A stretch of DNA of 64,000 nucleotides from Deferrivibrio essentukiensis (GTDB lineage Bacteria; Chrysiogenota; Deferribacteres; Deferribacterales; Deferrivibrionaceae). Below the pieces are notes generated by a model. It searched no databases and was not told where the DNA came from. It worked only from the letters and a program-made list of their open reading frames with translations. Positions 1 through 64,000 of this stretch are shown here, in pieces (position 1 is the first letter of the stretch; the number at the start of each line of letters is the position of its first letter). The DNA is taken from positions 1-64,000 of the forward strand of contig NZ_JAJAFU010000012.1 in the NCBI RefSeq assembly GCF_020480685.1, read 5' to 3'. The translations under genes and the position numbers were made by a program.

Positions 1-174
1 TAAAAACATATTTTATTTTAATATCCATTTACATTAATCTATATAAATATTTTTAATTTTCAATAAAATTAATCAAAACTCTATGAGATTTTATAAATAT
101 ACTTTTTGGTATTCAGAATTAACGCAACATAGAAGAGTCTAATCAAAAAAATATTTTATTATGAGGTCAAAGAC

Positions 175-189
175 GGGGCAAGCTGCCCC
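175..189 (-). terminator. Possible terminator after tpx
   Basis: Read on the minus strand, a 6-bp GC-only-rich stem (GGGGCA/TGCCCC) with a 3-nt loop lies 9 bases after the tpx stop codon. The run that follows is poor in T (GTCTTTG), so termination may be weak. Bases 1-174 hold no gene that I can see, only AT-rich sequence. Confidence 0.35.
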
Positions 190-197
190 ATAACAAT

Positions 198-704
198 TTA
201 AAGATTATCCAAAAAAGCAAACAATTTTTCATAATCAGGATGCTCAGTTACCTCTTTTACAAGTTCATAGTAAACAATTTTATCATCTTTATCTATCACC
301 AATACCGCTCTTGCAAGTAACCTGAGCTCTTTAATAAGCAGCCCATAGTTTTGGCCAAAACTTGCATCCTTATAATCAGAAAGCCCTACCACATTTTCAA
401 TCCCTGCAGTCGTACAAAATCTTTTTATCGCAAACGGCAAGTCCATACTGATATTAAGCACCACAGCATCTTTATATTTGGATGCTTTTTCATTAAACGT
501 CCTCATCTGCATATCGCATACAGGGGTATCAAGTGAAGGGGTAACACTAATTATCTTCAGTTTACCACTATAGTCCTGCAAGGATTTAGGAGCAAGCCCC
601 ATATCTACAACATTAAAGTCCGGAGCATTGTCTCCCACTTTGACTTCATTCCCAAAAAGTGTAACAGGATTGCCTTTCATAGTTATCAAACCTTTTCTTT
701 CCAT
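198..704 (-). CDS. tpx: Thiol peroxidase (Tpx, atypical 2-Cys peroxiredoxin)
   Basis: This is a cytoplasmic or periplasmic thioredoxin-dependent peroxidase that reduces H2O2 and organic peroxides. The Tpx family start (KGNPVTLFG) is followed by the peroxidatic cysteine in SLDTPVCDMQ and the resolving cysteine in RFCTTAG, the spacing that defines atypical 2-Cys Tpx. Length (168 aa) is normal for the family. I chose the ATG at 704 because GGAGG lies 5 bases upstream; a TTG at 719 is in frame but lies upstream of that ribosome-binding site. There is no signal peptide, so a cytoplasmic location is likely. It is a single gene facing away from the small gene at 813, and probably defends an anaerobe against oxygen exposure. 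Confidence 0.95.
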   Translation of the reverse strand: MERKGLITMKGNPVTLFGNEVKVGDNAPDFNVVDMGLAPKSLQDYSGKLKIISVTPSLDTPVCDMQMRTFNEKASKYKDAVVLNISMDLPFAIKRFCTTAGIENVVGLSDYKDASFGQNYGLLIKELRLLARAVLVIDKDDKIVYYELVKEVTEHPDYEKLFAFLDNL

Positions 705-812
705 ATTTACCTCCACCAAATTTGATGATATATTTTAGCATCATTTACAAAAATTAAAAACATTATTTGAAATTATTTTTTCATTTTGGTAAAATTAAAC
801 AAGAGGTGCAAA

Positions 813-1097
813 ATGAAAAGGACATTGATAATCGACGATAATGTTAGCGAAGGTAAATTTCCAAATGCAATAATTATTTCAAGAAAAGACGCTTTCAAAA
901 TTATAAATCTTAAAGACGGAGAGGAAATTGAACTTTCCGGGAAATATACTACAAAAGCAAAGCTTGACGGCAATAAATACATTTTCTCCGGGCTGACATT
1001 TGAATATATTGAAATTGAAAAGGAAAAGGCAGATGCTATAATCAATAAATTTTATTACATCGGACAAAAACTTGCACCGGATAAACCCAAAAAATAA
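813..1097 (+). CDS. Hypothetical protein, 94 aa
   Basis: I do not recognise this family. The protein is small, soluble and lysine-rich, starts MKRTLIIDDNVSEGKFPNAI and ends KLAPDKPKK. It has no signal peptide, transmembrane segment or cysteine motif. The ATG at 813 follows AGAGGTG at a good distance, so it was preferred to an upstream TTG at 786. The pattern of short alternating hydrophobic stretches suggests a beta-rich fold with a C-terminal helix (inference). The good ribosome-binding site and normal codon use argue that it is real. It is divergent from tpx and stands alone. Confidence 0.6.
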   Translation: MKRTLIIDDNVSEGKFPNAIIISRKDAFKIINLKDGEEIELSGKYTTKAKLDGNKYIFSGLTFEYIEIEKEKADAIINKFYYIGQKLAPDKPKK

Positions 1098-1444
1098 CTT
1101 AAAGTACTACTCCAATATATAATGTTTAAACCAAAAACAGGATTAAATATCATATTGTTAGACAATACAAATAATCTAACAACAAATAAGTCTTATATCC
1201 CGTGCCCTACAGGTGCGCACGCATTTTATATATAATAAAATATTCAACAAATAAAATAGAATTTAATTACAAAAATATCTTAACGGTTAAATCATAAAAT
1301 AATCCAACAAAATTAAAAATTAGACTTATTTTACAAAAGGTTGAATAGTCATTCATATCAAAACATAATTTTATAATTAAAAAATAAATCTTGCATTATT
1401 AAAAATTATATATTATAAAGTGCTATAATTTTGAAGGAGGTCAT
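1098..1444. other. AT-rich intergenic region with inverted repeat
   Basis: This 347-bp gap has no plausible gene. It contains a perfect 8-bp inverted repeat, TTGTTAGA at 1155-1162 and TCTAACAA at 1175-1182, separated by 12 bases. It also holds a GC-rich island at 1199-1222 in which CGTGC (1201-1205) can pair with GCACG (1217-1221). The second could be a weak terminator for the upstream gene, and the first an operator or hairpin. The right end carries the porin promoter. Confidence 0.5.
1391..1419 (+). promoter_or_regulatory. Promoter for the FadL-family gene
   Basis: TTGCAT (1391-1396), 17 bases, then TATAAA (1414-1419). A second -10-like element with a TG extension (TGCTATAAT, 1421-1429) lies just downstream, but would start transcription inside the ribosome-binding site. 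The first pair gives a leader of about 19 nt. Confidence 0.5.
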
Positions 1445-2758
1445 ATGAAAAAATCATTTTTTCACAAACTGTTTTTACTTTTTACTTTAATTACCCTTCC
1501 TGCATTGGTTTTTGCAAACGGTTTTCAAATCAATGAACAGGGTGTAAAATCACTTGGGATGGGTGGAGCTTTTGTTGCTCAGGCTGATAACCCTGATGCT
1601 GTTTATTATAACCCTGCCGGAATCACTCAACTTGAAGGTGCTCAAATTTCTCTTGGTCTTTCTCCTATCACACCTACTGTAACATTTGACAGTGACCAAA
1701 CTGGAAAGTCAACAGATGCAAAAAAACAAACTTTTTATATCCCCATTTTTTATGCTACACTTAAGGCTACCGACAGAGTTAGCGTTGGATTTGGAACTTT
1801 TTCCAACTATGGTCTTGCTACCGAATGGCCAAGCGACTGGGAAGGTAGATACATCACAGGTGGTACAAAGGCTGAAATCGTAACCCTTACACTAAACCCG
1901 AACCTGGCAGTTAAAGTAACAGATAAATTAAGCCTTGCTGTGGGTGTGGATATACAAAAGATGGAAGTTACACTGGAAAACAAGTTAAAAATAGTTCCAT
2001 ATGAAGAAGGATATATCTTACTTAATGGTGACGGTGATTCACAATTGAAAGCTGATGACTGGGCATACGGTTATAATGTTGCCTTACATTATAGTATTAC
2101 AAAAAACTGGAAAGCTGGTATATCATATAGAAGTAAGATTAAGCACGAAATTAAAGATGGAACTGCATCTATTTCTTTACCTAGCGGAAATTTATATAAT
2201 TCAACTTTTACAGGTATTCTTAGTTCAACTCCTGCAATGAGCATTCAAAAGACCGGATCAACTGATATAACGCTTCCAGATATACTTTACATTGGAACAT
2301 CTTATAAATTAGGTAAATTTACTTTTGAACTTGATGGACAGTGGACAGGTTGGTCTTCATACGACAAGCTTGAAGTAACTTTTGAAGATGGTAGTGTTCA
2401 AAGCAAGCCTAAAGATTGGGATGATGTATGGGCTATTAGATTCGGTATGCAGTATAAAGTAAACGACATGCTTGATTTAAGAGCAGGATTAATAAGAGAT
2501 TACTCTCCTATTCCTGATGAGACTCTTGACCCACTTGTATCATCTGGAGACAGATGGCTTTATGCACTTGGATTTGGCCTGAATTTTGAAAACTTAAGTA
2601 TTGATTTTGCTTACAACTATCTTGATGACGAAAACAGAACATTTAACAACAAGGTTGGTAGCGAAGCTCCTTATGATGAAAATAATCCAATGACAGGTGA
2701 GTTTAAAAGTGCTGACGCTCATATTTTCGGAATCAGTGTAACTTATAGATTCAAATAA
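1445..2758 (+). CDS. FadL/OmpP1/TodX-family outer-membrane transport protein
   Basis: This is an outer-membrane beta-barrel of the FadL family, which moves long-chain fatty acids or other hydrophobic substrates across the outer membrane. Residues 1-24 form a signal peptide cleaved after VFA. The mature start NGFQINEQG, followed by SLGMGGAFVAQADNP and YYNPAG, is the family's N-terminal plug/hatch signature. The rest is alternating beta-strand sequence ending in an aromatic-basic strand (ISVTYRFK). The 437-aa length is normal. The ATG follows GGAGGTC. The gene has its own promoter and a strong terminator, so it is monocistronic. Substrate cannot be told from sequence; the lone context, away from fatty-acid genes, gives no help. 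Confidence 0.9.
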   Translation: MKKSFFHKLFLLFTLITLPALVFANGFQINEQGVKSLGMGGAFVAQADNPDAVYYNPAGITQLEGAQISLGLSPITPTVTFDSDQTGKSTDAKKQTFYIPIFYATLKATDRVSVGFGTFSNYGLATEWPSDWEGRYITGGTKAEIVTLTLNPNLAVKVTDKLSLAVGVDIQKMEVTLENKLKIVPYEEGYILLNGDGDSQLKADDWAYGYNVALHYSITKNWKAGISYRSKIKHEIKDGTASISLPSGNLYNSTFTGILSSTPAMSIQKTGSTDITLPDILYIGTSYKLGKFTFELDGQWTGWSSYDKLEVTFEDGSVQSKPKDWDDVWAIRFGMQYKVNDMLDLRAGLIRDYSPIPDETLDPLVSSGDRWLYALGFGLNFENLSIDFAYNYLDDENRTFNNKVGSEAPYDENNPMTGEFKSADAHIFGISVTYRFK

Positions 2759-2761
2759 AAT

Positions 2762-2789
2762 AAAAGCCGGTCTTTGGGCCGGCTTTTTT
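2762..2789. terminator. Bidirectional terminator between porin gene and rnfB
   Basis: AAAAGCCGG (2762-2770) pairs with CCGGCTTTT (2779-2787) around an 8-nt loop. There is a T-run on the plus strand and, because of the A-run, on the minus strand too. It therefore serves both convergent genes; the rnfB stop codon (2788-2790) abuts the stem. Confidence 0.9.
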
Positions 2790-3570
2790 AATATCTATTT
2801 ATTGCCTTCGTCGGACAAACTTCTTCACATTTTCCGCAATTAACACACTTTTCAGGATTAATTTTGGCAACATTACCATCCATATCAATTGCATTTTCTG
2901 GGCAATTTTTGATACATAACCTGCAGGCAATACAACCTACTGAGCATGCTTTTTTCGTATCTGCTCCTTTATCCATTGACCTGCAGTTTACAACAAATTT
3001 TTTATCAACAGGCAAAAGCTCAATCAAATTTCTTGGACAAGCTTTCACACACATTCCGCAGGCAGTGCATTTATCTTCAATAACGACAGGGATTTTATCA
3101 TCCCCCATATAGATTGCATCAAAACTGCAAGCTTTCACACAACTGCCGCCGCCAACGCATCCAAAAGTACACTGTTTTATTCCACCTGCCAGAAGGGTAA
3201 TACTATGGCAGTCAGAAGGTCCATAATAATCATATTTTTCAAGGCATTTATCCTTACCACCGCGACATCTGACCCTTGCAACATTTTTTACCGTAGCTCC
3301 AACTTCCACACCCAGAATTACGGCTATTTTTGCAGCAAGCTCTGCACCACCTACGGGGCAAGATGTCGGCTTAGCCTTGCCACTTGCAATAGCATCCGCA
3401 AGGGCTGAGCATCCAGGTAGTCCACATCCGCCACAATTTGCCCCAGGCAAAATTTCATTTATCTCCTGAACCTTTGGGTCTTTTTCCACAGCAAATTTTT
3501 TTGATGCGTATAAAAGACCAAGACCTGCAACAAAACCGGTTGTACCCAACGTAACCAAAGCTTCTATCAT
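2788..3570 (-). CDS. rnfB: Rnf complex subunit B (multi-[4Fe-4S] ferredoxin-like)
   Basis: RnfB is the ferredoxin-accepting iron-sulfur subunit of the ion-translocating ferredoxin:NAD+ oxidoreductase. Residues 4-21 form one membrane anchor. A four-cysteine cluster motif follows (Cys46, Cys49, Cys54, Cys71; NCGGCGLPGC), the RnfB 4Fe-4S domain. Further cysteine groups after residue 100 include CTACGMCVKACP, CIACRLCIKNCP and CVNCGKCEEVCP. At 260 aa it is longer than the gammaproteobacterial type and resembles the long RnfB of Clostridia and other anaerobes. Start: ATG with AGAGGT upstream. It is the last gene of rnfCDGEAB. Confidence 0.96.
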   Translation of the reverse strand: MIEALVTLGTTGFVAGLGLLYASKKFAVEKDPKVQEINEILPGANCGGCGLPGCSALADAIASGKAKPTSCPVGGAELAAKIAVILGVEVGATVKNVARVRCRGGKDKCLEKYDYYGPSDCHSITLLAGGIKQCTFGCVGGGSCVKACSFDAIYMGDDKIPVVIEDKCTACGMCVKACPRNLIELLPVDKKFVVNCRSMDKGADTKKACSVGCIACRLCIKNCPENAIDMDGNVAKINPEKCVNCGKCEEVCPTKAINRY

Positions 3571-3585
3571 CTTATTTACCTCTTC

Positions 3586-4164
3586 CTATTTTACAAGTCC
3601 GCTAAAGCCCATAAAGGCAAGTGCAAGTATACCAGCAGTTATAAACGCCACGGGCAAACCTCTGAAATATTTAGGAACATCTGACAGGTCTACCCTTTCT
3701 CTGATACCTGCAAATAGAATCAGAGCAAGACCAAAGCCAATGGATGAACCTATTGTAAATACCAACATTTGAATAAAAGTATATTGAAGCTGTATATTCA
3801 AAAGAGCAGCACCAAGTATTGCACAGTTAGTGGTAATTAGCGGCAAAAATATACCAAGGCTAGCATATAGACCAGGTGAAGTTTTTTCAATAACCATCTC
3901 AACCAGCTGTACCAAAGCTGCTATAACAAGAATGAAAACAATTGTCTGCAAATAAATTAATCCGAATGGGTTAAGCACGGTATATTGAATTATCCATGTT
4001 ACAATACCTGCAACAGTCATTACAAATGTAACAGCCATACTCATCCCGATGGCTGTCTCGAGCTGTTTTGAAACACCAAAAAATGGACATATACCTAAAA
4101 ATCTGCTTAAGACAAAGTTATTAACCAATACCGCGCTGATAAATATTAATATTAGCCCTGTCAT
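3586..4164 (-). CDS. rnfA: Rnf complex subunit A
   Basis: RnfA is an integral membrane subunit of the Rnf complex, homologous to NqrE, with six predicted membrane segments. The family motifs [17 protein letters not shown] near the N-terminus and [11 protein letters not shown] in the middle are present; their cysteines are proposed in the family to hold an intramembrane iron-sulfur site. Length 192 aa is exactly typical. It starts 4 bases after rnfE and is followed by rnfB after 15 bases, so all are co-translated in one operon. Confidence 0.96.
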
Positions 4165-4168
4165 GATT

Positions 4169-4798
4169 CTACCCTACTGAACAATGCTCTTTTGGAGCAT
4201 TTTTTATTTTTCTTCTATCTTCAATATAATTTATTGCAAACATTATAAATCCCAGTGCAATAAATGCCCCTGGAGGCAAAATCATAACAATTGCCGGCTT
4301 AAACCATTCACCTGTAACAGTAAAACCAAGAATTGAGCCATTGCCCAATATCTCCCTCACACTTCCAAGAATAAAAAGTGCAAAAGTGAAACCTAATCCA
4401 ATACCTATACCGTCAAAAATAGACTTCACAACAGAATTCTTTGATGCAAAACTTTCAGCCCTTCCCAAAATCATACAGTTAACAACAATTAATGGAATAA
4501 AAAGTCCAAGTACTTTATGGATATCATGAAGATAAGCATTCATTACCAAGTCAATTACTGTCACAAAACTTGCAATAATTACAATATAGGCAGGAATCCT
4601 TACTTTTGAAGGAATGTAATCCTTTACAATTGAGACCACAATATTTGAACATATAAGCACAGCGGTAGACGCTAAACCCATAGCAATGCCATTAATTGCA
4701 GATGTTGTAACAGCAAGAGCAGGACACATACCCAAAACCTGCTTAAAAACAGCATTATTTTTCCACAATCCCTCTTTAAATATTTTAATTAGCGACAT
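4169..4798 (-). CDS. rnfE: Rnf complex subunit E
   Basis: RnfE is the membrane subunit homologous to NqrD and pairs with RnfA. The motifs [13 protein letters not shown] and [11 protein letters not shown], each with a conserved cysteine, are in place, and six hydrophobic segments are visible. I start at the ATG at 4798 ([15 protein letters not shown]), which has GGGAAG just upstream and lies 1 base after the rnfG stop; a longer in-frame version to 4822 would overlap rnfG and has no ribosome-binding site. Length 209 aa matches the family. C-terminal residues are lysine-rich and cytoplasmic. Confidence 0.96.
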
Positions 4799-4799
4799 T

Positions 4800-5351
4800 T
4801 TACTTCCCCAAAATTTTGTCATCTATAAATTTCAGTCCATTTGCAACAGCCTCGCTGACCGCTCTTGGACTGATGGTTGCTCCACTGAACTGGTCTATAA
4901 TCCCACCATCTTTTTTTACAGCAATATTATCTTTTGCTGTTAGCCCTTTGAAAAGGTTTTTAAACCACTCATCCTCAATTTTATCACCAAGTCCTGGTGT
5001 TTCTGCGTGTCTTAAAATTTCAATACCTGTGATTTTACCATCAGTAGAAACAGCTATAAGTACATCTATGTCTCCACCATAGCCCTTACTGCTCGTCGAT
5101 TTGATTGCATATCCAACAACTTTATCATTCATTTTAGCAATATATATATTTTGACCATCGACAATATTAATATCTTTGTCGGGCTCATTGTTATAATTTG
5201 GAAAAACTTTTACCAGAGCCCTCAAAAATTCCTGTCTGTAAGCCTCTGCTATTTTATCTTTGGTTGAAGAATATACAAAAGATAACACAAAAGCAGCTAT
5301 TGCAGCAATTACAGTAAGTACTATCACCATTTTAAAGTTATTATCACGCAT
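4800..5351 (-). CDS. rnfG: Rnf complex subunit G (covalent FMN carrier)
   Basis: RnfG is a periplasm-facing flavoprotein that carries FMN linked to a threonine. One N-terminal membrane helix (about residues 8-27) anchors it. The FMN site motif SGATISP lies in the C-terminal half, and the HAETPGLGDKI stretch is the family's FMN_bind signature. Start: the ATG at 5351 has GCGAGG upstream, while the TTG at 5366 lacks a good site. It overlaps the 3' end of rnfD by 8 bases, so the two are translationally coupled. Length 183 aa is normal. Confidence 0.95.
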   Translation of the reverse strand: MRDNNFKMVIVLTVIAAIAAFVLSFVYSSTKDKIAEAYRQEFLRALVKVFPNYNNEPDKDINIVDGQNIYIAKMNDKVVGYAIKSTSSKGYGGDIDVLIAVSTDGKITGIEILRHAETPGLGDKIEDEWFKNLFKGLTAKDNIAVKKDGGIIDQFSGATISPRAVSEAVANGLKFIDDKILGK

Positions 5352-6336
5352 TGGTAGCCTCGCCAAAACTTTTATGTCTTATATAAAAATCAATTATAGG
5401 CACAAAAGCATTCATTATCAAAATCGCAAATGAAACCCCTTCAGGATAACCGCCAAATAGCCTGATTACTGCCGTAAGTACCCCGCAACCTATACCAAAA
5501 ATAATTTGCCCTTTTTTAGTAACAGGGCTTGTTACCATATCAGTGGCCATATAAAATGCACCTAACATAAGTCCACCAGTAAAAAGGTGCACCATGGGAT
5601 TTAATGTCTTGTCAGGATTTATTATCCAGTAAGGCACAATTATGATAAGAAAAGAAATGATATAGCTAAAAGGCGTATGCCATGAAATAATCCTTTTATA
5701 CATCAAAAAAGCTGCACCCAAAATAAGCGCAATCGCTGAAATCTCCCCCATTGAGCCACTCATAAAGCCTATAAAATAGTCGGATACATCGCTAAAATTA
5801 CTTATAATTTTACCGCTCATCAAAACTTCAGTTTTTGACTGACCAAGCGGAGTGGCGGTAGAGACTGTATCAAAAATAAAGCCTGTTGTAATAGGGTTTG
5901 GCTTTACCCAATATGTCATCTGAGCTGGCCAGGAAATAAGTAAAAATACCCTTGCAACCAATGCCGGATTAAATGGATTTTGTCCAAGTCCGCCATAAAC
6001 CTGTTTCCCCACAACAATTGCAATAAAACTGCCTATTAAAATAAGCCACCATGGACTTACCGGAGGCAAATTCATTGCAAGCAATATTGCAGTTACCAGC
6101 GCACTGTTGTCAGAAAGTGTAATTGGCTTTTTCCTTATTTTCTGAAACAATGCCTCAAAGCCAAGTGTAAAAACAGCCGTTAAAATATATGTTTTAAGAG
6201 CATAATAACCAAAAAAGTAAATCGACACCGCTACTGCCGGTAAAAGCGAATATACAACATACATCATGACTTTATCAGTCATAAGATTTTCTCTTTCGTG
6301 AGGAGAAAAAGTAACTAAATATCTATTTTCCTGCAT
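5344..6336 (-). CDS. rnfD: Rnf complex subunit D (membrane flavoprotein)
   Basis: RnfD is a polytopic membrane subunit homologous to NqrB that carries covalent FMN. The first residues match the family (SPHERENLMTDKVMMYV). The motif GLGQNPFNPALVARVFLLIS and the flavinylation-site motif TATPLGQ are both present. About nine or ten membrane segments can be traced. At 330 aa it is of normal size. Its start overlaps rnfC by 14 bases and its end overlaps rnfG by 8, a tightly coupled arrangement. Confidence 0.95.
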   Translation of the reverse strand: MQENRYLVTFSPHERENLMTDKVMMYVVYSLLPAVAVSIYFFGYYALKTYILTAVFTLGFEALFQKIRKKPITLSDNSALVTAILLAMNLPPVSPWWLILIGSFIAIVVGKQVYGGLGQNPFNPALVARVFLLISWPAQMTYWVKPNPITTGFIFDTVSTATPLGQSKTEVLMSGKIISNFSDVSDYFIGFMSGSMGEISAIALILGAAFLMYKRIISWHTPFSYIISFLIIIVPYWIINPDKTLNPMVHLFTGGLMLGAFYMATDMVTSPVTKKGQIIFGIGCGVLTAVIRLFGGYPEGVSFAILIMNAFVPIIDFYIRHKSFGEATNA

Positions 6337-7633
6337 TTTGCTCTCTCTGTTTTAATATTTTCATAACTTCTCTTTTTGCTGTTTTAAAATAACCGACCAA
6401 AGGTCTCCTTGCCGGACAGACATAACTACAACATCCGCATTCAATACAATTTAGCACATGCCAGTCAAGTACTTTTTCATACATCTCATTTAAAGTAAAT
6501 TGCTCCATAATTGCAGGAACAAGACCCATAGGGCATGCACTAACACACCTTCCGCATCTGATACAATTTGTCATCTTCAAATCGGGCAAATCTTCTTCCC
6601 TGTAAACAAGTACACCGCTTGTGCCTTTCATCACAGGTGTTTTAAGAGAAGTAACTGCAAACCCCATCATTGGGCCACCCATTACAATTTTCTTAGGGGT
6701 ACCTATAAACCCTCCGCATTCTTCGATAAGTTTACCTATAGGGGTTCCTATTTTTACATGTAAATTCTTTGGATTTTTGACTGCACCTGTCACCGTCACC
6801 ACTCTTTCAATTAACGGCTTTTTCAGGTAAATGGCCTCATATACCGCCAGGGCTGTGCCAACATTCTGGACGACGCACCCAACCTCAAGAGGGAGTTTTC
6901 CTTCGGGAACAACTCTGTTTACAGTAGCTTTAATAAGTTGCTTTTCACCACCCTGTGGGTATTTTACTTCAAGGGGTATAATTTCAATATTATTATCTGA
7001 AAATTTTCTAAATTTTTCAATAGCGTCAGGCTTATTTTCTTCAATACCTATTATAAGTTTAACATCTTCTCCAAGATTTTCTCTGATTATTTGTGCACCC
7101 TTCAATATCTCCTCTGTCTTTTCCACCATAAGTCTGTGATCACAAGTCAGGTATGGTTCGCACTCTGCACCGTTTATAATTAGGTAATCTATTTTTTTTG
7201 GAGGCGAAAGTTTCACATGTGTAGGAAAAGTTGCTCCTCCCATCCCAACAATACCAGCTTCAAGAATAACCTCCTGAAATTTCTTATTCGCAGTGATTGG
7301 CTCAAAATTGTTGTCAGTTTCAGTAATCTTAATATGCACAGCATCGGTTTTGCCGGAAATAGGATGAGGCACTTTCACAATACCCAATACTTCACCAGTA
7401 ACAGATGAGTGTACGGAGCTGCTGATAAAACCTGCCGGAGCCCCTATTAGCTGCCCTCTTTTAACTACATCTTTTTTGTTAACAAGAGGTTTTGCAGGTG
7501 CCCCAATATGCTGGGAAAGAGGTATAAAAACCTCATCGTCTGCTTTTAGATCAAGAACTTCCACAGATTTGTCACTGGTCAAACCTTTGTTATAACGGGG
7601 ATGAATCCCGCCGGAAAAACCATAAAAACCCAT
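6323..7633 (-). CDS. rnfC: Rnf complex subunit C (NADH/FMN/4Fe-4S)
   Basis: RnfC is the cytoplasmic subunit that exchanges electrons with NAD(H), related to the 51-kDa subunit of complex I. Visible features in order: N-terminal RnfC barrel-sandwich region; the nucleotide/FMN part with GMGGATFPTHVK and INGAECEPYLTCD; an SLBB-like segment; and two 4Fe-4S motifs, CIRCGRCVSACPMG and CIECGCCSYVCPARRP. Length 436 aa is typical of the short RnfC without the alanine-rich tail of enterobacteria. As first gene of the rnf block it lies only 15 bases after the dCMP deaminase gene, so the rnf genes are read from the rpiB promoter or from an internal one that I do not see. Confidence 0.96.
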   Translation of the reverse strand: MGFYGFSGGIHPRYNKGLTSDKSVEVLDLKADDEVFIPLSQHIGAPAKPLVNKKDVVKRGQLIGAPAGFISSSVHSSVTGEVLGIVKVPHPISGKTDAVHIKITETDNNFEPITANKKFQEVILEAGIVGMGGATFPTHVKLSPPKKIDYLIINGAECEPYLTCDHRLMVEKTEEILKGAQIIRENLGEDVKLIIGIEENKPDAIEKFRKFSDNNIEIIPLEVKYPQGGEKQLIKATVNRVVPEGKLPLEVGCVVQNVGTALAVYEAIYLKKPLIERVVTVTGAVKNPKNLHVKIGTPIGKLIEECGGFIGTPKKIVMGGPMMGFAVTSLKTPVMKGTSGVLVYREEDLPDLKMTNCIRCGRCVSACPMGLVPAIMEQFTLNEMYEKVLDWHVLNCIECGCCSYVCPARRPLVGYFKTAKREVMKILKQREQNAGK

Positions 7634-7648
7634 AATTACACTTCCTGA

Positions 7649-8086
7649 TTAAATTTTTACTAATTCAATGTCTGTTTCAGCCAAAAGCTCATCTGCAAGC
7701 TTGTCTGTATAATCAATCTGATAAACTATTCTTTTTATTCCTGCATTTATTATCATTTTGGTGCAAATGGAGCAAGGCTTTGTGTTTGTATATAAAGTAG
7801 CATCTTTGATGCTTACACCATGAAGTGCTGCCTGAATAATTGCATTTTGTTCCGCGTGCAACCCTCTGCAAAGCTCATGTCTTTCACCTGAAGGGACTTT
7901 CAACTTTTCTCTCAGACATCCAACCTCTGAGCAATGAGTTATCTTTGTCGGAACACCATTATAACCTGTGGACAGAATATGGTTGTCCTTAACAATAATA
8001 GCGCCTACCTGCCTTCTTAGACAGGTAGAGCGTTTTTTTACCACGTCAGTAAGTTCCAAGAAATAGCTATCCCAATCTGGCCTCAA
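7649..8086 (-). CDS. dCMP deaminase family protein (ComEB-like)
   Basis: This is a zinc-dependent cytidine/deoxycytidylate deaminase family enzyme, probably dCMP to dUMP for thymidylate synthesis. The zinc and catalytic motifs are HAEQNA (His and catalytic Glu) and PCSIC (two Cys). An extra His/Cys-containing insertion ([22 protein letters not shown]) is typical of ComEB-type dCMP deaminases, which bind a second zinc. Length is 145 aa. The start is a TTG overlapping the glyA stop codon, with AAGGGT 8 bases upstream. Being next to glyA (one-carbon units) makes sense for dTMP supply. Confidence 0.88.
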
Positions 8087-9339
8087 TACAGTTTACCCTT
8101 GTAAAGTGGAAATTTTGAGCAAAGCTCAAGAACCTTTTTCTTTGTATCAGTTATAACACTTTCGTTGTTTATATTATCAAGCACGTCGGCAATGTACTCA
8201 CCAACAAGGTTCATTTCCTGCTCTTTCATTCCTCGTGTAGTCAGAGCAGGTGTACCTATCCTTATTCCGCTTGTTACAAAAGGGCTTCTTGTTTCAAAAG
8301 GGATTGTATTTTTATTAACGGTAATATTTGCCATCCCAAGAGCATGTTCGGCATCTTTTCCGGTAATATCCTGTTTTGTAAGGTCAACAAGCATAAGATG
8401 ATTATCTGTCCCGCCGGAAACTAACCTGTAACCTCTTGATGAAAGTTTTTCTGCCAGCGCTTTTGCATTTTTTACTATCTGTTTCTGATACTCTTTAAAT
8501 TCTTCGCCAAGAGCCTCTTTAAAAGCAACTGCCTTTGCAGCTATAACGTGCATCAAAGGACCTCCCTGGATACCAGGGAATATATTTGAATTGACAGCTT
8601 TGGCAAACTCCCCTCTACAAAGAATCATACCACCCCTTGGCCCTCTCAATGTTTTGTGAGTAGTAGTGGTAACAAATTCGGCATAGGGGACGGGATTTGG
8701 ATGAACGCCAGCAGCAACAAGCCCTGCAATATGTGCCATATCAACCATTACGTATGCACCCACTTTATCAGCTATTCTTCTGAACTCTTTGAAATCTATC
8801 TCTCTTGGATACGCACTTGCACCAACAACAATCATCTTAGGCTTATTTTCTACAGCAAGTCTTTCAACCTCATCAAAATCTATTGTTTCAGTCTCTTTGT
8901 TTACTCCATAAGGGATTACATTAAAAAATTTACCGGAAAAATTTACAGGACTTCCGTGAGTAAGGTGACCCCCATGAGAAAGATTCATCCCCAAAATAGT
9001 ATCACCGGGGTTCAAAACGGAAAAATATACAGCCATATTAGCTTGACTGCCTGAGTGTGGTTGAACATTTGCATGATCAGCGCCAAAAAGCTTTTTGGCA
9101 CGTTGTATTGCAAGTTCTTCTGCAATATCTACAAACTCACAGCCGCCATAATACCTCTTTGACGGATAACCTTCCGCATATTTGTTTGTCAAAACAGAGC
9201 CTTGGGCTTCCAAAACTGCCGGACTTACAAAATTTTCGCTTGCAATAAGCTCAAGATGGGTTTCCTGCCTCTCAAGCTCTTTTTGCAAAGCATCATAAAC
9301 TTCCCTATCAACTTTTTTAACTGTTTCATATAAAGACAT
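8083..9339 (-). CDS. glyA: Serine hydroxymethyltransferase
   Basis: This cytoplasmic PLP enzyme interconverts serine plus THF and glycine plus 5,10-methylene-THF. The PLP lysine lies in [14 protein letters not shown]; the N-terminal SHMT signatures [12 protein letters not shown] and [15 protein letters not shown] are intact. I start at the second ATG (9339): AGGGG lies about 6 bases upstream of it, whereas the first ATG (9345) touches the ribosome-binding site. Length 418 aa is standard. It sits 9 bases after rpiB and overlaps the start of the deaminase gene, so it is part of the same operon. Confidence 0.97.
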
Positions 9340-9348
9340 AGACATCCC

Positions 9349-9810
9349 CTATTTTATATTATTCCAATACTCTTTAGCTAAAGAATCTATTTTATCAATT
9401 CTTCTTTGATGCCTGCCACCTTCAAAATCGTAAGATAGCCATGTCTCAACAATCTCTTTTGCAAGCTCGGGACCAATTATCCTGCCCCCCATTGCAAGTA
9501 TATTTGCATCATTGTGCAACCTGCTCATTTTGGCAGTATATGAATCCCAGCACAAAGCTGCCCTTATCCCTGGGAATTTATTCGCAGATATAGATATTCC
9601 AATCCCCGAACCACACATGATAATAGCTCTATCAACTTCTTTATTAAGTATGCCAAGAACTGCTTCTTTAGCATAATCCGGGTAATCAACAGATTCGCCA
9701 CCATTTGATGTGCCATAGTCTACTAATTCTAAACCTTTCTCTTGAAGAAATTTCTTGATGATTTCTTTTAATTCGAAACCGCCGTGATCCGAAGCTAAAC
9801 CTATTTTCAC
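9349..9810 (-). CDS. rpiB: Ribose 5-phosphate isomerase B
   Basis: RpiB interconverts ribose 5-phosphate and ribulose 5-phosphate in the pentose phosphate pathway. The family start KIGLASDHGGFELK, the catalytic-cysteine motif MCGSGIGISISANK and RAALCWDSYTAKMSRLHNDAN are all conserved. I use a GTG start at 9810, because GAGGTGG lies 6 bases upstream and the protein then begins exactly at the family's N-terminus; a longer TTG version has no site. Length 153 aa. It is the first gene of the rpiB-glyA-deaminase-rnf operon. Confidence 0.94.
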   Translation of the reverse strand: MKIGLASDHGGFELKEIIKKFLQEKGLELVDYGTSNGGESVDYPDYAKEAVLGILNKEVDRAIIMCGSGIGISISANKFPGIRAALCWDSYTAKMSRLHNDANILAMGGRIIGPELAKEIVETWLSYDFEGGRHQRRIDKIDSLAKEYWNNIK

Positions 9811-9839
9811 TACAAACCACCTCAATTTATTTAAGAGGT

Positions 9840-9868
9840 CTTATAAGAAATAAAACACTCTTAGTCAA
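9840..9868 (-). promoter_or_regulatory. Promoter of the rpiB-glyA-rnf operon
   Basis: On the minus strand, TTGACT (9868-9863), 17 bases, then TATAAG (9845-9840). It lies about 30 bases before the rpiB start and is the only strong promoter I see ahead of nine co-directional genes. Confidence 0.7.
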
Positions 9869-9957
9869 TATCGAACTTGTTGCTCACCACCACAAATATT
9901 TAGATGCAATCTCCTATTAAGAGTTGTCCATATATTTAGGAAAATTTTAGCTTTAAT

Positions 9958-10866
9958 TTAATAGTTTCTCGGTACTTGTAGCATCCTTTCAATAGACAAT
10001 ACAGCTTTTTTTCTTATATCTTCCTCAACTTTAATTTCATATTTTTCTTCTACAAGTGAATCATACACTTTTTTTAACGTTGTCTTCTTCATATTCTTGC
10101 ATTGAAACGGAGAGTAGGCAAAATAAAATTCTTTATCAGGATTCTCTTTTCTCAATCTGTAACCAACCCCTCTTTCAGTACCAATTATAAACTTTTTATG
10201 CTTGCTCTCTTTGCAAAATGTATAAACTCCTGAAGTAGAGCAAACGTGATCGGCTAATTCTATAACATCAGGCGGACATTCGGGGTGCAATACCACTATT
10301 GCATCAGGATGTTCACTTTTAAGCATTTCTAAATCTCGTCTCGTGACTCTTTCGTGAATAGGACAAAAACCGTTCCACAAAATTATCTCCTTGTCTACAA
10401 AACGAGAAACATAATGTCCGAGGTTTCTATCAGGCACAAAAATAACCCTGTCACTGTCAATAGATTTTACCACATTAACCGCATTGGCTGATGTACAGCA
10501 AATATCAGATTCTGCCTTAACTTCTGCAGAAGAGTTTACATAACACACTACCGGGACTCCTGGATATTTGGCCTTAAACTCTCTTAATTCCTCAGCTGTA
10601 ACCATATCAGCCATTGGACACCCTGCGTCAATTTCCGGCAAAAGTACTTTTTTATTTGGTGAAAGCATATACGCTGTTTCAGCCATAAAATGAACACCGG
10701 CAAAAACAATAATATCTTCCTTAACTCTAGAAGCCTCAATGCTGAGTCCTAAAGAATCACCCGTAAAATCTGCTATTTCTTGAATATCGTCAATTTGATA
10801 ATTATGCGCCAGCAAAACTGCATTTTTCTCTTTTAAAAGTTTTCTAATCTCTTGTTTTAAGTCCAT
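9958..10866 (-). CDS. nadA: Quinolinate synthase A
   Basis: NadA condenses iminoaspartate with dihydroxyacetone phosphate to quinolinate in de novo NAD synthesis; it binds an oxygen-sensitive [4Fe-4S] cluster. The family start [20 protein letters not shown] is clear. Candidate cluster cysteines lie in [16 protein letters not shown] and [19 protein letters not shown]-like and [10 protein letters not shown] motifs also match NadA. I start at the ATG at 10866, 4 bases after the ymdB stop, giving 302 aa; the longer form would overlap ymdB. No nadB or nadC is in this window. Confidence 0.95.
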
Positions 10867-10870
10867 AACA

Positions 10871-11671
10871 CTATTCCCCGCAAATATTATAAATTTTTTC
10901 AAATTTAACTATTTTTTTTGTGTCTGTATCAATGCTAAAAAACACTGCATTAAATAACATCTTACCTTTTTTTTCAACATCAAATTTTATAGGCACGGAT
11001 GTTAAAAATTTTTCAATGGAATTTTCCTTAACAACACCAATACAAGAGTCAAGTGCACCACACATCCCTGCATCAGTTATATAAAATGTACCGTTTGGCA
11101 ACAAACGGTCATCATTGGTCTGCACATGGGTATGAGTCCCGATAACAGCTAAGGCTTTTCCATCAAAATTGTAGGCAAATGCATTTTTTTCACTGGTTGC
11201 TTCACCGTGAAAATCTACAATTGGAAGACAGTCAGGGTATTCACTCAATATCTTTTCAAAAGTCTGAAAAGGGCAATCTGATAAAGGCATAAATACCCTG
11301 CCCAATAAATTTACAATTAAAAACCTTACCCCTTTCTTTTCTACCACCACAAAACCTTTTCCGGGAGCCTTTGATGGTAAATTGGCAGGTCTTATCAATT
11401 TGTCCAGATTATCTAAATAGCCAACAATTTCCTTTTTGTCATATATATGATTTCCGGAAGTGCAAATATCTATTCCAAAACCTAAAAGCTCTTTATAAAC
11501 ATTTAATGTAATTCCAAATCCGCTGGCAGAATTTTCTGCATTTGCGATAATCAGGTCCAAACTAAGCTCTTCTTTTAGTCGAGAGATGGCCGACTTTACA
11601 GTTTTTCGACCACCTCTGCCAACTATATCACCTATAAAAAGTATATTTACGGTATTATTTTGCGTATTCAA
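10871..11671 (-). CDS. ymdB: YmdB-type metallophosphoesterase (TIGR00282 family)
   Basis: This is a dinuclear-metal phosphoesterase of the family that includes Bacillus YmdB, a 2',3'-cyclic nucleotide phosphodiesterase affecting RNA levels. Metal-binding motifs [38 protein letters not shown] and [11 protein letters not shown] are all visible. The start appears to be TTG at 11671, overlapping the end of rny by 17 bases; there is no ATG or GTG in frame before the first motif, and only a weak AAGGG. The rny-ymdB order is conserved in many bacteria and links it to RNA turnover. Confidence 0.92.
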
Positions 11672-13211
11672 CAGCCCTTGACTCTCTTAAAACATTTACT
11701 TTTATGTTTCCAGGATAAGTAAGCTCTTCTTCTATCTTTTTAGCAATATCTCTCGCCAAAGTTATGAGCGCTTCCTCACTTACCACTTCAGGCTCAACCA
11801 CTATCCTCACTTCCCTTCCTGCTTGAATAGCATATGTCTTTGATACACCCTCAAAACTTGAAGCAATAGCCTCAAGATTTTCAAGCCTTTTAATATATGA
11901 TTCTAAAACTTCCCTTCTAGCACCAGGCCTTGAAGCAGATATAGCATCAGCTGCCTGAACAAGGACAGATTCAACATATTTAAACTCTTCTTCTCCGTGA
12001 TGTGATAATATTGCATTGATAACTTGAGGCGCTTCATTGTATTTTTTCATTAAATCCACACCAATTTCTGTGTGAGAGCCTTCAACTTCATAATCTATTG
12101 CCTTACCAATATCATGAAGCAAGCCCATCCTTTTTGCCATCTTCTCATCAGCCCCAATTTCTGCCGCCATAATACCTGCTATCCTTGCAACTTCAATAGA
12201 ATGGCCAAGAACATTTTGCCCATAACTTGTCCTGTATTTCAAACGACCAACTAGTTTAACAATATCCTTGTGAATATCATGTAGCCCCAAATTAAATACT
12301 GCTTCTTCACCAACTTCTACAATATGCTTTTCAAGCTCTTCTTTACTCTTCTCATATAATTCTTCGATTCTGGCTGGATGAATTCTACCATCAGAAATAA
12401 GTTTTTCCAAAGTCATTTTAGCAATTTCACGTCTGAATGGATCATAAGATGATAATATTACAGCCTCAGGGGTATCATCAACTATTATATCCACACCGGT
12501 AACACTTTCAAATGTCCTAATATTTCTACCTTCTCGACCTATAATTCTACCTTTCATCTCATCACTTGGAAGATTTACAACAGATACCGCTATTTCACCA
12601 ACATATTCAGAAGCACACCTTTGAATAGAAGTAGCTATTACACTCCTTGCTTTTTTATCAGCTTCGTTTTTCAACTCCTCTTCAATCTCTTTAATCTGAC
12701 GTGCAGCATCTACTTTTGCCTCACTAACCATCTGTTGAACAAGCATATTCTTAGCTTCTTCCCTTGTCATAGAGGCTACTTTTTCAATTTCAAGAAGCAA
12801 AGCATCTTTTTTCTTTTCAAGCTCAACATTTAACTCTTCATTAGCTTTTATTTTTTCATCAAGCTCTTTTGTCCTCTTTGATAACATCTCCTCTTTTGAA
12901 TCAATGAGCTCAATCTTTTTATCAAGACTTTCCTCTTTGCTTATAAGCCTTTTTTCCTGCAGCTGAAGCTCTTTTCTCCTCTCCTTAGCTTCTTTTTCAA
13001 GCTCTTGCTTTGTTTTGTAAATTATCTCTTTCGATTCAATTTTTGCTTCTTTTAAAATTTCTTCAGCTTCCCTTTTAGCTCTGCTTATTATGTCTGTTGC
13101 CTGTTTATTAAGCTTCTGATTTTCTGCTTCTACTTTTTTCTTTTGAAAAAGGATACCAACTATAAGACCAACTGCCAAACCAGCAATCGCCAATAAAACT
13201 GTCAAAATCAT
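11655..13211 (-). CDS. rny: Ribonuclease Y
   Basis: RNase Y is a membrane-anchored endoribonuclease that starts mRNA decay. Visible parts in order: one N-terminal membrane helix (about 2-22); a long charged coiled coil (about 25-200) rich in E and K; a KH RNA-binding domain with [15 protein letters not shown]; and an HD domain with LLHDIGKA and a later HHGEE. Length 518 aa is standard. The ATG at 13211 has AGGAGG 5 bases upstream and shares one base with the stop of the preceding gene (TGATG), so the two are coupled. Confidence 0.97.
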
Positions 13212-13777
13212 CAATTCCTCCTGTAAATATTTTTTTCAGTAATCACAATGTCCATAGGGATGTCAAAATACTCTGTAACAAGTTCATCAACAACTTGAAA
13301 CTCATAAGCAAACCCAACAATATTCTCACATTTGACTTTAGGTAGAAATCTATCATAGTATCCTACCCCAAAACCAAGACGGTTGCACTTTTTGTCAAAA
13401 GCCACACCCGGCACAACAACCACATCAAAATTGCTGCGTTCAAAATAATCAACAGGCTCAAATATTTGATACCTGTTTTTTTCAAGTAGACTTAAATCAC
13501 TTACCTTGCCAACTTTCAAATCATTGCCAACCAACTTTGGGGCATACACTTCTTTATTTTCTTTAAGCAACTGCTCGGCAAGATAAAAAGTCTGTACCTC
13601 ATTATCAAAACTAAAATATAAAAGAAAAAACTTCATCTCTTCAAACAAACTCAAAAAATCCTTTACAATTTTCTCGCTTCTTTTTTGGACCTCCTCAAAA
13701 TCCATTTTTTTTCTTTCAGTCATCATCTTTTTTCTCAAAACTTCTTTACTTAAAACCTCTTTGTCAAACTTTTCCAT
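13211..13777 (-). CDS. 5-formyltetrahydrofolate cyclo-ligase
   Basis: This enzyme converts 5-formyl-THF to 5,10-methenyl-THF using ATP. The conserved C-terminal signature [20 protein letters not shown] followed by YDRFL is intact, with the expected basic N-terminal helix ([11 protein letters not shown]). Length is 188 aa. It starts just after the rarA stop with GGGGGT as ribosome-binding site. In enterobacteria its homologue (ygfA) is the gene directly downstream of 6S RNA; here only rarA lies between them. Confidence 0.92.
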
Positions 13778-13778
13778 A

Positions 13779-14972
13779 TTACCCCCAAAGCCTTTTGAGC
13801 CTTTCTTTTATTTTAGACTCAAAGCCATATTCTGAAGGGATATAAAATTTTTCATCACCATCAAAATAATTTTGCTTAACAAATTCGCCACTATCAAATG
13901 GGTATTTATAACCATTAGAGTTATGGCAAATATTTATCGGGGGATATGGATCATTTTTTTGAAGGTAATCCTTAACCTTCTTGTAAGCAAGATAACTTTT
14001 ATTGCTCTTAGGGCAACTTGCCAAAAAAGTGACAGCATGTGCCAAAATTATATATCCTTCCGGGACTCCCACATTTAAAAATGCATTAAATGCGGAATTC
14101 ACGAAAATAACGGCATCAGGATACGCGTTACCGATATCTTCAGATGCCGAAACAAACAAACGCCTAAAAATATCCTCAACGGCAAAACCACAGTTTACAA
14201 GCTTAAAACACCAGACAAGAGCAGCATCAGGGTCACTTCCCCTAATACTCTTAATCATAGCGGAAAGTAAATCATAGTGCTCATCACGGGAATAAACAAG
14301 ATTATGCACCAATTCATCAATATCATTAAGACTTATAATTAACTTTCTATCCTCAATTTTACCTAACTGTGCAGCAGTATCTAAAAATTTTATTAATCGC
14401 CTGCCATCCCCACCGGACAGCTGTATAAGCTTATCTTTTTCTAAAAAAGATATCTCTTTAACTCCATATTTTTCCCTTAATACATTGTATGCTCGTTCAA
14501 TAAGTATTAGCATTGCCTCATTATTTAACGGCTTGAATTCAAAAAGGAAACTCCTTGAGCGCATTGCAGGGGTAAGGCTGAAGTAAGGGTTCTCGGTAGA
14601 AGCCCCGATTACAAAAGAGTGTTTTTCATCTATAACTTTAAGAAGCAAATCTTGTTGTGTCTTGTTAAATCTATGGATTTCATCAATAAATATAATAGAA
14701 GGTCTGCCGTAATGCTTTGAAACTTCAGCAATATTCTTAATTTCATTTACACTTGTAGCAGCGCCATGAAGGCGATGAAAAGGGAGTGAAAGTTTTTTAC
14801 CTATAAGTTTTGCAAGAGTTGTTTTGCCTGTACCGGGAGGACCGACAAAAATTATCGATTCAAATTCCCCGCTTTCAATAATTTTTGACAAAGGGGTATT
14901 GTCACCCAGCAGGTGCTCCTGACCTACAATATCTTCTATCTTCTGAGGTTCAATAAGCTCATATAATCTCAT
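13779..14972 (-). CDS. rarA: Replication-associated recombination protein A (AAA+ ATPase)
   Basis: RarA (MgsA) is a clamp-loader-like AAA+ ATPase acting at stalled replication forks. Walker A is GPPGTGKTT at residues 44-52, Walker B IIFIDEIHRFNKTQQD, sensor 1 GASTENPYFSL and the arginine finger region PAMRSRSFLFEF. The C-terminal tetramerisation domain carries SEDIGNAYPDA and ends with YGFESKIKERLKRLWG. At 397 aa it is slightly shorter than the 430-450 aa usual in proteobacteria. The ATG lies only about 20 bases after the 6S RNA 3' end, so its mRNA probably reads through 6S. Confidence 0.95.
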   Translation of the reverse strand: MRLYELIEPQKIEDIVGQEHLLGDNTPLSKIIESGEFESIIFVGPPGTGKTTLAKLIGKKLSLPFHRLHGAATSVNEIKNIAEVSKHYGRPSIIFIDEIHRFNKTQQDLLLKVIDEKHSFVIGASTENPYFSLTPAMRSRSFLFEFKPLNNEAMLILIERAYNVLREKYGVKEISFLEKDKLIQLSGGDGRRLIKFLDTAAQLGKIEDRKLIISLNDIDELVHNLVYSRDEHYDLLSAMIKSIRGSDPDAALVWCFKLVNCGFAVEDIFRRLFVSASEDIGNAYPDAVIFVNSAFNAFLNVGVPEGYIILAHAVTFLASCPKSNKSYLAYKKVKDYLQKNDPYPPINICHNSNGYKYPFDSGEFVKQNYFDGDEKFYIPSEYGFESKIKERLKRLWG

Positions 14973-14988
14973 TTTACTCTAACCAAAC

Positions 14989-15172
14989 AAAAAGCCCCCG
15001 AATTGCCGTGTCCATAGTCCATTTGCAGCCCTGGCTAACCAGGTTCTTTGGGAATCACAGGTGCTTTAGGCTTCCTACTACAAGGTAGGCCTGCACACCA
15101 CACCTCGTATCATCCCATATTTTAGAGGTGTTGGCTCCAAATTTCCTATTTCATCACGAACAATTCAGGGGC
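14989..15172 (-). ncRNA. ssrS: 6S RNA (SsrS)
   Basis: 6S RNA binds the sigma70 RNA polymerase holoenzyme and mimics an open promoter. On the minus strand a 12-bp closing stem pairs GCCCCTGAATTG (15172-15161) with CAATTCGGGGGC (15005-14994), with a single G-U pair, followed by TTTTT. In between are the AACCTGGTTAGCCAGGG hairpin near the 3' side and the GTTCG and CACGGC(A) elements seen next to the closing stem in other 6S RNAs. The size (about 180 nt) and position, directly behind zapA, match the proteobacterial ssrS locus. The 5' end overlaps the zapA stop codon, so it is probably cut from a zapA transcript. Exact ends are inferred from the stem. Confidence 0.85.
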
Positions 15173-15441
15173 TACCCTTTTAATATACTATCTATTTTGT
15201 TCTCTATTTCACTAATTTTATCAATGCTCTTATCAATATCCTTTTTTAGTATCAAATATTCAGCAGCAATATCAAAAGCAGCCATAACAGCTATCTTAGA
15301 AGTAGTCAACACATTCATACTATCTTGCATCTCACGCATCTTTTTATCGACAAAATTAGCAATGGAAGCAACTGTCTCGCTATCCATATCAGTTTTAAGC
15401 CTGTATTTATTCCCGTAAATGTAAACATCAGAAATTTGCAA
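15172..15441 (-). CDS. zapA: Cell division protein ZapA
   Basis: ZapA bundles FtsZ filaments at the division ring. The N-terminal domain (VYIYGNKYRLKTDMDSETVA) followed by VDKKMREMQD and a hydrophobic-then-coiled-coil helix (KIAVMAAFDIAAEYLILKKD) is the ZapA pattern. Length 89 aa is typical. The start is TTG at 15441, 8 bases after GGGAG. It lies 11 bases behind the small coiled-coil gene and directly ahead of 6S RNA. Confidence 0.9.
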   Translation of the reverse strand: MQISDVYIYGNKYRLKTDMDSETVASIANFVDKKMREMQDSMNVLTTSKIAVMAAFDIAAEYLILKKDIDKSIDKISEIENKIDSILKG

Positions 15442-15452
15442 AAGCCAACTCC

Positions 15453-15647
15453 CTAAGGTAAACGCTCTAAAATTTTTTCAATCCTTTCAGCAACTTCCTC
15501 TCTTTCTTTAATTAATTGTTCCAACTTATCTTTCAGTTCTTTTTGCTCTGACCTTAATTCTTCGTTTTCATTACTCAGTCTTTCATTTTCCATTATAAGT
15601 CTATCAATTTTTTCTTCCAAACTAGTCAAAATATCATAAAGTTCCAT
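15453..15647 (-). CDS. Small coiled-coil protein, ZapB-like
   Basis: A 64-aa protein made almost entirely of one acidic-basic heptad coiled coil (LEEKIDRLIMENERLSNENE and onward). Such a small coiled-coil gene directly upstream of zapA is a recurring arrangement (TIGR02449-type proteins in gammaproteobacteria), and ZapB itself is a short coiled coil that binds ZapA. A role in the division ring is therefore likely by context, but sequence of a coiled coil gives weak homology evidence. No Shine-Dalgarno sequence precedes the ATG; the promoter predicts a leaderless mRNA. Confidence 0.75.
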   Translation of the reverse strand: MELYDILTSLEEKIDRLIMENERLSNENEELRSEQKELKDKLEQLIKEREEVAERIEKILERLP

Positions 15648-15653
15648 GAAGTT

Positions 15654-15682
15654 AATCTACAGTATTATGACTTTTATGTCAA
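15654..15682 (-). promoter_or_regulatory. Promoter of the zapB-like/zapA/6S operon (predicted leaderless start)
   Basis: Perfect -35 TTGACA (15682-15677), 17 bases, then TAGATT (15659-15654). Six bases separate the -10 from the ATG, so the usual start point falls on the A of the ATG at 15647. Confidence 0.6.
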
Positions 15683-15757
15683 TACCGCACTTTCAAAATT
15701 AATATTAAATTACTTTTGGCAATAAATAGTTAAATAAAAAGATTAAACAATAATCCC

Positions 15758-17434
15758 CTATCCGAGTCCAAACTCTCCTAACAACTTATCAATCTCTTCT
15801 TGAGATGATGTGTCTTCACTGATAGAATCTGCTGCCTGTATTTTAGCGTAACCTAAAATAGTTCCAAGTCTTACCCCTATTTCCTCAATCTTCTTAATCA
15901 CTTTTCTTGCTTTCTGCTCTGTAATATCCTGAAATTCCAATGCTTGCAATATATTAAACCCAAGCTCCTCAGCACTTTTCAATTTATCTTCCACACTATC
16001 AATAAGTTCATCAAATTTTTCGACATCACCCTTTTGTATTACCTTTTCGATATTTCCCATCTTTTCATTAAGCTCAGCGAAAAAATTAGACATTTTATCC
16101 GCTGCTTCCATCAAATTAATAGTAGCTTCTTCTGTATACTCGTTAACATTTTCAAGAGATTTGGCAATATGAGGTACATCCTTATTTGAATCTGCCACGG
16201 AAGGTTCAACATTGTCTATTTTTTGTTTTGTTTCAAAAATAAGTTTTAAAAGCTCCCCAATCTCACCTTTGATATTAATATCTATCTCTTTTGCTTCCCC
16301 TCTAATTATCTTATTTGCAAGAGATTTTAACTCCTGCAATGAATCTCTTTCAATAATAATTTCATTCTTTTGACTATCGGCACTTTCATTTTCTACAAGC
16401 TGCTCTTGAGCAACGGTTGAGACATCCTCCTCACCGACATCAATTATCTTTTTTTTTTCCTCTTCTTTTTTTCGTTTAAGAAGCTCTTCAGTTTCTTTTT
16501 CTCTTTTGGCAAGCTCTTCTGCAATAAGTCTGTCAAGGTCATCCTGGTCAACGTGAGTTGCTTCAGGCGATATAGTAGAGTTTGCTTGCGTCAAAGCATC
16601 ATTTAAAATATCTTCTACGTCATTATTTGAACTATTTAACTTTTCCTCTTTTTTCTTTTTTAATAGCTCTTCTGTCTCTTTTTCCCTTTTTTCAAGCTCC
16701 ATTGCAATCAGCTTATCAATATCATCAATCATATCTGTCTGATTTTCTTCTTCAGAATCGACAGATTCGCTCGCCACACTTATCTCTTCTTCCTCTTTTT
16801 CTATTTCACTATTTACTTCAGAAACAGCACTTAATTCACTAGCTTCAACAGTATCAGAGACTTCAGTAAAATTTTCGTCAGACTCTTCATACTCGTTTAA
16901 ATCTTCAACCTGTCCCTGAGATTTAACTATTTTCTTCCTTAGGTCACTGGTCAAGTTATCATCGTTATAAACAACTCTATCTATATCAAGAAGAATAATA
17001 AGTCTTTTCAAATATTTACATATACCAAGAATATATTCTTGCCCCACCGCACCAACCAATGGGGGTGTAGGCTCAACAATGCTCTTATCTATTCTGATTA
17101 CTTCAGTAACCTCATCAACAACAAAACCAATATTTTCCTTTTCAAACTTAACAACAATTATCCGTGTTTTTTTATCAAAATCAGACTTATCAAGCTCAAA
17201 CCTTACTCGCAAATCAACAACAGGAATGACTTTACCTCTTAAATTAATAACACCAAGTATATAAGAATCCATCCTAGGGACAGATGTAATCTCGATAAGT
17301 CTTATAATCTCTTGAATCTTCAACACATCAATTGCATACTCCTCATCACCAAGCTTGAAGCCTACAAGCTGAATGCTATCCTCATCTTTAAGCTCTTGTA
17401 CATCTTCAATGTAAAGATTCTGTTCATTATTCAT
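15758..17434 (-). CDS. Chemotaxis fusion protein: CheW domain + linker + CheZ-like phosphatase domain
   Basis: A 558-aa protein with three regions. Residues about 19-155 are a CheW domain (LVGFKLGDEEYAIDVLKIQE, GVINLRGKVIPVVDLR), which couples receptors to CheA. Residues about 160-365 are a charged, low-complexity linker with a 29-residue repeat at 236-264 and 297-325 (DDIDKLIAMELEKREKETEE; DDLDRLIAEELAKREKETEE). Residues about 385-535 are helical and resemble CheZ: LQALEFQDITEQ carries the DxxxQ catalytic motif (Asp503, Gln507) expected of CheZ, the phosphatase of CheY-P. The tail SQEEIDKLLGEF (544-555) resembles the C-terminal CheY-binding peptide of CheZ. Neighbours are a MinD/FlhG-like ATPase and a DUF2062 gene upstream. 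The CheZ assignment is by motif, not by search. Confidence 0.8.
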   Translation of the reverse strand: MNNEQNLYIEDVQELKDEDSIQLVGFKLGDEEYAIDVLKIQEIIRLIEITSVPRMDSYILGVINLRGKVIPVVDLRVRFELDKSDFDKKTRIIVVKFEKENIGFVVDEVTEVIRIDKSIVEPTPPLVGAVGQEYILGICKYLKRLIILLDIDRVVYNDDNLTSDLRKKIVKSQGQVEDLNEYEESDENFTEVSDTVEASELSAVSEVNSEIEKEEEEISVASESVDSEEENQTDMIDDIDKLIAMELEKREKETEELLKKKKEEKLNSSNNDVEDILNDALTQANSTISPEATHVDQDDLDRLIAEELAKREKETEELLKRKKEEEKKKIIDVGEEDVSTVAQEQLVENESADSQKNEIIIERDSLQELKSLANKIIRGEAKEIDINIKGEIGELLKLIFETKQKIDNVEPSVADSNKDVPHIAKSLENVNEYTEEATINLMEAADKMSNFFAELNEKMGNIEKVIQKGDVEKFDELIDSVEDKLKSAEELGFNILQALEFQDITEQKARKVIKKIEEIGVRLGTILGYAKIQAADSISEDTSSQEEIDKLLGEFGLG

Positions 17435-17443
17435 AAATAACTC

Positions 17444-18328
17444 CTAAAGTTTTTCAAATACGCAATCTCTAACATCATCAAAAAAATCTCTATAATTCTT
17501 ATCAACAACATTATTGTAATATGGAAGCAACCTTTTCAAATTATCACTCACACCAATATCATACGGTATAAAACCGATTTTTTCAATAGATATGCCCAAG
17601 TACTTCTTAGATACATTTTCAAAACCGTAAAAAATATTTAATTCCTTTTTAAATTTTAACATATTTAAAACAATACCTACTTTGTAATTGCCGATCAAAT
17701 GCCCTACCTTGTCTTTGACAGCCGTATCTATCTGTCCCAAATCATCCAATATATCAAAAACCTTTTGATAGTTCATACTTCTACTTCTCAATTTCTTGCA
17801 AATATTTTCAAACCTCTTGTCACCCATAAGGTATTTTTCTATTTTTCTGTATATGGAAACCTTTAAAAAACCATACGAATTTTCAATAGATGTAGGTTCG
17901 CTTGTCATAATTAACAGTTTTTTTTCGGAAAAATTAAAAAAATCTATCATATTGTAACTTGTACCTGCTCCAAGATCTAAAACTACAAACCTATATTTGG
18001 TTCTTTTAAGATAATTTAAAATTTTCAACTTTTCAAAATTATTTATATGGGCCATCCCTAAAACGTCACCCGCACCACCAACAAAGTCAACATTGGCAGG
18101 AGTTTTTAATATCACATCTTCTATGGGAAGTTTCTCTCTGATAAAATTATACAGACTCTTTCCCGGAGCTTTTAAACCCACAAAATTATGAAGATTTGCT
18201 CCGCCCAAGTCACCATCTACAAGTAAAACGCTCTCACCCTTATTTGCTATAGACATAGCAAGATTTGCAGCAAAAAAACTTTTGCCAACGCCACCTTTTC
18301 CGCTTGCAATAGCAATAATCTCAGCCAA
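17444..18328 (-). CDS. MinD/FlhG-like P-loop ATPase
   Basis: This is a MinD/ParA-superfamily ATPase. The deviant Walker A GKGGVGKS is at residues 10-17, the second signature lysine region lies near the start, switch I is VDGDLGGANLHNF and Walker B is FVVLDLGAGTS. The form resembles FlhG (YlxH/MinD2) proteins that place flagella or chemosensory parts. Membrane-targeting helix: the C-terminus (DFFDDVRDCVFEKL) is weakly amphipathic, so this is uncertain. It lies 9 bases before the CheW-CheZ gene and overlaps the DUF2062 gene by 8, which suggests a role in positioning or regulating the chemotaxis apparatus (inference). No flhF or flagellar gene is in the window. Confidence 0.85.
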   Translation of the reverse strand: MAEIIAIASGKGGVGKSFFAANLAMSIANKGESVLLVDGDLGGANLHNFVGLKAPGKSLYNFIREKLPIEDVILKTPANVDFVGGAGDVLGMAHINNFEKLKILNYLKRTKYRFVVLDLGAGTSYNMIDFFNFSEKKLLIMTSEPTSIENSYGFLKVSIYRKIEKYLMGDKRFENICKKLRSRSMNYQKVFDILDDLGQIDTAVKDKVGHLIGNYKVGIVLNMLKFKKELNIFYGFENVSKKYLGISIEKIGFIPYDIGVSDNLKRLLPYYNNVVDKNYRDFFDDVRDCVFEKL

Positions 18329-18758
18329 CCACTGCCCCTCTGTATCTCTTAATTATAAAGTAAACAGCAAAATATGTTATAATTGCTGCAAAAACTCCAA
18401 CTATATGGCATCCAACAAAAAAAGGCCATAATACTTGTTTAACATTATGTAGCATAATATCCCAGTTAAGCTTTGTCCAGTCCAAAACCATATCAACATT
18501 AGTATCGGTCAAAATCAACCCAACTTTATAGCAAAAAGCATATATAAATATAAGTGTAATAGGATTTGTGATATAAGCACCTAAAATTAAAGGATAAATT
18601 GGCAGATTCAAAAAATATGAAAAAGCAATAGCAAGGACTGTATGAAATCCTACGTAAGGGGAAAAACCAATGATCATCCCTATAGCTGAAGAAAGCGCAA
18701 CTATATGGGGTGATCTATCTATTGTCAGCAGCCTTGCCAGCTTATCACGTATTTTTAT
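18321..18758 (-). CDS. DUF2062 membrane protein with apparent AUA start
   Basis: A small membrane protein of the DUF2062 family, function unknown, often associated with polysaccharide or envelope genes. The conserved core is SPHIVALSSAIGMIIGFSPY, GFHTVLAIAFSYFLNLPIYP and GAYITNPIT, followed by a C-terminal membrane helix. The first ATG (18677) falls inside this core and would remove IRDKLARLLTIDRSPH, which belongs to the family. The frame is open back to the lon stop, but holds no ATG, GTG or TTG. A strong ribosome-binding site (AAGGGGG, 18770-18764) lies 5 bases before an ATA at 18758, so I place the start there (145 aa). A second ATA at 18752 is possible. The gene lies between lon and the MinD-like gene. 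Confidence 0.75.
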   Translation of the reverse strand: MKIRDKLARLLTIDRSPHIVALSSAIGMIIGFSPYVGFHTVLAIAFSYFLNLPIYPLILGAYITNPITLIFIYAFCYKVGLILTDTNVDMVLDWTKLNWDIMLHNVKQVLWPFFVGCHIVGVFAAIITYFAVYFIIKRYRGAVVG

Positions 18759-18768
18759 AAACTCCCCC

Positions 18769-21093
18769 TTAAATCAGAGCGATTTCCGCTACCTCATCAA
18801 AGCTTTCTACTGTATAAATCTTAAGCGAATTTTTAATATATTTTGGTAGTTTTATCAAATCATTTTCATTCTTTTTAGGGATGATAACTTTCTTAACGTT
18901 CATTCTTTTAGCGGCCAATAACTTTTCCTTTAGTCCACCAATAGGCAATACCTTACCTCTGATAGTTATCTCACCCGTCATTGCTACTTCCTTGTTAACA
19001 TGCCGTCCTGAAAAAATAGAAAGAATTGCTATGGCCATAGTTATACCTGCAGAAGGGCCATCTTTTGGGATTGCACCGGCAGGAACGTGAATATGTATAT
19101 CGTATTTTTCAAAATCTTCTTCATTAATATTATACCTATCAGCAATTGATCTGACATATGTCAGCGCTGCTCTTGCAGATTCTTTCATTACATCTCCAAG
19201 TTGCCCAGTAATAACAAGATTCCCCTTCCCTTTATATTTAGTGCACTCAATAAACAATACATCACCGCCATAAGGGGTCCAGGCAAGACCAGTTACGACA
19301 CCAATTTCATTATTTTTTAATTCATCTTCAGGGTAAAATTTCTCCGGCCCCAAAAATTTTACAACATCTGTTTCAGTAATAGTTTTTTTAAACACACCTT
19401 CTTCCGCAACTTTTCTTGCAACTTTTCTACAAACAGTGCCGATATTTCTCTCAAGATTTCTTAACCCAGATTCTCTTGTATAGCCTGAAACTACTTTCAA
19501 AATTGCACTTTTTCTAAATTTTAATAGATCTATTCCATTCTCTTTACACTGTTTTGGAATTAAATATTTTTCAGCGATATTCACCTTTTCCTCTTCGGTA
19601 TATCCAGGTATTTCAATAATTTCCATCCTGTCTTTTAATGCGGGGGGGATAGGCTCAAGATAATTAGCTGTAGTTATGAAAAATACTTTGGAAAGATCAA
19701 AAGGTACACCGATATAGTGATCTACAAAGCTATTATTTTGCTCTGGATCAAGTACTTCAAGCAATGCAGAAGCCGGATCACCCCTAAAATCATTTCCAAG
19801 CTTATCTATCTCATCAAGCATAAAAACCGGGTTATCAGTGCCAACACTCTTCAATCCTTGAATTATTTTACCCGGCATAGCCCCAATATAAGTCCTTCTA
19901 TGCCCCCTTATTTCAGCCTCATCCCTTACGCCACCAAGTGAAATTCTTAAAAATTTTCTATTCATCGCCCTTGCAATAGATTTGCCAAGGGAAGTCTTAC
20001 CAACTCCGGGAGGACCAACAAAGCATAAAATAGGACTTTTCATATCTTTCTTAAGTTTTCTAACTGACAAGAAATCCAATATCCTGTCCTTAACCTCTTC
20101 AAGTCCGTAATGGTCTTCATCAAGAATCAGTTTTGCATTTTTTATATCAAGGTTATCTTTTGATGACTTTTTCCATGGCAATTCCACAAGCCACTCGATA
20201 TAAGATCTTACTACAGTTGCCTCTGCAGAATCTGAATGCATCCTCGAAAGTCTTTTAAGCTGCTTTAATGCCTCTTCCTTCACATCCTTTGGCATCTTTA
20301 ATTTGTTGATTTTGTTATTTAACTCTTCTATCTCTTTATTAAAATCATCTTCTTCACCCAACTCTTTTCTAATAGCTTTAAGTTGTTCTTTTAAAAAATA
20401 TTCCTTTTGACTTTTATCTATTTCCCCTTTTGCTTCGCTTAAAATCTTCTGTTGCACTTCTAAAATAGAAATTTCCCTATTTAAAAATTCACTCACCTTC
20501 TTCAATCTTTCAACAGAGTCTACTGTTTCCAGTACTTCCTGCGATTCACTTATTTTTAGTCCCAAGTTTGACACGACTAGGTCTGCCAACTTACCCGGCT
20601 CATCAATAGAATCAATAATTGCCAACAGATCAGGAAGCATAGGTTTGCCAAGACTGACAGCACGATTTAACTGATCTTTTACATGTCTTGTAAGTGCTTC
20701 TACTTTCAAATCATCTGTTTTATCATCCTCTTCGATCTGCTCAACTCTTACTTTAAAGTAAGGTTCATCCTTAATAAATTCCTTTATCTTCCCTCTTTTT
20801 AACCCTTGGACAAGTATCTTTACCCTACCATCAGGCAGTTTAAGCATTCTAAGAATTACAGCAATAGTACCGATTTCATACACTTCACCCTTACCAGGGT
20901 CTTCATTCATTGGATCTTTTTGTGAAGCCAAAAAAATCATCCTCTTTTCGGCCAAAGCATCATCCACAGCTTTGATACTTGCCTCTCTACCAACAAAAAG
21001 AGGGATTACCATAAAAGGGAAAACTACTATATCCCTTACAGGCAATAATGGTAACTCTTCAGGTATTTTTATATCACTTTCATTAAATTCCAC
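18769..21093 (-). CDS. lon: ATP-dependent protease Lon
   Basis: Lon degrades damaged and regulatory proteins in the cytoplasm. The N-terminal LON substrate-binding domain ([20 protein letters not shown]) is followed by a coiled-coil region, an AAA+ module with Walker [10 protein letters not shown] and [10 protein letters not shown], and the protease domain with catalytic Ser in [11 protein letters not shown] and Lys in [12 protein letters not shown] use a GTG at 21093 because GGAGG lies 5 bases upstream; the GTG at 21105 lies before that site. Length 774 aa is standard for bacterial LonA. It is preceded by an hsp20 gene, a pairing that fits protein quality control. Confidence 0.97.
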
Positions 21094-21116
21094 ACTTACC
21101 TCCACAATCTCTTACT

Positions 21117-21506
21117 CTAATTGATTTCCAATCTTATGTGCAATACACCATCTTTAAGCTTGGCAAAGCCATTTTCAAAGCTATATTCAGAAGGTATCTC
21201 AATTATCTTTCTGAATGGGAAAAATTCTCTCTCCATAACTAAGTAATTTACCTTCTCAGTATGTTTCATAGACCTTTTTACCCCTTCAATAACAAGTTTA
21301 TTTTCAACTAAATAGACCTTAAAATCACCAATACCTACACCGGGCAAATCTGCATACACATCGATGTAACCTTTCCCTATAACTACATCAATCCTTGGAC
21401 CTGAAGGGACATCAAGCCCTTTGTGTTTATAAAGAGTCTGCAATATTTCTTCAATCTTTTTGTTTATTGAGCCGTGAAGCTGATAAATTCCCTTAAACTC
21501 TTTCAT
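21117..21506 (-). CDS. Hsp20/alpha-crystallin family small heat-shock protein
   Basis: An ATP-independent holdase chaperone. The alpha-crystallin domain is recognisable from about residue 35 (PRIDVVIGKGYIDVYADLPG) through LVENKLVIEG, the arm EREFFPFRKIIEIPSE and the closing motif GFAKLKDGVLHIRL. Length is 129 aa; the short N-terminal arm is helical and the usual C-terminal I-x-I/V motif appears to be absent because the protein ends LEIN right after the last strand. The start is 1 base after galU with a weak ribosome-binding site, so it is probably coupled to galU; lon follows. Confidence 0.85.
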   Translation of the reverse strand: MKEFKGIYQLHGSINKKIEEILQTLYKHKGLDVPSGPRIDVVIGKGYIDVYADLPGVGIGDFKVYLVENKLVIEGVKRSMKHTEKVNYLVMEREFFPFRKIIEIPSEYSFENGFAKLKDGVLHIRLEIN

Positions 21507-21507
21507 C

Positions 21508-22368
21508 TTACATCTTAATTTTCTTTATAACGTTTAAAAAATCATCCCGCAAATCTTCTCTTGCCATAGTAAAATTTACTACAGCTTCCAAATAGCCTTG
21601 CTTACTGCCACAGTCAAATCGTTTACCTTCATAAACGAGCCCAAACACTTCACCGCTTTTAGCAACCCTGTTTATAGCATCGGTAAGCTGTATCTCTCCC
21701 AAAGCACCACTGCCTGTATTACCAAGCTCCTTCAAAATATCAGGTGTCAAAATATATCTTCCCACAATTGCATAGTTTGAAGGCGGATTTTCTTTTGGTT
21801 TTTCCACCATACTTTTCAAGCCGAAAAGATTTACTTCTGTGTTATTTTTTATGTCCACAATCCCATATTTTGAAGTTTCGCTTTCAGGCACCTCCTGAAT
21901 AGCCAGAACAGGGCTTTTCACCTTTTCATAAGCCTCTTTTAATTGTGCCAATACAGGCTTTTTTGAAAGAAACAGGTCATCCGGTAAAATAACGGCAAAC
22001 GGCTCATCACCTACCAAATCAGCTGCACAATAGACAGCATGCCCAAGCCCAAGTTGTTCTTTTTGTCTAACAGAAACAATTTTGCATTTTTCTGCGAGCC
22101 CAACAACTTCGCTTAAAAGTTCAGTCTTTCCAGATTTTTCAAGAGCATTCTCAAGCTCATAATATCTGTCATAATAATCTTCAATCAAGTTTTTTGACTT
22201 ACTTGTTATTAAAATAATCTCATCAATGCCTGCAGCAACTGCCTCATCAATTGCATAATCAATGGCAGGCCTATCTACCAATGTAATCATCTCCTTAGGA
22301 ACTGCTTTAGTAAAAGGGAGCATCCTCGTCCCAAACCCCGCCGCAGGGATAACTGCTTTTTTAATCAT
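21508..22368 (-). CDS. galU: UTP-glucose-1-phosphate uridylyltransferase
   Basis: GalU makes UDP-glucose for envelope polysaccharides and lipopolysaccharide. The nucleotidyltransferase signature PAAGFGTRMLPFTKAVPKEM is at residues 8-27, followed by DRPAIDYAIDEAVAAGI, VILPDDLF (metal-binding Asp) and MVEKPKENPPSN. Length 286 aa is typical. A good AGGAGG precedes the ATG. It sits between the MEMO-family gene and hsp20 in one co-directional run. Confidence 0.96.
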   Translation of the reverse strand: MIKKAVIPAAGFGTRMLPFTKAVPKEMITLVDRPAIDYAIDEAVAAGIDEIILITSKSKNLIEDYYDRYYELENALEKSGKTELLSEVVGLAEKCKIVSVRQKEQLGLGHAVYCAADLVGDEPFAVILPDDLFLSKKPVLAQLKEAYEKVKSPVLAIQEVPESETSKYGIVDIKNNTEVNLFGLKSMVEKPKENPPSNYAIVGRYILTPDILKELGNTGSGALGEIQLTDAINRVAKSGEVFGLVYEGKRFDCGSKQGYLEAVVNFTMAREDLRDDFLNVIKKIKM

Positions 22369-22379
22369 ATTTACTCCTC

Positions 22380-23174
22380 CTACCCAATTAAAATACCAGC
22401 ATATCCGACAACTCTGTGATAATCACCACTTGCTTTTGCACTTGTTGAGTGCTCTACAAGCTTCACATTATTCAATTTTAACATTCTTGCCAAATAAAGT
22501 GCAATAGTAACAGGGAAGATACCGCACATCGATATCCTTTTCTCAAAAACGATATTATAAAGTCCTTCCGGGTCAATGTCCAATATTTTTTCAATTGCTA
22601 ATTTGTCCTTATAGTTAGTAACCTCTTCACTTTCAAAATGATTGAAATCAGTACTTACTACTATCGTAAAACTGCCATCTTTTATTATTTCATATATATC
22701 CTTTGCAACATTAAAACACTCATTTTTTGTAAGATGAGAAACTGTAATAGGAACAATATTTATATCATCTTTCAGATATTTTAAAATCGGAAGTAATACT
22801 TCAAGTGAATGCTCTTGGATATGAGCCATTGTATCTCTTTTTAAAATAACACTTTTTTCAACAAGCAAATCAACGGTATCTTTATTGACCGTAACATCCC
22901 CACAAGGTGTTTGCCACTCACCCTCAGGAAAGACTGCAACCTTTTCCCCCAACCCTGTATGATTTGGACCAAGTAAAATTATATTTTTTTCAATTTTGTT
23001 GATAGATTTTAAAGTTTTAACTGCAGTTTCACCGGAATATATGTAACCTGCATGCGGCACAATCGCTATTTTTGCTTCCACTTGTAATTTTACATTACAG
23101 CTATCAACAAAATTCTTTATTGCTTTAAAAGACTTTGGATAAAAAACACCCTCAACTACTGCTTTCCTGTGCAT
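22380..23174 (-). CDS. MEMO1-family protein (AmmeMemoRadiSam system protein B)
   Basis: A member of the MEMO/DODA family, which has a class III extradiol dioxygenase-like fold; bacterial members occur in the three-gene AmmeMemoRadiSam system of unknown function. The metal-site residues expected are visible: VPHAGYIYSGETA near residue 40, GPNHTGLG, HIQEHSLEVLLPIL and STDFNHFE. Length is 264 aa. The partner genes (AMMECR1 domain and its radical SAM protein) are not adjacent here, so it is an orphan unless they lie elsewhere. The start is the ATG at 23174 inside the end of the preceding gene. Confidence 0.88.
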   Translation of the reverse strand: MHRKAVVEGVFYPKSFKAIKNFVDSCNVKLQVEAKIAIVPHAGYIYSGETAVKTLKSINKIEKNIILLGPNHTGLGEKVAVFPEGEWQTPCGDVTVNKDTVDLLVEKSVILKRDTMAHIQEHSLEVLLPILKYLKDDINIVPITVSHLTKNECFNVAKDIYEIIKDGSFTIVVSTDFNHFESEEVTNYKDKLAIEKILDIDPEGLYNIVFEKRISMCGIFPVTIALYLARMLKLNNVKLVEHSTSAKASGDYHRVVGYAGILIG

Positions 23175-23944
23175 AAATAACGCCCCAGTTTATGATACCA
23201 CTCTTCAGGCATTTTAACTGAAATATTAAAATAGCTGTAATCGTTTAACAGTATATAATTTTTTTCCGATTTTACAAGATATGGGTTTTCGTTTACATAA
23301 ATGGCAAATTCGCTGAGTTTCTTAAAATTATTCTTTTTGAAAAACTCTAATCTTTTACTAAATAATATATCGGCATCTTTATCGCCAACAACGTACAATT
23401 TATTGCCATTTAAAAACATCTCATATTTTAAATCTTTAATAAAAAAAATAAAATAATTAAAATGAAGGGCATTTGAAGTTTCTTTATCGACTTCTAAAAT
23501 AGTCACAATTTTTCTTTTACAATCTCTCTCACTTAACATGTTTTTAGAGTATGAAAAAATCACTACTTCATCGTCATTTGGCTTACCATTAAAAATATTG
23601 AAATCATTCTTTTGTTCAAAAAGTATTTTACCTTTGTTAATTAGATACAGCTCCTTTGAAGTACCCTTAAAAGGAATATTCTCAATAACAGGATGTCTGT
23701 AAAAAAGTCCTCTTTTAAATTTAAAAGCATTCTTTTCTAAAAACTCACTCTCCCGATTTTTATCACTATAGAACAAAAATTCATTGTCAAAATGTACCGA
23801 TAGTTTGTAACAATTTGCTGCCATAATATCTTTATCAACACAAATTTCAGTTTTTTTACCAAACTCCTCTATCTTTTTGGCTACCTTTAGCATATTAGGG
23901 GAGGGGTTAATAAATATATACCTATTAATATCTTTTAATTTCAT
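23156..23944 (-). CDS. Unknown protein, 262 aa, between mqnE and the MEMO gene
   Basis: I do not recognise this protein. It is soluble, lysine- and phenylalanine-rich, has no signal peptide, and has isolated cysteines without a motif. It starts MKLKDINRYIFINPSPNMLK and contains a repeating pattern of beta-rich stretches (KLYVVGDKDADILFSKRLEF). It overlaps mqnE by 20 bases and the MEMO gene by 19, so it is co-translated with both. I chose the ATG at 23944; a TTG and an ATG slightly upstream lack room for a ribosome-binding site. Context suggests a link with menaquinone synthesis or the MEMO protein, but there is no direct evidence. Confidence 0.7.
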   Translation of the reverse strand: MKLKDINRYIFINPSPNMLKVAKKIEEFGKKTEICVDKDIMAANCYKLSVHFDNEFLFYSDKNRESEFLEKNAFKFKRGLFYRHPVIENIPFKGTSKELYLINKGKILFEQKNDFNIFNGKPNDDEVVIFSYSKNMLSERDCKRKIVTILEVDKETSNALHFNYFIFFIKDLKYEMFLNGNKLYVVGDKDADILFSKRLEFFKKNNFKKLSEFAIYVNENPYLVKSEKNYILLNDYSYFNISVKMPEEWYHKLGRYLCTGKQ

Positions 23945-24932
23945 TGTAAAATGCATCCCTTTCAACCGGATTAAAACCGGCAGATTTAATCAGAAAAGCA
24001 AGCTCATCAATAGTAAGTCCTTCTTTTGACTTTGCTCCTGCTGCATGAGTAATCTTCTCTTTTACTATTGTCCCATCAAGGTCATCAGCACCAAAATTTA
24101 GGGCAACTTGTGCCGTTTTTTCTCCAAGCATGACCCAATAAGCTTTAATATGAGGGATATTATCCAATACTATTCTACTTAAAGCAATAATCCTCAAATC
24201 CTCTACACCGGTTACCGGCAACCTTTCCGAGAGAAAAGTATTGTCAGGATGAAAAGACAAAGGGATAAAAGCCGAAAAACCTCCAGTCTTATCTTGCAGT
24301 CTTTTTATTTTTAACAAATGTTCCAATATATCTTCCTCAGCTTCTAAATGTCCATAAAGTACTGTTGCATTTGTCCTAATTCCGTTATTATGAGCTGATT
24401 CCATAATATACAACCATCTATCAGCATCAATCTTTTCGGGGCAAATCTGATTTCTAATCTTTTTATCCAATATTTCCGCTCCGCCCCCAGGAAGCATTTC
24501 AAGTCCTGATAATTTTAATTTATCAAAAACGCCATCAATACTAAGTCCTGAAATTCTTGAAAAGTAATCAATCTCAACTGCACTGAAAGCCTTAATTGTA
24601 AGAAAAGGGTATGTCTGCTTAATGCTTTTTATCATATCCAAATAAAACTCAAATGGCTTTGACGGATGAAGCCCACCAACAATATGCACTTCCACACAAC
24701 CTACAACCTTGTCTGAAAGATATTTCAAAACATCATCGACTGACATTTCATAAGCATTGTCCTCACCTTCATTTTTAGCAAAAGCACAAAATTTACAATG
24801 ATTTACACATATATTAGTATAATTAAGATGAACATTCCTCACAAAAAAAACATCATCGCCGTAAAGCTGTTTTTTTATATTAAAAGCTTCTTTTCCAAGC
24901 TCTAACAAATCTTTTTTCAACAAACTTTTCAT
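23925..24932 (-). CDS. mqnE: Aminofutalosine synthase
   Basis: MqnE is the radical SAM enzyme that joins the chorismate-derived 3-enolpyruvylbenzoate with SAM to form aminodeoxyfutalosine in the futalosine route to menaquinone. The radical SAM cysteines are in NICVNHCKFCAF (CxxxCxxC). HIVGGLHPSKPFEFYLDMI and KAFSAVEIDYF distinguish MqnE from MqnC. Length is 335 aa. The ATG at 24932 has GGAAGG upstream. Other mqn genes are not in the window. Its presence implies menaquinone as respiratory quinone. Confidence 0.93.
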   Translation of the reverse strand: MKSLLKKDLLELGKEAFNIKKQLYGDDVFFVRNVHLNYTNICVNHCKFCAFAKNEGEDNAYEMSVDDVLKYLSDKVVGCVEVHIVGGLHPSKPFEFYLDMIKSIKQTYPFLTIKAFSAVEIDYFSRISGLSIDGVFDKLKLSGLEMLPGGGAEILDKKIRNQICPEKIDADRWLYIMESAHNNGIRTNATVLYGHLEAEEDILEHLLKIKRLQDKTGGFSAFIPLSFHPDNTFLSERLPVTGVEDLRIIALSRIVLDNIPHIKAYWVMLGEKTAQVALNFGADDLDGTIVKEKITHAAGAKSKEGLTIDELAFLIKSAGFNPVERDAFYNEIKRY

Positions 24933-24944
24933 TTTACCTTCCAA

Positions 24945-26354
24945 TTATTTATTACCTTTTTTCCTCATAGCAGACTTAAAAGCTGAAACAATCTCCTTGT
25001 CAAACTGAGTCCCTGTGCATCTGTCAAGCTCTTCAAAGGCAAGCTTTGGATCTCTCCTCATTCTATAACTTCTATCTGTAGTCATTGCATCATAAGAATC
25101 GGCAACATGCAATATTTTTGCTCCCAAAGGGATATCTTCAGCTGTTAGTCCGTAGGGGTATCCGCTACCATCCAATTTTTCGTGATGATATAAAACGTAA
25201 TACGGTACATCACCCAGAAACTCAATAGGGGACAAGATATCTTTGCCATGAATAGGGTGCTTTTTCATCTCTTCGTATTCTTCATTCGTCAATCTATCAG
25301 GCTTAACTATTATTTCAGTGGGGACACCAATCTTGCCAATATCGTGCAATAATCCGGCATATATCATTGCATCTTTAAACTCCTCGTTTAACCCCATCTC
25401 CTCAACAATCATCAAAGAGTACCTTTTTACATTCTCCGAATGCCCCATAGTATAATGGTCTTTTGCATCAACCGCTTTTGAAAGTGCTGTTATTGTTTCC
25501 AGATAACCTTTGGATAAATCTTCAAAACTATATATATTTAACAAAGAGAGAGAGAATTGGTCAACATAGATACTGTGTACTTTACAGTCCAAATCTGAAT
25601 AACTTCTGGAACCTTCTCTGAAAACACCTACAATCCCCCACAAACCTTCTCTGCTCTTCATAGGTAATAATAAGAGATTTATATCTTTACCGTTTAACTT
25701 TACTGTTGTTTCATAGTGTTCTAAATTTGAAAATATAGTCAATGCTTCCTTATAACTAAAGTTATCGGTAATAAACTTGTTAAGATTTTTATCTACATTC
25801 ACATCCTTTATATATTCTCTTGTGAAAAGTCTTATAAAATATCCATCATTTTTCAGAAAATCAAAGATAATTGTATTCATTTTCTCAAATATTTCATCAA
25901 CATGCATAATATTAGCAAAAAATTTGCTCGAATCGTAAATTGATATAATCTGATTTAACTCGACAACTTCTTTTTTTAACTTTTTATTTTCAATTGCCTT
26001 TAATATTTTATTTAATAAATCCTCAACTTTAAAAGGTTTGGTAATATAATCGTATGCACCAAATTTGACACTTTCCACGGCTGTGTCAAGGCTTGGAAAA
26101 CCAGTTATCAAAATAACCTCAACCTGATACTCCCCTTTTATCTTTTTTAAAAGGGTGACCCCATCCATTTCAGGCATTTTAATGTCGGTTAAAACAACAT
26201 CTATATTTTTCTCCTGCAAAACCTGCAAAGCTTTTGGTCCGCTATTAACAGAAAAAACCTCAAAGCCTTCAGTCCTTAAGATTATTTCAATACTCTCTCT
26301 GATATAATCTTCGTCATCAACAACAAGTACTTTATAGTTTCTGGCATCTTTCAT
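24945..26354 (-). CDS. Response regulator with HD-GYP domain (c-di-GMP phosphodiesterase)
   Basis: Residues 1-125 are a receiver domain: acidic pocket in VVDDED, phospho-acceptor Asp57 in VVLTDIKMPEMDG, and lysine in YITKPF. Residues about 150-290 are a divergent GAF-like sensor region. Residues about 295-469 are an HD-GYP domain: AVDAKDHYTMGHSENV, LLHDIGKIG, HHEKLDGSGYPYGL and VADSYDAMTTDRSYR, with all the metal ligands of an active HD-GYP. It should cleave cyclic-di-GMP. No partner kinase is adjacent. It is first of the run that includes mqnE, about 150 bases after the pheT terminator. Confidence 0.93.
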   Translation of the reverse strand: MKDARNYKVLVVDDEDYIRESIEIILRTEGFEVFSVNSGPKALQVLQEKNIDVVLTDIKMPEMDGVTLLKKIKGEYQVEVILITGFPSLDTAVESVKFGAYDYITKPFKVEDLLNKILKAIENKKLKKEVVELNQIISIYDSSKFFANIMHVDEIFEKMNTIIFDFLKNDGYFIRLFTREYIKDVNVDKNLNKFITDNFSYKEALTIFSNLEHYETTVKLNGKDINLLLLPMKSREGLWGIVGVFREGSRSYSDLDCKVHSIYVDQFSLSLLNIYSFEDLSKGYLETITALSKAVDAKDHYTMGHSENVKRYSLMIVEEMGLNEEFKDAMIYAGLLHDIGKIGVPTEIIVKPDRLTNEEYEEMKKHPIHGKDILSPIEFLGDVPYYVLYHHEKLDGSGYPYGLTAEDIPLGAKILHVADSYDAMTTDRSYRMRRDPKLAFEELDRCTGTQFDKEIVSAFKSAMRKKGNK

Positions 26355-26481
26355 TCGGCTCTCCGAAGTGCAATACTCTATTTATAAAAATACAAAAACC
26401 ACATTTTCCCGACATATTATAAGAAATTAGAAAATTTAACCTATTTGGTCAACAATAAAAATGAATAAAATAAAAAACCTA

Positions 26482-26505
26482 AAAAAAATGGGGGCAAAGC
26501 CCCCA
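26482..26505 (-). terminator. Terminator after pheT
   Basis: On the minus strand TGGGGGC-TTT-GCCCCCA (26505-26489) followed by eight T. Very strong; it starts 5 bases after the pheT stop. Confidence 0.93.
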
Positions 26506-26509
26506 CAAA

Positions 26510-28885
26510 CTATCTTAATTTAGCTAAAAAACGTTTTTCCAAATCTGAAACTAGTCTAGTCAAGATTCCATTGGTCTCTTCGTCAGTTAATGTCTTTTCA
26601 TTATGTGAAAAGTAAATTCTAAAAGCAAGACTGACATTTTCCAAACCAATTTTTTCATCTTCAAACTTATCAAAAACAATACAGTTTTCAATAAGCGGGT
26701 CATATGACAATATAAATTTTCTTATATCTTCACTGAAAATATCCTTTTTGACTAATAGAGATAAATCTTTGTAAACAAATGGATACACAGAAAAACTCTT
26801 AAACTTAATTTTTCTGTCTTTAACAATATTTACAAGCTCTTCCAACTCCAATTCAGCAACATAGACAGGAAGATCGATATCTATTTTTTCATTAATATCA
26901 GGATGAATGCAACCAATAAAGCCGATTTTTTTATCTTCTATATAAATATCAGCTGATTTTCCGGGGTGAAGAAACTCAAAGTCAGACCTCACAAAATTAA
27001 AGTTTACATTGAAAAACTTACCTATATTTTCCAAAACCCCTTTCAGGTAATAAAAAGTTTCAGTCTTTTTTATTTTATCCCAATAAAGCCCAAAAAAATC
27101 ATCTGTAACCGCAATAGAGAGACTAACTTTTTGCTCAGGAAGCCCATCATCCTTTTTTAAATAGGTAGAAGCGACTTCAAAAAATCTGACATTTTTGTAA
27201 CCATTATTTAAATTGTTTTTAATATTCATCAGAAGGCTTGGAAAAACAAATGTCCTCATTACCGCCAAGTCTTCTGAAATCGGATTTAAAAGTTTGACAA
27301 ATTTTTTACTGTCGTCAAAATGGCTTAAAAATCTTTCAGATGTAAAAGAATAATTTATAGCCTCCACAAAACCTAAAGCTGCAAGGTGTCTTTTTATATC
27401 CATTACTGCTTTTAATAGTGGTTTTTTAACTCTTCCGTCAGCTAAAATTTCAGGAGTAGAAGTTGGTATATTGTTATAACCGTAAACTCTTGCCACTTCT
27501 TCAACTATATCTTGCCAAATCTCTATATCCACCCTGTATGAAGGGGGCACCACAACATAATCAGTGCCTTGTTTTGATAATTTAAAATTAAGTCTTTTTA
27601 ATATGTTGACAATTTCATCTTCTGAAATTTGAAGCCCGATATAAGAGTTTATCTTGTTAAAATTAACTTTAACTTCTTTATCCTCATAACCTTTTGGATT
27701 ATCACTCAGTGTATTCTTTAAGATTTTACCGCCGGATAGCTTTGATAAAAGGTAAGCGGCATAGTCTACCATCTTATAAGTATTTTTCATATCTATTCCT
27801 CTTTCATACCTATAAGAGGAATCTGTCTGCATACCAAGCCTGCGTGCAGTTAACCTAATACTGTCGGGTTTGAAATAAGCACATTCTAAAAACACATCTT
27901 TTGTATTGTCATTGATTCCGGAATACTCGCCGCCCATAACCCCTGCCACAGCAACAGCTTTCTTCTCATCTGCAATTACAAGCATCGACTCATCTAAAAC
28001 TTTCTCTCTACCGTCAAGGGTTACTATTTTTTCACCTTTGTCGGCATTTCTAACTACAATTCCACCTTCTATCTCATTTAAGTCAAATGTATGAAGGGGC
28101 TGACCATATTCCAAAAGGACATAATTTGTAACATCTACTATATTGTTGATAGGTCTAATACCGGCCTTACGAAGCCTATTTTGTATATATAATGGAGATT
28201 GCTTTATGGCCACATCTTTTATGATTCTACCAAGATATACAGGACATATCTCACTATTTTTCACTTTCACATAGGAATATTTATTTGCATCCTCTTCTAA
28301 TTCCTGAATTGAAAACTCCCTCTCTTTTACCTGCAAACCATACAATGCAGCTATCTCCCTTGCAACACCTATTACACTTAGACAATCAGCCCTGTTAGGT
28401 GTAATTGATATTTCAAGGACATAATCCCCAAGCCCCAAGATTTTGTTAGGGTCATCCCCAATCTTAATATCTTCCGGCAAAACATAAATACCTTCACTTT
28501 TTTCTTCAAGTCCAAGCTCACTAAGGGATGCAATCATACCAAAAGACTCCACACCCCTTATCTTAGCCTTTTTGATTTTAAAATCTCCCGGCAACACTGC
28601 TCCTATTTTACAAAAAACTATATTTTGCCCCTTATCAACATTTTTGGCACCACAAACTACCTGATACTCTTCTTTGCCATCAAAGACTTTACACACTGAA
28701 AGTTTATCTGCATCAGGATGCTTCTGCTTTTCCAAAACATGAGCCACAACAATATTTTCTATTGAAGGGATATGCTCTACAGACTCCACTTCAAGACCAG
28801 ACATAGTAAGTCTGTCAGCAATCTCATGCGGGTTAATGCCATCTATATCAATAAACTCTTTTAACCACTCTAAACTAACTTTCAT
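26510..28885 (-). CDS. pheT: Phenylalanine-tRNA ligase beta subunit
   Basis: PheT is the large subunit of the alpha2-beta2 synthetase that charges tRNA-Phe. Visible parts in order: start MKVSLEWLKEFID; tRNA-binding OB domain (about 39-150, VVAHVLEKQKHPDADKLSVC); B3/B4 editing region (TPNRADCLSVIGVAREIAAL, then DVTNYVLLEYGQPLH); the B5 and core domains; and the C-terminal FDX-ACB anticodon-binding domain (SVYPFVYKDLSLLVKKDI). The 791-aa length is full. It lies 9 bases after pheS. Confidence 0.97.
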   Translation of the reverse strand: MKVSLEWLKEFIDIDGINPHEIADRLTMSGLEVESVEHIPSIENIVVAHVLEKQKHPDADKLSVCKVFDGKEEYQVVCGAKNVDKGQNIVFCKIGAVLPGDFKIKKAKIRGVESFGMIASLSELGLEEKSEGIYVLPEDIKIGDDPNKILGLGDYVLEISITPNRADCLSVIGVAREIAALYGLQVKEREFSIQELEEDANKYSYVKVKNSEICPVYLGRIIKDVAIKQSPLYIQNRLRKAGIRPINNIVDVTNYVLLEYGQPLHTFDLNEIEGGIVVRNADKGEKIVTLDGREKVLDESMLVIADEKKAVAVAGVMGGEYSGINDNTKDVFLECAYFKPDSIRLTARRLGMQTDSSYRYERGIDMKNTYKMVDYAAYLLSKLSGGKILKNTLSDNPKGYEDKEVKVNFNKINSYIGLQISEDEIVNILKRLNFKLSKQGTDYVVVPPSYRVDIEIWQDIVEEVARVYGYNNIPTSTPEILADGRVKKPLLKAVMDIKRHLAALGFVEAINYSFTSERFLSHFDDSKKFVKLLNPISEDLAVMRTFVFPSLLMNIKNNLNNGYKNVRFFEVASTYLKKDDGLPEQKVSLSIAVTDDFFGLYWDKIKKTETFYYLKGVLENIGKFFNVNFNFVRSDFEFLHPGKSADIYIEDKKIGFIGCIHPDINEKIDIDLPVYVAELELEELVNIVKDRKIKFKSFSVYPFVYKDLSLLVKKDIFSEDIRKFILSYDPLIENCIVFDKFEDEKIGLENVSLAFRIYFSHNEKTLTDEETNGILTRLVSDLEKRFLAKLR

Positions 28886-28894
28886 AATTCACCT

Positions 28895-29905
28895 CTAAAA
28901 TTGACTCAAAAACTTCATGTTGTTTTCAAAAAACAACCTCAAATCATTAATACCAAACTTAAGCATCGTAATTCTCTCTATCCCCATTCCAAATGCATAA
29001 CCTCTGTATTTTTGAGAATCATAACCGACAGATTTAAAAACGTTCGGATGAACCATACCGCATCCTAAAATCTCAAGCCACCCAGTATTTTTACAAACCC
29101 TGCAACCTTTAGAATTACATATTACACAACCCATATCAACTTCAGCGGAAGGTTCTGTAAACGGGAAAAAGCTCGGTCTAAACCTTACAGGCACATCATC
29201 TCCAAAAAGTCTCTTTATAAAAAGTGTTAATGTCCCCTTTAAATCACCAAAAGTGACCTTTTCATCCACTAATAAGCCTTCAACCTGATGAAACATAGGT
29301 GTATGAGTTACATCACTATCACACCTGTAAACTTTTCCCGGTGCAATTATTTTTACCGGAGGTTTTTGTTCCAACATTGTCCTTATTTGAACAGGGGAAG
29401 TATGAGTCCTAAGGAGCACTTCTTCTGATATATAAAAAGTATCCTGCATATCCCTTGCAGGGTGAGCTTTAGGAATGTTTAAAGCCTCAAAGTTATAAAA
29501 ATCTGACTCTATCTCAGGTCCGGTTGCTACTTCAAACCCCATAGCAGTAAATATATCAACAATTTCGTTGTAAACTTTTGTAATAGGGTGAATACTTCCA
29601 TAGTTTATAGGAAAGCCCGGAAGCGTAATATCTATTTTTTCAGAAGCAAGCTTCTGTTTTCTTTCAATCTCTTTCAATGCTTTTTCTTTCTCATCATAGC
29701 TATTTTCAAACAAAACTCTCAACTCATGTATTTTCTTTCCAAACTCAGCTCTTTTATCGCTTTCTATATCTTTTAGATTTTTATTAAGCTGTGATATTAT
29801 CCCTTTTTTACCAAGATACTTAACCTTTAGTTGATATAGGTCACTAAGGCTAGATACTTTTTCTATCTCTTCCAAAATACTCTTAATATCGACACCTAAA
29901 TCCAT
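28895..29905 (-). CDS. pheS: Phenylalanine-tRNA ligase alpha subunit
   Basis: PheS carries the catalytic site. An N-terminal coiled coil (residues 1-80) is followed by the class II core with FNFEALN-like motif (YNFEALNIPKAHPARDMQDT), LLRTHTSPVQIRTM (motif 1/2 region), HQVEGLLVD and the motif 3 stretch GMGIERITMLKFGI. The AMP-pocket region EVDMGCVICNSKGC includes four cysteines (with CRVCKNTGW), a zinc-like pattern common in PheS of many phyla. Length is 336 aa. A terminator separates it from rplT, so expression probably depends on read-through or on an unseen promoter. Confidence 0.97.
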   Translation of the reverse strand: MDLGVDIKSILEEIEKVSSLSDLYQLKVKYLGKKGIISQLNKNLKDIESDKRAEFGKKIHELRVLFENSYDEKEKALKEIERKQKLASEKIDITLPGFPINYGSIHPITKVYNEIVDIFTAMGFEVATGPEIESDFYNFEALNIPKAHPARDMQDTFYISEEVLLRTHTSPVQIRTMLEQKPPVKIIAPGKVYRCDSDVTHTPMFHQVEGLLVDEKVTFGDLKGTLTLFIKRLFGDDVPVRFRPSFFPFTEPSAEVDMGCVICNSKGCRVCKNTGWLEILGCGMVHPNVFKSVGYDSQKYRGYAFGMGIERITMLKFGINDLRLFFENNMKFLSQF

Positions 29906-29950
29906 AAAACACCCCGATTATGTTTAAAGAAAATTTATATTATAAATTTA

Positions 29951-29980
29951 GATAAAAATAAAGGGGTGCTTTTGCACCCC
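29951..29980 (-). terminator. Terminator after rplT
   Basis: On the minus strand GGGGTGC-AAAA-GCACCCC (29980-29963) followed by TTTATTTTTATC. It lies between rplT and pheS and may act as the end of the infC operon or as an attenuator for pheST. Confidence 0.9.
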
Positions 29981-29992
29981 GTCTAAAAGGTC

Positions 29993-30340
29993 TTAAGCTG
30001 AGACCTTTTTAACCAATTGCTCAAATTCTTGAGGATTATTAACTGCCATTTCTGACAAGACCTTGCGGTCAATATCGATATTTTTATCTTTAAGCATACC
30101 GATAAATCTGCTGTAGCTTAAACCATACTGTCTAACAGCAGCATTAATCCTAATAATCCAAAGCCTTCTAAAATCCCTTTTCCTCTGTTTTCTTCCTTTA
30201 TAGGATTCAGCTAAGGCTCGTTCACCTATTTCACGGCTCTTTTTGTAAACATTATTGGGAACACCAACAAATCCTTTACTGACTTTGAGCCATTTGTTCC
30301 TTCTTCTTCTGGTTTTAAAACCACCTTTTGCTCTTGGCAC
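29993..30340 (-). CDS. rplT: Ribosomal protein L20
   Basis: L20 is a 50S assembly protein binding 23S rRNA. The strongly basic N-terminal extension [18 protein letters not shown] and the core [19 protein letters not shown] are unmistakable; 115 aa is typical. The gene follows rpmI by 20 bases with AGGAGG upstream. Confidence 0.98.
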
Positions 30341-30359
30341 ATTTTCCTCCTTTTACCTG

Positions 30360-30557
30360 TTATGCGTAGGGGAGCAGTTTTTTGATATTTTCTGCATCAG
30401 CCCCTGTCAGGATGTCAGGGCGGCGCAAAGCGCGCTTTCTTTTTGCGGATTTTGAGGTGAGGATATGCCTCAATCCGTTTCTTTTGAACTTCACTTTTCC
30501 GCTGCCTGTAACTTTAAATCTCTTGGCAGCACCCCTATGGGTTTTCATCTTAGGCAT
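30360..30557 (-). CDS. rpmI: Ribosomal protein L35
   Basis: L35 is a small basic 50S protein. The start [20 protein letters not shown] and the later [16 protein letters not shown] are family signatures. Length 65 aa is complete. It lies between infC and rplT, the classic order. Confidence 0.98.
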
Positions 30558-30570
30558 CTAAACCTCCTAA

Positions 30571-31098
30571 CTAATTAGCCTTCGGTGCTAAGACCATTGT
30601 CTGCTGACGACCCTGCATCTCCGGTTTTTTTTCTACAACACAGAGATCTTCTAAATCACTAACTAATTTATTTAGTAATTCAAGGCCCTGGTCCATAAAC
30701 ATCATTTCCCGACCTCTATAACGGACCACAACCTTAACCTTATCACCATCTTCTAAAAATCTTCTGACATGTTTTAATTTTACACCGTAATCATGCTCTT
30801 CAATTTTTGGTCTAAACTTTATCTCTTTAATATCAATTTGATGTTGCTTCTGTTTCTTCTTGGCTTCCTTCTCTTTCTTACTCTTCTCAAATTTGAACTT
30901 GCTATAATCCATTACTTTACAAACCGGAGGTTTAGCTTGAGGAGCAATTTCAACCAAGTCATAACCTTCTTCTTCTGCAATCTTTAGCGCTTCAGCTATA
31001 GATACAACCCCTTTTTGAGTACCGTCCGAAAGAATTAACCTAACTTCAGGTGAGGTTATTTCCTCGTTTACTCTTTCCTTATCAACTTCCTTAACTAT
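30571..31098 (-). CDS. infC: Translation initiation factor IF-3 with AUA start codon
   Basis: IF-3 controls initiator-tRNA and start-codon selection on the 30S subunit. The N-domain ([40 protein letters not shown]), the lysine-rich linker helix and the C-domain ([11 protein letters not shown]) are complete. The frame contains no ATG, GTG or TTG until codon 48 (30957, inside the N-domain). GGAGG (31109-31105) lies 6 bases before an ATA at 31098, which gives 175 aa, the normal length. A non-canonical start (AUU in E. coli) is the known basis of infC autoregulation. The ribosome-binding site lies within the last codons of thrS. Confidence 0.96.
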
Positions 31099-31101
31099 AA
31101 C

Positions 31102-33024
31102 TCACCTCCATAATTGTTGAGTCTTCGATTTATCAAGCTCTCTTAATACACCAATATATTCTGAAAAATCAAGATTATTTTTATTTTCTCCATTTCTCAG
31201 CCTTACAGAAACCTTTTTATTTTCCATTTCATCATTGCCAATAATAATCATATGAGGAATTTTTTCCATTTGAGCTTCCCTTATCTTATACCCAATCTTT
31301 TCATTCCTTAAGTCAAGCTCTACCCTAAACCCATTGGATTTTAGTTCGTTATAAAGCTCTTTACAATAATCAATCTGCGTGTCACTGATATTCAGTATTT
31401 TAACCTGTACAGGAGCAATCCACATTGGGAAAGCACCCGCGAAATGCTCAATCAGTACCCCAAAAAATCTTTCTAAAGAACCTAAAAGTGCTCTATGCAC
31501 CATAAAAGGCCTCTTTTGCTGACCATCTTTGTCAACATATGACATATCAAATCTTTCAGGAAGATTGAAATCGAATTGTATTGTTGTCATTTGCCATTCT
31601 CTACCGATAGCATCCTTTACCTTTAAGTCAATTTTAGGGCCGTAAAATGCTCCACCACCCTCATCTACTTCAAATTCAATCCCTGATGATTTTATAGCCT
31701 CAGTTAAAGAGTTTGTAGCCTTCTCCCACATCGACTCATCGCCCACACTTTTTTCAGGCCTGGTTGCAATATAACCTTTTATATTCTCAAATCCAAACGC
31801 TTTCCACATTTCAAGGGAAAAACGCAATACCTCTTTTATTTCTGACTCAATCTGATCTTGTGCACAAACGATATGGGCATCATCTTGAGTAAAACCTCTT
31901 ACCCTTAAAAGCCCATGCAATACACCAGAACGCTCATAACGGTAAACAGTACCAAGCTCAGCCCATCTAAGGGGTAAATCTCTGTAAGATCTTGTCTTAG
32001 ATTTATAAATCATAATATGGAAAGGGCAGTTCATTGGCTTTATAAAGTAATTTTGCCCTTCTATATCCATTGGTGAATACATATTTTCATTATAAAAATC
32101 CAGATGGCCTGAAGTCTGCCACAAATTAGATTTTCCTATATGAGGCGTATACAAGAGCTCATAACCATTTTCGTAGTGTTTTTTTCTCCAAAAATCCTCA
32201 ATGGTAGCCCTCATCCTACCACCTTTTGGCATCCAACAAATTAAACCTGAACCGATTTCATCAAATGTTGAAAAAAGCTCCAACTCCTTTCCGAGTTTTC
32301 TATGATCTCTTTTTTTAGCTTCTTCAAGTCTGTTTAAATAATCATCCAAATCTTCTTTTTTAAACCAAGCTGTACCGTATATGCGCTGAAGCATTTTATT
32401 GTTTTCATCACCTCTCCAATATGCCCCGGCGACATTTAACAATTTAAAAAACTTTATTTTCCCCGTGCTTGGTAAATGAGGTCCGCGACAAAGGTCAACA
32501 AAATCCCCCTGTTCATAAAGTGAAACTTCGCCCTCCTCAAGCTCATTGATTATCTCCACCTTAAAAGTTTCGCCCATTGAACTAAAAAGCTTTACTGCCT
32601 CATCTTTGCTCAAAACTTTTCTTCTTATCTGTATATTCTCGTCGCTAATCTTCTTCATCTCTTTTTCAATTTTCTCTAAATCTTCAGGAGTAAAAGGCCT
32701 TTCAATATCAAAATCGTAATAAAAACCATCTTCTATATTCGGACCTATCGTAACTTTTGCTTCAGGAAAAAGTCTTTTAACTGCCTGAGCCATTAAGTGA
32801 GCAGTAGAATGTCTAAGAATATCAAGCGCTTCTTTATCCTTATTGGTAACAATTCTGACCTTATCTCCATCTTTCAAATTATGGTATAAATCTACCAATT
32901 TACCATTTACCTCACCTGCAATAGCAACTTTGGCAAGGCCATTACTAATTTTTTTAGCCAAATCAATTACAGTAGCTTCTTCCATTAACTCAAACACGTT
33001 TCCATCAGGCAAATATATGTTCAT
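31102..33024 (-). CDS. thrS: Threonine-tRNA ligase
   Basis: ThrRS charges tRNA-Thr. Domains in order: TGS (residues 1-60); editing domain with HSTAHLMAQAV and later DLCRGPHLPSTG; class II catalytic core (motif 1 region, motif 2 RYERSGVLHGLLRVRGFTQD, zinc site with Cys in MNCPFHIMIY and His residues); and the C-terminal anticodon-binding domain (PVQVKILNISD, LDLRNEKIGYKIREAQ). The 640-aa length is full. GCGAGGA lies 4 bases before the ATG. It is preceded by tRNA-Ala and followed after 3 bases by the infC start. Confidence 0.98.
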   Translation of the reverse strand: MNIYLPDGNVFELMEEATVIDLAKKISNGLAKVAIAGEVNGKLVDLYHNLKDGDKVRIVTNKDKEALDILRHSTAHLMAQAVKRLFPEAKVTIGPNIEDGFYYDFDIERPFTPEDLEKIEKEMKKISDENIQIRRKVLSKDEAVKLFSSMGETFKVEIINELEEGEVSLYEQGDFVDLCRGPHLPSTGKIKFFKLLNVAGAYWRGDENNKMLQRIYGTAWFKKEDLDDYLNRLEEAKKRDHRKLGKELELFSTFDEIGSGLICWMPKGGRMRATIEDFWRKKHYENGYELLYTPHIGKSNLWQTSGHLDFYNENMYSPMDIEGQNYFIKPMNCPFHIMIYKSKTRSYRDLPLRWAELGTVYRYERSGVLHGLLRVRGFTQDDAHIVCAQDQIESEIKEVLRFSLEMWKAFGFENIKGYIATRPEKSVGDESMWEKATNSLTEAIKSSGIEFEVDEGGGAFYGPKIDLKVKDAIGREWQMTTIQFDFNLPERFDMSYVDKDGQQKRPFMVHRALLGSLERFFGVLIEHFAGAFPMWIAPVQVKILNISDTQIDYCKELYNELKSNGFRVELDLRNEKIGYKIREAQMEKIPHMIIIGNDEMENKKVSVRLRNGENKNNLDFSEYIGVLRELDKSKTQQLWR

Positions 33025-33048
33025 ACTATCCTCGCTTTATAATTTAGA

Positions 33049-33121
33049 TGGAGCCAAGGGGGGTCGAACCCCTGACCTCATGAATGCCATTCATGCGCTC
33101 TCCCAACTGAGCTATGGCCCC
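33049..33121 (-). tRNA. tRNA-Ala (anticodon GGC)
   Basis: On the minus strand the 7-bp acceptor stem pairs GGGGCCA with TGGCTCC, followed by discriminator A. The D-arm is GCTC..GAGC with AGTTGGGA, the anticodon stem is CATGA/TCATG around loop ATGGCAT (anticodon GGC, Ala codon GCC), and the T-arm contains GGTTCGACC. CCA is not encoded. The 3' end lies 24 bases before thrS, so it is cut from a tRNA-thrS-infC transcript. Confidence 0.97.
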
Positions 33122-33134
33122 TAAAATGAATGTG

Positions 33135-33163
33135 TTTATATAACATTAGAACAAATCATTCAA
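33135..33163 (-). promoter_or_regulatory. Promoter for tRNA-Ala and the thrS-infC operon
   Basis: TTGAAT (33163-33158), 17 bases, TATAAA (33140-33135) on the minus strand, about 14 bases before the tRNA 5' end. Confidence 0.7.
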
Positions 33164-33180
33164 CCTTTTTTTCTAAAAAA

Positions 33181-33585
33181 TTAAGAAATATCAAATTTTA
33201 GTTGATCTATATCAACCCCTCTAAGTATATCGCGATACTTAAAGGTCTTTTCCAATAATTTATTTTTAATAAAATGCTCTATTATTATCTTTTGCATACT
33301 ATCCAAAATATTTGAATAATCTTGGTTAACATAAGGCTCATTTTCCAATAATGAAATAAGATTTATCTTAACATGTATTAAATTTGTATTCGTGCTTTTA
33401 TCAAGGCTACATTGCAATATATTGTTACTGTTTGTGTTTTTAGCAACCGCCTCAAAAATACGGTAGAACTCGTCATCAACATATGGCTCAATACTGCCAT
33501 CATCCTTAACTATTTTTAACTGATAATAACTATTGTAATAAACCCCATCAAGTTTAGAATATCTAAAAGAAGCAACAAGTCTCAT
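33181..33585 (-). CDS. Hypothetical protein, 134 aa
   Basis: Not recognised. The protein starts MRLVASFRYSKLDGVYYNSY, is mildly acidic, asparagine-rich and has no membrane segment or signal peptide. It contains a charged C-terminal helix (IIIEHFIKNKLLEKTFKY). AAAAGG precedes the ATG. It diverges from the hemerythrin gene and lies upstream of tRNA-Ala, so it has no informative partner. Confidence 0.6.
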   Translation of the reverse strand: MRLVASFRYSKLDGVYYNSYYQLKIVKDDGSIEPYVDDEFYRIFEAVAKNTNSNNILQCSLDKSTNTNLIHVKINLISLLENEPYVNQDYSNILDSMQKIIIEHFIKNKLLEKTFKYRDILRGVDIDQLKFDIS

Positions 33586-33608
33586 AATTAAACCTTTTAA
33601 TTAAAATA

Positions 33609-33636
33609 TTGACTACTGAACGAATAATAATATAAT
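33609..33636 (+). promoter_or_regulatory. Promoter for hemerythrin-thioesterase genes
   Basis: TTGACT (33609-33614), 16 bases, TATAAT (33631-33636): near consensus. It lies 33 bases before the hemerythrin ATG. Confidence 0.7.
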
Positions 33637-33669
33637 CTTCCCAATATTTCAATATGAAGGTATATACAA

Positions 33670-34431
33670 ATGACTGAAGAAAATATATTAAAAGTAGAAT
33701 TACTTACCGAAACTTACGAAGCTTTATGTAGGAAAGTCGAATTCATAGCAAGTAAAGACATTGGTACCATTAGGTTGGATGAGATAAAAGCTCTCATCAA
33801 TGAGCTCAAAAATTTCCACAAGTTTTTGTGGAATTTAATGACTAGATACAGCTTTGAAAACAGTGAAATATATAGGGATTATACTGATGAGTGTATTAAG
33901 ACCCTGAATGATATCTATCTGGAAGCAGAACTTTATGGTTTTAAGGATGATTTAAAAATTAGGTTACAGCAAGCACTTGAAAAATACATTGACTCATGCT
34001 TCTTAGAACTAGATAATACTTTTCTCCCCTTTCTAAACAAAACAGTTTTTTTGAAAAACCTCTCTTTAGGTATTAAATTAATAGATGCTCAACATAAGTC
34101 GCTATTTGTTTTCATTGATAAATTTGTAGCTAAGATAATGGATAACGCATCAAAAGAAGAAACTCTCAAGGTTGTGAATTACCTTGAAAAATATACTGAC
34201 AAGCATTTTAGTGATGAAGAAAAATTGATGAAAGAAGTAAACTATCCTGAAACTTCAAACCATATTAAAGAGCATAGCAAATTCAAGCAAACAGTATTAA
34301 GTATCAAAGACCAGGTTGGCGAAAAAAATACTGAACTAATCGAGGAGATATTTTTAGGGCTTAACGAATGGTTAATAAAACACATTCTCGGCTCGGACAA
34401 AAAATTTGCAGATTTTTATCATGGAAAATAA
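33670..34431 (+). CDS. Hemerythrin-domain protein with extra N-terminal domain
   Basis: Residues about 130-250 form a bacteriohemerythrin domain that should bind a diiron centre and O2 (or sense oxygen/NO). The ligand pattern is in place: GIKLIDAQHKSLF (first His), DKHFSDEEKLM (His and Glu), HIKEHSKF (HxxxH) and HILGSDKKF (His and Asp). The first 125 residues are helical, unrelated to a receptor or kinase domain that I know, and include several tyrosines and the motif EALCRKVEF. There is no membrane segment. It overlaps the thioesterase gene by 11 bases. A role in oxygen sensing or scavenging in an anaerobe is likely by family. Confidence 0.88.
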   Translation: MTEENILKVELLTETYEALCRKVEFIASKDIGTIRLDEIKALINELKNFHKFLWNLMTRYSFENSEIYRDYTDECIKTLNDIYLEAELYGFKDDLKIRLQQALEKYIDSCFLELDNTFLPFLNKTVFLKNLSLGIKLIDAQHKSLFVFIDKFVAKIMDNASKEETLKVVNYLEKYTDKHFSDEEKLMKEVNYPETSNHIKEHSKFKQTVLSIKDQVGEKNTELIEEIFLGLNEWLIKHILGSDKKFADFYHGK

Positions 34432-35155
34432 AAAAATCAAATTTAAACATAAAGTCAACTACAATGAGGTTGATAAAAACTTAAACTTAAGAATCGATTC
34501 AATTTTTAGTTATCTTCAATATGCCGCTGTCACTCACTCCGAACAGGTTGGCAACGGGACTGAGTTTTTAAAAAGCTTAGGCTACACATGGATTTTGGCT
34601 AAATTACAGATCGAAATATCCGATTTACCCACTTTTGGAGATGAGATTGAAATAGTAACATGGTCACTTGGAGCAAAAGGTTTCACTGCTACAAGAGATT
34701 TTGAATTAAAAAAAGACGGTATGGTCTTTGCAAAAGCTACATCTGTTTGGTATTTTATTGATTTAGGAAAGCGAAAAATAGTAAAAATTCCAAGTGAGAT
34801 AATTGAAAAATACAATTCTCTTACTATTAAACCAAACTTTGAGAGTCTTCAAAAAAAGAAGTTTGATTTTGATGGGAATATATCATTTTCTGATAAAATT
34901 ACACTTAGGTATTCCGATTTTGACTCTAATGAACATGTAAACAATACTGCTTATTTCAATTACCTTCAAACAGGACTTTTTAATTTTAAAGGGGAATTAC
35001 CATTTATAGAGTCAATATCTTGTCAATTTTTAAAAGAGATACCTCAATCGTATAAGTCTGTAAATATTATACTTTCTGAACAAGATAAAACAGGCAAATT
35101 TCTAATTAAAGATGATATAGATTTCTGTACCGGAGAATATAAATTAAGGGGCTAA
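34421..35155 (+). CDS. Acyl-ACP thioesterase family protein
   Basis: This has the double-hotdog fold of the bacterial/plant acyl-ACP thioesterase family (PF01643-type), which hydrolyses acyl-ACP and releases fatty acids. The family start (KHKVNYNEVDKNLNLRIDSI), GTEFLKSLGYTWILAKLQIE, TWSLGAKGFTATRDFEL and the catalytic region RYSDFDSNEHVNNTAYFNYL (Asp, Asn and His) are visible. The ATG at 34421 overlaps the hemerythrin gene by 11 bases and has no clear ribosome-binding site, so translation is probably coupled. Length is 244 aa. Confidence 0.88.
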   Translation: MENKKIKFKHKVNYNEVDKNLNLRIDSIFSYLQYAAVTHSEQVGNGTEFLKSLGYTWILAKLQIEISDLPTFGDEIEIVTWSLGAKGFTATRDFELKKDGMVFAKATSVWYFIDLGKRKIVKIPSEIIEKYNSLTIKPNFESLQKKKFDFDGNISFSDKITLRYSDFDSNEHVNNTAYFNYLQTGLFNFKGELPFIESISCQFLKEIPQSYKSVNIILSEQDKTGKFLIKDDIDFCTGEYKLRG

Positions 35156-35171
35156 ACTCAGCCCCTTTTTT
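35146..35171. terminator. Bidirectional terminator between thioesterase and lysA
   Basis: AAGGGGCT (35146-35153) pairs with AGCCCCTT (35160-35167), followed by T on the plus strand; the minus strand gets a shorter T-run (AATTT). It covers two convergent genes and includes the thioesterase stop codon. Confidence 0.88.
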
Positions 35172-35172
35172 G

Positions 35173-36423
35173 TTATAATCTTGAAAAATCTAAGGTAGCA
35201 AAAAGGTCATCTATTGTTTCTGCCCTTCTGATAAGCTCTACACCTCCATCCTCTTTAAGCAAAAGTTCTGCAGACCTTAGTTTACCGTTATAATTAAAGC
35301 CCATTGCATGTCCATGTGCACCTGCATCATGTATTACAATAATATCGCCTCTTTCTATTTCAGGCAAATTTCTATCAATAGCAAACTTATCATTATTTTC
35401 ACACAATGAACCAACTACATCGTATACCATATCTTTAGGCTCATTCTCTTTGCCAAGCACAGTAATATGATGATATGCACCATACATACCAGGCCTCATA
35501 AGATTTGCCATACTGGCATCAACACCGATATATTTCTTATAAATGTCCTTTTTATGAATAGCTTTGGTTACAAGATAACCGTAAGGTCCTGTAATCATCC
35601 TGCCGTTTTCCATATAAAGCTTTAAAGGGTCAAGCTTTGTACCTTTTACCTTTTTATCAAATAAATCTTTAATTTTATTTCCAACATACTCCAAATCAAC
35701 AGGATTTTGTTCAGGTCTATAAGGGATACCGATACCACCACCCATATTGATAAATTCAAACTTTATCCCAACTTCATTTGTAATCTCATGAGCAACATCA
35801 AGGAGCATATTTACAGTATCTACAAAATATTCAGGATCAAGTTCATTAGATGCCACCATCGTATGTAACCCAAATCTCTTTACTCCTCTCTCTTTACAAA
35901 TCTTATAACCCTCAAACAATTGCTCCTTTGTAAACCCATATTTAGCTTCTTCAGGCTTGCCAATAATAGCATTACCACCTTTAAGAGGACCAGGGTTGTA
36001 CCTAAAACAGATTAGCTCAGGAAGTCCACAAACTTTATCTACAAAATCGATATGAGTAATATCGTCCAAATTAATTATAGCCCCCAACTGTTTAGCCTTG
36101 ACATATTCATACTCAGGTGTCTCGTTAGAAGTAAACATAATGTTTTCTCCAACAATCCCTACCTTTTCAGACAAAATAAGTTCAGCCATTGAACTGCAGT
36201 CGGCCCCAAATCCTTCCTCTTTTAAGAGTTTTAAAATATATGGATTAGGTGTTGCCTTAACTGCAAAATATTCCTTAAATCCATCATTCCAACTAAAAGC
36301 CTTTTTTAATCTTTTAGCATTTTCCCTAATCCCCTTTTCATCGTAAATGTGAAAAGGTGTAGGATATTTTTCAATTATTCTCTCAATCTGCTCTTTAGTA
36401 AAAGGCAATTTCTTATCCACCAT
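35173..36423 (-). CDS. lysA: Diaminopimelate decarboxylase
   Basis: LysA decarboxylates meso-diaminopimelate to lysine, using PLP. The N-terminal barrel has the PLP lysine in FAVKATPNPYIL; the glycine-rich phosphate loop is FINMGGGIGIPY; the substrate/dimer motif is GSLCENNDKFA, which corresponds to the CESGD motif of typical LysA (N in place of the usual small residues is a variation). GAHGHAMGFNYNGKLRSAEL matches the C-terminal domain. A related amino-acid decarboxylase is possible. The ATG at 36423 lies 9 bases after GGAGG; length 416 aa. Confidence 0.88.
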   Translation of the reverse strand: MVDKKLPFTKEQIERIIEKYPTPFHIYDEKGIRENAKRLKKAFSWNDGFKEYFAVKATPNPYILKLLKEEGFGADCSSMAELILSEKVGIVGENIMFTSNETPEYEYVKAKQLGAIINLDDITHIDFVDKVCGLPELICFRYNPGPLKGGNAIIGKPEEAKYGFTKEQLFEGYKICKERGVKRFGLHTMVASNELDPEYFVDTVNMLLDVAHEITNEVGIKFEFINMGGGIGIPYRPEQNPVDLEYVGNKIKDLFDKKVKGTKLDPLKLYMENGRMITGPYGYLVTKAIHKKDIYKKYIGVDASMANLMRPGMYGAYHHITVLGKENEPKDMVYDVVGSLCENNDKFAIDRNLPEIERGDIIVIHDAGAHGHAMGFNYNGKLRSAELLLKEDGGVELIRRAETIDDLFATLDFSRL

Positions 36424-36485
36424 AAACTGATTCCTCCAAAAAATTTTGCACACATAACATATTTTTAAACTATTTTCAACTAAAC

Positions 36486-37292
36486 TTAACCTAAGGCAAC
36501 ATCAAGAGTCATCATTACGGCAAAACCAATCATAGCTCCTATTGTTGACAAGTCTATTTCATCGCCAAATTGGGACTCCGGAATAAGCTCTTCTACTACG
36601 ACATAAATCATTGCCCCCGCAGCAAATGATAAAGCATAAGGTAAAATAGGTTTCATCAGCACTACAGCAAAAGCCCCTACCACACCTGCTATAGGCTCTA
36701 CAATACCTGAAGCCTGACCATACATAAAACTTTTAAATCTACTAAAACCTTCTCTCCTTAGTGGGACAGAAACAGCTGCCCCTTCAGGAAAATTTTGAAT
36801 ACCGATACCTATTGCAAGGGCTATTGCTCCACCAATTGAGGCGGATGTTAAACCATTTCCAATAGCACCAAAGGCAACCCCTACTGCAAGTCCTTCAGGA
36901 ATATTGTGCAAAGTAATTGCCAAAACAAGTAAAACACTTCGCTGTAAAGATGTTTTAACCCCTTCACTCTCCTGTTTATCCATATGCATATGAGGTAAAA
37001 ATTTATCAACTATCCATAAAAAAGCCCCACCTGATAAAAATCCAATTACCGGAGGCAACCAAATGATTCCACCTTCTTCCTCAACCATTGTAATTGCAGG
37101 AGCAAGTAACGACCAGAAACTTGCGGCAATCATTACACCTGAAGCAAATCCAAGCATCAGATTTAAAATTCTCTTATTAATTGTCTTAAAAAAGAAAACC
37201 ATTGCTGCCCCAAGAGCAGTTAAAAACCATGTAAAAAGTGTCGCCAAAAGCGCCTGAGCAGTATGTGGCAAACTCAAAAAATACTCAAACAT
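36486..37292 (-). CDS. ZIP-family metal transporter
   Basis: A membrane importer for Zn2+ or related divalent metals. The two ZIP signature helices are [19 protein letters not shown] and [15 protein letters not shown], which carry the metal-binding His/Glu/Asn set; a histidine-containing loop ([15 protein letters not shown]) lies between helices 3 and 4. Eight membrane segments are predictable in 268 aa. It starts 3 bases after the cupin gene, so the two form an operon. Confidence 0.93.
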
Positions 37293-37294
37293 AC

Positions 37295-37642
37295 TTACTT
37301 ATCACCTTCCTCTGGGACAATGCAGATAAATTTAATAGTTTCACCCTTATTTGCCATAAACTGATGAGCGGTATTATTAGGGACATACGCTATTGAGCCG
37401 GCACTAATCTCATACTCTTTACCACTTAAATAAAGTGTCCCCTTACCGCTAATTACATAATTTATATGTGGCCAAGGGTGTGAATGTCTTGGAGTAAAAC
37501 CGCTTTCTTCAACAGTAAATACCCGCATTATATAACCATCCCAACCTTGGTCAGGCCCAATAAGTGACTGCTTAATTACACCTTTAATATTATCACCATC
37601 AAATCCGATTTTCTCAATATCCTTTTCATGCCCTATAAACAT
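37295..37642 (-). CDS. Small cupin-domain protein
   Basis: A single-domain cupin of 115 aa. The metal-binding histidines lie in [19 protein letters not shown], and the second motif is in [14 protein letters not shown]. Substrate and reaction are unknown. The ATG follows AGGAGG, and the stop is 3 bases before the ZIP transporter start. A metal-related sensing or storage role is only suggested by that context. Confidence 0.85.
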
Positions 37643-37665
37643 ATTTCCTCCTAATGTTATTGAAA

Positions 37666-37694
37666 TTAAACTCTTTTTAAATTATGATTATAAT
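37666..37694 (+). promoter_or_regulatory. Promoter for the YhdH-type reductase gene
   Basis: TATAAT (37689-37694) with a poor -35, TTAAAC (37666-37671), 17 bases upstream; a T-rich stretch precedes the -10. Confidence 0.5.
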
Positions 37695-37724
37695 ACATTT
37701 TGAAAAAATTAAAAGGAGGAAGTT

Positions 37725-38708
37725 ATGAAATTTAATGCAATGATAGTAAAAGAGGAAGATGGGAAATATATTAGAAGCATTGAAGAAAAAGATATCAATG
37801 AATTGCCGGACAACGATGTAATAATTAATGTAAAATACTCCTCTTTAAACTACAAAGATGCACTATCTGCTATTGGTAATAAAGGTGTAACAAAACAATA
37901 TCCCCATACTCCTGGAATCGATGCTGCAGGCGTGGTATATAAAAGTAAATCAGATAAATTTAAAGAGGGTGAAGAGGTAATTCTTACCGGCTATGACTTA
38001 GGAATGAACACTCCAGGTGGATTTGGAGAATATATAAGCGTGCCAGCGTCATGGGTTATAAAAAAACCTGATAACCTCACATTAAAAGAATCCATGATAT
38101 TTGGCACTGCCGGCTTTACCGCTGCATTATCTATAATCCAACTTGAAAAATATGGACTTACTCCGGAAAGTGGTGAAATCCTCGTTACAGGGGCAACTGG
38201 TGGTGTAGGCTCAATGGCTGTAGCCATGCTTTCTGAGTCAGGATATAATGTTGTGGCTGCCACAGGAAAAAAGGAAAAAGAAGAGATGCTCAAATCCCTT
38301 GGTGCTTCACAAATAATAGATAGAAAAGAGATAGATGATGAAAGTGGAAAACCTATGTTAAAACCTCGATGGGGCGGAGTTGTAGATACAGTAGGTGGAA
38401 ATATACTTGTTACTGCAATTAAATCGCTAAAATACGGCTGCTCTGCCACCACATGCGGACTTACAAAATCACATGAATTAAACCTTACTGTTTTTCCATT
38501 CATCTTAAGGGGTGTAAACCTTTTAGGAATAGACTCAGTAGAGCAACCAATTGAAGTAAAAGAGAATGTTTGGAACAATATTTCCCAAAGATGGAATAAA
38601 GATTATGTGCAACAGATATACCAGGAAGTTAGTTTAGAACAATTATCAGAAAAAATAGATTTAATACTGAAAGGTCAAATTGCCGGTAGGGTTGTCGTAA
38701 AGATTTAA
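37725..38708 (+). CDS. YhdH/YhfP-family quinone/acryloyl-CoA reductase (MDR superfamily)
   Basis: A zinc-free medium-chain dehydrogenase/reductase using NADPH. The YhdH features are visible: SSLNYKDALSAIGNKGVTKQ, HTPGIDAAGVV, the nucleotide-binding loop VTGATGGVGSMAVAML and ATGKKEKEEMLKSLGA. The family contains AcuI, which reduces acryloyl-CoA, and oxidoreductases of less certain function. It is monocistronic, AGGAGG precedes the ATG, and a terminator follows. Length 327 aa is standard. Confidence 0.92.
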   Translation: MKFNAMIVKEEDGKYIRSIEEKDINELPDNDVIINVKYSSLNYKDALSAIGNKGVTKQYPHTPGIDAAGVVYKSKSDKFKEGEEVILTGYDLGMNTPGGFGEYISVPASWVIKKPDNLTLKESMIFGTAGFTAALSIIQLEKYGLTPESGEILVTGATGGVGSMAVAMLSESGYNVVAATGKKEKEEMLKSLGASQIIDRKEIDDESGKPMLKPRWGGVVDTVGGNILVTAIKSLKYGCSATTCGLTKSHELNLTVFPFILRGVNLLGIDSVEQPIEVKENVWNNISQRWNKDYVQQIYQEVSLEQLSEKIDLILKGQIAGRVVVKI

Positions 38709-38715
38709 AAAAATT

Positions 38716-38738
38716 AGGGGCAAATAAGCCCCTTTTTT
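38716..38738. terminator. Terminator between the YhdH-type gene and rpsT
   Basis: AGGGGC (38716-38721) pairs with GCCCCT (38728-38733), followed by TTTTT; the other strand has A-rich sequence that gives T-rich RNA for rpsT. Confidence 0.85.
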
Positions 38739-39006
38739 ATGCTGATTTAATTGAATTTAATTTTTTGGCAAGTCTTGAAACTCTTCTTGCAGCTTGATTT
38801 TTATGAATAACACCCTTAGTAGAAATCTTTAAAATTTCTCTTGAAACTGTTTTAAAGCTTTCCTCAGCAACAGCTAATTCACCGTTATTAACTGCAGCAA
38901 CAAACTTCTTGGTAAGTGTTCTCATCTTAGATTTGTAAGCCTTGTTTCTAAGTCTTTTCTTTTCAGATTGCCTAATTCTTTTTTTAGCTGACAATGTATG
39001 CGCCAT
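38737..39006 (-). CDS. rpsT: Ribosomal protein S20
   Basis: S20 is a basic 30S protein. The family start MAHTLSAKKRIRQSEKKRLR and KGVIHKNQAARRVSRLAKKL are diagnostic; 89 aa is complete. The ATG follows GAGGTG. It is monocistronic. Confidence 0.98.
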   Translation of the reverse strand: MAHTLSAKKRIRQSEKKRLRNKAYKSKMRTLTKKFVAAVNNGELAVAEESFKTVSREILKISTKGVIHKNQAARRVSRLAKKLNSIKSA

Positions 39007-39040
39007 TTAACACCTCATATTTTTCTAAATTGAGCTGTAA

Positions 39041-39069
39041 TTAATAGCAACTCGATAAGATAAAGTCAA
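39041..39069 (-). promoter_or_regulatory. Promoter of rpsT
   Basis: On the minus strand, TTGACT (39069-39064), 17 bases, TATTAA (39046-39041). Confidence 0.65.
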
Positions 39070-39111
39070 GATTTTTTTGGCACAAATGTACTTTTCCCAA
39101 AAAAATCATAT

Positions 39112-39765
39112 TCAAAACTCCCCTATCGGCAAAATAGCTCTACCATACATCTCATTAATTATTTGAGCAGCACCTGTATATATTGCACTTATGCCACAAA
39201 TTATACCTTCATAACCGGCAATAAGTTTGGCAGTATGACTTCCTGTGGCATCTGCATATGCCAAAAGCATAAACAAAACTACTAACAAGGAAAACACAAT
39301 CATTAAAGCTTTATTAACCTTAAACGTGCCTATCCATAAAATTGTGGAAAACGCTCCCCACATAAACAAGTAAGCAGACATCTCTGTACCACTTGGTTTC
39401 TTAGCAACACCCAATTCTGGCAACATAATTATAAAGACAAGGCTAATCCAAAACAACCCGTAAGATGTAAATGCAACTGTACCAAAAGTATTTTTCTTTT
39501 TCCACTCCATTACACCGGCAATAATTTGAGCCAAACCACCATAAAAAATACCCATAGCTAATATCATACTACTAATACCAAATAATCCAACATTATGCAT
39601 ATTCAAAAGAATCGTAGTTAAACCAAAACCCATCAAACCAAGCGGTGCTGGATTTGCAGTAGTATCTTTAATGATGGTTTCAGCTATCATTGCACCCTTT
39701 TCAATACTCTCCTTAACATATTCATTTCCTTTTGACTCAATACGAGCACTTACTGTTTTACTCAT
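39112..39765 (-). CDS. satP: Acetate/succinate transporter of the SatP (GPR1/FUN34/YaaH) family
   Basis: A six-helix membrane channel or transporter for acetate and related short-chain acids. The family signature [20 protein letters not shown] is at the first helix, with [20 protein letters not shown] and [16 protein letters not shown] following. Start at the ATG at 39765, because AGGAGG lies 4 bases upstream; two upstream in-frame starts are possible. The N-terminal 45 residues are a soluble extension longer than in E. coli SatP (188 aa). It stands alone. Confidence 0.9.
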
Positions 39766-39802
39766 ACATCCTCCTTTTTTATCCATTAAAAACAAAATAT
39801 GT

Positions 39803-39829
39803 TTTATAAATAATACATTTATTTGTCAA
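39803..39829 (-). promoter_or_regulatory. Promoter of satP
   Basis: Perfect -35 TTGACA (39829-39824) and TATAAA (39808-39803), but with 15-base spacing; TAAAAC at 17 bases is the alternative. Confidence 0.45.
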
Positions 39830-39941
39830 TAATAAATTAATTTTAAATTTAAATTATACATATATAATTAATAGCAGTATGTTTTTATAACACAATTATT
39901 TTATAACATATCTATAAGGTAAAGTAATACATGTACAATTC

Positions 39942-39970
39942 TTGCATTTTAACCAAAGAAAACGTATGAT
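39942..39970 (+). promoter_or_regulatory. Promoter of the nitroreductase gene
   Basis: TTGCAT (39942-39947), 17 bases, TATGAT (39965-39970). The gap 39766-40003 holds this and the satP promoter in otherwise AT-rich sequence. Confidence 0.6.
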
Positions 39971-40003
39971 AAGAAATTAATTTATCATTGAAAGGAGGTA
40001 TTT

Positions 40004-40519
40004 ATGGATGTGTTAACTGCAATAAAAACAAGGAGAAGTATCAGACAATTTGAGCAAATTAACGTAGAAGATGAAAAAATAGAAGAATTGCTTAGGCTTG
40101 CAATGTGTGCACCTTCTGCGGGTAACCAGCAGACGTGGCATTTTATAGTAGTTAATGATGAAAAAATAAAAAATGAAATAGCTGATATGCACCCTCATGC
40201 TAAGATGCTATATGATGCACCTGCTTGCATTATAGTCTTAGGCGATACATCTCTCGAAAGATATAAAGGATTTTGGGTGCAAGACTGCTCAGCTGCAATA
40301 ATGAATATCTTGACGGCAGCCCCGGCACTTAACCTACAAACTGTATGGTGCGGTATTTACCCAAATGAAGAAAGGGTAAAAGATTTTAAACGTTATTTTA
40401 AGTTGCCTGAAAACGTAATCCCACTTGGGCTTATAGTGTTAGGATATTCAAAAAAGAGTGGCTTTCCTGTTGATAGATTCAAGCCCGAAAGAATCCACTA
40501 CAATAGCTTTAAGCATTAG
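40004..40519 (+). CDS. Nitroreductase-family protein
   Basis: A small FMN-dependent NAD(P)H oxidoreductase of the nitroreductase fold. FMN-contacting start TRRSIRQFEQINVE and CAPSAGNQQTWHFIVV are visible; QDCSAAIMNILTAAPALNLQ and GLIVLGYSKK complete the pattern. Length is 171 aa. GGAGGT precedes the ATG. The substrate is unknown. A ferredoxin-fused relative lies next to it on the opposite strand. Confidence 0.9.
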   Translation: MDVLTAIKTRRSIRQFEQINVEDEKIEELLRLAMCAPSAGNQQTWHFIVVNDEKIKNEIADMHPHAKMLYDAPACIIVLGDTSLERYKGFWVQDCSAAIMNILTAAPALNLQTVWCGIYPNEERVKDFKRYFKLPENVIPLGLIVLGYSKKSGFPVDRFKPERIHYNSFKH

Positions 40520-40522
40520 TTT

Positions 40523-40556
40523 TTTAAAAAAAACAAAGGGGGCTTATTTAAGCCCC
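40523..40556 (-). terminator. Terminator after the ferredoxin-nitroreductase gene
   Basis: On the minus strand GGGGCTT-AAAT-AAGCCCC (40556-40539), then T-rich sequence down to 40523. The stop codon of the gene at 40544 is inside the stem. Confidence 0.8.
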
Positions 40557-41365
40557 AAAATTTTATGATTTAACTTTTCGTGCTGCACCGTACGATAATA
40601 CCTGACATCTGGAATACCAAAAGCCATAACATAACCTATCGAATTTTCTTCGGGTATTTTTAAATAATCCTTTAAATTAGGAAGAATTTCAAAAAAATAT
40701 CTCCCTATACCACTCCAAACAGTCCCTACCCCCAAAGAATTTGCATATATTTCAAAATAGCTCAAAGCAATAATTGTATCTACATAAGAAATAGTAAGCC
40801 CCTTAGGAATTGATGTAACTATAATATGAGGTGCGCCTCTAAAAGTAACATCATCACCCTTTTTCTTATATTGATAATGGACATATTTTAAAAAAGAGTA
40901 AGCATCAGGAAGAGTATTACTTTTTAAATAAATCTCAAACTCTCTCATCATAAAAGCTAAAAAATTATCTGTTTCTAATTTAGACGCTGTAATCGTCAGG
41001 AACGTTTTTTTGCTATTATGACCACTTGGTGCATAACTTGTCGCTTCTATTAGCTTATTGAGAGTCTCTTCTGAAAGCTCATTGTCCTTAAATTTTCTTA
41101 CAGTCCGTCTAAACTTTATAAATTTTTCAAGCTCGCTACTATCAAGGTTAATCATATCGGCACTAATGCTGTTTTTTGGATCTTTTCCCAATATAGACAA
41201 TGCACCTGTAGGGCACACCGCAAGGCAGTGCTGACATTTCAAGCAATGGGTCTCATCTTTCATAAAAGGAACTTTATCAAAACCGATTATGCTTACAGGG
41301 CAATCAGTTACACACTTTTTACATCCAATGCATAAATTTTCATCAATCTTAAAATTAATCCCCAT
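40544..41365 (-). CDS. Nitroreductase-family protein with N-terminal ferredoxin domain
   Basis: Residues 1-60 are a 2x[4Fe-4S] ferredoxin domain (CIGCKKCVTDCP and CLKCQHCLAVCP). Residues about 85-270 are a nitroreductase domain (FRRTVRKFKDNELSEETL, SYAPSGHNSKKTFL, GVGTVWSGIGRYF). Such fusions take electrons from ferredoxin. Substrate unknown. It is 2 bases before fumC's 3' end and in the same direction, so it is probably co-transcribed with fumC. Confidence 0.9.
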   Translation of the reverse strand: MGINFKIDENLCIGCKKCVTDCPVSIIGFDKVPFMKDETHCLKCQHCLAVCPTGALSILGKDPKNSISADMINLDSSELEKFIKFRRTVRKFKDNELSEETLNKLIEATSYAPSGHNSKKTFLTITASKLETDNFLAFMMREFEIYLKSNTLPDAYSFLKYVHYQYKKKGDDVTFRGAPHIIVTSIPKGLTISYVDTIIALSYFEIYANSLGVGTVWSGIGRYFFEILPNLKDYLKIPEENSIGYVMAFGIPDVRYYRTVQHEKLNHKILGLK

Positions 41366-41367
41366 TT

Positions 41368-42747
41368 TTACACCATACTTTTTGGATCGAAAATTTTCTC
41401 TACTTCATCATCAGGCAATATGTTCATTGATTTTACAACATCCTTAACTGTCTTCCTTTCATTGAAAGCCTTATATGCAATTTCAGCTGCTTTATCATAA
41501 CCAACTACCTTAGCCAAAGGGGTAACAATTGCCATAGACCACTCAACAAGCTCACTGCACCTTTGGATATTAGCTTTAATGTCTCTCACACAAAATTCAT
41601 CTAAATGTTTAGATACATTAGTTAATAAGGTTAGTGAATATATAACGCTATCGGCAATCAAAGGCATCATAACATTCAAATCCAATAAACTGCTGGCTCC
41701 TGCAATAGAGATTGTGTGGCACTTACCCATTACCTCTGCAGCCACCTGAATAGTTGATTCAAGTATCACAGGATTAACTTTTCCGGGCATAATAGAACTT
41801 CCGGGTTGTAAAGAAGGTAGAGTAATTTCAGCGATGCCGCATCTTGGTCCTGAGCTTAACAAACGCAGGTCGTTTGCAATCTTCATTAAACTTACAGCCA
41901 GTGTGTTCATGGCACCCGCAAGAGATACTACCCCATCTTTTGTAGCAATCGCTTCAAAAAGATTGTCTGCCTGTTTAAATTTTATTCCGGTATATTCTGA
42001 TATTTCATTTATAGCAATATTTGCAAAATCTTTGTGAGTATTAATGCCAGTGCCAAGTGCTGTACCCCCCAATGGCAATTCAACAATCCATTTCTCCTGA
42101 TCTAAAAACCTCGTTATAGCCTTATCTATCTGTGAAGCATAACCTGAGAACTCCTGCCCTAAAGTCATAGGGACAGCATCCATCAGGTGAGTCCTACCTA
42201 TCTTTATGACTTCATTAAATTCTTCTGCCTTAGCCATAAACGATTTTTTTAGACCTTCCAGAGCGGAAATCAAGTTTTTCATAAGTAAAGCAGCAGAAAT
42301 ATGTATAGCCGTAGGGATTACGTCATTGCTCGATTGCCCCATATTGACATCATCGTTAGGATGACAAAGCCCTTTGTCACCCAACTTACCACCAAGTATT
42401 TCAACAGCACGATTGGCAATCACCTCATTGACATTCATATTGGTAGAAGTACCTGAACCTGTCTGAAAAATATCGAGTGGAAATTGGTCATCGTGTTTAC
42501 CGTCAATAATCTCAAGGGCAGCCTTTACTATGGCATAGGCTTTCTCTTCATCAATTAGCTTTAGTTTCAAATTGGCATTGGCAGCTGCCATTTTAACAAT
42601 AGCTACTGCATTTATAAAATCTTTTGGAAGTGATTTTCCACTTATATTAAAATTCAACTTTGCTCTGGCAGTTTGAGCGCCCCAATAAGCATATTTTGGG
42701 ACTTGCATTTCCCCCATACTATCCTTTTCAATCCTATATTCTGACAT
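41368..42747 (-). CDS. fumC: Class II fumarate hydratase
   Basis: Fumarase C interconverts fumarate and malate. The catalytic loop is GSSIMPGKVNPV, the substrate-binding segments are TGSGTSTNMNVNEVIANRA, CHPNDDVNMGQSSNDVIPTA and GGTALGTGINTH. The motif DDVN followed by SSND and TAIHIS favours fumarase over aspartase, whose segment reads more like NDHVN and STND; the NPV of the loop is the one aspartase-like feature. Length 459 aa fits. A good RBS (GGGGGT) precedes the ATG. Confidence 0.9.
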   Translation of the reverse strand: MSEYRIEKDSMGEMQVPKYAYWGAQTARAKLNFNISGKSLPKDFINAVAIVKMAAANANLKLKLIDEEKAYAIVKAALEIIDGKHDDQFPLDIFQTGSGTSTNMNVNEVIANRAVEILGGKLGDKGLCHPNDDVNMGQSSNDVIPTAIHISAALLMKNLISALEGLKKSFMAKAEEFNEVIKIGRTHLMDAVPMTLGQEFSGYASQIDKAITRFLDQEKWIVELPLGGTALGTGINTHKDFANIAINEISEYTGIKFKQADNLFEAIATKDGVVSLAGAMNTLAVSLMKIANDLRLLSSGPRCGIAEITLPSLQPGSSIMPGKVNPVILESTIQVAAEVMGKCHTISIAGASSLLDLNVMMPLIADSVIYSLTLLTNVSKHLDEFCVRDIKANIQRCSELVEWSMAIVTPLAKVVGYDKAAEIAYKAFNERKTVKDVVKSMNILPDDEVEKIFDPKSMV

Positions 42748-42764
42748 TATTACCCCCTTTTTTA

Positions 42765-42808
42765 TTGCCTTTAATAATTTTATATCATATTATATGTACA
42801 ATTGGCAA
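42765..42808. promoter_or_regulatory. Overlapping divergent promoters (fumC / cyclic-nucleotide-binding gene)
   Basis: Plus strand: TTGCCT (42765-42770), 17 bases, TATTAT (42788-42793). Minus strand: TTGCCA (42808-42803), 18 bases, TATAAA (42784-42779). The -10 of one overlaps the spacer of the other, so they may compete. Confidence 0.5.
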
Positions 42809-42822
42809 GCTCGGGGGTAAAA

Positions 42823-43305
42823 ATGACAGCAGAGAAATATTTTTCCATATTAAAAACTGATCCAAAGTTTATAGATTTAACCCAAGATGAATTGAGAGAA
42901 GTCCTATCGTACTGCGAAGTGCAAACCTTTAAAAAAGGGGACGATATTATAAAAGAAGGTCAACACGGAGATAAGCTTCATATAATTGTCGAAGGTGAAG
43001 TTGGTATATCAAAAATAATATCAAATCAGGTAGTCTTTTTTATAACTACTCTCAAAGTAGGAGAAATTTTTGGTGAGATGGCAATAATTTCTGACTATCC
43101 TCGCTCTGCCAACGCATTTGCAAAGACTGATACTGTTATTTTAAGCTTGTCAAAGGAGATCTTTAAAAAAATTAAATCTGAAAACCCTTTACTATTTGGT
43201 AAGCTATCTTTTGTGCTTTCAAAAGTTTTAGCTGAAAGACTATTTAAGATAGAAGACAGAATTAAAAGTATCTTGAAAGCAACCTTAAACCACGAAGTTA
43301 TTTAA
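42823..43305 (+). CDS. Stand-alone cyclic-nucleotide-binding domain protein
   Basis: One CNB domain: beta-barrel start FKKGDDIIKEGQHGDKLHII, phosphate-binding cassette FGEMAIISDYPRSANAFAKT with the conserved Glu and Arg, so it should bind cAMP or cGMP. There is no helix-turn-helix or membrane part in the C-terminal helical tail (LFGKLSFVLSKVLAERLFKI), unlike CRP. It starts at the ATG at 42823 with GGGGGT upstream; length is 160 aa. It is divergent from fumC and convergent with the lipoprotein gene (8-base overlap). The partner is unknown. Confidence 0.88.
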   Translation: MTAEKYFSILKTDPKFIDLTQDELREVLSYCEVQTFKKGDDIIKEGQHGDKLHIIVEGEVGISKIISNQVVFFITTLKVGEIFGEMAIISDYPRSANAFAKTDTVILSLSKEIFKKIKSENPLLFGKLSFVLSKVLAERLFKIEDRIKSILKATLNHEVI

Positions 43306-44173
43306 TACTTTTACCACAAATATTTATTATTGATAGATTGCTTTCTGTGTAGTCATTAAAAGCTGAAATACCAAAGACACATCTGCCATTTTTTTGTAAC
43401 ACCCGAAAATTTTCTTTTGACATTTCGATAAACTTTTTATCTGTATTTTCAATAAGATAAATTTTGTAACCAGTGGCACCTCTAACACTATCCCAACTCA
43501 AAATAAACGAGCCCCCCTTGTCTATAAATTTAACCCCCTTGACATTTGGTAAAAGATATTTTGAATATGAAATAAAATCTTTTTTAAATACTATACCTTT
43601 GTTAAAGTACTTATCATAAGGAATAATTTCAACCGTATTGATATCTTTATCTTCAAGAGGCAACTCCAACTGCATCTGTTTTGATTTTTTTACTAATTTT
43701 GAATTGAGATACACTTCATAATAACCAATTTCGTCACTAAAATATAATTCTGCCTTTAAATACTTATCCGATAGAAGAGAACTCTCAAACTTTTCCACTT
43801 TAACAGGATAATTAAAAGTTATTTTCTTCGTCACCTCTTTTGAGGCAACCTTTATATTTTCATCCACGTTAAAAAGCCTGTAAATATAATCAACACCTTT
43901 AGTCACATTGTTATCAATGTAATTCCCTTTAGGCTCTATTTTAGCTATCACACTAAATTCTTGTGCACAATCGCCAATTACCTCTGCTTTTTCCACATAA
44001 AGAACATATTTTGAAATATTTTTTATCAAAACTCCATTATCGTCAAGTTTCAAAACCTTTTCCACTTCAACTTGCGGTAATATAAGTGTGTCAAGAGGGA
44101 TAGGGTCAGTTTTTTTTCCACAAGCAAGCAGTAAAAAAAATATACTTAGTAAAATAAAAGTTTTAATTTTCAC
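43298..44173 (-). CDS. Lipoprotein with LptM-like start and fibronectin-III-like tail
   Basis: A predicted outer-membrane lipoprotein: signal peptide with lipobox LLLAC, then [10 protein letters not shown], which resembles the start of LptM/YifL-type lipoproteins (CG-K-G-P-L). LptM-like genes lie next to argH or lysA in many bacteria, and here the gene follows argH. The 291-aa length is far beyond LptM's 60-70 aa; the tail contains a possible fibronectin type III-like segment ([20 protein letters not shown]). GTG start at 44173 overlaps argH by 11 bases. The function is unknown. Confidence 0.75.
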
Positions 44174-45545
44174 TCAAAAACTCTTGTCCAAGCTTAATCT
44201 GATGCTCTACAGATACTTTTGCAGTCCCACCTGTGGCTTTCCTGCTGTTAACAGAAGCTTCAAGCGTAATATAATCATATATATCATCTTTTATAAGCTC
44301 AGAAAAACCTTTTAATTCTTCAATAGTTAAGTCTGAGAGGTCTACCCCTTTGTCAAGACAATATGCCACAGCTCTGCCGACAACATGATGCGCATCTCTA
44401 AAAGGCAGCCCCCTTCTTACCAGATAATCAGCCAAATCCGTTGCAGTTGAAAATCCTAATTTTGCAGAAGAATACATTTTACTTTTATTAAGTTTCATCT
44501 TTTCTATCATAGGGGAAAATATTTTTAATGACGCCTTTAAAGTGTCAACCGTGTCAAATACGGGCTCTTTGTCCTCTTGCATATCCTTATTGTATGCAAG
44601 TGGCAGCCCTTTCATCGTAGTAAAAAGGCTAATCATATTTCCATACACTCTGCCTGTTTTGCCCCTTATTAGCTCAGGAATATCCGGATTTTTCTTTTGA
44701 GGCATTATGCTGCTGCCAGTGCAATAATCATCGCTAAGCTCTATAAAAGCAAATTCTGACGTTGAAAATATAATAAACTCTTCCGACATCCTTGAAAGAT
44801 GCATTTGACATATGGAAGCGGCTGACAAAAATTCAAGGGCAAAGTCCCTATCACTGACAGAGTCCAAACTATTTAACGTAGGAGCTATAAATCCGAGCTC
44901 TTTCGCAGTAAATTCCCTGTCTATATTAAAAGTGGTGCCTGCCAAAGCGCCCGCACCAAGTGGTGAATAATTCAATCTATCAATAATATCTGTAAATCTT
45001 TGGTAATCCCTTTTAAACATTTCAAAATAAGCCATCATATAGTGAGAAAAAAGTATAGGCTGAGCGGTCTGAAGATGGGTATATCCAGGCATGACTGCGT
45101 CAATTTCATTTTTTGCTTTATTCAAAATAGTTTCTAACAAAAGTTTGAGGTAATTTTTTATCTCAAATATTTCCTGTCTCAAATACATTCTAAAATCAAC
45201 AGCTACTTGGTCATTTCTGCTCCTTGCAGTATGAAGCTTTCCTGCCACTTGCCCAATAAGCTCCCTCAACCTTTTTTCAACTGCCATATGTATATCTTCA
45301 TCTTCAGTTTTAAATTCAAATTTTCCTGATTCAATCTCTTCCAGCACCGTTTTTAAACCTTCCAATATTTGCTCGGACTCACTTTCAAGGATTATTCCTT
45401 GCTTTGCCAACATCCTTACATGAGCCATACTCCCTTTGATATCATATTCGGCAAATCTTTTATCAAAATGTATTGATGCATTAAACTCTTCAACAAATTT
45501 ATCTGTAGGAAGTGAAAATCTTCCAGCCCACGGTTTCTCACTCAT
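44163..45545 (-). CDS. argH: Argininosuccinate lyase
   Basis: ArgH splits argininosuccinate to arginine and fumarate. The start [51 protein letters not shown] and the superfamily loop [13 protein letters not shown] are intact. Length 460 aa. The ATG at 45545 has GAGGTG upstream. It lies 1 base after the response regulator gene. Confidence 0.97.
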
Positions 45546-45546
45546 C

Positions 45547-46866
45547 TTACACCTCAATCTCATATTCCTTTATTTTGTTGTGCAAAGTCTTTCTTGAAAT
45601 ACCAAGTATTTTAGCTGCATTTGACTTATTATTATTTGTTTCTTTCAATGCTTTTATAATTAACTGTTTCTCATTTTCCTTTACGTCTAATGTGTCAATA
45701 TCCTCGTTATCCTCAATTTTAAGTTCAGGTAAAACATCTGCACTTAATTTATCCGAAGTACAAAGAATTATACTTCTTTCTATAATGTTTTCAAGCTCTC
45801 TTATATTGCCGGGGAAATTATAACTGCTAAGCTTCTCAATAAATTCCTTTGTGTATCCCTTTATTACCTTTGAAAACCTCGACGCATACTTTTCCAAAAA
45901 ATAGTTAACTAAAAGCGGTATTTCCGTCTTTCTTTCCCTCAAAGGGGGCAACTTTACAGGGAATACATTTAACCTAAAGTAAAGATCCTCTCTAAAATCA
46001 CCGCTCTTAACCATCGCTTCCAAATCTCTATTTGTAGCGGCAATTACCCTTGTATCTGTTTTTATAGTCTTTACACCCCCAACCCTTTCAAATTCCCTCT
46101 CCTGTAATACTCTTAGTAGTTTTGCCTGAGTTGAAAGGGGCATCTCCCCTATTTCATCTAAAAAGATTGTCCCACCGTCGGCTAACTCAAATTTCCCTTT
46201 TTTAAGACTTGTTGCTCCTGTAAAAGCACCTTTTTCATGCCCAAAAAGTTCACTTTCTATCAAGTTTTCATTTAAAGCCGCACAGTTTACCGCAAGAAAT
46301 TGGCTATTTTTTCTTGGTGAATTATTATGAATAGCCTTAGCTACCAATTCTTTACCAGTCCCTGATTCTCCGTAAATCATAACAGATGCATCAGTCGGAG
46401 CAACCATTTTTAATAAATCTACAATTTTGCCAAGCCCTTCTTTTGAATAAACACCTTCAAATATAAAGTCATCAGGTATATTGTTAACCTTTATCTCCTC
46501 AGTAACAACCTTTTCCAGATTATCAAGGCTTTTAAGAAGCATATCTATATCAACAGGCTTAGTTATAAAATCGACAGCTCCCAGCTTCATCGTTTCAACC
46601 GCTGTCCTAACATTGTTAAAAGCTGTAATCATTATTACAGGTGTATTTAATCCCTTTTCTTTGAGCTTCGTCAAAACGGTCAAGCCATCCATAACACTCA
46701 TTTTTATATCCAACAAAATAGCATAAAGTTCATTTTCTTCAGCCAGATAAAGACCATCAAGCCCGTTTTCCGCCTCAAGTATTTCATATCCTGCATCTTC
46801 AAGATGTATTTTAAGCATCAATCTATGGTTTTGTTCATCATCAACTATCAATATCTTTTTACCCAT
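45547..46866 (-). CDS. NtrC-family sigma54-dependent response regulator
   Basis: Residues 1-120 are a receiver domain with phospho-acceptor Asp53 ([11 protein letters not shown]). The AAA+ domain has Walker A GESGTGKE, the sigma54-contact loop [17 protein letters not shown] and ATNRDLE, so it should activate sigma54 promoters. The C-terminal Fis-type helix-turn-helix is [20 protein letters not shown]. It resembles ZraR/AtoC. It overlaps the kinase gene by 8 bases, a clear pair. The start at 46866 has GAGGGT upstream. Confidence 0.95.
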
Positions 46867-48115
46867 TTTTACCCTCAAAATTTACCGATATTGTGAAGGG
46901 GTAGATATTTTCAACCTCTACCTTACCACCGTGAAGCTCGATAATCTTTTTAGATATGGCAAGCCCAAGCCCGCTCCCCTTTGCCTTAGTTGTATAAAAT
47001 GGTTCGAATATTTTATTTTTATCAAAATCCATATTTACAACATTATTTATTATTGTAATTTTTTTAATATTTGCGTCTAACCTTGCAATAATTTTATCTC
47101 CAACAGGTGAAGCACTTATTGCATTTAAAAAAAGATTAATTAAAACTTGAAAAATCTTATCCTCGTCGCCATTAATTTGAAAACTTTCACCTAACACTTC
47201 AATAGTCAGAGTCTTATCATTCAAATCGTATTTTAATATATCAACCGCCCGATTAATTAAATGTCCAATATCTAAAAGCTTAGTAGAAAGCCTTATATGC
47301 CTGCCAAAATCCAAGAAATCATTTACAATCTTGTTTAACCTGTCAATTTCCGTTAGTGACCTTGATAAATAATCTTTTAGCTTTTCATCACTCTCTTTCT
47401 TCAAACTATATTCCACAAGCCCTTTCATTGAGCTAAGGGGATTTTTTATCTCATGGGCAAGAATATTGGCAAACTTTCCAAGCTCGGCTTCCTTTTCAGC
47501 TCTTTTTAAGTCTTCCTGAGTCTTGATATAGCTTTTAAAAATTTTAAATAGAAAAACAGCAATCAGTATCAATAAAACTTCCGACAACACAGTAAAAAAT
47601 ATATTAAAATAAATTTCTCGCTTAATTTTGTTGTAGCCTGACAAATCCATTATTAGATAAGCAGTTAGAGAAATATTAGAAGCAGGAAGCTCAGGGGAAC
47701 TCATCATCCCCATCCTCCACCTTGAGGGGTTAAATTTTATCACCCTTTTAAATACAAGCTCATTTTTCGTTTCAAAAATATTTTTTTCCAAAAGGTTTTG
47801 CTGATAATCATCCGGAGTAGACAGACTGAAGATTATCTCATTTTGGCTGTCAGTTACAATAAGATTTTTAACATTTTCGTTTTTGGCAAGCTCATTGGCC
47901 AGCAGTCTAAAGTTATTACGGGAATATCCCATTTGCATCATAAATACTCTATTGCCACCCTCAAGAGTTTTCATTATAAAATTTGCATATTCGTGCAAAT
48001 GGGCTTTAAAATGCTGCAGGTTTCTATTTGCAGAAGAAACATATGAAAATATCAATATTAAATTCAAAAATATAGCTGCAAAAAGTAATAGTCTTACCTG
48101 CTTAAAAATATTCAT
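46859..48115 (-). CDS. Sensor histidine kinase (partner of the NtrC-type regulator)
   Basis: Two membrane helices (about 6-26 and 178-198) enclose a periplasmic region of about 150 residues with several methionines (FMMQMGY, WRMGMMSSPELPAS). The kinase core follows: H-box LAHEIKNPLSSMKGLVEYSL, N-box NLFLNAISAS and G-boxes FYTTKAKGSGLGLAI. There is no PAS or HAMP that I can recognise. The signal is unknown; the NtrC pairing is like ZraS/AtoS. It begins right after the dnaJ stop, so it could be expressed with the heat-shock operon. Confidence 0.92.
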   Translation of the reverse strand: MNIFKQVRLLLFAAIFLNLILIFSYVSSANRNLQHFKAHLHEYANFIMKTLEGGNRVFMMQMGYSRNNFRLLANELAKNENVKNLIVTDSQNEIIFSLSTPDDYQQNLLEKNIFETKNELVFKRVIKFNPSRWRMGMMSSPELPASNISLTAYLIMDLSGYNKIKREIYFNIFFTVLSEVLLILIAVFLFKIFKSYIKTQEDLKRAEKEAELGKFANILAHEIKNPLSSMKGLVEYSLKKESDEKLKDYLSRSLTEIDRLNKIVNDFLDFGRHIRLSTKLLDIGHLINRAVDILKYDLNDKTLTIEVLGESFQINGDEDKIFQVLINLFLNAISASPVGDKIIARLDANIKKITIINNVVNMDFDKNKIFEPFYTTKAKGSGLGLAISKKIIELHGGKVEVENIYPFTISVNFEGKNG

Positions 48116-49231
48116 CTAACTATTAAAAAAACTCTTCATCTTTTCCCACAGACTTTTCTCAGATGAGTATGTATCCTCATTTGATTCCTTTTTAAATGTC
48201 TCCAAAAGTTCTTTTTGTTTTTTGCTCAATTTCGTAGGAATTACAACCTTTAAATTGATTATCATATTTCCTATTCCATAACCCTGAACATCCGGGACAC
48301 CTTTCCCTTTTAATACTATTTTTTCATCAGGTTGAGTGCCTGGTTTAATCTTAATCGTTTCACTGCCATCTATTGTAGGAATATTAAGAGAGGTACCAAG
48401 AGATGCATCAACAAAAGAGATGGGAACATCTAAGATAATATTTCTGCCTTCTCTTCTAAAATATTCATGCTCTTTAACCTTAACATGCACAAACAAATCT
48501 CCAGCCGGTCCCCCATAAATTCCATCGTTACCGCCGCCTGAAATTCTTAAGGTCATATTGTTTTCTATCCCGGCAGGAATTTTGACTTCAAGTGTCTTAT
48601 ATTCTCTTACGGAACCTTCACCTTTACACTCTTTACATCTGTCTTTTATAAATTCCCCTGTACCGCCGCACTGTGGGCAAGTAGTGGATAATGTGAAAAA
48701 ACCTTGTCTTTGAGTTATCTGCCCCGTACCATGACATGTATTACATGTAGTAACTCCACCCGGCTCGGCACCAGTACCATCGCAACGCTTGCAGTTAGCA
48801 GTTTTAGGAACTTTAACTTTTTTTGAAATACCAAAACAGGCCTCAAGAAATTCTATTTCAACGTTTACTTCAATATTGGAGCCTTTTCTTGGTCTTTTCC
48901 TTTGTCTTGCACCCCTTGCTCCACCAAAAAAATCTCCAAATACATCTCCAAAAAACTCTTCAAATATTGTAGACCCAAAGTCTTGGCCTGAAAATCCTGA
49001 TGAGCCGTTTTCATCAAAAACTCTACCGAATTGATCAAACTGAGCTCTCTTTTGAGGGTCACTCAATACTTGATATGCTTCATTGACCTCTCTAAACTTT
49101 TCTTCTGCTTCCTTGTTATCAGGGTTTCTATCAGGATGATACTGTAGCGCCAATTTTCTATACGCTTTTTTTATCTCAATTTCAGTAGCATTTTTACTTA
49201 CACCTAATATTGCATAGTAATCTTTGGACAA
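48116..49231 (-). CDS. dnaJ: Chaperone protein DnaJ
   Basis: DnaJ delivers substrates to DnaK and stimulates its ATPase. J-domain ([26 protein letters not shown]), glycine/phenylalanine-rich linker, four CxxCxGxG zinc motifs ([32 protein letters not shown]) and the C-terminal substrate domain are all present. The 371-aa length is typical of full DnaJ. A terminator stands between dnaK and this gene. Confidence 0.97.
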
Positions 49232-49285
49232 ATTAAACCCTCCAAGACCTTATTTATTGTGAATCAGACCGTATATCATTATTTG

Positions 49286-49316
49286 AAAAAAAATAAAAGG
49301 GGCAAAAATGCCCCTT
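49286..49316 (-). terminator. Intercistronic terminator between dnaK and dnaJ
   Basis: On the minus strand AAGGGGCA-TTTT-TGCCCCTT (49316-49297) followed by TTATTTTTTTTC. Strong intrinsic terminator that would lower dnaJ (and downstream) expression relative to dnaK. Confidence 0.9.
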
Positions 49317-49329
49317 CATGATGTTGTTA

Positions 49330-51264
49330 TTATTTATCGTCTTTAACTTCTTCAAAGTCTGCATCGACAACATTTTCATCTTTGTTGTCAGATTGTTCAG
49401 CACCGGAACCTGCTTCAGCTCCTGCTCCTGTATTTTGTCCTTGCTGTGCCCCTGCTGTTTTGTAAATCTCTTCAGCAAGTTTATGAGAAGCATTGGCAAG
49501 TTTTTCGATGCCAGCCTTTATTTTTTCAGCATCATCGCCAGCTTGTAATTGCTTCAATTCTTCTAAAGCCTTTTCAATACTCTCTTTGGTAGCAGCATCT
49601 ACTTTATCACCATGCTCTTTAAGAGATTTTTCTGTCGAGTATATCAAAGTATCAGCTTGGTTTTTTACTTCTATTAACTCTTTTTTCTTTCTGTCAGCTT
49701 CAGCATTAAGCTCAGCATCCTTAACCATCTTTTCTATCTCTTCTTCACTCAAACCGCTACTTGGTGTAATTCTTATAGACTGCTCCTTACCTGTACCCAA
49801 ATCTTTTGCATAAACACTTAAAATACCGTTTGCATCTATGTCAAAAGTTACCTCAATTTGAGGCACCCCACGTGGAGCAGGTGCTATACCTACAAGGTCA
49901 AATCTTCCGATAGATTTGTTGTCTTGAGCCATCTCACGCTCACCTTGGAGCACGTGGATGGTAACTGATGTCTGGTTATCCTGTGCAGTAGTAAATACCT
50001 GGCTCTTCTTTGTTGGAATAGTGGTATTTCTATTGATAATTTTTGTCATTACCCCACCAAGAGTCTCAATACCAAGTGAAAGTGGAGTAACGTCCAAAAG
50101 AAGTACATCTTTAACGTCACCTCTTAACACACCACCCTGAATCGCAGCACCAATAGCAACAACTTCATCAGGGTTAATCCCCTTATGCGGCTCTTTACCG
50201 AAAAATTCTTTAACCTTTTGCTGTACAAGTGGCATCCTTGTCATACCACCAACTAGTATAACTTCATCTATATCAGCTGCAGTAAGACCGGCATCTTTAA
50301 GAGCCTGCTTACATGGCTCCAAAGTACCTTCAACAAGATCCATTACCAAACCTTCAAGTTTTGCCCTTGAAAGCTTTTTAACAAGGTGCTTAGGACCTGT
50401 CTGGTCAGCAGTGATAAACGGCAAGTTAATTTCTGTCTCAAGTGCAGTTGAAAGCTCGTGTTTAGCCTTTTCTGCAGCCTCTTTCAAACGCTGTAATGCC
50501 ATTTTATCATTTTTAAGATCAATTCCATTCTCTTTTTTAAATTCATCAATTAACCAGTTTACAATCCTTAAGTCAAAGTCATCCCCACCAAGGAAAGTAT
50601 CACCATTTGTAGATTTTACTTCAAATACACCATCACCAAGCTCAAGTATTGAAATATCAAAAGTACCGCCGCCAAGGTCGTAAACTGCTATCTTTTCATC
50701 CTTTTTCTTATCCAATCCATAAGCAAGTGCTGCTGCTGTCGGCTCGTTTATAATTCTTAACACATTGAGCCCTGCTATTTTCCCTGCATCCTTAGTAGCC
50801 TGACGCTGAGCATCGTTGAAATAAGCAGGCACTGTTATTACAGCATCTGTTACTGTTTCTCCGAGATACTCTTCAGCAGTCTTTTTTAGTTTTTGCAATA
50901 TCATAGCAGAAATCTCTTGTGGGGCATACTTTTTACCCTTTACCTCTACCCAAGCATCATTATTATCTGATGGAACTATCTTATAAGGAAGTATCTTCTT
51001 CCCTTTTTCAACCTGGTCAGAGTCAAACTTCCTACCTATCAACCTTTTAATACTAAAAATAGTATTTTCCGGGTTTGTAATTGCCTGCCTTTTTGCAAGC
51101 ATACCTACCAATTTTTCTCCGCTGTCTGTAAATGCTACAACAGAGGGTGTTGTGGCCATACCTTCTGCATTTATAATTACCTTAGGCTGTCCACCTTCCA
51201 TTACTGCGACAACTGAGTTTGTAGTACCTAAGTCGATACCGATTACCTTTGAACTGTTACCCAT
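49330..51264 (-). CDS. dnaK: Chaperone protein DnaK (Hsp70)
   Basis: The ATPase domain has [36 protein letters not shown] and [14 protein letters not shown]; the substrate-binding domain has [14 protein letters not shown]; the lid ends [13 protein letters not shown]. The 644-aa length is full. The ATG lies within the last codons of grpE (8-base overlap), preceded by AAGGAGG. Confidence 0.98.
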
Positions 51265-51859
51265 TTGAGTCCTCCTTCTCTATATTTTCTACTTTATTTA
51301 CTCTAACCTTTGTGGGTCTTATAACCCTGTCATGTAGAGTGTAACCTTTTTGCATGACAAGCGTAATAGCATTATTTTTATGATTATGATCTGCATCTAA
51401 CATTAATGCATCATGCAAATTAGGGTTAAATTCATCACCTATGTTTGTTTCAATCTCTTTAGCACCATATTTAGCCAAAGTATCCTTAAACTGCTTAAGT
51501 GTAAGCTCCACCCCTTCTTTTAAAGCCTTTATCTCTTCTGACTCTTTAATATGAGACAGAGCCATCTCCAAATTATCGATAATAACTAAAAAATCTAATA
51601 TTATCTGTTGATTGGCATATTTTAACTTTTCCTCTGTCTCTTTTGAAAGTCTCTTCCTAAAATTATCAAGCTCAGCGGCAAGTCTAAGAGAATGTTCTTT
51701 TTTCTCTTCAACCTCCTTTTTTAATGATTCTATCTCTTTTTTTAACAAAATTTTCTCAGTATCCTCATTTTCATCAATTACTATTTCTTCCTCTTGAATA
51801 TTTTCTTCAGGAATGCTTTGTTCTTCTTGAAAAGCCTCATCCCTCTTCTTTTTACTCAT
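51257..51859 (-). CDS. grpE: Nucleotide exchange factor GrpE
   Basis: GrpE releases ADP from DnaK. An acidic N-terminal tail is followed by a long coiled coil ([38 protein letters not shown]) and the beta-domain ([31 protein letters not shown]). I start at the ATG at 51859 with GGAGG 5 bases upstream; length 200 aa. It overlaps hrcA by 8 bases. Confidence 0.95.
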
Positions 51860-52883
51860 CAGCTCCTCCAATTTTATTCATAAGTTTTGACATTATTTCA
51901 GCAGTATAATCTACTATTGGTATTATTTCCGGATATCGCATCCTTTTTGGTCCAATTACTCCAAGTGTCCCAATTACATTTTCATCCCTTTTATAAGGCT
52001 TAGCAACAAGGCTTATATTCAGATTTTCATCATTAATTTCAGAACCGATGAAAATTTTTACTGTCGGCTCATGGATACATTTATCAATAATTTCATATAT
52101 CAAGGTTTTTTCTTCAAAAAAATCAAGCAAGTTTTTAAGGCTATCGGCATCCTTAAATTCAGGCAAGCTCAGCACATTTTTAGTACCATAAATTACCAAC
52201 TCTCCACCAAAATCATGTGTGAACAAATAATCACCGGCTATCTCTTTTGCTTTTTCAGCCACCTCATCAAACTCACTTTTTTTAGAAGCAATATCCTGAA
52301 AAAGCTTATTTTTTATATCCATCAAGCTTTGATTTTGAAAATGTGTATTTAAATAGTTAGAAACCTTTTGTAAATCTGATTCAGTATAATTTTCACCTAA
52401 ATTCATAATTAAATTATGGACTATACCTGATTTTGTAACAACTATACAAAGTACCCGTTCACGGTTAAGTCTTAAAAACTCAATATGTTTCAGGTACATA
52501 CTGTTTATTTTAGGTGAGACTACAAAACCTACTGAATGAGAAACTTCGCCAAGCTTTTTGCTAATCTCTTTAAAAAGAAACTCCATATTTAAAGGACTTA
52601 CATTCTCAATCTCTTTTATCTTTTCTATCAAACCCTTATTAAATGTAACAAACTGGTCAACATAGTATCTAAACCCTTTGTCAGTAGGAATCCTTCCTGA
52701 AGATATATGAGTCTGAGATATAAAACCTTTTTCTTCCAAATCGCTCATTATATTTCTGATTGATGCAGGACTAAGGTTTAAGTCACTGTTTTTAGATATA
52801 AATCTTGAGCCGACAGGTACGCTGCTGTTTATATACTCATCAACAATAATCTTTAAAACCTTGGCCTCTCTATCTGTTAGCAC
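51852..52883 (-). CDS. hrcA: Heat-inducible transcription repressor HrcA
   Basis: HrcA represses heat-shock operons by binding CIRCE. The winged helix-turn-helix (SSVPVGSRFISKNSDLNLSP, ASIRNIMSDLEEKGFI, GRIPTDKGFRYYVD) and the dimerisation/GAF-like body (GVIGPKRMRYPEIIPIVDY) are intact. I start at a GTG (52883) with GAGG 6 bases upstream, where the protein begins LTDREAKVLKIIVDEYI, the usual HrcA start; a longer TTG version reaches 52898. First gene of the operon, directly under the CIRCE it should bind. Confidence 0.95.
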   Translation of the reverse strand: MLTDREAKVLKIIVDEYINSSVPVGSRFISKNSDLNLSPASIRNIMSDLEEKGFISQTHISSGRIPTDKGFRYYVDQFVTFNKGLIEKIKEIENVSPLNMEFLFKEISKKLGEVSHSVGFVVSPKINSMYLKHIEFLRLNRERVLCIVVTKSGIVHNLIMNLGENYTESDLQKVSNYLNTHFQNQSLMDIKNKLFQDIASKKSEFDEVAEKAKEIAGDYLFTHDFGGELVIYGTKNVLSLPEFKDADSLKNLLDFFEEKTLIYEIIDKCIHEPTVKIFIGSEINDENLNISLVAKPYKRDENVIGTLGVIGPKRMRYPEIIPIVDYTAEIMSKLMNKIGGADE

Positions 52884-52907
52884 GCTAGCCCTCACCAACC
52901 TTATTTA

Positions 52908-52934
52908 TTAGCACTCTCTTCCGCCGAGTGCTAA
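52908..52934 (-). promoter_or_regulatory. CIRCE operator
   Basis: TTAGCACTC, 9 bases, GAGTGCTAA: a perfect CIRCE inverted repeat, 25 bases before the hrcA start. It is just downstream of the -10 element, consistent with steric repression by HrcA. Confidence 0.97.
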
Positions 52935-52938
52935 TCTA

Positions 52939-52967
52939 AAGATATAAAGAGAGCTTATTTTTGTCAA
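52939..52967 (-). promoter_or_regulatory. Promoter of the hrcA-grpE-dnaK operon
   Basis: On the minus strand, perfect TTGACA (52967-52962), 17 bases, TATCTT (52944-52939), immediately upstream of CIRCE. Confidence 0.8.
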
Positions 52968-53042
52968 GATAAATTTGGATTAACTTCTAACTATTTTTGA
53001 ACACTATTTTTAGATTTTTAATTTGAAACTTAAGTTGAAATA

Positions 53043-53073
53043 ACAAAAAAAGGCGGGTGAATTACCCGCCTTT
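53043..53073 (-). terminator. Terminator after the cold-shock gene
   Basis: AAAGGCGGGT-AATTC-ACCCGCCTTT (53073-53049 on the minus strand), followed by TTTTGTT. A strong intrinsic terminator. Confidence 0.92.
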
Positions 53074-53079
53074 AGTTGT

Positions 53080-53280
53080 TTAAAGACCTACAACATTTAT
53101 AGCTGCCGGACCTCTGTTTGTTTTATCAATGTCAAATTTGACCCTTTCATTCTCTACTAAAGACCTAAAGCCTTCTTTTTGAATTGAAGTATGATGTACG
53201 AATACGTCCTCTCCATCTTCCGTAGTAATAAATCCGAATCCTTTTGAATCGTTAAACCATTTTACTGTTCCTTTAAACAT
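53080..53280 (-). CDS. Cold-shock-domain protein (CspA family)
   Basis: A 66-aa single-stranded nucleic acid chaperone. RNP1-like motif [11 protein letters not shown] and RNP2-like motif VFVHHTSI are complete; the start [16 protein letters not shown] is diagnostic. GAGGT precedes the ATG. The leader is about 100 nt and contains an intrinsic terminator (see 53318-53348). Confidence 0.96.
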
Positions 53281-53317
53281 TGTGCTACCTCACTTAAATT
53301 TTGTCTGATTGGGGCAT

Positions 53318-53348
53318 AAAAAAAAGCCGCACAAGGTATGTACGGCTT
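53318..53348 (-). terminator. Intrinsic terminator inside the csp leader (possible attenuator)
   Basis: On the minus strand AAGCCG pairs with CGGCTT (53348-53343 with 53329-53324), with a further ACA/TGT inner stem, followed by eight T. It ends about 37 bases before the csp ATG, and I see no promoter between the two. CspA-family proteins can melt such hairpins, so it may work as an autoregulated attenuator, or it may end a small RNA of about 70 nt. Confidence 0.75.
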
Positions 53349-53389
53349 AAGTTCTCTTTTAAACTGCTACACAACCAAATCTTATGGTT

Positions 53390-53417
53390 AAGATACAGTA
53401 TTTAAACTTAATAGCAA
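53390..53417 (-). promoter_or_regulatory. Promoter for the csp leader
   Basis: TTGCTA (53417-53412), 16 bases, TATCTT (53395-53390) on the minus strand; predicted start near 53383, about 104 bases before the csp ATG. Confidence 0.5.
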
Positions 53418-53525
53418 GCATTATTTTTAAAATAAATAAAATAATTTAAATATAATTAAATTACTCTTTACCATTAATGAGTAACATATTACAAAAATTT
53501 TAGATTATCTTTTAAAAGATAATAT

Positions 53526-55406
53526 TTAGTCATTATTTTCACTTTTTTCTATCAAAAATTCCCATCTTTCTATCTTATTTAATATTTCCTCTTCTATTTT
53601 TTCAAGCTCACTTTGATACTCCGCTAACTCGGCATAATTAGTCCCACCTGCAGCAAGTTTGGCTTCCAGCTCTTCTTTTCTTTTTTCAAGCTCTTCAATT
53701 TCAACTTCAATAGTCTCAAACTCTTTCTTCTCCAAATATGTAAGTTTATTTTTGTTTGATTTTTGTTTTACTGCACCTTTACTGTCATTTTGTGACTTAC
53801 TATCAGATTTTGACCGCTTTTCAGATTTTTTGGCAATATAATCGGTAAAATTTCCTGGAAATTCATCGATATTGCCATCTCCATCAAATATAAAAAGGTG
53901 GTCAGTTACCCTATCCATAAAATATCTGTCATGAGAGATAACTAATAAACACCCTTGAAAATTATCCAGATAATCTTCCAAAACTGATAATGTTTTTATG
54001 TCTAAATCGTTTGTTGGTTCGTCCAAAATAAGAAAATTGGGATTTTTCAATAGAAGAAGCACAAGGTGTAGTCTCCTCTTTTCTCCCCCTGATAATTTTG
54101 AAACAGGGGTATGGTGCATATTTGATGGGAATAAAAACATTTCCAAAAATTTTCCGGGAGAAATAAACTTTCCATCAGGAGTATCGATAACCTCTTTTTC
54201 CTCTTTGATAATATCTATAATCCTCTTATCAGGGTCAAGTGCTGCACTATGCTGATCAAAAATAGCAAATTGTGTATTTACCCCTTTTATAACATCCCCT
54301 GAATCTGTCTTTTCCATTTCAGTAATTAGTTTAATAAAGGTAGATTTACCGGCACCATTTGGCCCTACAATACCAAGTCTTTCATTGTGCTTGAAAGTAT
54401 AGCTGAAGGGCTTAATGATTTGTTTACCATCATAACTTTTGGAAATATCTTTAATTTCTAATATTTTATTACCAAGCCGCCTTGACTTGCTTCTAAATTC
54501 GGTTATGGTTTCTTCAGTAAAGGAAGGTTTTTGCTGCAACTCTTCAATTCTTTCGATTCTTGCTTTTTGTTTAGTTGTCCTTGCTCTTGCCCCTCTGCTA
54601 AGCCACTTTAGCTCATTTCTCAATATATTTTGTATTTTGAGATTTTCCCTTTTTTGTGTATCAATCATTTCACTTTTCTTCTCTAAATAAAAAGAAAAGT
54701 TTCCATTAAATTGGTAAAGGGTTTTGTTATCAATTTCTAAAATTAAGTTACATACATTGTCTAAAAAGTAGCGGTCATGAGTTACCATGATAATTGTTTT
54801 TCTTGTTTTAACTAAATATTCTTCAAGCCAGCAAGTAGTATTTATGTCGAGATGGTTTGTAGGCTCATCTAATATAAGTAAATTTCCGCTATCAATCAGT
54901 GCCTGAGCAAGAGCTACTTTCTTAATCATCCCTCCTGAAAGCTCTTTCATCTTGAGATTTAAATCTTTGATACCAAGCTCAGCAAGTATGGACTTTATTT
55001 CAGACTCAAACTGCCAAGCTTCAAGCTTATCAAGCAAAGTAATCATTTCATCTAACTTTTTTACATATTTATCATCATTTGTTGGATTATTACATAGAAA
55101 TTCATATTCTTTAATTGCCTGAACAACAGGTGAATTACTCTTAAATATGTGATCTATAATTTTTTCTTCCGGGTCAAACTTTGGAAACTGCCTAAGGTAA
55201 TTTATATAACAGTCATTATTAACGGCAACTTTACCGCTATCAGGCTGCTCAATACCTGCCAAAATATTTAACAGTGTTGTTTTGCCAGAACCATTTATCC
55301 CTATCAAGGCAACTTTTTGCCCTTCATCTATCCCAAAAGAAATATTTTCAAAAAGTACTTTTTCACCAACAGATTTTGAAATTTTGTCTACCGATATTAT
55401 GTTCAC
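53526..55406 (-). CDS. uup: ABC-F family ATPase Uup
   Basis: A soluble ABC-F protein with two ABC domains. Walker A motifs are GINGSGKTT and GPNGAGKST; signature motifs LSGGMIKKVALA and LSGGEKRRLHL; the linker contains RGARARTTKQKARIERIEEL. The C-terminal coiled coil (about residues 555-626; EVEIEELEKRKEELEAKLAA) identifies Uup among ABC-F types, which binds DNA or ribosomes and limits transposon excision in E. coli. Start is a GTG at 55406 with GGAGA upstream. Length 626 aa is normal. Confidence 0.92.
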   Translation of the reverse strand: MNIISVDKISKSVGEKVLFENISFGIDEGQKVALIGINGSGKTTLLNILAGIEQPDSGKVAVNNDCYINYLRQFPKFDPEEKIIDHIFKSNSPVVQAIKEYEFLCNNPTNDDKYVKKLDEMITLLDKLEAWQFESEIKSILAELGIKDLNLKMKELSGGMIKKVALAQALIDSGNLLILDEPTNHLDINTTCWLEEYLVKTRKTIIMVTHDRYFLDNVCNLILEIDNKTLYQFNGNFSFYLEKKSEMIDTQKRENLKIQNILRNELKWLSRGARARTTKQKARIERIEELQQKPSFTEETITEFRSKSRRLGNKILEIKDISKSYDGKQIIKPFSYTFKHNERLGIVGPNGAGKSTFIKLITEMEKTDSGDVIKGVNTQFAIFDQHSAALDPDKRIIDIIKEEKEVIDTPDGKFISPGKFLEMFLFPSNMHHTPVSKLSGGEKRRLHLVLLLLKNPNFLILDEPTNDLDIKTLSVLEDYLDNFQGCLLVISHDRYFMDRVTDHLFIFDGDGNIDEFPGNFTDYIAKKSEKRSKSDSKSQNDSKGAVKQKSNKNKLTYLEKKEFETIEVEIEELEKRKEELEAKLAAGGTNYAELAEYQSELEKIEEEILNKIERWEFLIEKSENND

Positions 55407-55523
55407 TTTATTCTCCTATTGTCTACAGGGTGATAGCAGATTCAAAATTTTATTTCAAACTTATTTTTGTTTAAAAATGTAATATAATCCTTTATAATGT
55501 GAAAAAATCTACAAGGATGTTAC

Positions 55524-57020
55524 ATGCCAATTACAAGAAAAAAGATAAAATCTCTTTCATCCATAAAAAATAAGGAAAACTTGTCGTTTTTTTTAAATAT
55601 GGCAAAAGATATCCAAGAAAAACAAGGTTTTCTTAAAAATGAAGACATTAAAAGTCTCGCTAACAGATATGGCATTGCCGATTCAGTTGCAATTTCAATA
55701 TTAAGCTTTTATGAAATGATAAAGTTTGAAAAATCTGATGTAAAATATGTGTGCAAAGCACCCGGATGTAACACATATAATGGTAAAGACTGTAATTTTA
55801 TAAATTGCTTAGGGCTATGCGACCATAATAGTCCGGGTATTTTTAATGGTGAGCAAGTTTCTTTTCAAAGCGATAAGATATCAAAAATCGGCAAAACAAA
55901 AATTTTAAATAGTGACAATAAAAACCTCTACTTATTAAATATTAAAGATGTTGAGTATTATTTAGATAAACTTAATAAGTTATTAGAGGTAAACCCAAAT
56001 AACCTTATAGATAATATAATCTCTTCAAACCTGACCGGAAAAGGTGGAGCAGGATTTCCTACCGGTAAAAAATTGCAACTTACAAGGCAAAGTAAAGGGG
56101 AAAAAATTGTAATATGTAATGCAGATGAGTCTGAGCCTTTTGTATTTAAAGATAGAGGCATAATAGACAATAACCCTTTTGCTGTTGTTTCAGGTATGAT
56201 TTTAGCAGCTCATATGGTTAATGCTAAAGATATTTATATTTATATCAGGGGAGAATACATAAAACAAAAAGAAATTTTAAAAGAAACTGTCGATATTTTC
56301 CAAAATAAATTTAAAGGATTTAATTTTACAATTGTTTCAGGAGCAGGAGCTTATATTTGCGGCGAAGAGACAGCCTTATTAGAGTCTATTGAGGGTAAAA
56401 GAGGGCATCCGAGGATAAAACCTCCATTTCCGGGGGAATCAGGACTTTTTAACAAACCTACTATTATCCAAAATGTTGAAACTATGGGGTGGATATTTGA
56501 AATTCTTGCTGAGAGGCCATCTATTGCTGACAGACGAATTTTTTCTATTGCCGGTGAAGTTAACTCAAAAGGGATATTTGAAACGGATGGCTCTAACTCT
56601 ATAAATGAAATTGTAGCTAAGTTTGCGGGCGGCTTTGCTAATAAAGAGAATGATTACTTTGCAATTATTGGTGGGGCTTCAGGTTTTTTTGTAAATAGCA
56701 AACAGTTTGAAAAACCATTAAAAAAATTACTTGAAAATAAATCAGGTGCAGGCTCAATATATATTTTTAGTAAATATGATAAATTAAAGGAAATAATGCT
56801 TTATATATTAGATTTTTTTGCTGAGCAGTCGTGCGGGCAGTGTAACCCTTGCTTTTTAGGCTATTCAAAGCTCAAAAATTTAATTAGTAATAATAGGTTT
56901 GAAGAGGCAGTCAATTTATCATCTTCTATTTCCAAATCTACTCTTTGTGGACTTGGCAAAGCAGGTTTTCAACCTGTATCATCATTTATAAAAATTGTTG
57001 AAGGGGAATATTTTGATTAA
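55524..57020 (+). CDS. NAD-dependent formate dehydrogenase beta subunit (NuoE-NuoF fusion)
   Basis: Residues about 1-115 are a NuoE/HydA-type thioredoxin-like [2Fe-2S] domain: CKAPGC, then CLGLC. Residues about 130-498 are NuoF-like: FMN/NAD loops GKGGAGFPTGKKL and VICNADESEPFVFKDRG, GAGAYICGEETALLESIEGK, and 4Fe-4S cysteines in SCGQCNPC. It should transfer electrons from the alpha subunit to NAD+. The alpha gene overlaps by 8 bases. A related hydrogenase or Nuo-type partner is ruled out by that neighbour. Length is 498 aa. Confidence 0.88.
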   Translation: MPITRKKIKSLSSIKNKENLSFFLNMAKDIQEKQGFLKNEDIKSLANRYGIADSVAISILSFYEMIKFEKSDVKYVCKAPGCNTYNGKDCNFINCLGLCDHNSPGIFNGEQVSFQSDKISKIGKTKILNSDNKNLYLLNIKDVEYYLDKLNKLLEVNPNNLIDNIISSNLTGKGGAGFPTGKKLQLTRQSKGEKIVICNADESEPFVFKDRGIIDNNPFAVVSGMILAAHMVNAKDIYIYIRGEYIKQKEILKETVDIFQNKFKGFNFTIVSGAGAYICGEETALLESIEGKRGHPRIKPPFPGESGLFNKPTIIQNVETMGWIFEILAERPSIADRRIFSIAGEVNSKGIFETDGSNSINEIVAKFAGGFANKENDYFAIIGGASGFFVNSKQFEKPLKKLLENKSGAGSIYIFSKYDKLKEIMLYILDFFAEQSCGQCNPCFLGYSKLKNLISNNRFEEAVNLSSSISKSTLCGLGKAGFQPVSSFIKIVEGEYFD

Positions 57021-59727
57021 AATAACTATTAATGGAAAAGACATAAATACACCTGAAGGTATTACAATCTTTGAAGCATGCCAACGGATAGGCATTGAAA
57101 TTCCAACTATCTGTTATGACAAATATCTGCCACATATCGGCAGGTGTAAAGTATGTATTGTAAAGGCTGATAATAGATATGTAACTTCTTGTAATACAAA
57201 AACATATGAAGGGATGAATATAATAACGAATACTGATGAGTTAGTAGAAATTAGAAATACAAATATACAGTTAATGTTTGAAAATGTGGATTTTGAAAAG
57301 CTTCCTGAAAATTTAAAAAAACTTGCTGCAGCAAATATTAAAAATATTACCAAAAATAGTAGTAACCAAATGGTTGAAAATTTATTTTTTAACTTTAATC
57401 CTGATTTATGCTTTCTTTGCGGGAAATGTGTGACGGCTTGTAGTAATTTACAAGGACGTTTTATCTGGAATTTTAGAAATAAAGGGGTAGATTTAGCACT
57501 TAATATCGGCATTGACGAATCATTTGAAGATGGAGGTTGTGAATTTTGTGGCACATGTGTAGACTTTTGCCCGACTGGTGCCATCTCTAATAAGAAAAAA
57601 TTATCAAAGGTGACAACAAAATGTGAAACAATCTGTAGTTATTGCGGTGTGGGATGTCAGCTTGACCTTTCTTTTGACGGAGAAAATATAATTTCAAAGC
57701 CTATTCAAAATGGTGAAAAATATTCATCCCTTTGTGTCAAGGGGAGATATGGCAATAGCTATGTTTTAAATAGTCAACGTTTAAAAAATCCTTTGGTAAG
57801 AAGATATCTTTTGGAAAATACGAGCAAAAAAGAGGCTTTAAAAGATACTGACCATGAATTAATGGAAGTTTCATGGGAAAAAGCTCTTGACATAGTGTCA
57901 GATAAATTAATTCAAATTTATAAAAAATATGGTGGACAGGCACTTTCTTTTATGTCTTCAGCCAAATGTACAAATGAGGAAAACTATCTTTTCCAAAAAC
58001 TTGCAAGGCAAATTTTTAAGACAAATAATATAGACCATTGTGCAAGACTCTGCCACTCATCGACAGTAGTCGGACTAATCGAAACTGTTGGCTCAGGTGC
58101 AATGACAAATGGAATGGATGATATTGCCGAAAATTCGAAGACAGTTTTTATTATTGGTGCAAATGTCACGGAGCAACACCCTGTATTTGGCGTAATGCTA
58201 AGAAGAGCAGTAATGGAAAGAAAAATAAATCTGATAGTTGCTGACCCGAGATTTATAGATATTGCTGAATTTTCTGACATATACCTTAACATTAAAAGCG
58301 GTAGTGATATTTACTTAATCAATGCACTGTGCCGAATAATTTTAGAAAACAATTGGCAAGATGATACTTTTATCAAAGAAAGATGCGAGAATTTCGAGGA
58401 ATTTAAAAAATATATTCTTACATTTGACGTAGATGAGGCTGTTGCAAAAACAGGTATAGATTACGAAAAACTTTTTCAAACAGCAAAGCTCATCGCTACT
58501 GAAAAGCCGACTGCTGCCATTTGGGCAATGGGGATAACTCAGCATATTTACGGGGTGGATAATGTAATTGCCATTTCTAACCTGCAGCTTCTTACCGGAA
58601 ATGTCGGAGTTAAAGGTGGTGGATTAAATCCGCTTAGAGGGCAAAATAATGTTCAGGGTGCCTGTGACATGGGTGGGCTTCCCGATGTTTTTCCGGGCTA
58701 TCAGAAGGTAATTGATAAAGATGTGATTAATAAATTTCATAATCTGTGGCAATTTGAAAATGATTTACCACTGAACAATACCCCGGGATATACTGTTACA
58801 GAAATGATTGACAATTTGGATAAAAATGTAAAGGCTCTTTATATCATGGGAGAAAATCCGGCTATGACTGAGCCAGATATTCAAAAAGTAACAGAAAAAC
58901 TAAAAATATGCGATTTCCTTGTGCTTCAAGATATATTTCCTACAGAAACTTCTAAATTTGCCGATGTGATACTTCCTGCTGCAACCTTTGCGGAAAAAGA
59001 TGGCACATTTACAAATACGGAAAGACGTATTCAAAGGCTTTCTCCACTTTTTAAACCTCTGTATAACTCAAAGACAGATTTCGAAATACTTAATACACTT
59101 GCAAATATAATAATTTCAAAAATGAAATTAAAACCATCAGGTATTTATAGCTCATGGAATTATAAATCATATGAAGATGTAATGGATGAAATAAATGCTA
59201 CTACCCCGATTTATGAACAAGTTAGTTATAAAAAAATTAAAAAGGAGAAAATTTGCTGGCCGGTAAATAGTAAATATCCAAATGGGACGCCAATTTTACA
59301 TACGAAGTCTTTTTCAAGAGGGAAAGGGAAATTTTTTGCAATATCCCCTCAAATGCCGCACGAAATAACTGATGAAAATTTCCCTCTAATTTTAAATACA
59401 GGTCGAGAAATTTACCATTGGCACGGTGGAGAGCTTACAAGAAGAGTAGATGAATTATCGAAAATATCCGACCATCCGGTTGTGTTAATTCATCCGGAAG
59501 ATGCAAAAAGGTATGACATTAAAGATAATAGCAATGTAAAAATTATCTCAAAAAGGGGTGAAATTATTGCAAAGGCATTTCTAACAGAAAGAAATCAAAA
59601 GGGTACAGTTTTTGGAAATTTTCATTTTTATGAAGGGAATGTAAATACGCTCACTGCAAAAGCTCTTGACCCAAAAGCAAAGATACCTCAATACAAAATT
59701 TCAGCTGTGAATATTCAGAGTATTTGA
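57013..59727 (+). CDS. Formate dehydrogenase alpha subunit (Mo/W-bis-MGD, Cys-type)
   Basis: The catalytic subunit that oxidises formate to CO2. N-terminal [2Fe-2S] domain (residues 1-75; CYDKYLPHIGRCKVC), two 4Fe-4S motifs (CFLCGKCVTACS, CEFCGTCVDFCPTG), then the molybdopterin oxidoreductase domain with its own 4Fe-4S site (CETICSYCGVGCQ, SLCVKGRYG). The catalytic residue is the Cys in HCARLCHSSTVVGL, at the position of selenocysteine in FdhF. No signal peptide, so it is cytoplasmic. I start at a TTG (57013) with AAGGGG 6 bases upstream, giving 904 aa; two TTG codons at 56995 and 56998 are less likely. Confidence 0.9.
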   Translation: MIKITINGKDINTPEGITIFEACQRIGIEIPTICYDKYLPHIGRCKVCIVKADNRYVTSCNTKTYEGMNIITNTDELVEIRNTNIQLMFENVDFEKLPENLKKLAAANIKNITKNSSNQMVENLFFNFNPDLCFLCGKCVTACSNLQGRFIWNFRNKGVDLALNIGIDESFEDGGCEFCGTCVDFCPTGAISNKKKLSKVTTKCETICSYCGVGCQLDLSFDGENIISKPIQNGEKYSSLCVKGRYGNSYVLNSQRLKNPLVRRYLLENTSKKEALKDTDHELMEVSWEKALDIVSDKLIQIYKKYGGQALSFMSSAKCTNEENYLFQKLARQIFKTNNIDHCARLCHSSTVVGLIETVGSGAMTNGMDDIAENSKTVFIIGANVTEQHPVFGVMLRRAVMERKINLIVADPRFIDIAEFSDIYLNIKSGSDIYLINALCRIILENNWQDDTFIKERCENFEEFKKYILTFDVDEAVAKTGIDYEKLFQTAKLIATEKPTAAIWAMGITQHIYGVDNVIAISNLQLLTGNVGVKGGGLNPLRGQNNVQGACDMGGLPDVFPGYQKVIDKDVINKFHNLWQFENDLPLNNTPGYTVTEMIDNLDKNVKALYIMGENPAMTEPDIQKVTEKLKICDFLVLQDIFPTETSKFADVILPAATFAEKDGTFTNTERRIQRLSPLFKPLYNSKTDFEILNTLANIIISKMKLKPSGIYSSWNYKSYEDVMDEINATTPIYEQVSYKKIKKEKICWPVNSKYPNGTPILHTKSFSRGKGKFFAISPQMPHEITDENFPLILNTGREIYHWHGGELTRRVDELSKISDHPVVLIHPEDAKRYDIKDNSNVKIISKRGEIIAKAFLTERNQKGTVFGNFHFYEGNVNTLTAKALDPKAKIPQYKISAVNIQSI

Positions 59728-59733
59728 ATCAGA

Positions 59734-59756
59734 CGGAAAAGCAATAAGCCTTTCCG
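59734..59756. terminator. Weak hairpin between formate dehydrogenase and the glycine-zipper gene
   Basis: CGGAAA (59734-59739) can pair with TTTCCG (59751-59756) with a partly paired interior (GC/GC). The flanking T-runs are short, so it may be a weak bidirectional terminator for the two convergent genes. Confidence 0.4.
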
Positions 59757-59770
59757 CCTTTAAATAGATA

Positions 59771-60124
59771 TTAAAACTTAACTTTTAAAATATCTGCATT
59801 TGCTACTTTTTCGATACCTTTTACATTTGTCTTAATAGTAGGTATCGCAATTTTAGTCTTACCATTTTCGATTTCCACAAGAGCTGTTGCCTCATAAATC
59901 CCAAAAATTGCCCCTACAATAGCTCCACCTGCTGCTCCATAAGAGATATACTCAAGGTGGTCGCCAGGTTTTTCTTCAAATGCAAGAAAAGCTGCACCGA
60001 TAATAGCCCCGGTAACAGCACCGTAAGCAGTATCCTTCATAACAACAGCTCCTCTTGTCTCAGCATAACTAAATGAGGCAAAAAGGATAAAGCAAGCCAA
60101 AAATGAAACAATAACCTTTTTCAT
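59771..60124 (-). CDS. Secreted glycine-zipper protein, 117 aa
   Basis: Residues 1-21 are a signal peptide (MKKVIVSFLACFILFASFSYA). The mature part has two glycine-zipper stretches, GAVTGAIIGAAFLAF and GAAGGAIVGAIFGIYEATAL, which pack in membranes or oligomers; the tail is a short beta-rich part with KTKIAIPTIKTNV. The function is unknown. AGGGGGAATAACT precedes the ATG. It is monocistronic. Confidence 0.75.
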   Translation of the reverse strand: MKKVIVSFLACFILFASFSYAETRGAVVMKDTAYGAVTGAIIGAAFLAFEEKPGDHLEYISYGAAGGAIVGAIFGIYEATALVEIENGKTKIAIPTIKTNVKGIEKVANADILKVKF

Positions 60125-60143
60125 AGTTATTCCCCCTTAAATT

Positions 60144-60171
60144 TTTATAATCTGACAGTAAAACAACTCAA
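60144..60171 (-). promoter_or_regulatory. Promoter of the glycine-zipper gene
   Basis: TTGAGT (60171-60166), 16 bases, TATAAA (60149-60144) on the minus strand. Confidence 0.6.
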
Positions 60172-60221
60172 CTAATTATACAATAATTTTTTACAAATCC
60201 ATACAACATTTTTGAAATGTT

Positions 60222-60917
60222 TTACATATTTGCAGTATTATCCTTTTGCAGTTCAAAAAGCTCACTAACTTTTTTATATTCACCAGATATTTGCATAATC
60301 ATTTTATTAAACACTTCAGCTGTTGCCATTGCATCACCAAGGGCAGTATGGCGACCAATACATTTAACCTTATAAAGGTCAAGTAAAAAATCAAGGCTTA
60401 CATGGTCATCCCTTTTTATCACACCGCGAGTATAAATAAACATTGTGTCAAGACACCTTTGCTTTATCGAACATCCGTAAGTATCAAACATCTCTTTTGA
60501 AATCATATCCATATCAAATTTAATGTGATGCCCAACAATGATGGAATTTTTAATAAACCTCATAAATTCAGGCAAAACTTCTATAACGTGTGGCTTGTCT
60601 CTCACCATATCATCTGAAATACCGTGCCACTTTATAGAATCAGGATTTATTTTCATGCCAGGGTTTATAAATGCATTGTAATAGTCAATAATCTTAAAAT
60701 TTTTAATTTTAACAGCAGCTATATTTATTATCTTTGCTGTATTAATATCAAGCCCCGTAGTCTCGGTATCCACTACAGAAAACTCTGCATCATAAAGGGA
60801 TGTGTTCATAAAATTTTTCTTATTGTAGGCATTACACATCTTTACCACATAATCCACCACCGGATCTTTTCCGCTTTTATCTTTGAAAAAGAAACTCTGC
60901 TTCAGAAATTTTATCAT
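60222..60917 (-). CDS. DnaQ-like 3'-5' exonuclease (DEDDh)
   Basis: Exo I motif SVVDTETTGLD (Asp, Glu), exo II IKWHGISDDMV and VGHHIKFDMDMI (Asp), exo III GRHTALGDAMATAEVF (His, Asp): a complete DEDDh site. An N-terminal 45-residue extension precedes the domain. It could be a DNA polymerase III epsilon-like proofreader or an RNase/repair exonuclease; there is no polymerase gene next to it. GGAGA precedes the ATG; length 231 aa. The glycine-zipper gene follows on the same strand. Confidence 0.9.
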   Translation of the reverse strand: MIKFLKQSFFFKDKSGKDPVVDYVVKMCNAYNKKNFMNTSLYDAEFSVVDTETTGLDINTAKIINIAAVKIKNFKIIDYYNAFINPGMKINPDSIKWHGISDDMVRDKPHVIEVLPEFMRFIKNSIIVGHHIKFDMDMISKEMFDTYGCSIKQRCLDTMFIYTRGVIKRDDHVSLDFLLDLYKVKCIGRHTALGDAMATAEVFNKMIMQISGEYKKVSELFELQKDNTANM

Positions 60918-61050
60918 ATTAGCTTATCTCCAAAACGTATTACCAAGCATTGTTATAAATTTTATAACATTATTTTAAAGAAAATTCACGGAGAAATTAA
61001 AATAAAAATATGAATACAATGAAATTATTATATAAAATATTGTAAGCTTT

Positions 61051-61299
61051 TTAGCTGCTTCTTTTTAATTCATTTAACTGTCTTTTCAAATCCTCAAGTA
61101 TCCGCCTAAGCTCGGCTTCATGCCCTTTCTCCTGCTGGGCAAGATTCAAAAAAAGCTCTTTTGAAGCTTGGGTCACTGATTTTTCAGCGGCAGATTGATA
61201 AAACCTCATGGCTTCCACTTCCTTAGGTATTCTAATCAACACAACCTGAATCATCTCCTCAAGTGCTTTCATCATCTCTTTTTTGCTCAAATTTTCCAT
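61051..61299 (-). CDS. Half-size ferritin-like protein, 82 aa
   Basis: A two-helix protein with a possible diiron half-site: Glu27/Glu29 and Tyr34 in EVEAMRFYQSAAEK and Glu57-x-x-His60 in QQEKGHEAELRR. Spacing of Glu and ExxH resembles encapsulated ferritin (EncFtn) and rubrerythrin halves, which build a full centre by dimerising. There is no C-terminal encapsulin-targeting peptide that I can recognise, and no encapsulin gene in the window. The start at 61299 has GGGAGG 5 bases upstream (61323 is a longer in-frame TTG-type start that overlaps the preceding gene). It is the last gene of the pilB/pilC run. Confidence 0.6.
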   Translation of the reverse strand: MENLSKKEMMKALEEMIQVVLIRIPKEVEAMRFYQSAAEKSVTQASKELFLNLAQQEKGHEAELRRILEDLKRQLNELKRSS

Positions 61300-61310
61300 T
61301 GCATCCTCCC

Positions 61311-61991
61311 TTAATTTGGCCAAGTAATTTTGCCGCCGTTATAGGCAATTAAAGTTAATACAGGTATTGATATAAAATATAATAAACAGTAAAAAGCAAA
61401 TAATCCGGGTGAAGAAATAATTTCGGGATTTGATAATCTAATTATACTTAATAGGACACATATAGCAGTTAAAATGATAGAAAAGGTCAATTTATTTTTG
61501 AAGATTTTTGTCATGGTCATCTCATAGTTTAGCCACCAACTAAAAATACCGGAAGCAACCGCCGGGAAAATAGACAGTGTCCCGCAAATTAAAGAGTAAA
61601 AAGCCGTTTGTTCAAAGCTTTGGTTTTTTGTAATGATATATAACAAAAGCATAAAAGCACCAAAATATAATATACCCATCGGGTAGTGTATAAATACCGG
61701 ATGAGGATGGTATTTAGCATAAATTCTTCTCAAATTGTCTTTTTTGTCAGGAATAATCTCTTCAGGCTCTACATCACAAACATATTTGATATTGTCCCTT
61801 TTTAGCAGATCATCACCGTGTGGAGCCATTGATATAAAATCTGTCATATCCTCGCCGGCTTTATGTCTGTTCATGTGAACACCATTTTTCCATAATCTAC
61901 TATTTGTTACATCATAAACCTTATCTTTATAAATAATATAAGCCGGCTGACCATCCTTACCGTTAAACTTTTTAACTTCTTCTCGCCTCAT
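61311..61991 (-). CDS. Cytochrome b5-like domain fused to a DUF2231 membrane domain
   Basis: Residues about 1-80 look like a cytochrome b5-type heme-binding domain of the soluble b5/steroid-binding kind (YIIYKDKVYDVTNSRLWKNG, HMNRHKAGEDMTDF), with histidines as possible axial ligands. Residues about 92-226 are a DUF2231 membrane domain with HPHPVFIHYPMGILYFGAFM, four membrane segments and SGIFSWWLNYEM. The composition suggests a membrane heme protein. GGGGGA lies 5 bases before the ATG. It lies between pilC and the half-ferritin gene (12-base gap). Confidence 0.8.
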   Translation of the reverse strand: MRREEVKKFNGKDGQPAYIIYKDKVYDVTNSRLWKNGVHMNRHKAGEDMTDFISMAPHGDDLLKRDNIKYVCDVEPEEIIPDKKDNLRRIYAKYHPHPVFIHYPMGILYFGAFMLLLYIITKNQSFEQTAFYSLICGTLSIFPAVASGIFSWWLNYEMTMTKIFKNKLTFSIILTAICVLLSIIRLSNPEIISSPGLFAFYCLLYFISIPVLTLIAYNGGKITWPN

Positions 61992-62007
61992 CAGTTCCCC
62001 CGAAAGA

Positions 62008-63204
62008 TTATTTTACCAACGTATTAAGTTCAAATAAAGGTGACATTATTGAAATTACTATAAAACCTACTACAAGCCCCAAAAATAGAATAAACATAGG
62101 CTCAACAGTTGAAAGAAAAATGTTTGTAACCTTTTCCAACCTTTTTAAATAATAAGAAGACAAACGCTCAAATATACCAGGCAAATTGCCACTCTTTTCA
62201 CCCGTTTTTATCGCAGCTGCTATAATTTCCGAAAAGCAACCTTTTTCCATAATACTTTGCGAAAAAGATTTTCCCATTTTTACATCAAAGGCAACTTCTT
62301 TTAATTTACCTTTGTAATATTCACTTTTAATAGTATTTGTAGATATCTCAATAGCTGACACAAGCATTACCCCTTCTTTTAAAAGAAAACTCATAGTCTC
62401 ACAAAAACGATAAAGATTAATATTCTCTATTATTTTAAATTTAGACAGCCTTCTATCTATCGATAACTTTAATTTTTTATTATTTTTAAGTATGAACCTA
62501 AAACTAATAAAAATAACAGTAAGGAAAAACATCAATAAATACCCATAATTTTTAATAAAATTTCCGGCATTTATCAGTATTTCAGTTGACAAAGGAAGTT
62601 TTCTATTTACTGACACAAAAACATTTTCCATCTTTGGAACAACATAAGCAAGCAAAAATCCGACAACTCCAAGCCCCACACTAAGAACAATCAATGGGTA
62701 TATCATTGCCAATTTAATCTTATCTATACTTTTTCTCCTATCCTCTTCATATCTACCCATATTCTCCAGAGACTCTGCAAGTCTTCCGATGCTCTCGCTT
62801 GCTCTAATTATACTTATATGTGTGTCGCTAAAAAGGTTCTTGTAATTTTCAAGTACAGTCGATAACTTTTCCCCGCCACTTAACTTTGAAGAAATATCAA
62901 GCAAGATTCTTTTCAAATGCCTAGATGATTGCTGGTTTCCTATGATTTTAAATGCTTCAGTGAGTACAATTCCACTTTTCAAAAGTGTAGCAATCTGAAA
63001 GAAAATATCTGGCAATCGCTTCTTTAACAAAAAGGAAAAATCAAATAAATCAAAACCCTTCCTTTCTGTAACTTCAATAATCTCTTCCGCAAAAACACCC
63101 TGCTCTTTCAATGCCATTATTAGAGCACTTCTGGAATTTGCTTCAAGAGTCCCGCTGATTTTTTTCCCTGATGTACTTATCCCTTTGTAGCTGTAAATAG
63201 GCAT
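62008..63204 (-). CDS. Type II secretion/type IV pilus inner-membrane protein (GspF/PilC)
   Basis: The polytopic platform protein of type IV pili or type II secretion. Start MPIYSYKGISTSGKKISGTL, two T2SSF domains (about 60-190 and 260-390) each with two helices, and motifs LLKSGIVLTEAF, LLKEGVMLVSAIEI and MIYPLIVLSVGLGVVGFLLA. 398 aa is typical. It lies 3 bases after the ATPase gene. Whether it serves a pilus or a secretion system cannot be told here. Confidence 0.92.
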   Translation of the reverse strand: MPIYSYKGISTSGKKISGTLEANSRSALIMALKEQGVFAEEIIEVTERKGFDLFDFSFLLKKRLPDIFFQIATLLKSGIVLTEAFKIIGNQQSSRHLKRILLDISSKLSGGEKLSTVLENYKNLFSDTHISIIRASESIGRLAESLENMGRYEEDRRKSIDKIKLAMIYPLIVLSVGLGVVGFLLAYVVPKMENVFVSVNRKLPLSTEILINAGNFIKNYGYLLMFFLTVIFISFRFILKNNKKLKLSIDRRLSKFKIIENINLYRFCETMSFLLKEGVMLVSAIEISTNTIKSEYYKGKLKEVAFDVKMGKSFSQSIMEKGCFSEIIAAAIKTGEKSGNLPGIFERLSSYYLKRLEKVTNIFLSTVEPMFILFLGLVVGFIVISIMSPLFELNTLVK

Positions 63205-63207
63205 AAC

Positions 63208-64000
63208 TTACTCAAACTGTGTGACTGCAATAACTTCCTGCATAGTAGTCTTACCCTCTTTTATCAACCTCATACCCTCTTCTACCAAAGATTTATACCC
63301 TTTTTTTCTTGCTTGTCTTTCAATATCTTTTGAACTTGCTTTTATGGTAACAAGCTTTCTTATTTCATCATCTATTTCCAAAAATTCATAAATAGCAATT
63401 CTACCTTTATATCCGGTATTCATGCATTCATGGCACCCTTTGCCAACAAAATATTTGTCAAAATCAATTGATTGATTTCCAAACAGTTTTTTCTCACTGT
63501 CATCAACAATCTTCTCTTGTTTACAATGTTCACAAACTTTTCTGACAAGTCTTTGACCAACAACAAGAAGAAGTGAAGAAGCAACCAAAAATGGTTCTAC
63601 CCCCATATCTATTAATCTTGCTACTGCTGTAGGGGCATCATTTGTATGAAGTGTGGATAGTACAAGGTGACCTGTCAATGAAGCCTGAACAGCTGCCTTT
63701 GCTGTTTCCTCATCTCTAATCTCACCTACAAGAATAATATCAGGGTCTTGTCTTAAAAATGATTTAATTGCTGAAGCAAAAGTAAGGTTTACCACAGGAT
63801 TAACCTGTACTTGAGTTATCTTCTCAATCTGATATTCAACAGGATCTTCAATAGTGACAATGTTTTTTGTTTCCCTATCAAGCTCCATCAGCGAAGCGTA
63901 CAAAGTAGTTGTCTTACCACTACCTGTAGGCCCGGTTACCAAAATTATTCCGTTAGGCTTTTTTATATAATTTTTATATTTTTCCGCAAATTTCTCAGGG
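63208..64000 (-). CDS. Type II secretion/type IV pilus ATPase (GspE/PilB), partial
   Basis: The C-terminal part of a secretion/pilus ATPase; the gene continues beyond the right edge of the window, so the start is missing. Walker A is [17 protein letters not shown], Asp/Walker B boxes [10 protein letters not shown] and [16 protein letters not shown], His box STLHTNDAP, and the four-cysteine zinc motif CEHC/CHEC. It powers the PilC-like platform encoded next. The reading frame is open to 64000. Confidence 0.94.

Follow-up and report, generated by a model that had tools for sequence, protein, structure and literature searches.

A conserved A10 run points to two products, probably through transcriptional slippage, from a CheW-CheZ fusion gene of the Deferribacterota

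The stretch of Deferrivibrio essentukiensis DNA analysed here (64,000 nucleotides, hereafter the window) carries a gene, cheWZ, in which a CheW domain, a linker with two repeats and a CheZ-like domain are read as one protein. A first-pass annotation made from the sequence had described this fusion and its peptides; it overlooked a run of ten adenines at 16449-16458, which splits the gene between linker repeat 2 and the CheZ part. What, then, does the gene produce, and what is such a run doing in the middle of it? The features that bear on this question are the following.

15758..17434, minus strand: cheWZ, a single open reading frame with exact bounds; zero-frame product of 558 aa, CheW - linker - CheZ
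16970..17371, minus strand: CheW domain, residues 22-155 (Pfam PF01584)
16643..16726, minus strand: linker repeat 1, DDIDKLIAMELEKREKETEELLKKKKEE, residues 237-264, a FliM/CheZ-tail-like motif and a charged helix
16592..16615, minus strand: EDILNDAL element, residues 274-281, between both repeats (alignment conservation)
16460..16543, minus strand: linker repeat 2, DDLDRLIAEELAKREKETEELLKRKKEE, residues 298-325
16449..16458, minus strand: A10 run on the sense strand, directly after repeat 2, the proposed transcriptional slippage site
16440..16446, minus strand: hidden stops beyond A10, TAA at 16446-16444 if an A is lost and TGA at 16442-16440 if an A is gained
15830..16264, minus strand: CheZ domain, residues 391-535 (Pfam PF04344; profile matches to E. 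coli CheZ)
15914..15928, minus strand: catalytic DxxxQ, Asp503 to Gln507 (EFQDITEQ), invariant in alignments
15776..15805, minus strand: C-terminal CheY-P-binding-like tail SQEEIDKLLG, residues 544-553 (hhalign, motif scan)

The CheW half is matched by PF01584 with E 1.2e-38 (132 bits), and CheW chains in the PDB match as well. N64, R66 and G67 of its NLRG segment are invariant in an alignment of 18 fusions, a conservation that is only suggestive of a role in joining CheA and receptors in the array. For the other half, the Pfam CheZ model applied to the 558-aa protein alone gives E 3.8e-6 and 27.4 bits, under the 30.7 cut-off, while in the genome-wide search cheWZ scores 35.1 bits, above it. 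Searched against the PDB, a profile of the family's C-terminal domain scores highest with E. coli CheZ (1kmi; E 2.7e-7). Furthermore, hhalign aligns cheWZ with E. coli CheZ at E 9e-6 and as far as the last residues, pairing EFQDITEQ with DFQDLTGQ and the tail SSQEEIDKLLGEFGL with ASQDQVDDLLDSLGF. The DxxxQ residues, which had been placed correctly at Asp503 and Gln507, are invariant in the 18 fusions, and the pair (D143 and Q147 in E. coli) is also invariant in 20 sequences that include the split genes described below. AlphaFold predicts helices at 414-468 and 471-536 of the CheZ part in a low-confidence model (pLDDT 55-61); a PDB fold search with one low-confidence AlphaFold model gave no match below E 0.2, and we draw nothing about the fold from these models. 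Lack of a CheZ match or of conserved DxxxQ residues would have refuted the earlier description; with CheZ found by Pfam, profile and hhalign alike and DxxxQ conserved, the reading of the gene as a CheW-CheZ fusion is borne out, and it is well supported that its C-terminal part is a CheZ-type domain and a predicted phosphatase. cheWZ is like E. coli CheZ (PF04344, 1kmi) in the DxxxQ motif and a C-terminal SQxxIDxLLxxFG tail, and possibly in a long helical hairpin, and differs from it in that the CheZ part stands behind CheW and a repeat linker.

The three peptides reported earlier are indeed present in the window protein, at 237-244, 298-305 and 546-553. The resemblance of the tail to the end of CheZ and the start of FliM also holds, as SQEEIDKLLGEFGL can be aligned both to the extreme end of E. 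coli CheZ and to the start of the organism's own FliM (SQEEIDALL). This FliM begins MADILSQEEIDALLST, and the organism's own separate CheZ ends QDIVDALLKEFGN. A strict motif, [QSN][DE][DE][ILV]Dx[LM][LIVM], occurs only twice in a background of 161,141 residues, both times at a FliM N-terminus, and is found in most of 42 cheWZ genes, usually at repeat 2 and in the tail. The count of three stands for the window protein and does not extend to all relatives: a sister class has three or four linker repeats of the form DLDDLIAxELxKREAED, and in the f6 and f7 families the FliM-like tail is replaced and absent from the cheWZ C-terminus. Between the repeats, D279 of the EDILNDAL element is invariant in the family alignment and L277 and A280 are nearly so.

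The specificity of the motif, together with the FliM-like core of the linker repeats (SQDDLDALI), suggests that the linker motifs are candidate docking sites for CheY or CheY-P. The SQEEIDALL core of the CheY-P-binding peptide at the FliM N-terminus recurs in the cheWZ tail and linker repeats; unlike FliM, cheWZ holds several copies inside a CheW protein, and each linker copy is continued by a charged helix with the conserved sequence ELxKRExETxEL, which FliM is without. This helix, and the fact that minD is a conserved neighbour of cheWZ, would fit repeats that bind a partner other than CheY, such as CheA or the MinD-like ATPase encoded next door, or that pair with each other in a coiled coil. 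Such a partner is possible, but we rather doubt it, given the FliM-like core and a strict pattern that is confined to FliM in the background set.

A phylum-wide search with follow-ups yielded the 42 cheWZ orthologues, and the 41 that bear a run span 18 genera and two classes. The gene occurs throughout the class, including Calditerrivibrio, Denitrovibrio, Mucispirillum and Seleniivibrio, and presumably also Deferribacter and Geovibrio; it is further found in three sister-class genomes of Chrysiogenia-like relatives (G001-G003), where the protein measures 775-867 aa. A scan of genome contigs with one peptide pattern gave fusion matches in Deferribacterota only; since it rests on that single pattern, other phyla may still have CheW-CheZ fusions. 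Our literature search found no report of a CheW-CheZ fusion, nor of CheW or CheZ with transcriptional slippage; the two proteins are without mention in the main text of PMC3711429 and in the accessible part of PMC5009743.

In most loci cheWZ closes a conserved set of three genes, in the order DUF2062 - minD - cheWZ, whose first two members in the window are as follows.

18321..18677, minus strand: DUF2062 membrane protein gene, first of the set
17444..18328, minus strand: MinD/ParA-like ATPase gene, directly upstream of cheWZ and in the same direction; a neighbour in nearly all cheWZ loci

A role of these neighbours in array placement is possible. A CheW-like protein beside a ParA-type ATPase is typical of the ParC/ParP array anchor, and cheWZ with its conserved MinD-like neighbour may be a relative of that system, although its CheW domain stands at the N-terminus with CheZ behind it. 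Contig C10 of the same genome has another MinD-like gene (FlhG-like), beside a flhF-like gene. On the other side of cheWZ, a 6S RNA (Rfam RF00013, 91 bits) is found at 14991-15174 of the window, minus strand, between a zapA-like gene (15172-15441) and rarA.

Besides the fusion, a separate canonical cheZ is retained in the genome, next to cheY, fliM and cheA (contig C10; L002/L010); further chemotaxis genes are an orphan cheW, a cheV-like gene and a second CheA cluster, which is type IV pilus-like. The fusion had been proposed to turn a free terminator of the signal into an array-bound one. As the free cheZ is retained, cheWZ would add an array-bound phosphatase without replacing the free one. 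This genome thus has both a canonical CheZ, as E. coli does, and a fused CheZ that is predicted in a fraction of the cheWZ products. Elsewhere, the sister class has a further CheZ-like protein of 294-319 aa (L071 8528-9469; L072 7558-8517; L073 8468-9352) with a FliM-like start (DQSDIDALLAQFE) and a related motif at its end. The small genomes G004 and G005 still have a CheW protein (L142 5627-7081; L143 5655-6776), with one repeat-like motif in G004 (DEMIAMELALRE); no CheZ part was found in them.

We now turn to the run itself. The window sequence reads GAGG-A10-GATAATTGATG, and the predicted products are 329 aa long with A9, 558 aa with A10 and 331 aa with A11. In 41 of the 42 orthologues, with gene GC from 0.30 to 0.57, the last run of at least ten A lies in the linker; G001 has the fusion and no such run. 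The runs extend from A10 to A14, with exactly A10 in 32 of 41, and most stand directly after repeat 2, the exceptions being G050 (between the repeats) and the sister class (just before the CheZ part). In 40 of 41 genes, each of the two non-fusion frames meets a stop no more than 20 nt from the run, against 25% upon synonymous shuffling of the same proteins. It should also be noted that the f7 (g14, g15) and f5 (g5, g8) genera have a second run, of A9-A11, after linker repeat 1 (L048-L050, L074-L080, L057-L059, L061-L065), which is possibly a second slippage site giving a third product.

Five relatives seem to have separate cheW and cheZ genes, and all of them break at 10-14 A after repeat 2. 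In eight genomes, from four genera and three families, the DNA is out of frame exactly at the run while the CheZ half is intact: G017, G018 and G019 (g5), G030 (g10), G032 (g11), and G035, G036 and G037 (g13). A ninth, G034 (g13), shows the same split by eye. The out-of-frame genomes all keep the LEFQDIT motif of CheZ. The fusion is restored by one A fewer in G017, a single-contig genome that we take to be Denitrovibrio acetiphilus, and in G030, and by one A more in the other six computed. The frame state is fixed by clade, g15 being all in frame and g13 and g5 all out of frame, a pattern that neither random sequencing error nor phase variation would readily produce. We also considered whether the CheZ half might be translated from a start of its own and rejected this: its frame shows no stop codon as far back as the run, and the earliest possible starts are scattered, some of them inside the CheZ domain, so that internal translation does not explain the split genes.

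Programmed slippage is best known from dnaX, certain secretion genes and genes of insertion sequences. Across the 2.36-Mb genome, a sense A10 within coding sequence occurs in cheWZ and in only two other genes, one of which is dnaX.

L085 1458-3041 (contig C4), minus strand: dnaX, with a sense A10 at codon 477 of 527
L089 992-2242 (contig C20), plus strand: NfeD-like gene for a 416-aa protein, the third coding A10, with shifted-frame stops 19 and 8 nt downstream

The stops of this dnaX lie 6 and 10 nt after the run, in both shifted frames. An A9-A10 run is present near the expected place of dnaX in 14 of 14 relatives examined, most of them with close stops in both frames, and dnaX is out of frame at the run in G040 (L157) and G035 (L158). 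Experiments have established slippage for Thermus dnaX, at nine A/T and with both frames closed by stops (PMC5009743), and out-of-frame (two-ORF) dnaX genes are predicted to use slippage (PMC3711429). cheWZ resembles Thermus thermophilus dnaX (tau/gamma) in its A-run, in the stops in both shifted frames and in predicted short and long products with a common N-terminus, a layout shared by the organism's own dnaX. The two differ in that dnaX is a replication gene whose slippage is known from experiment, whereas cheWZ is a signalling gene for which slippage is predicted. The Denitrovibrio and g13 cheWZ genes are like the two-ORF dnaX genes (PMC3711429), as the zero frame ends at the run and slippage would be needed for the long product; in cheWZ, unlike there, the state switches within one phylum.

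Given these observations, we consider it likely that cheWZ is a two-product chemotaxis gene that relies on RNA polymerase slippage on the conserved A10. The polymerase would slip on the run and yield a pool of transcripts of mixed length. Those with ten A's, plus or minus multiples of three, would give the 558-aa CheW-CheZ fusion, and the remaining ones a short protein of about 330 aa that ends right after linker repeat 2. The gene very probably makes such a short product besides the fusion; since it ends after repeat 2, it would comprise CheW and two FliM/CheZ-tail-like motifs and would lack the phosphatase. CheW would bring either form into the receptor array, such that a set fraction of array positions carries a tethered CheZ, with the ratio of short to long form deciding how many, and the motifs would hold CheY or CheY-P close to both kinase and phosphatase. 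Computation shows the domains, the DxxxQ and FliM-like motifs, their conservation and a mark of selection on the run and its stops; we infer that the polymerase slips and how often, that the products join the array and bind CheY, and that the CheZ part acts as a phosphatase.

Nearly identical products are predicted if programmed ribosomal frameshifting on A_AAA_AAA/G, and not transcriptional slippage, were responsible, and A-runs are slippery for ribosomes too. We regard this as unlikely. A heptamer would be enough for the ribosome, yet the length stays at ten or more; restoring the fusion requires shifts of opposite sign in different genomes; and no conserved RNA structure was found downstream of the run in eight orthologues (z -2.5 to +0.6). 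Run length, shifts of both signs and the lack of a common RNA structure thus favour transcription over ribosomal slippage, although the latter could be an addition to it.

It is quite unlikely that cheWZ is a plain fusion in which the run arose by chance from a linker rich in Lys, and in which sequencing errors in the homopolymer or gene decay put some copies out of frame. The majority of genomes are in frame, as this would predict, runs of A11-A14 are hard to sequence, and synonymous shuffling often recreates an A10 near the site (P = 0.09-0.67 per genus) because the linker is rich in Lys and Glu. Multiplied over 17 genera, these per-genus values come to 3e-10, a figure that is too strong because the genera share ancestry and are not independent; the shuffle is itself conservative, as its codon pool includes the run. 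Since shuffling recreates A10 so readily, we build our case on four observations: the run is conserved across the genera taken together, other genes avoid such runs, stops close both shifted frames, and whole clades are out of frame. In 41 of 42 genes the run consists of A only, despite AAG accounting for 30% of the Lys codons upstream in the same genes and occurring in over half of the KK pairs there. Among 479 other genes from the same loci, with synonymous shuffling as the expectation, runs of at least ten A were observed 0 times against 10.0 expected, and A9 runs 3 times against 19.0; hence, such runs are selected against elsewhere. Moreover, an accidental run would hardly account for the closure of both shifted frames in 40 of 41 genes, for the same out-of-frame A10 throughout genus g13 (three genomes computed plus G034), or for a CheZ motif left intact in out-of-frame genomes.

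Finally, phase variation, in which slipped-strand replication would change the run length in the DNA and toggle the CheZ half between cells, could draw on the A10 to A14 range and the eight off-frame genomes, but is highly improbable with a clade-fixed frame state (g15 in; g13 and g5 out) and 32 of 41 runs at exactly A10, and would be senseless for dnaX, which shows the same design and split state.

That slippage serves as a phylum-wide device which fixes how many array adaptors, all bearing several FliM-like candidate docking motifs, have a tethered CheY-P phosphatase and how many lack it, is a proposal to which we give as much credence as doubt. As both forms have several docking-like motifs, signal termination at the array would then hinge on the rate at which the polymerase stutters on A10, and species with the second run after repeat 1 would have three products.

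In E. coli, it makes a difference to signalling where CheZ stands with respect to the array. Its location is governed by CheA-short, a second product of the array gene cheA that recruits CheZ to the receptors. CheZ binds CheA at the pole (PMC7750401). The E. coli arrangement relies on an internal start and non-covalent binding, whereas cheWZ is a direct fusion to CheW.

Taken together, on our reading cheWZ would bring a known way of recoding and familiar domains into a combination and a pathway that are new. ORF calling splits the gene in at least eight genomes of the phylum. If our reading is true, cheWZ would be the first chemotaxis gene with programmed slippage, as far as the literature search showed, and a different phylum appears to reach the same end as E. 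coli by covalent fusion of CheZ to CheW, with the dose tuned by slippage.
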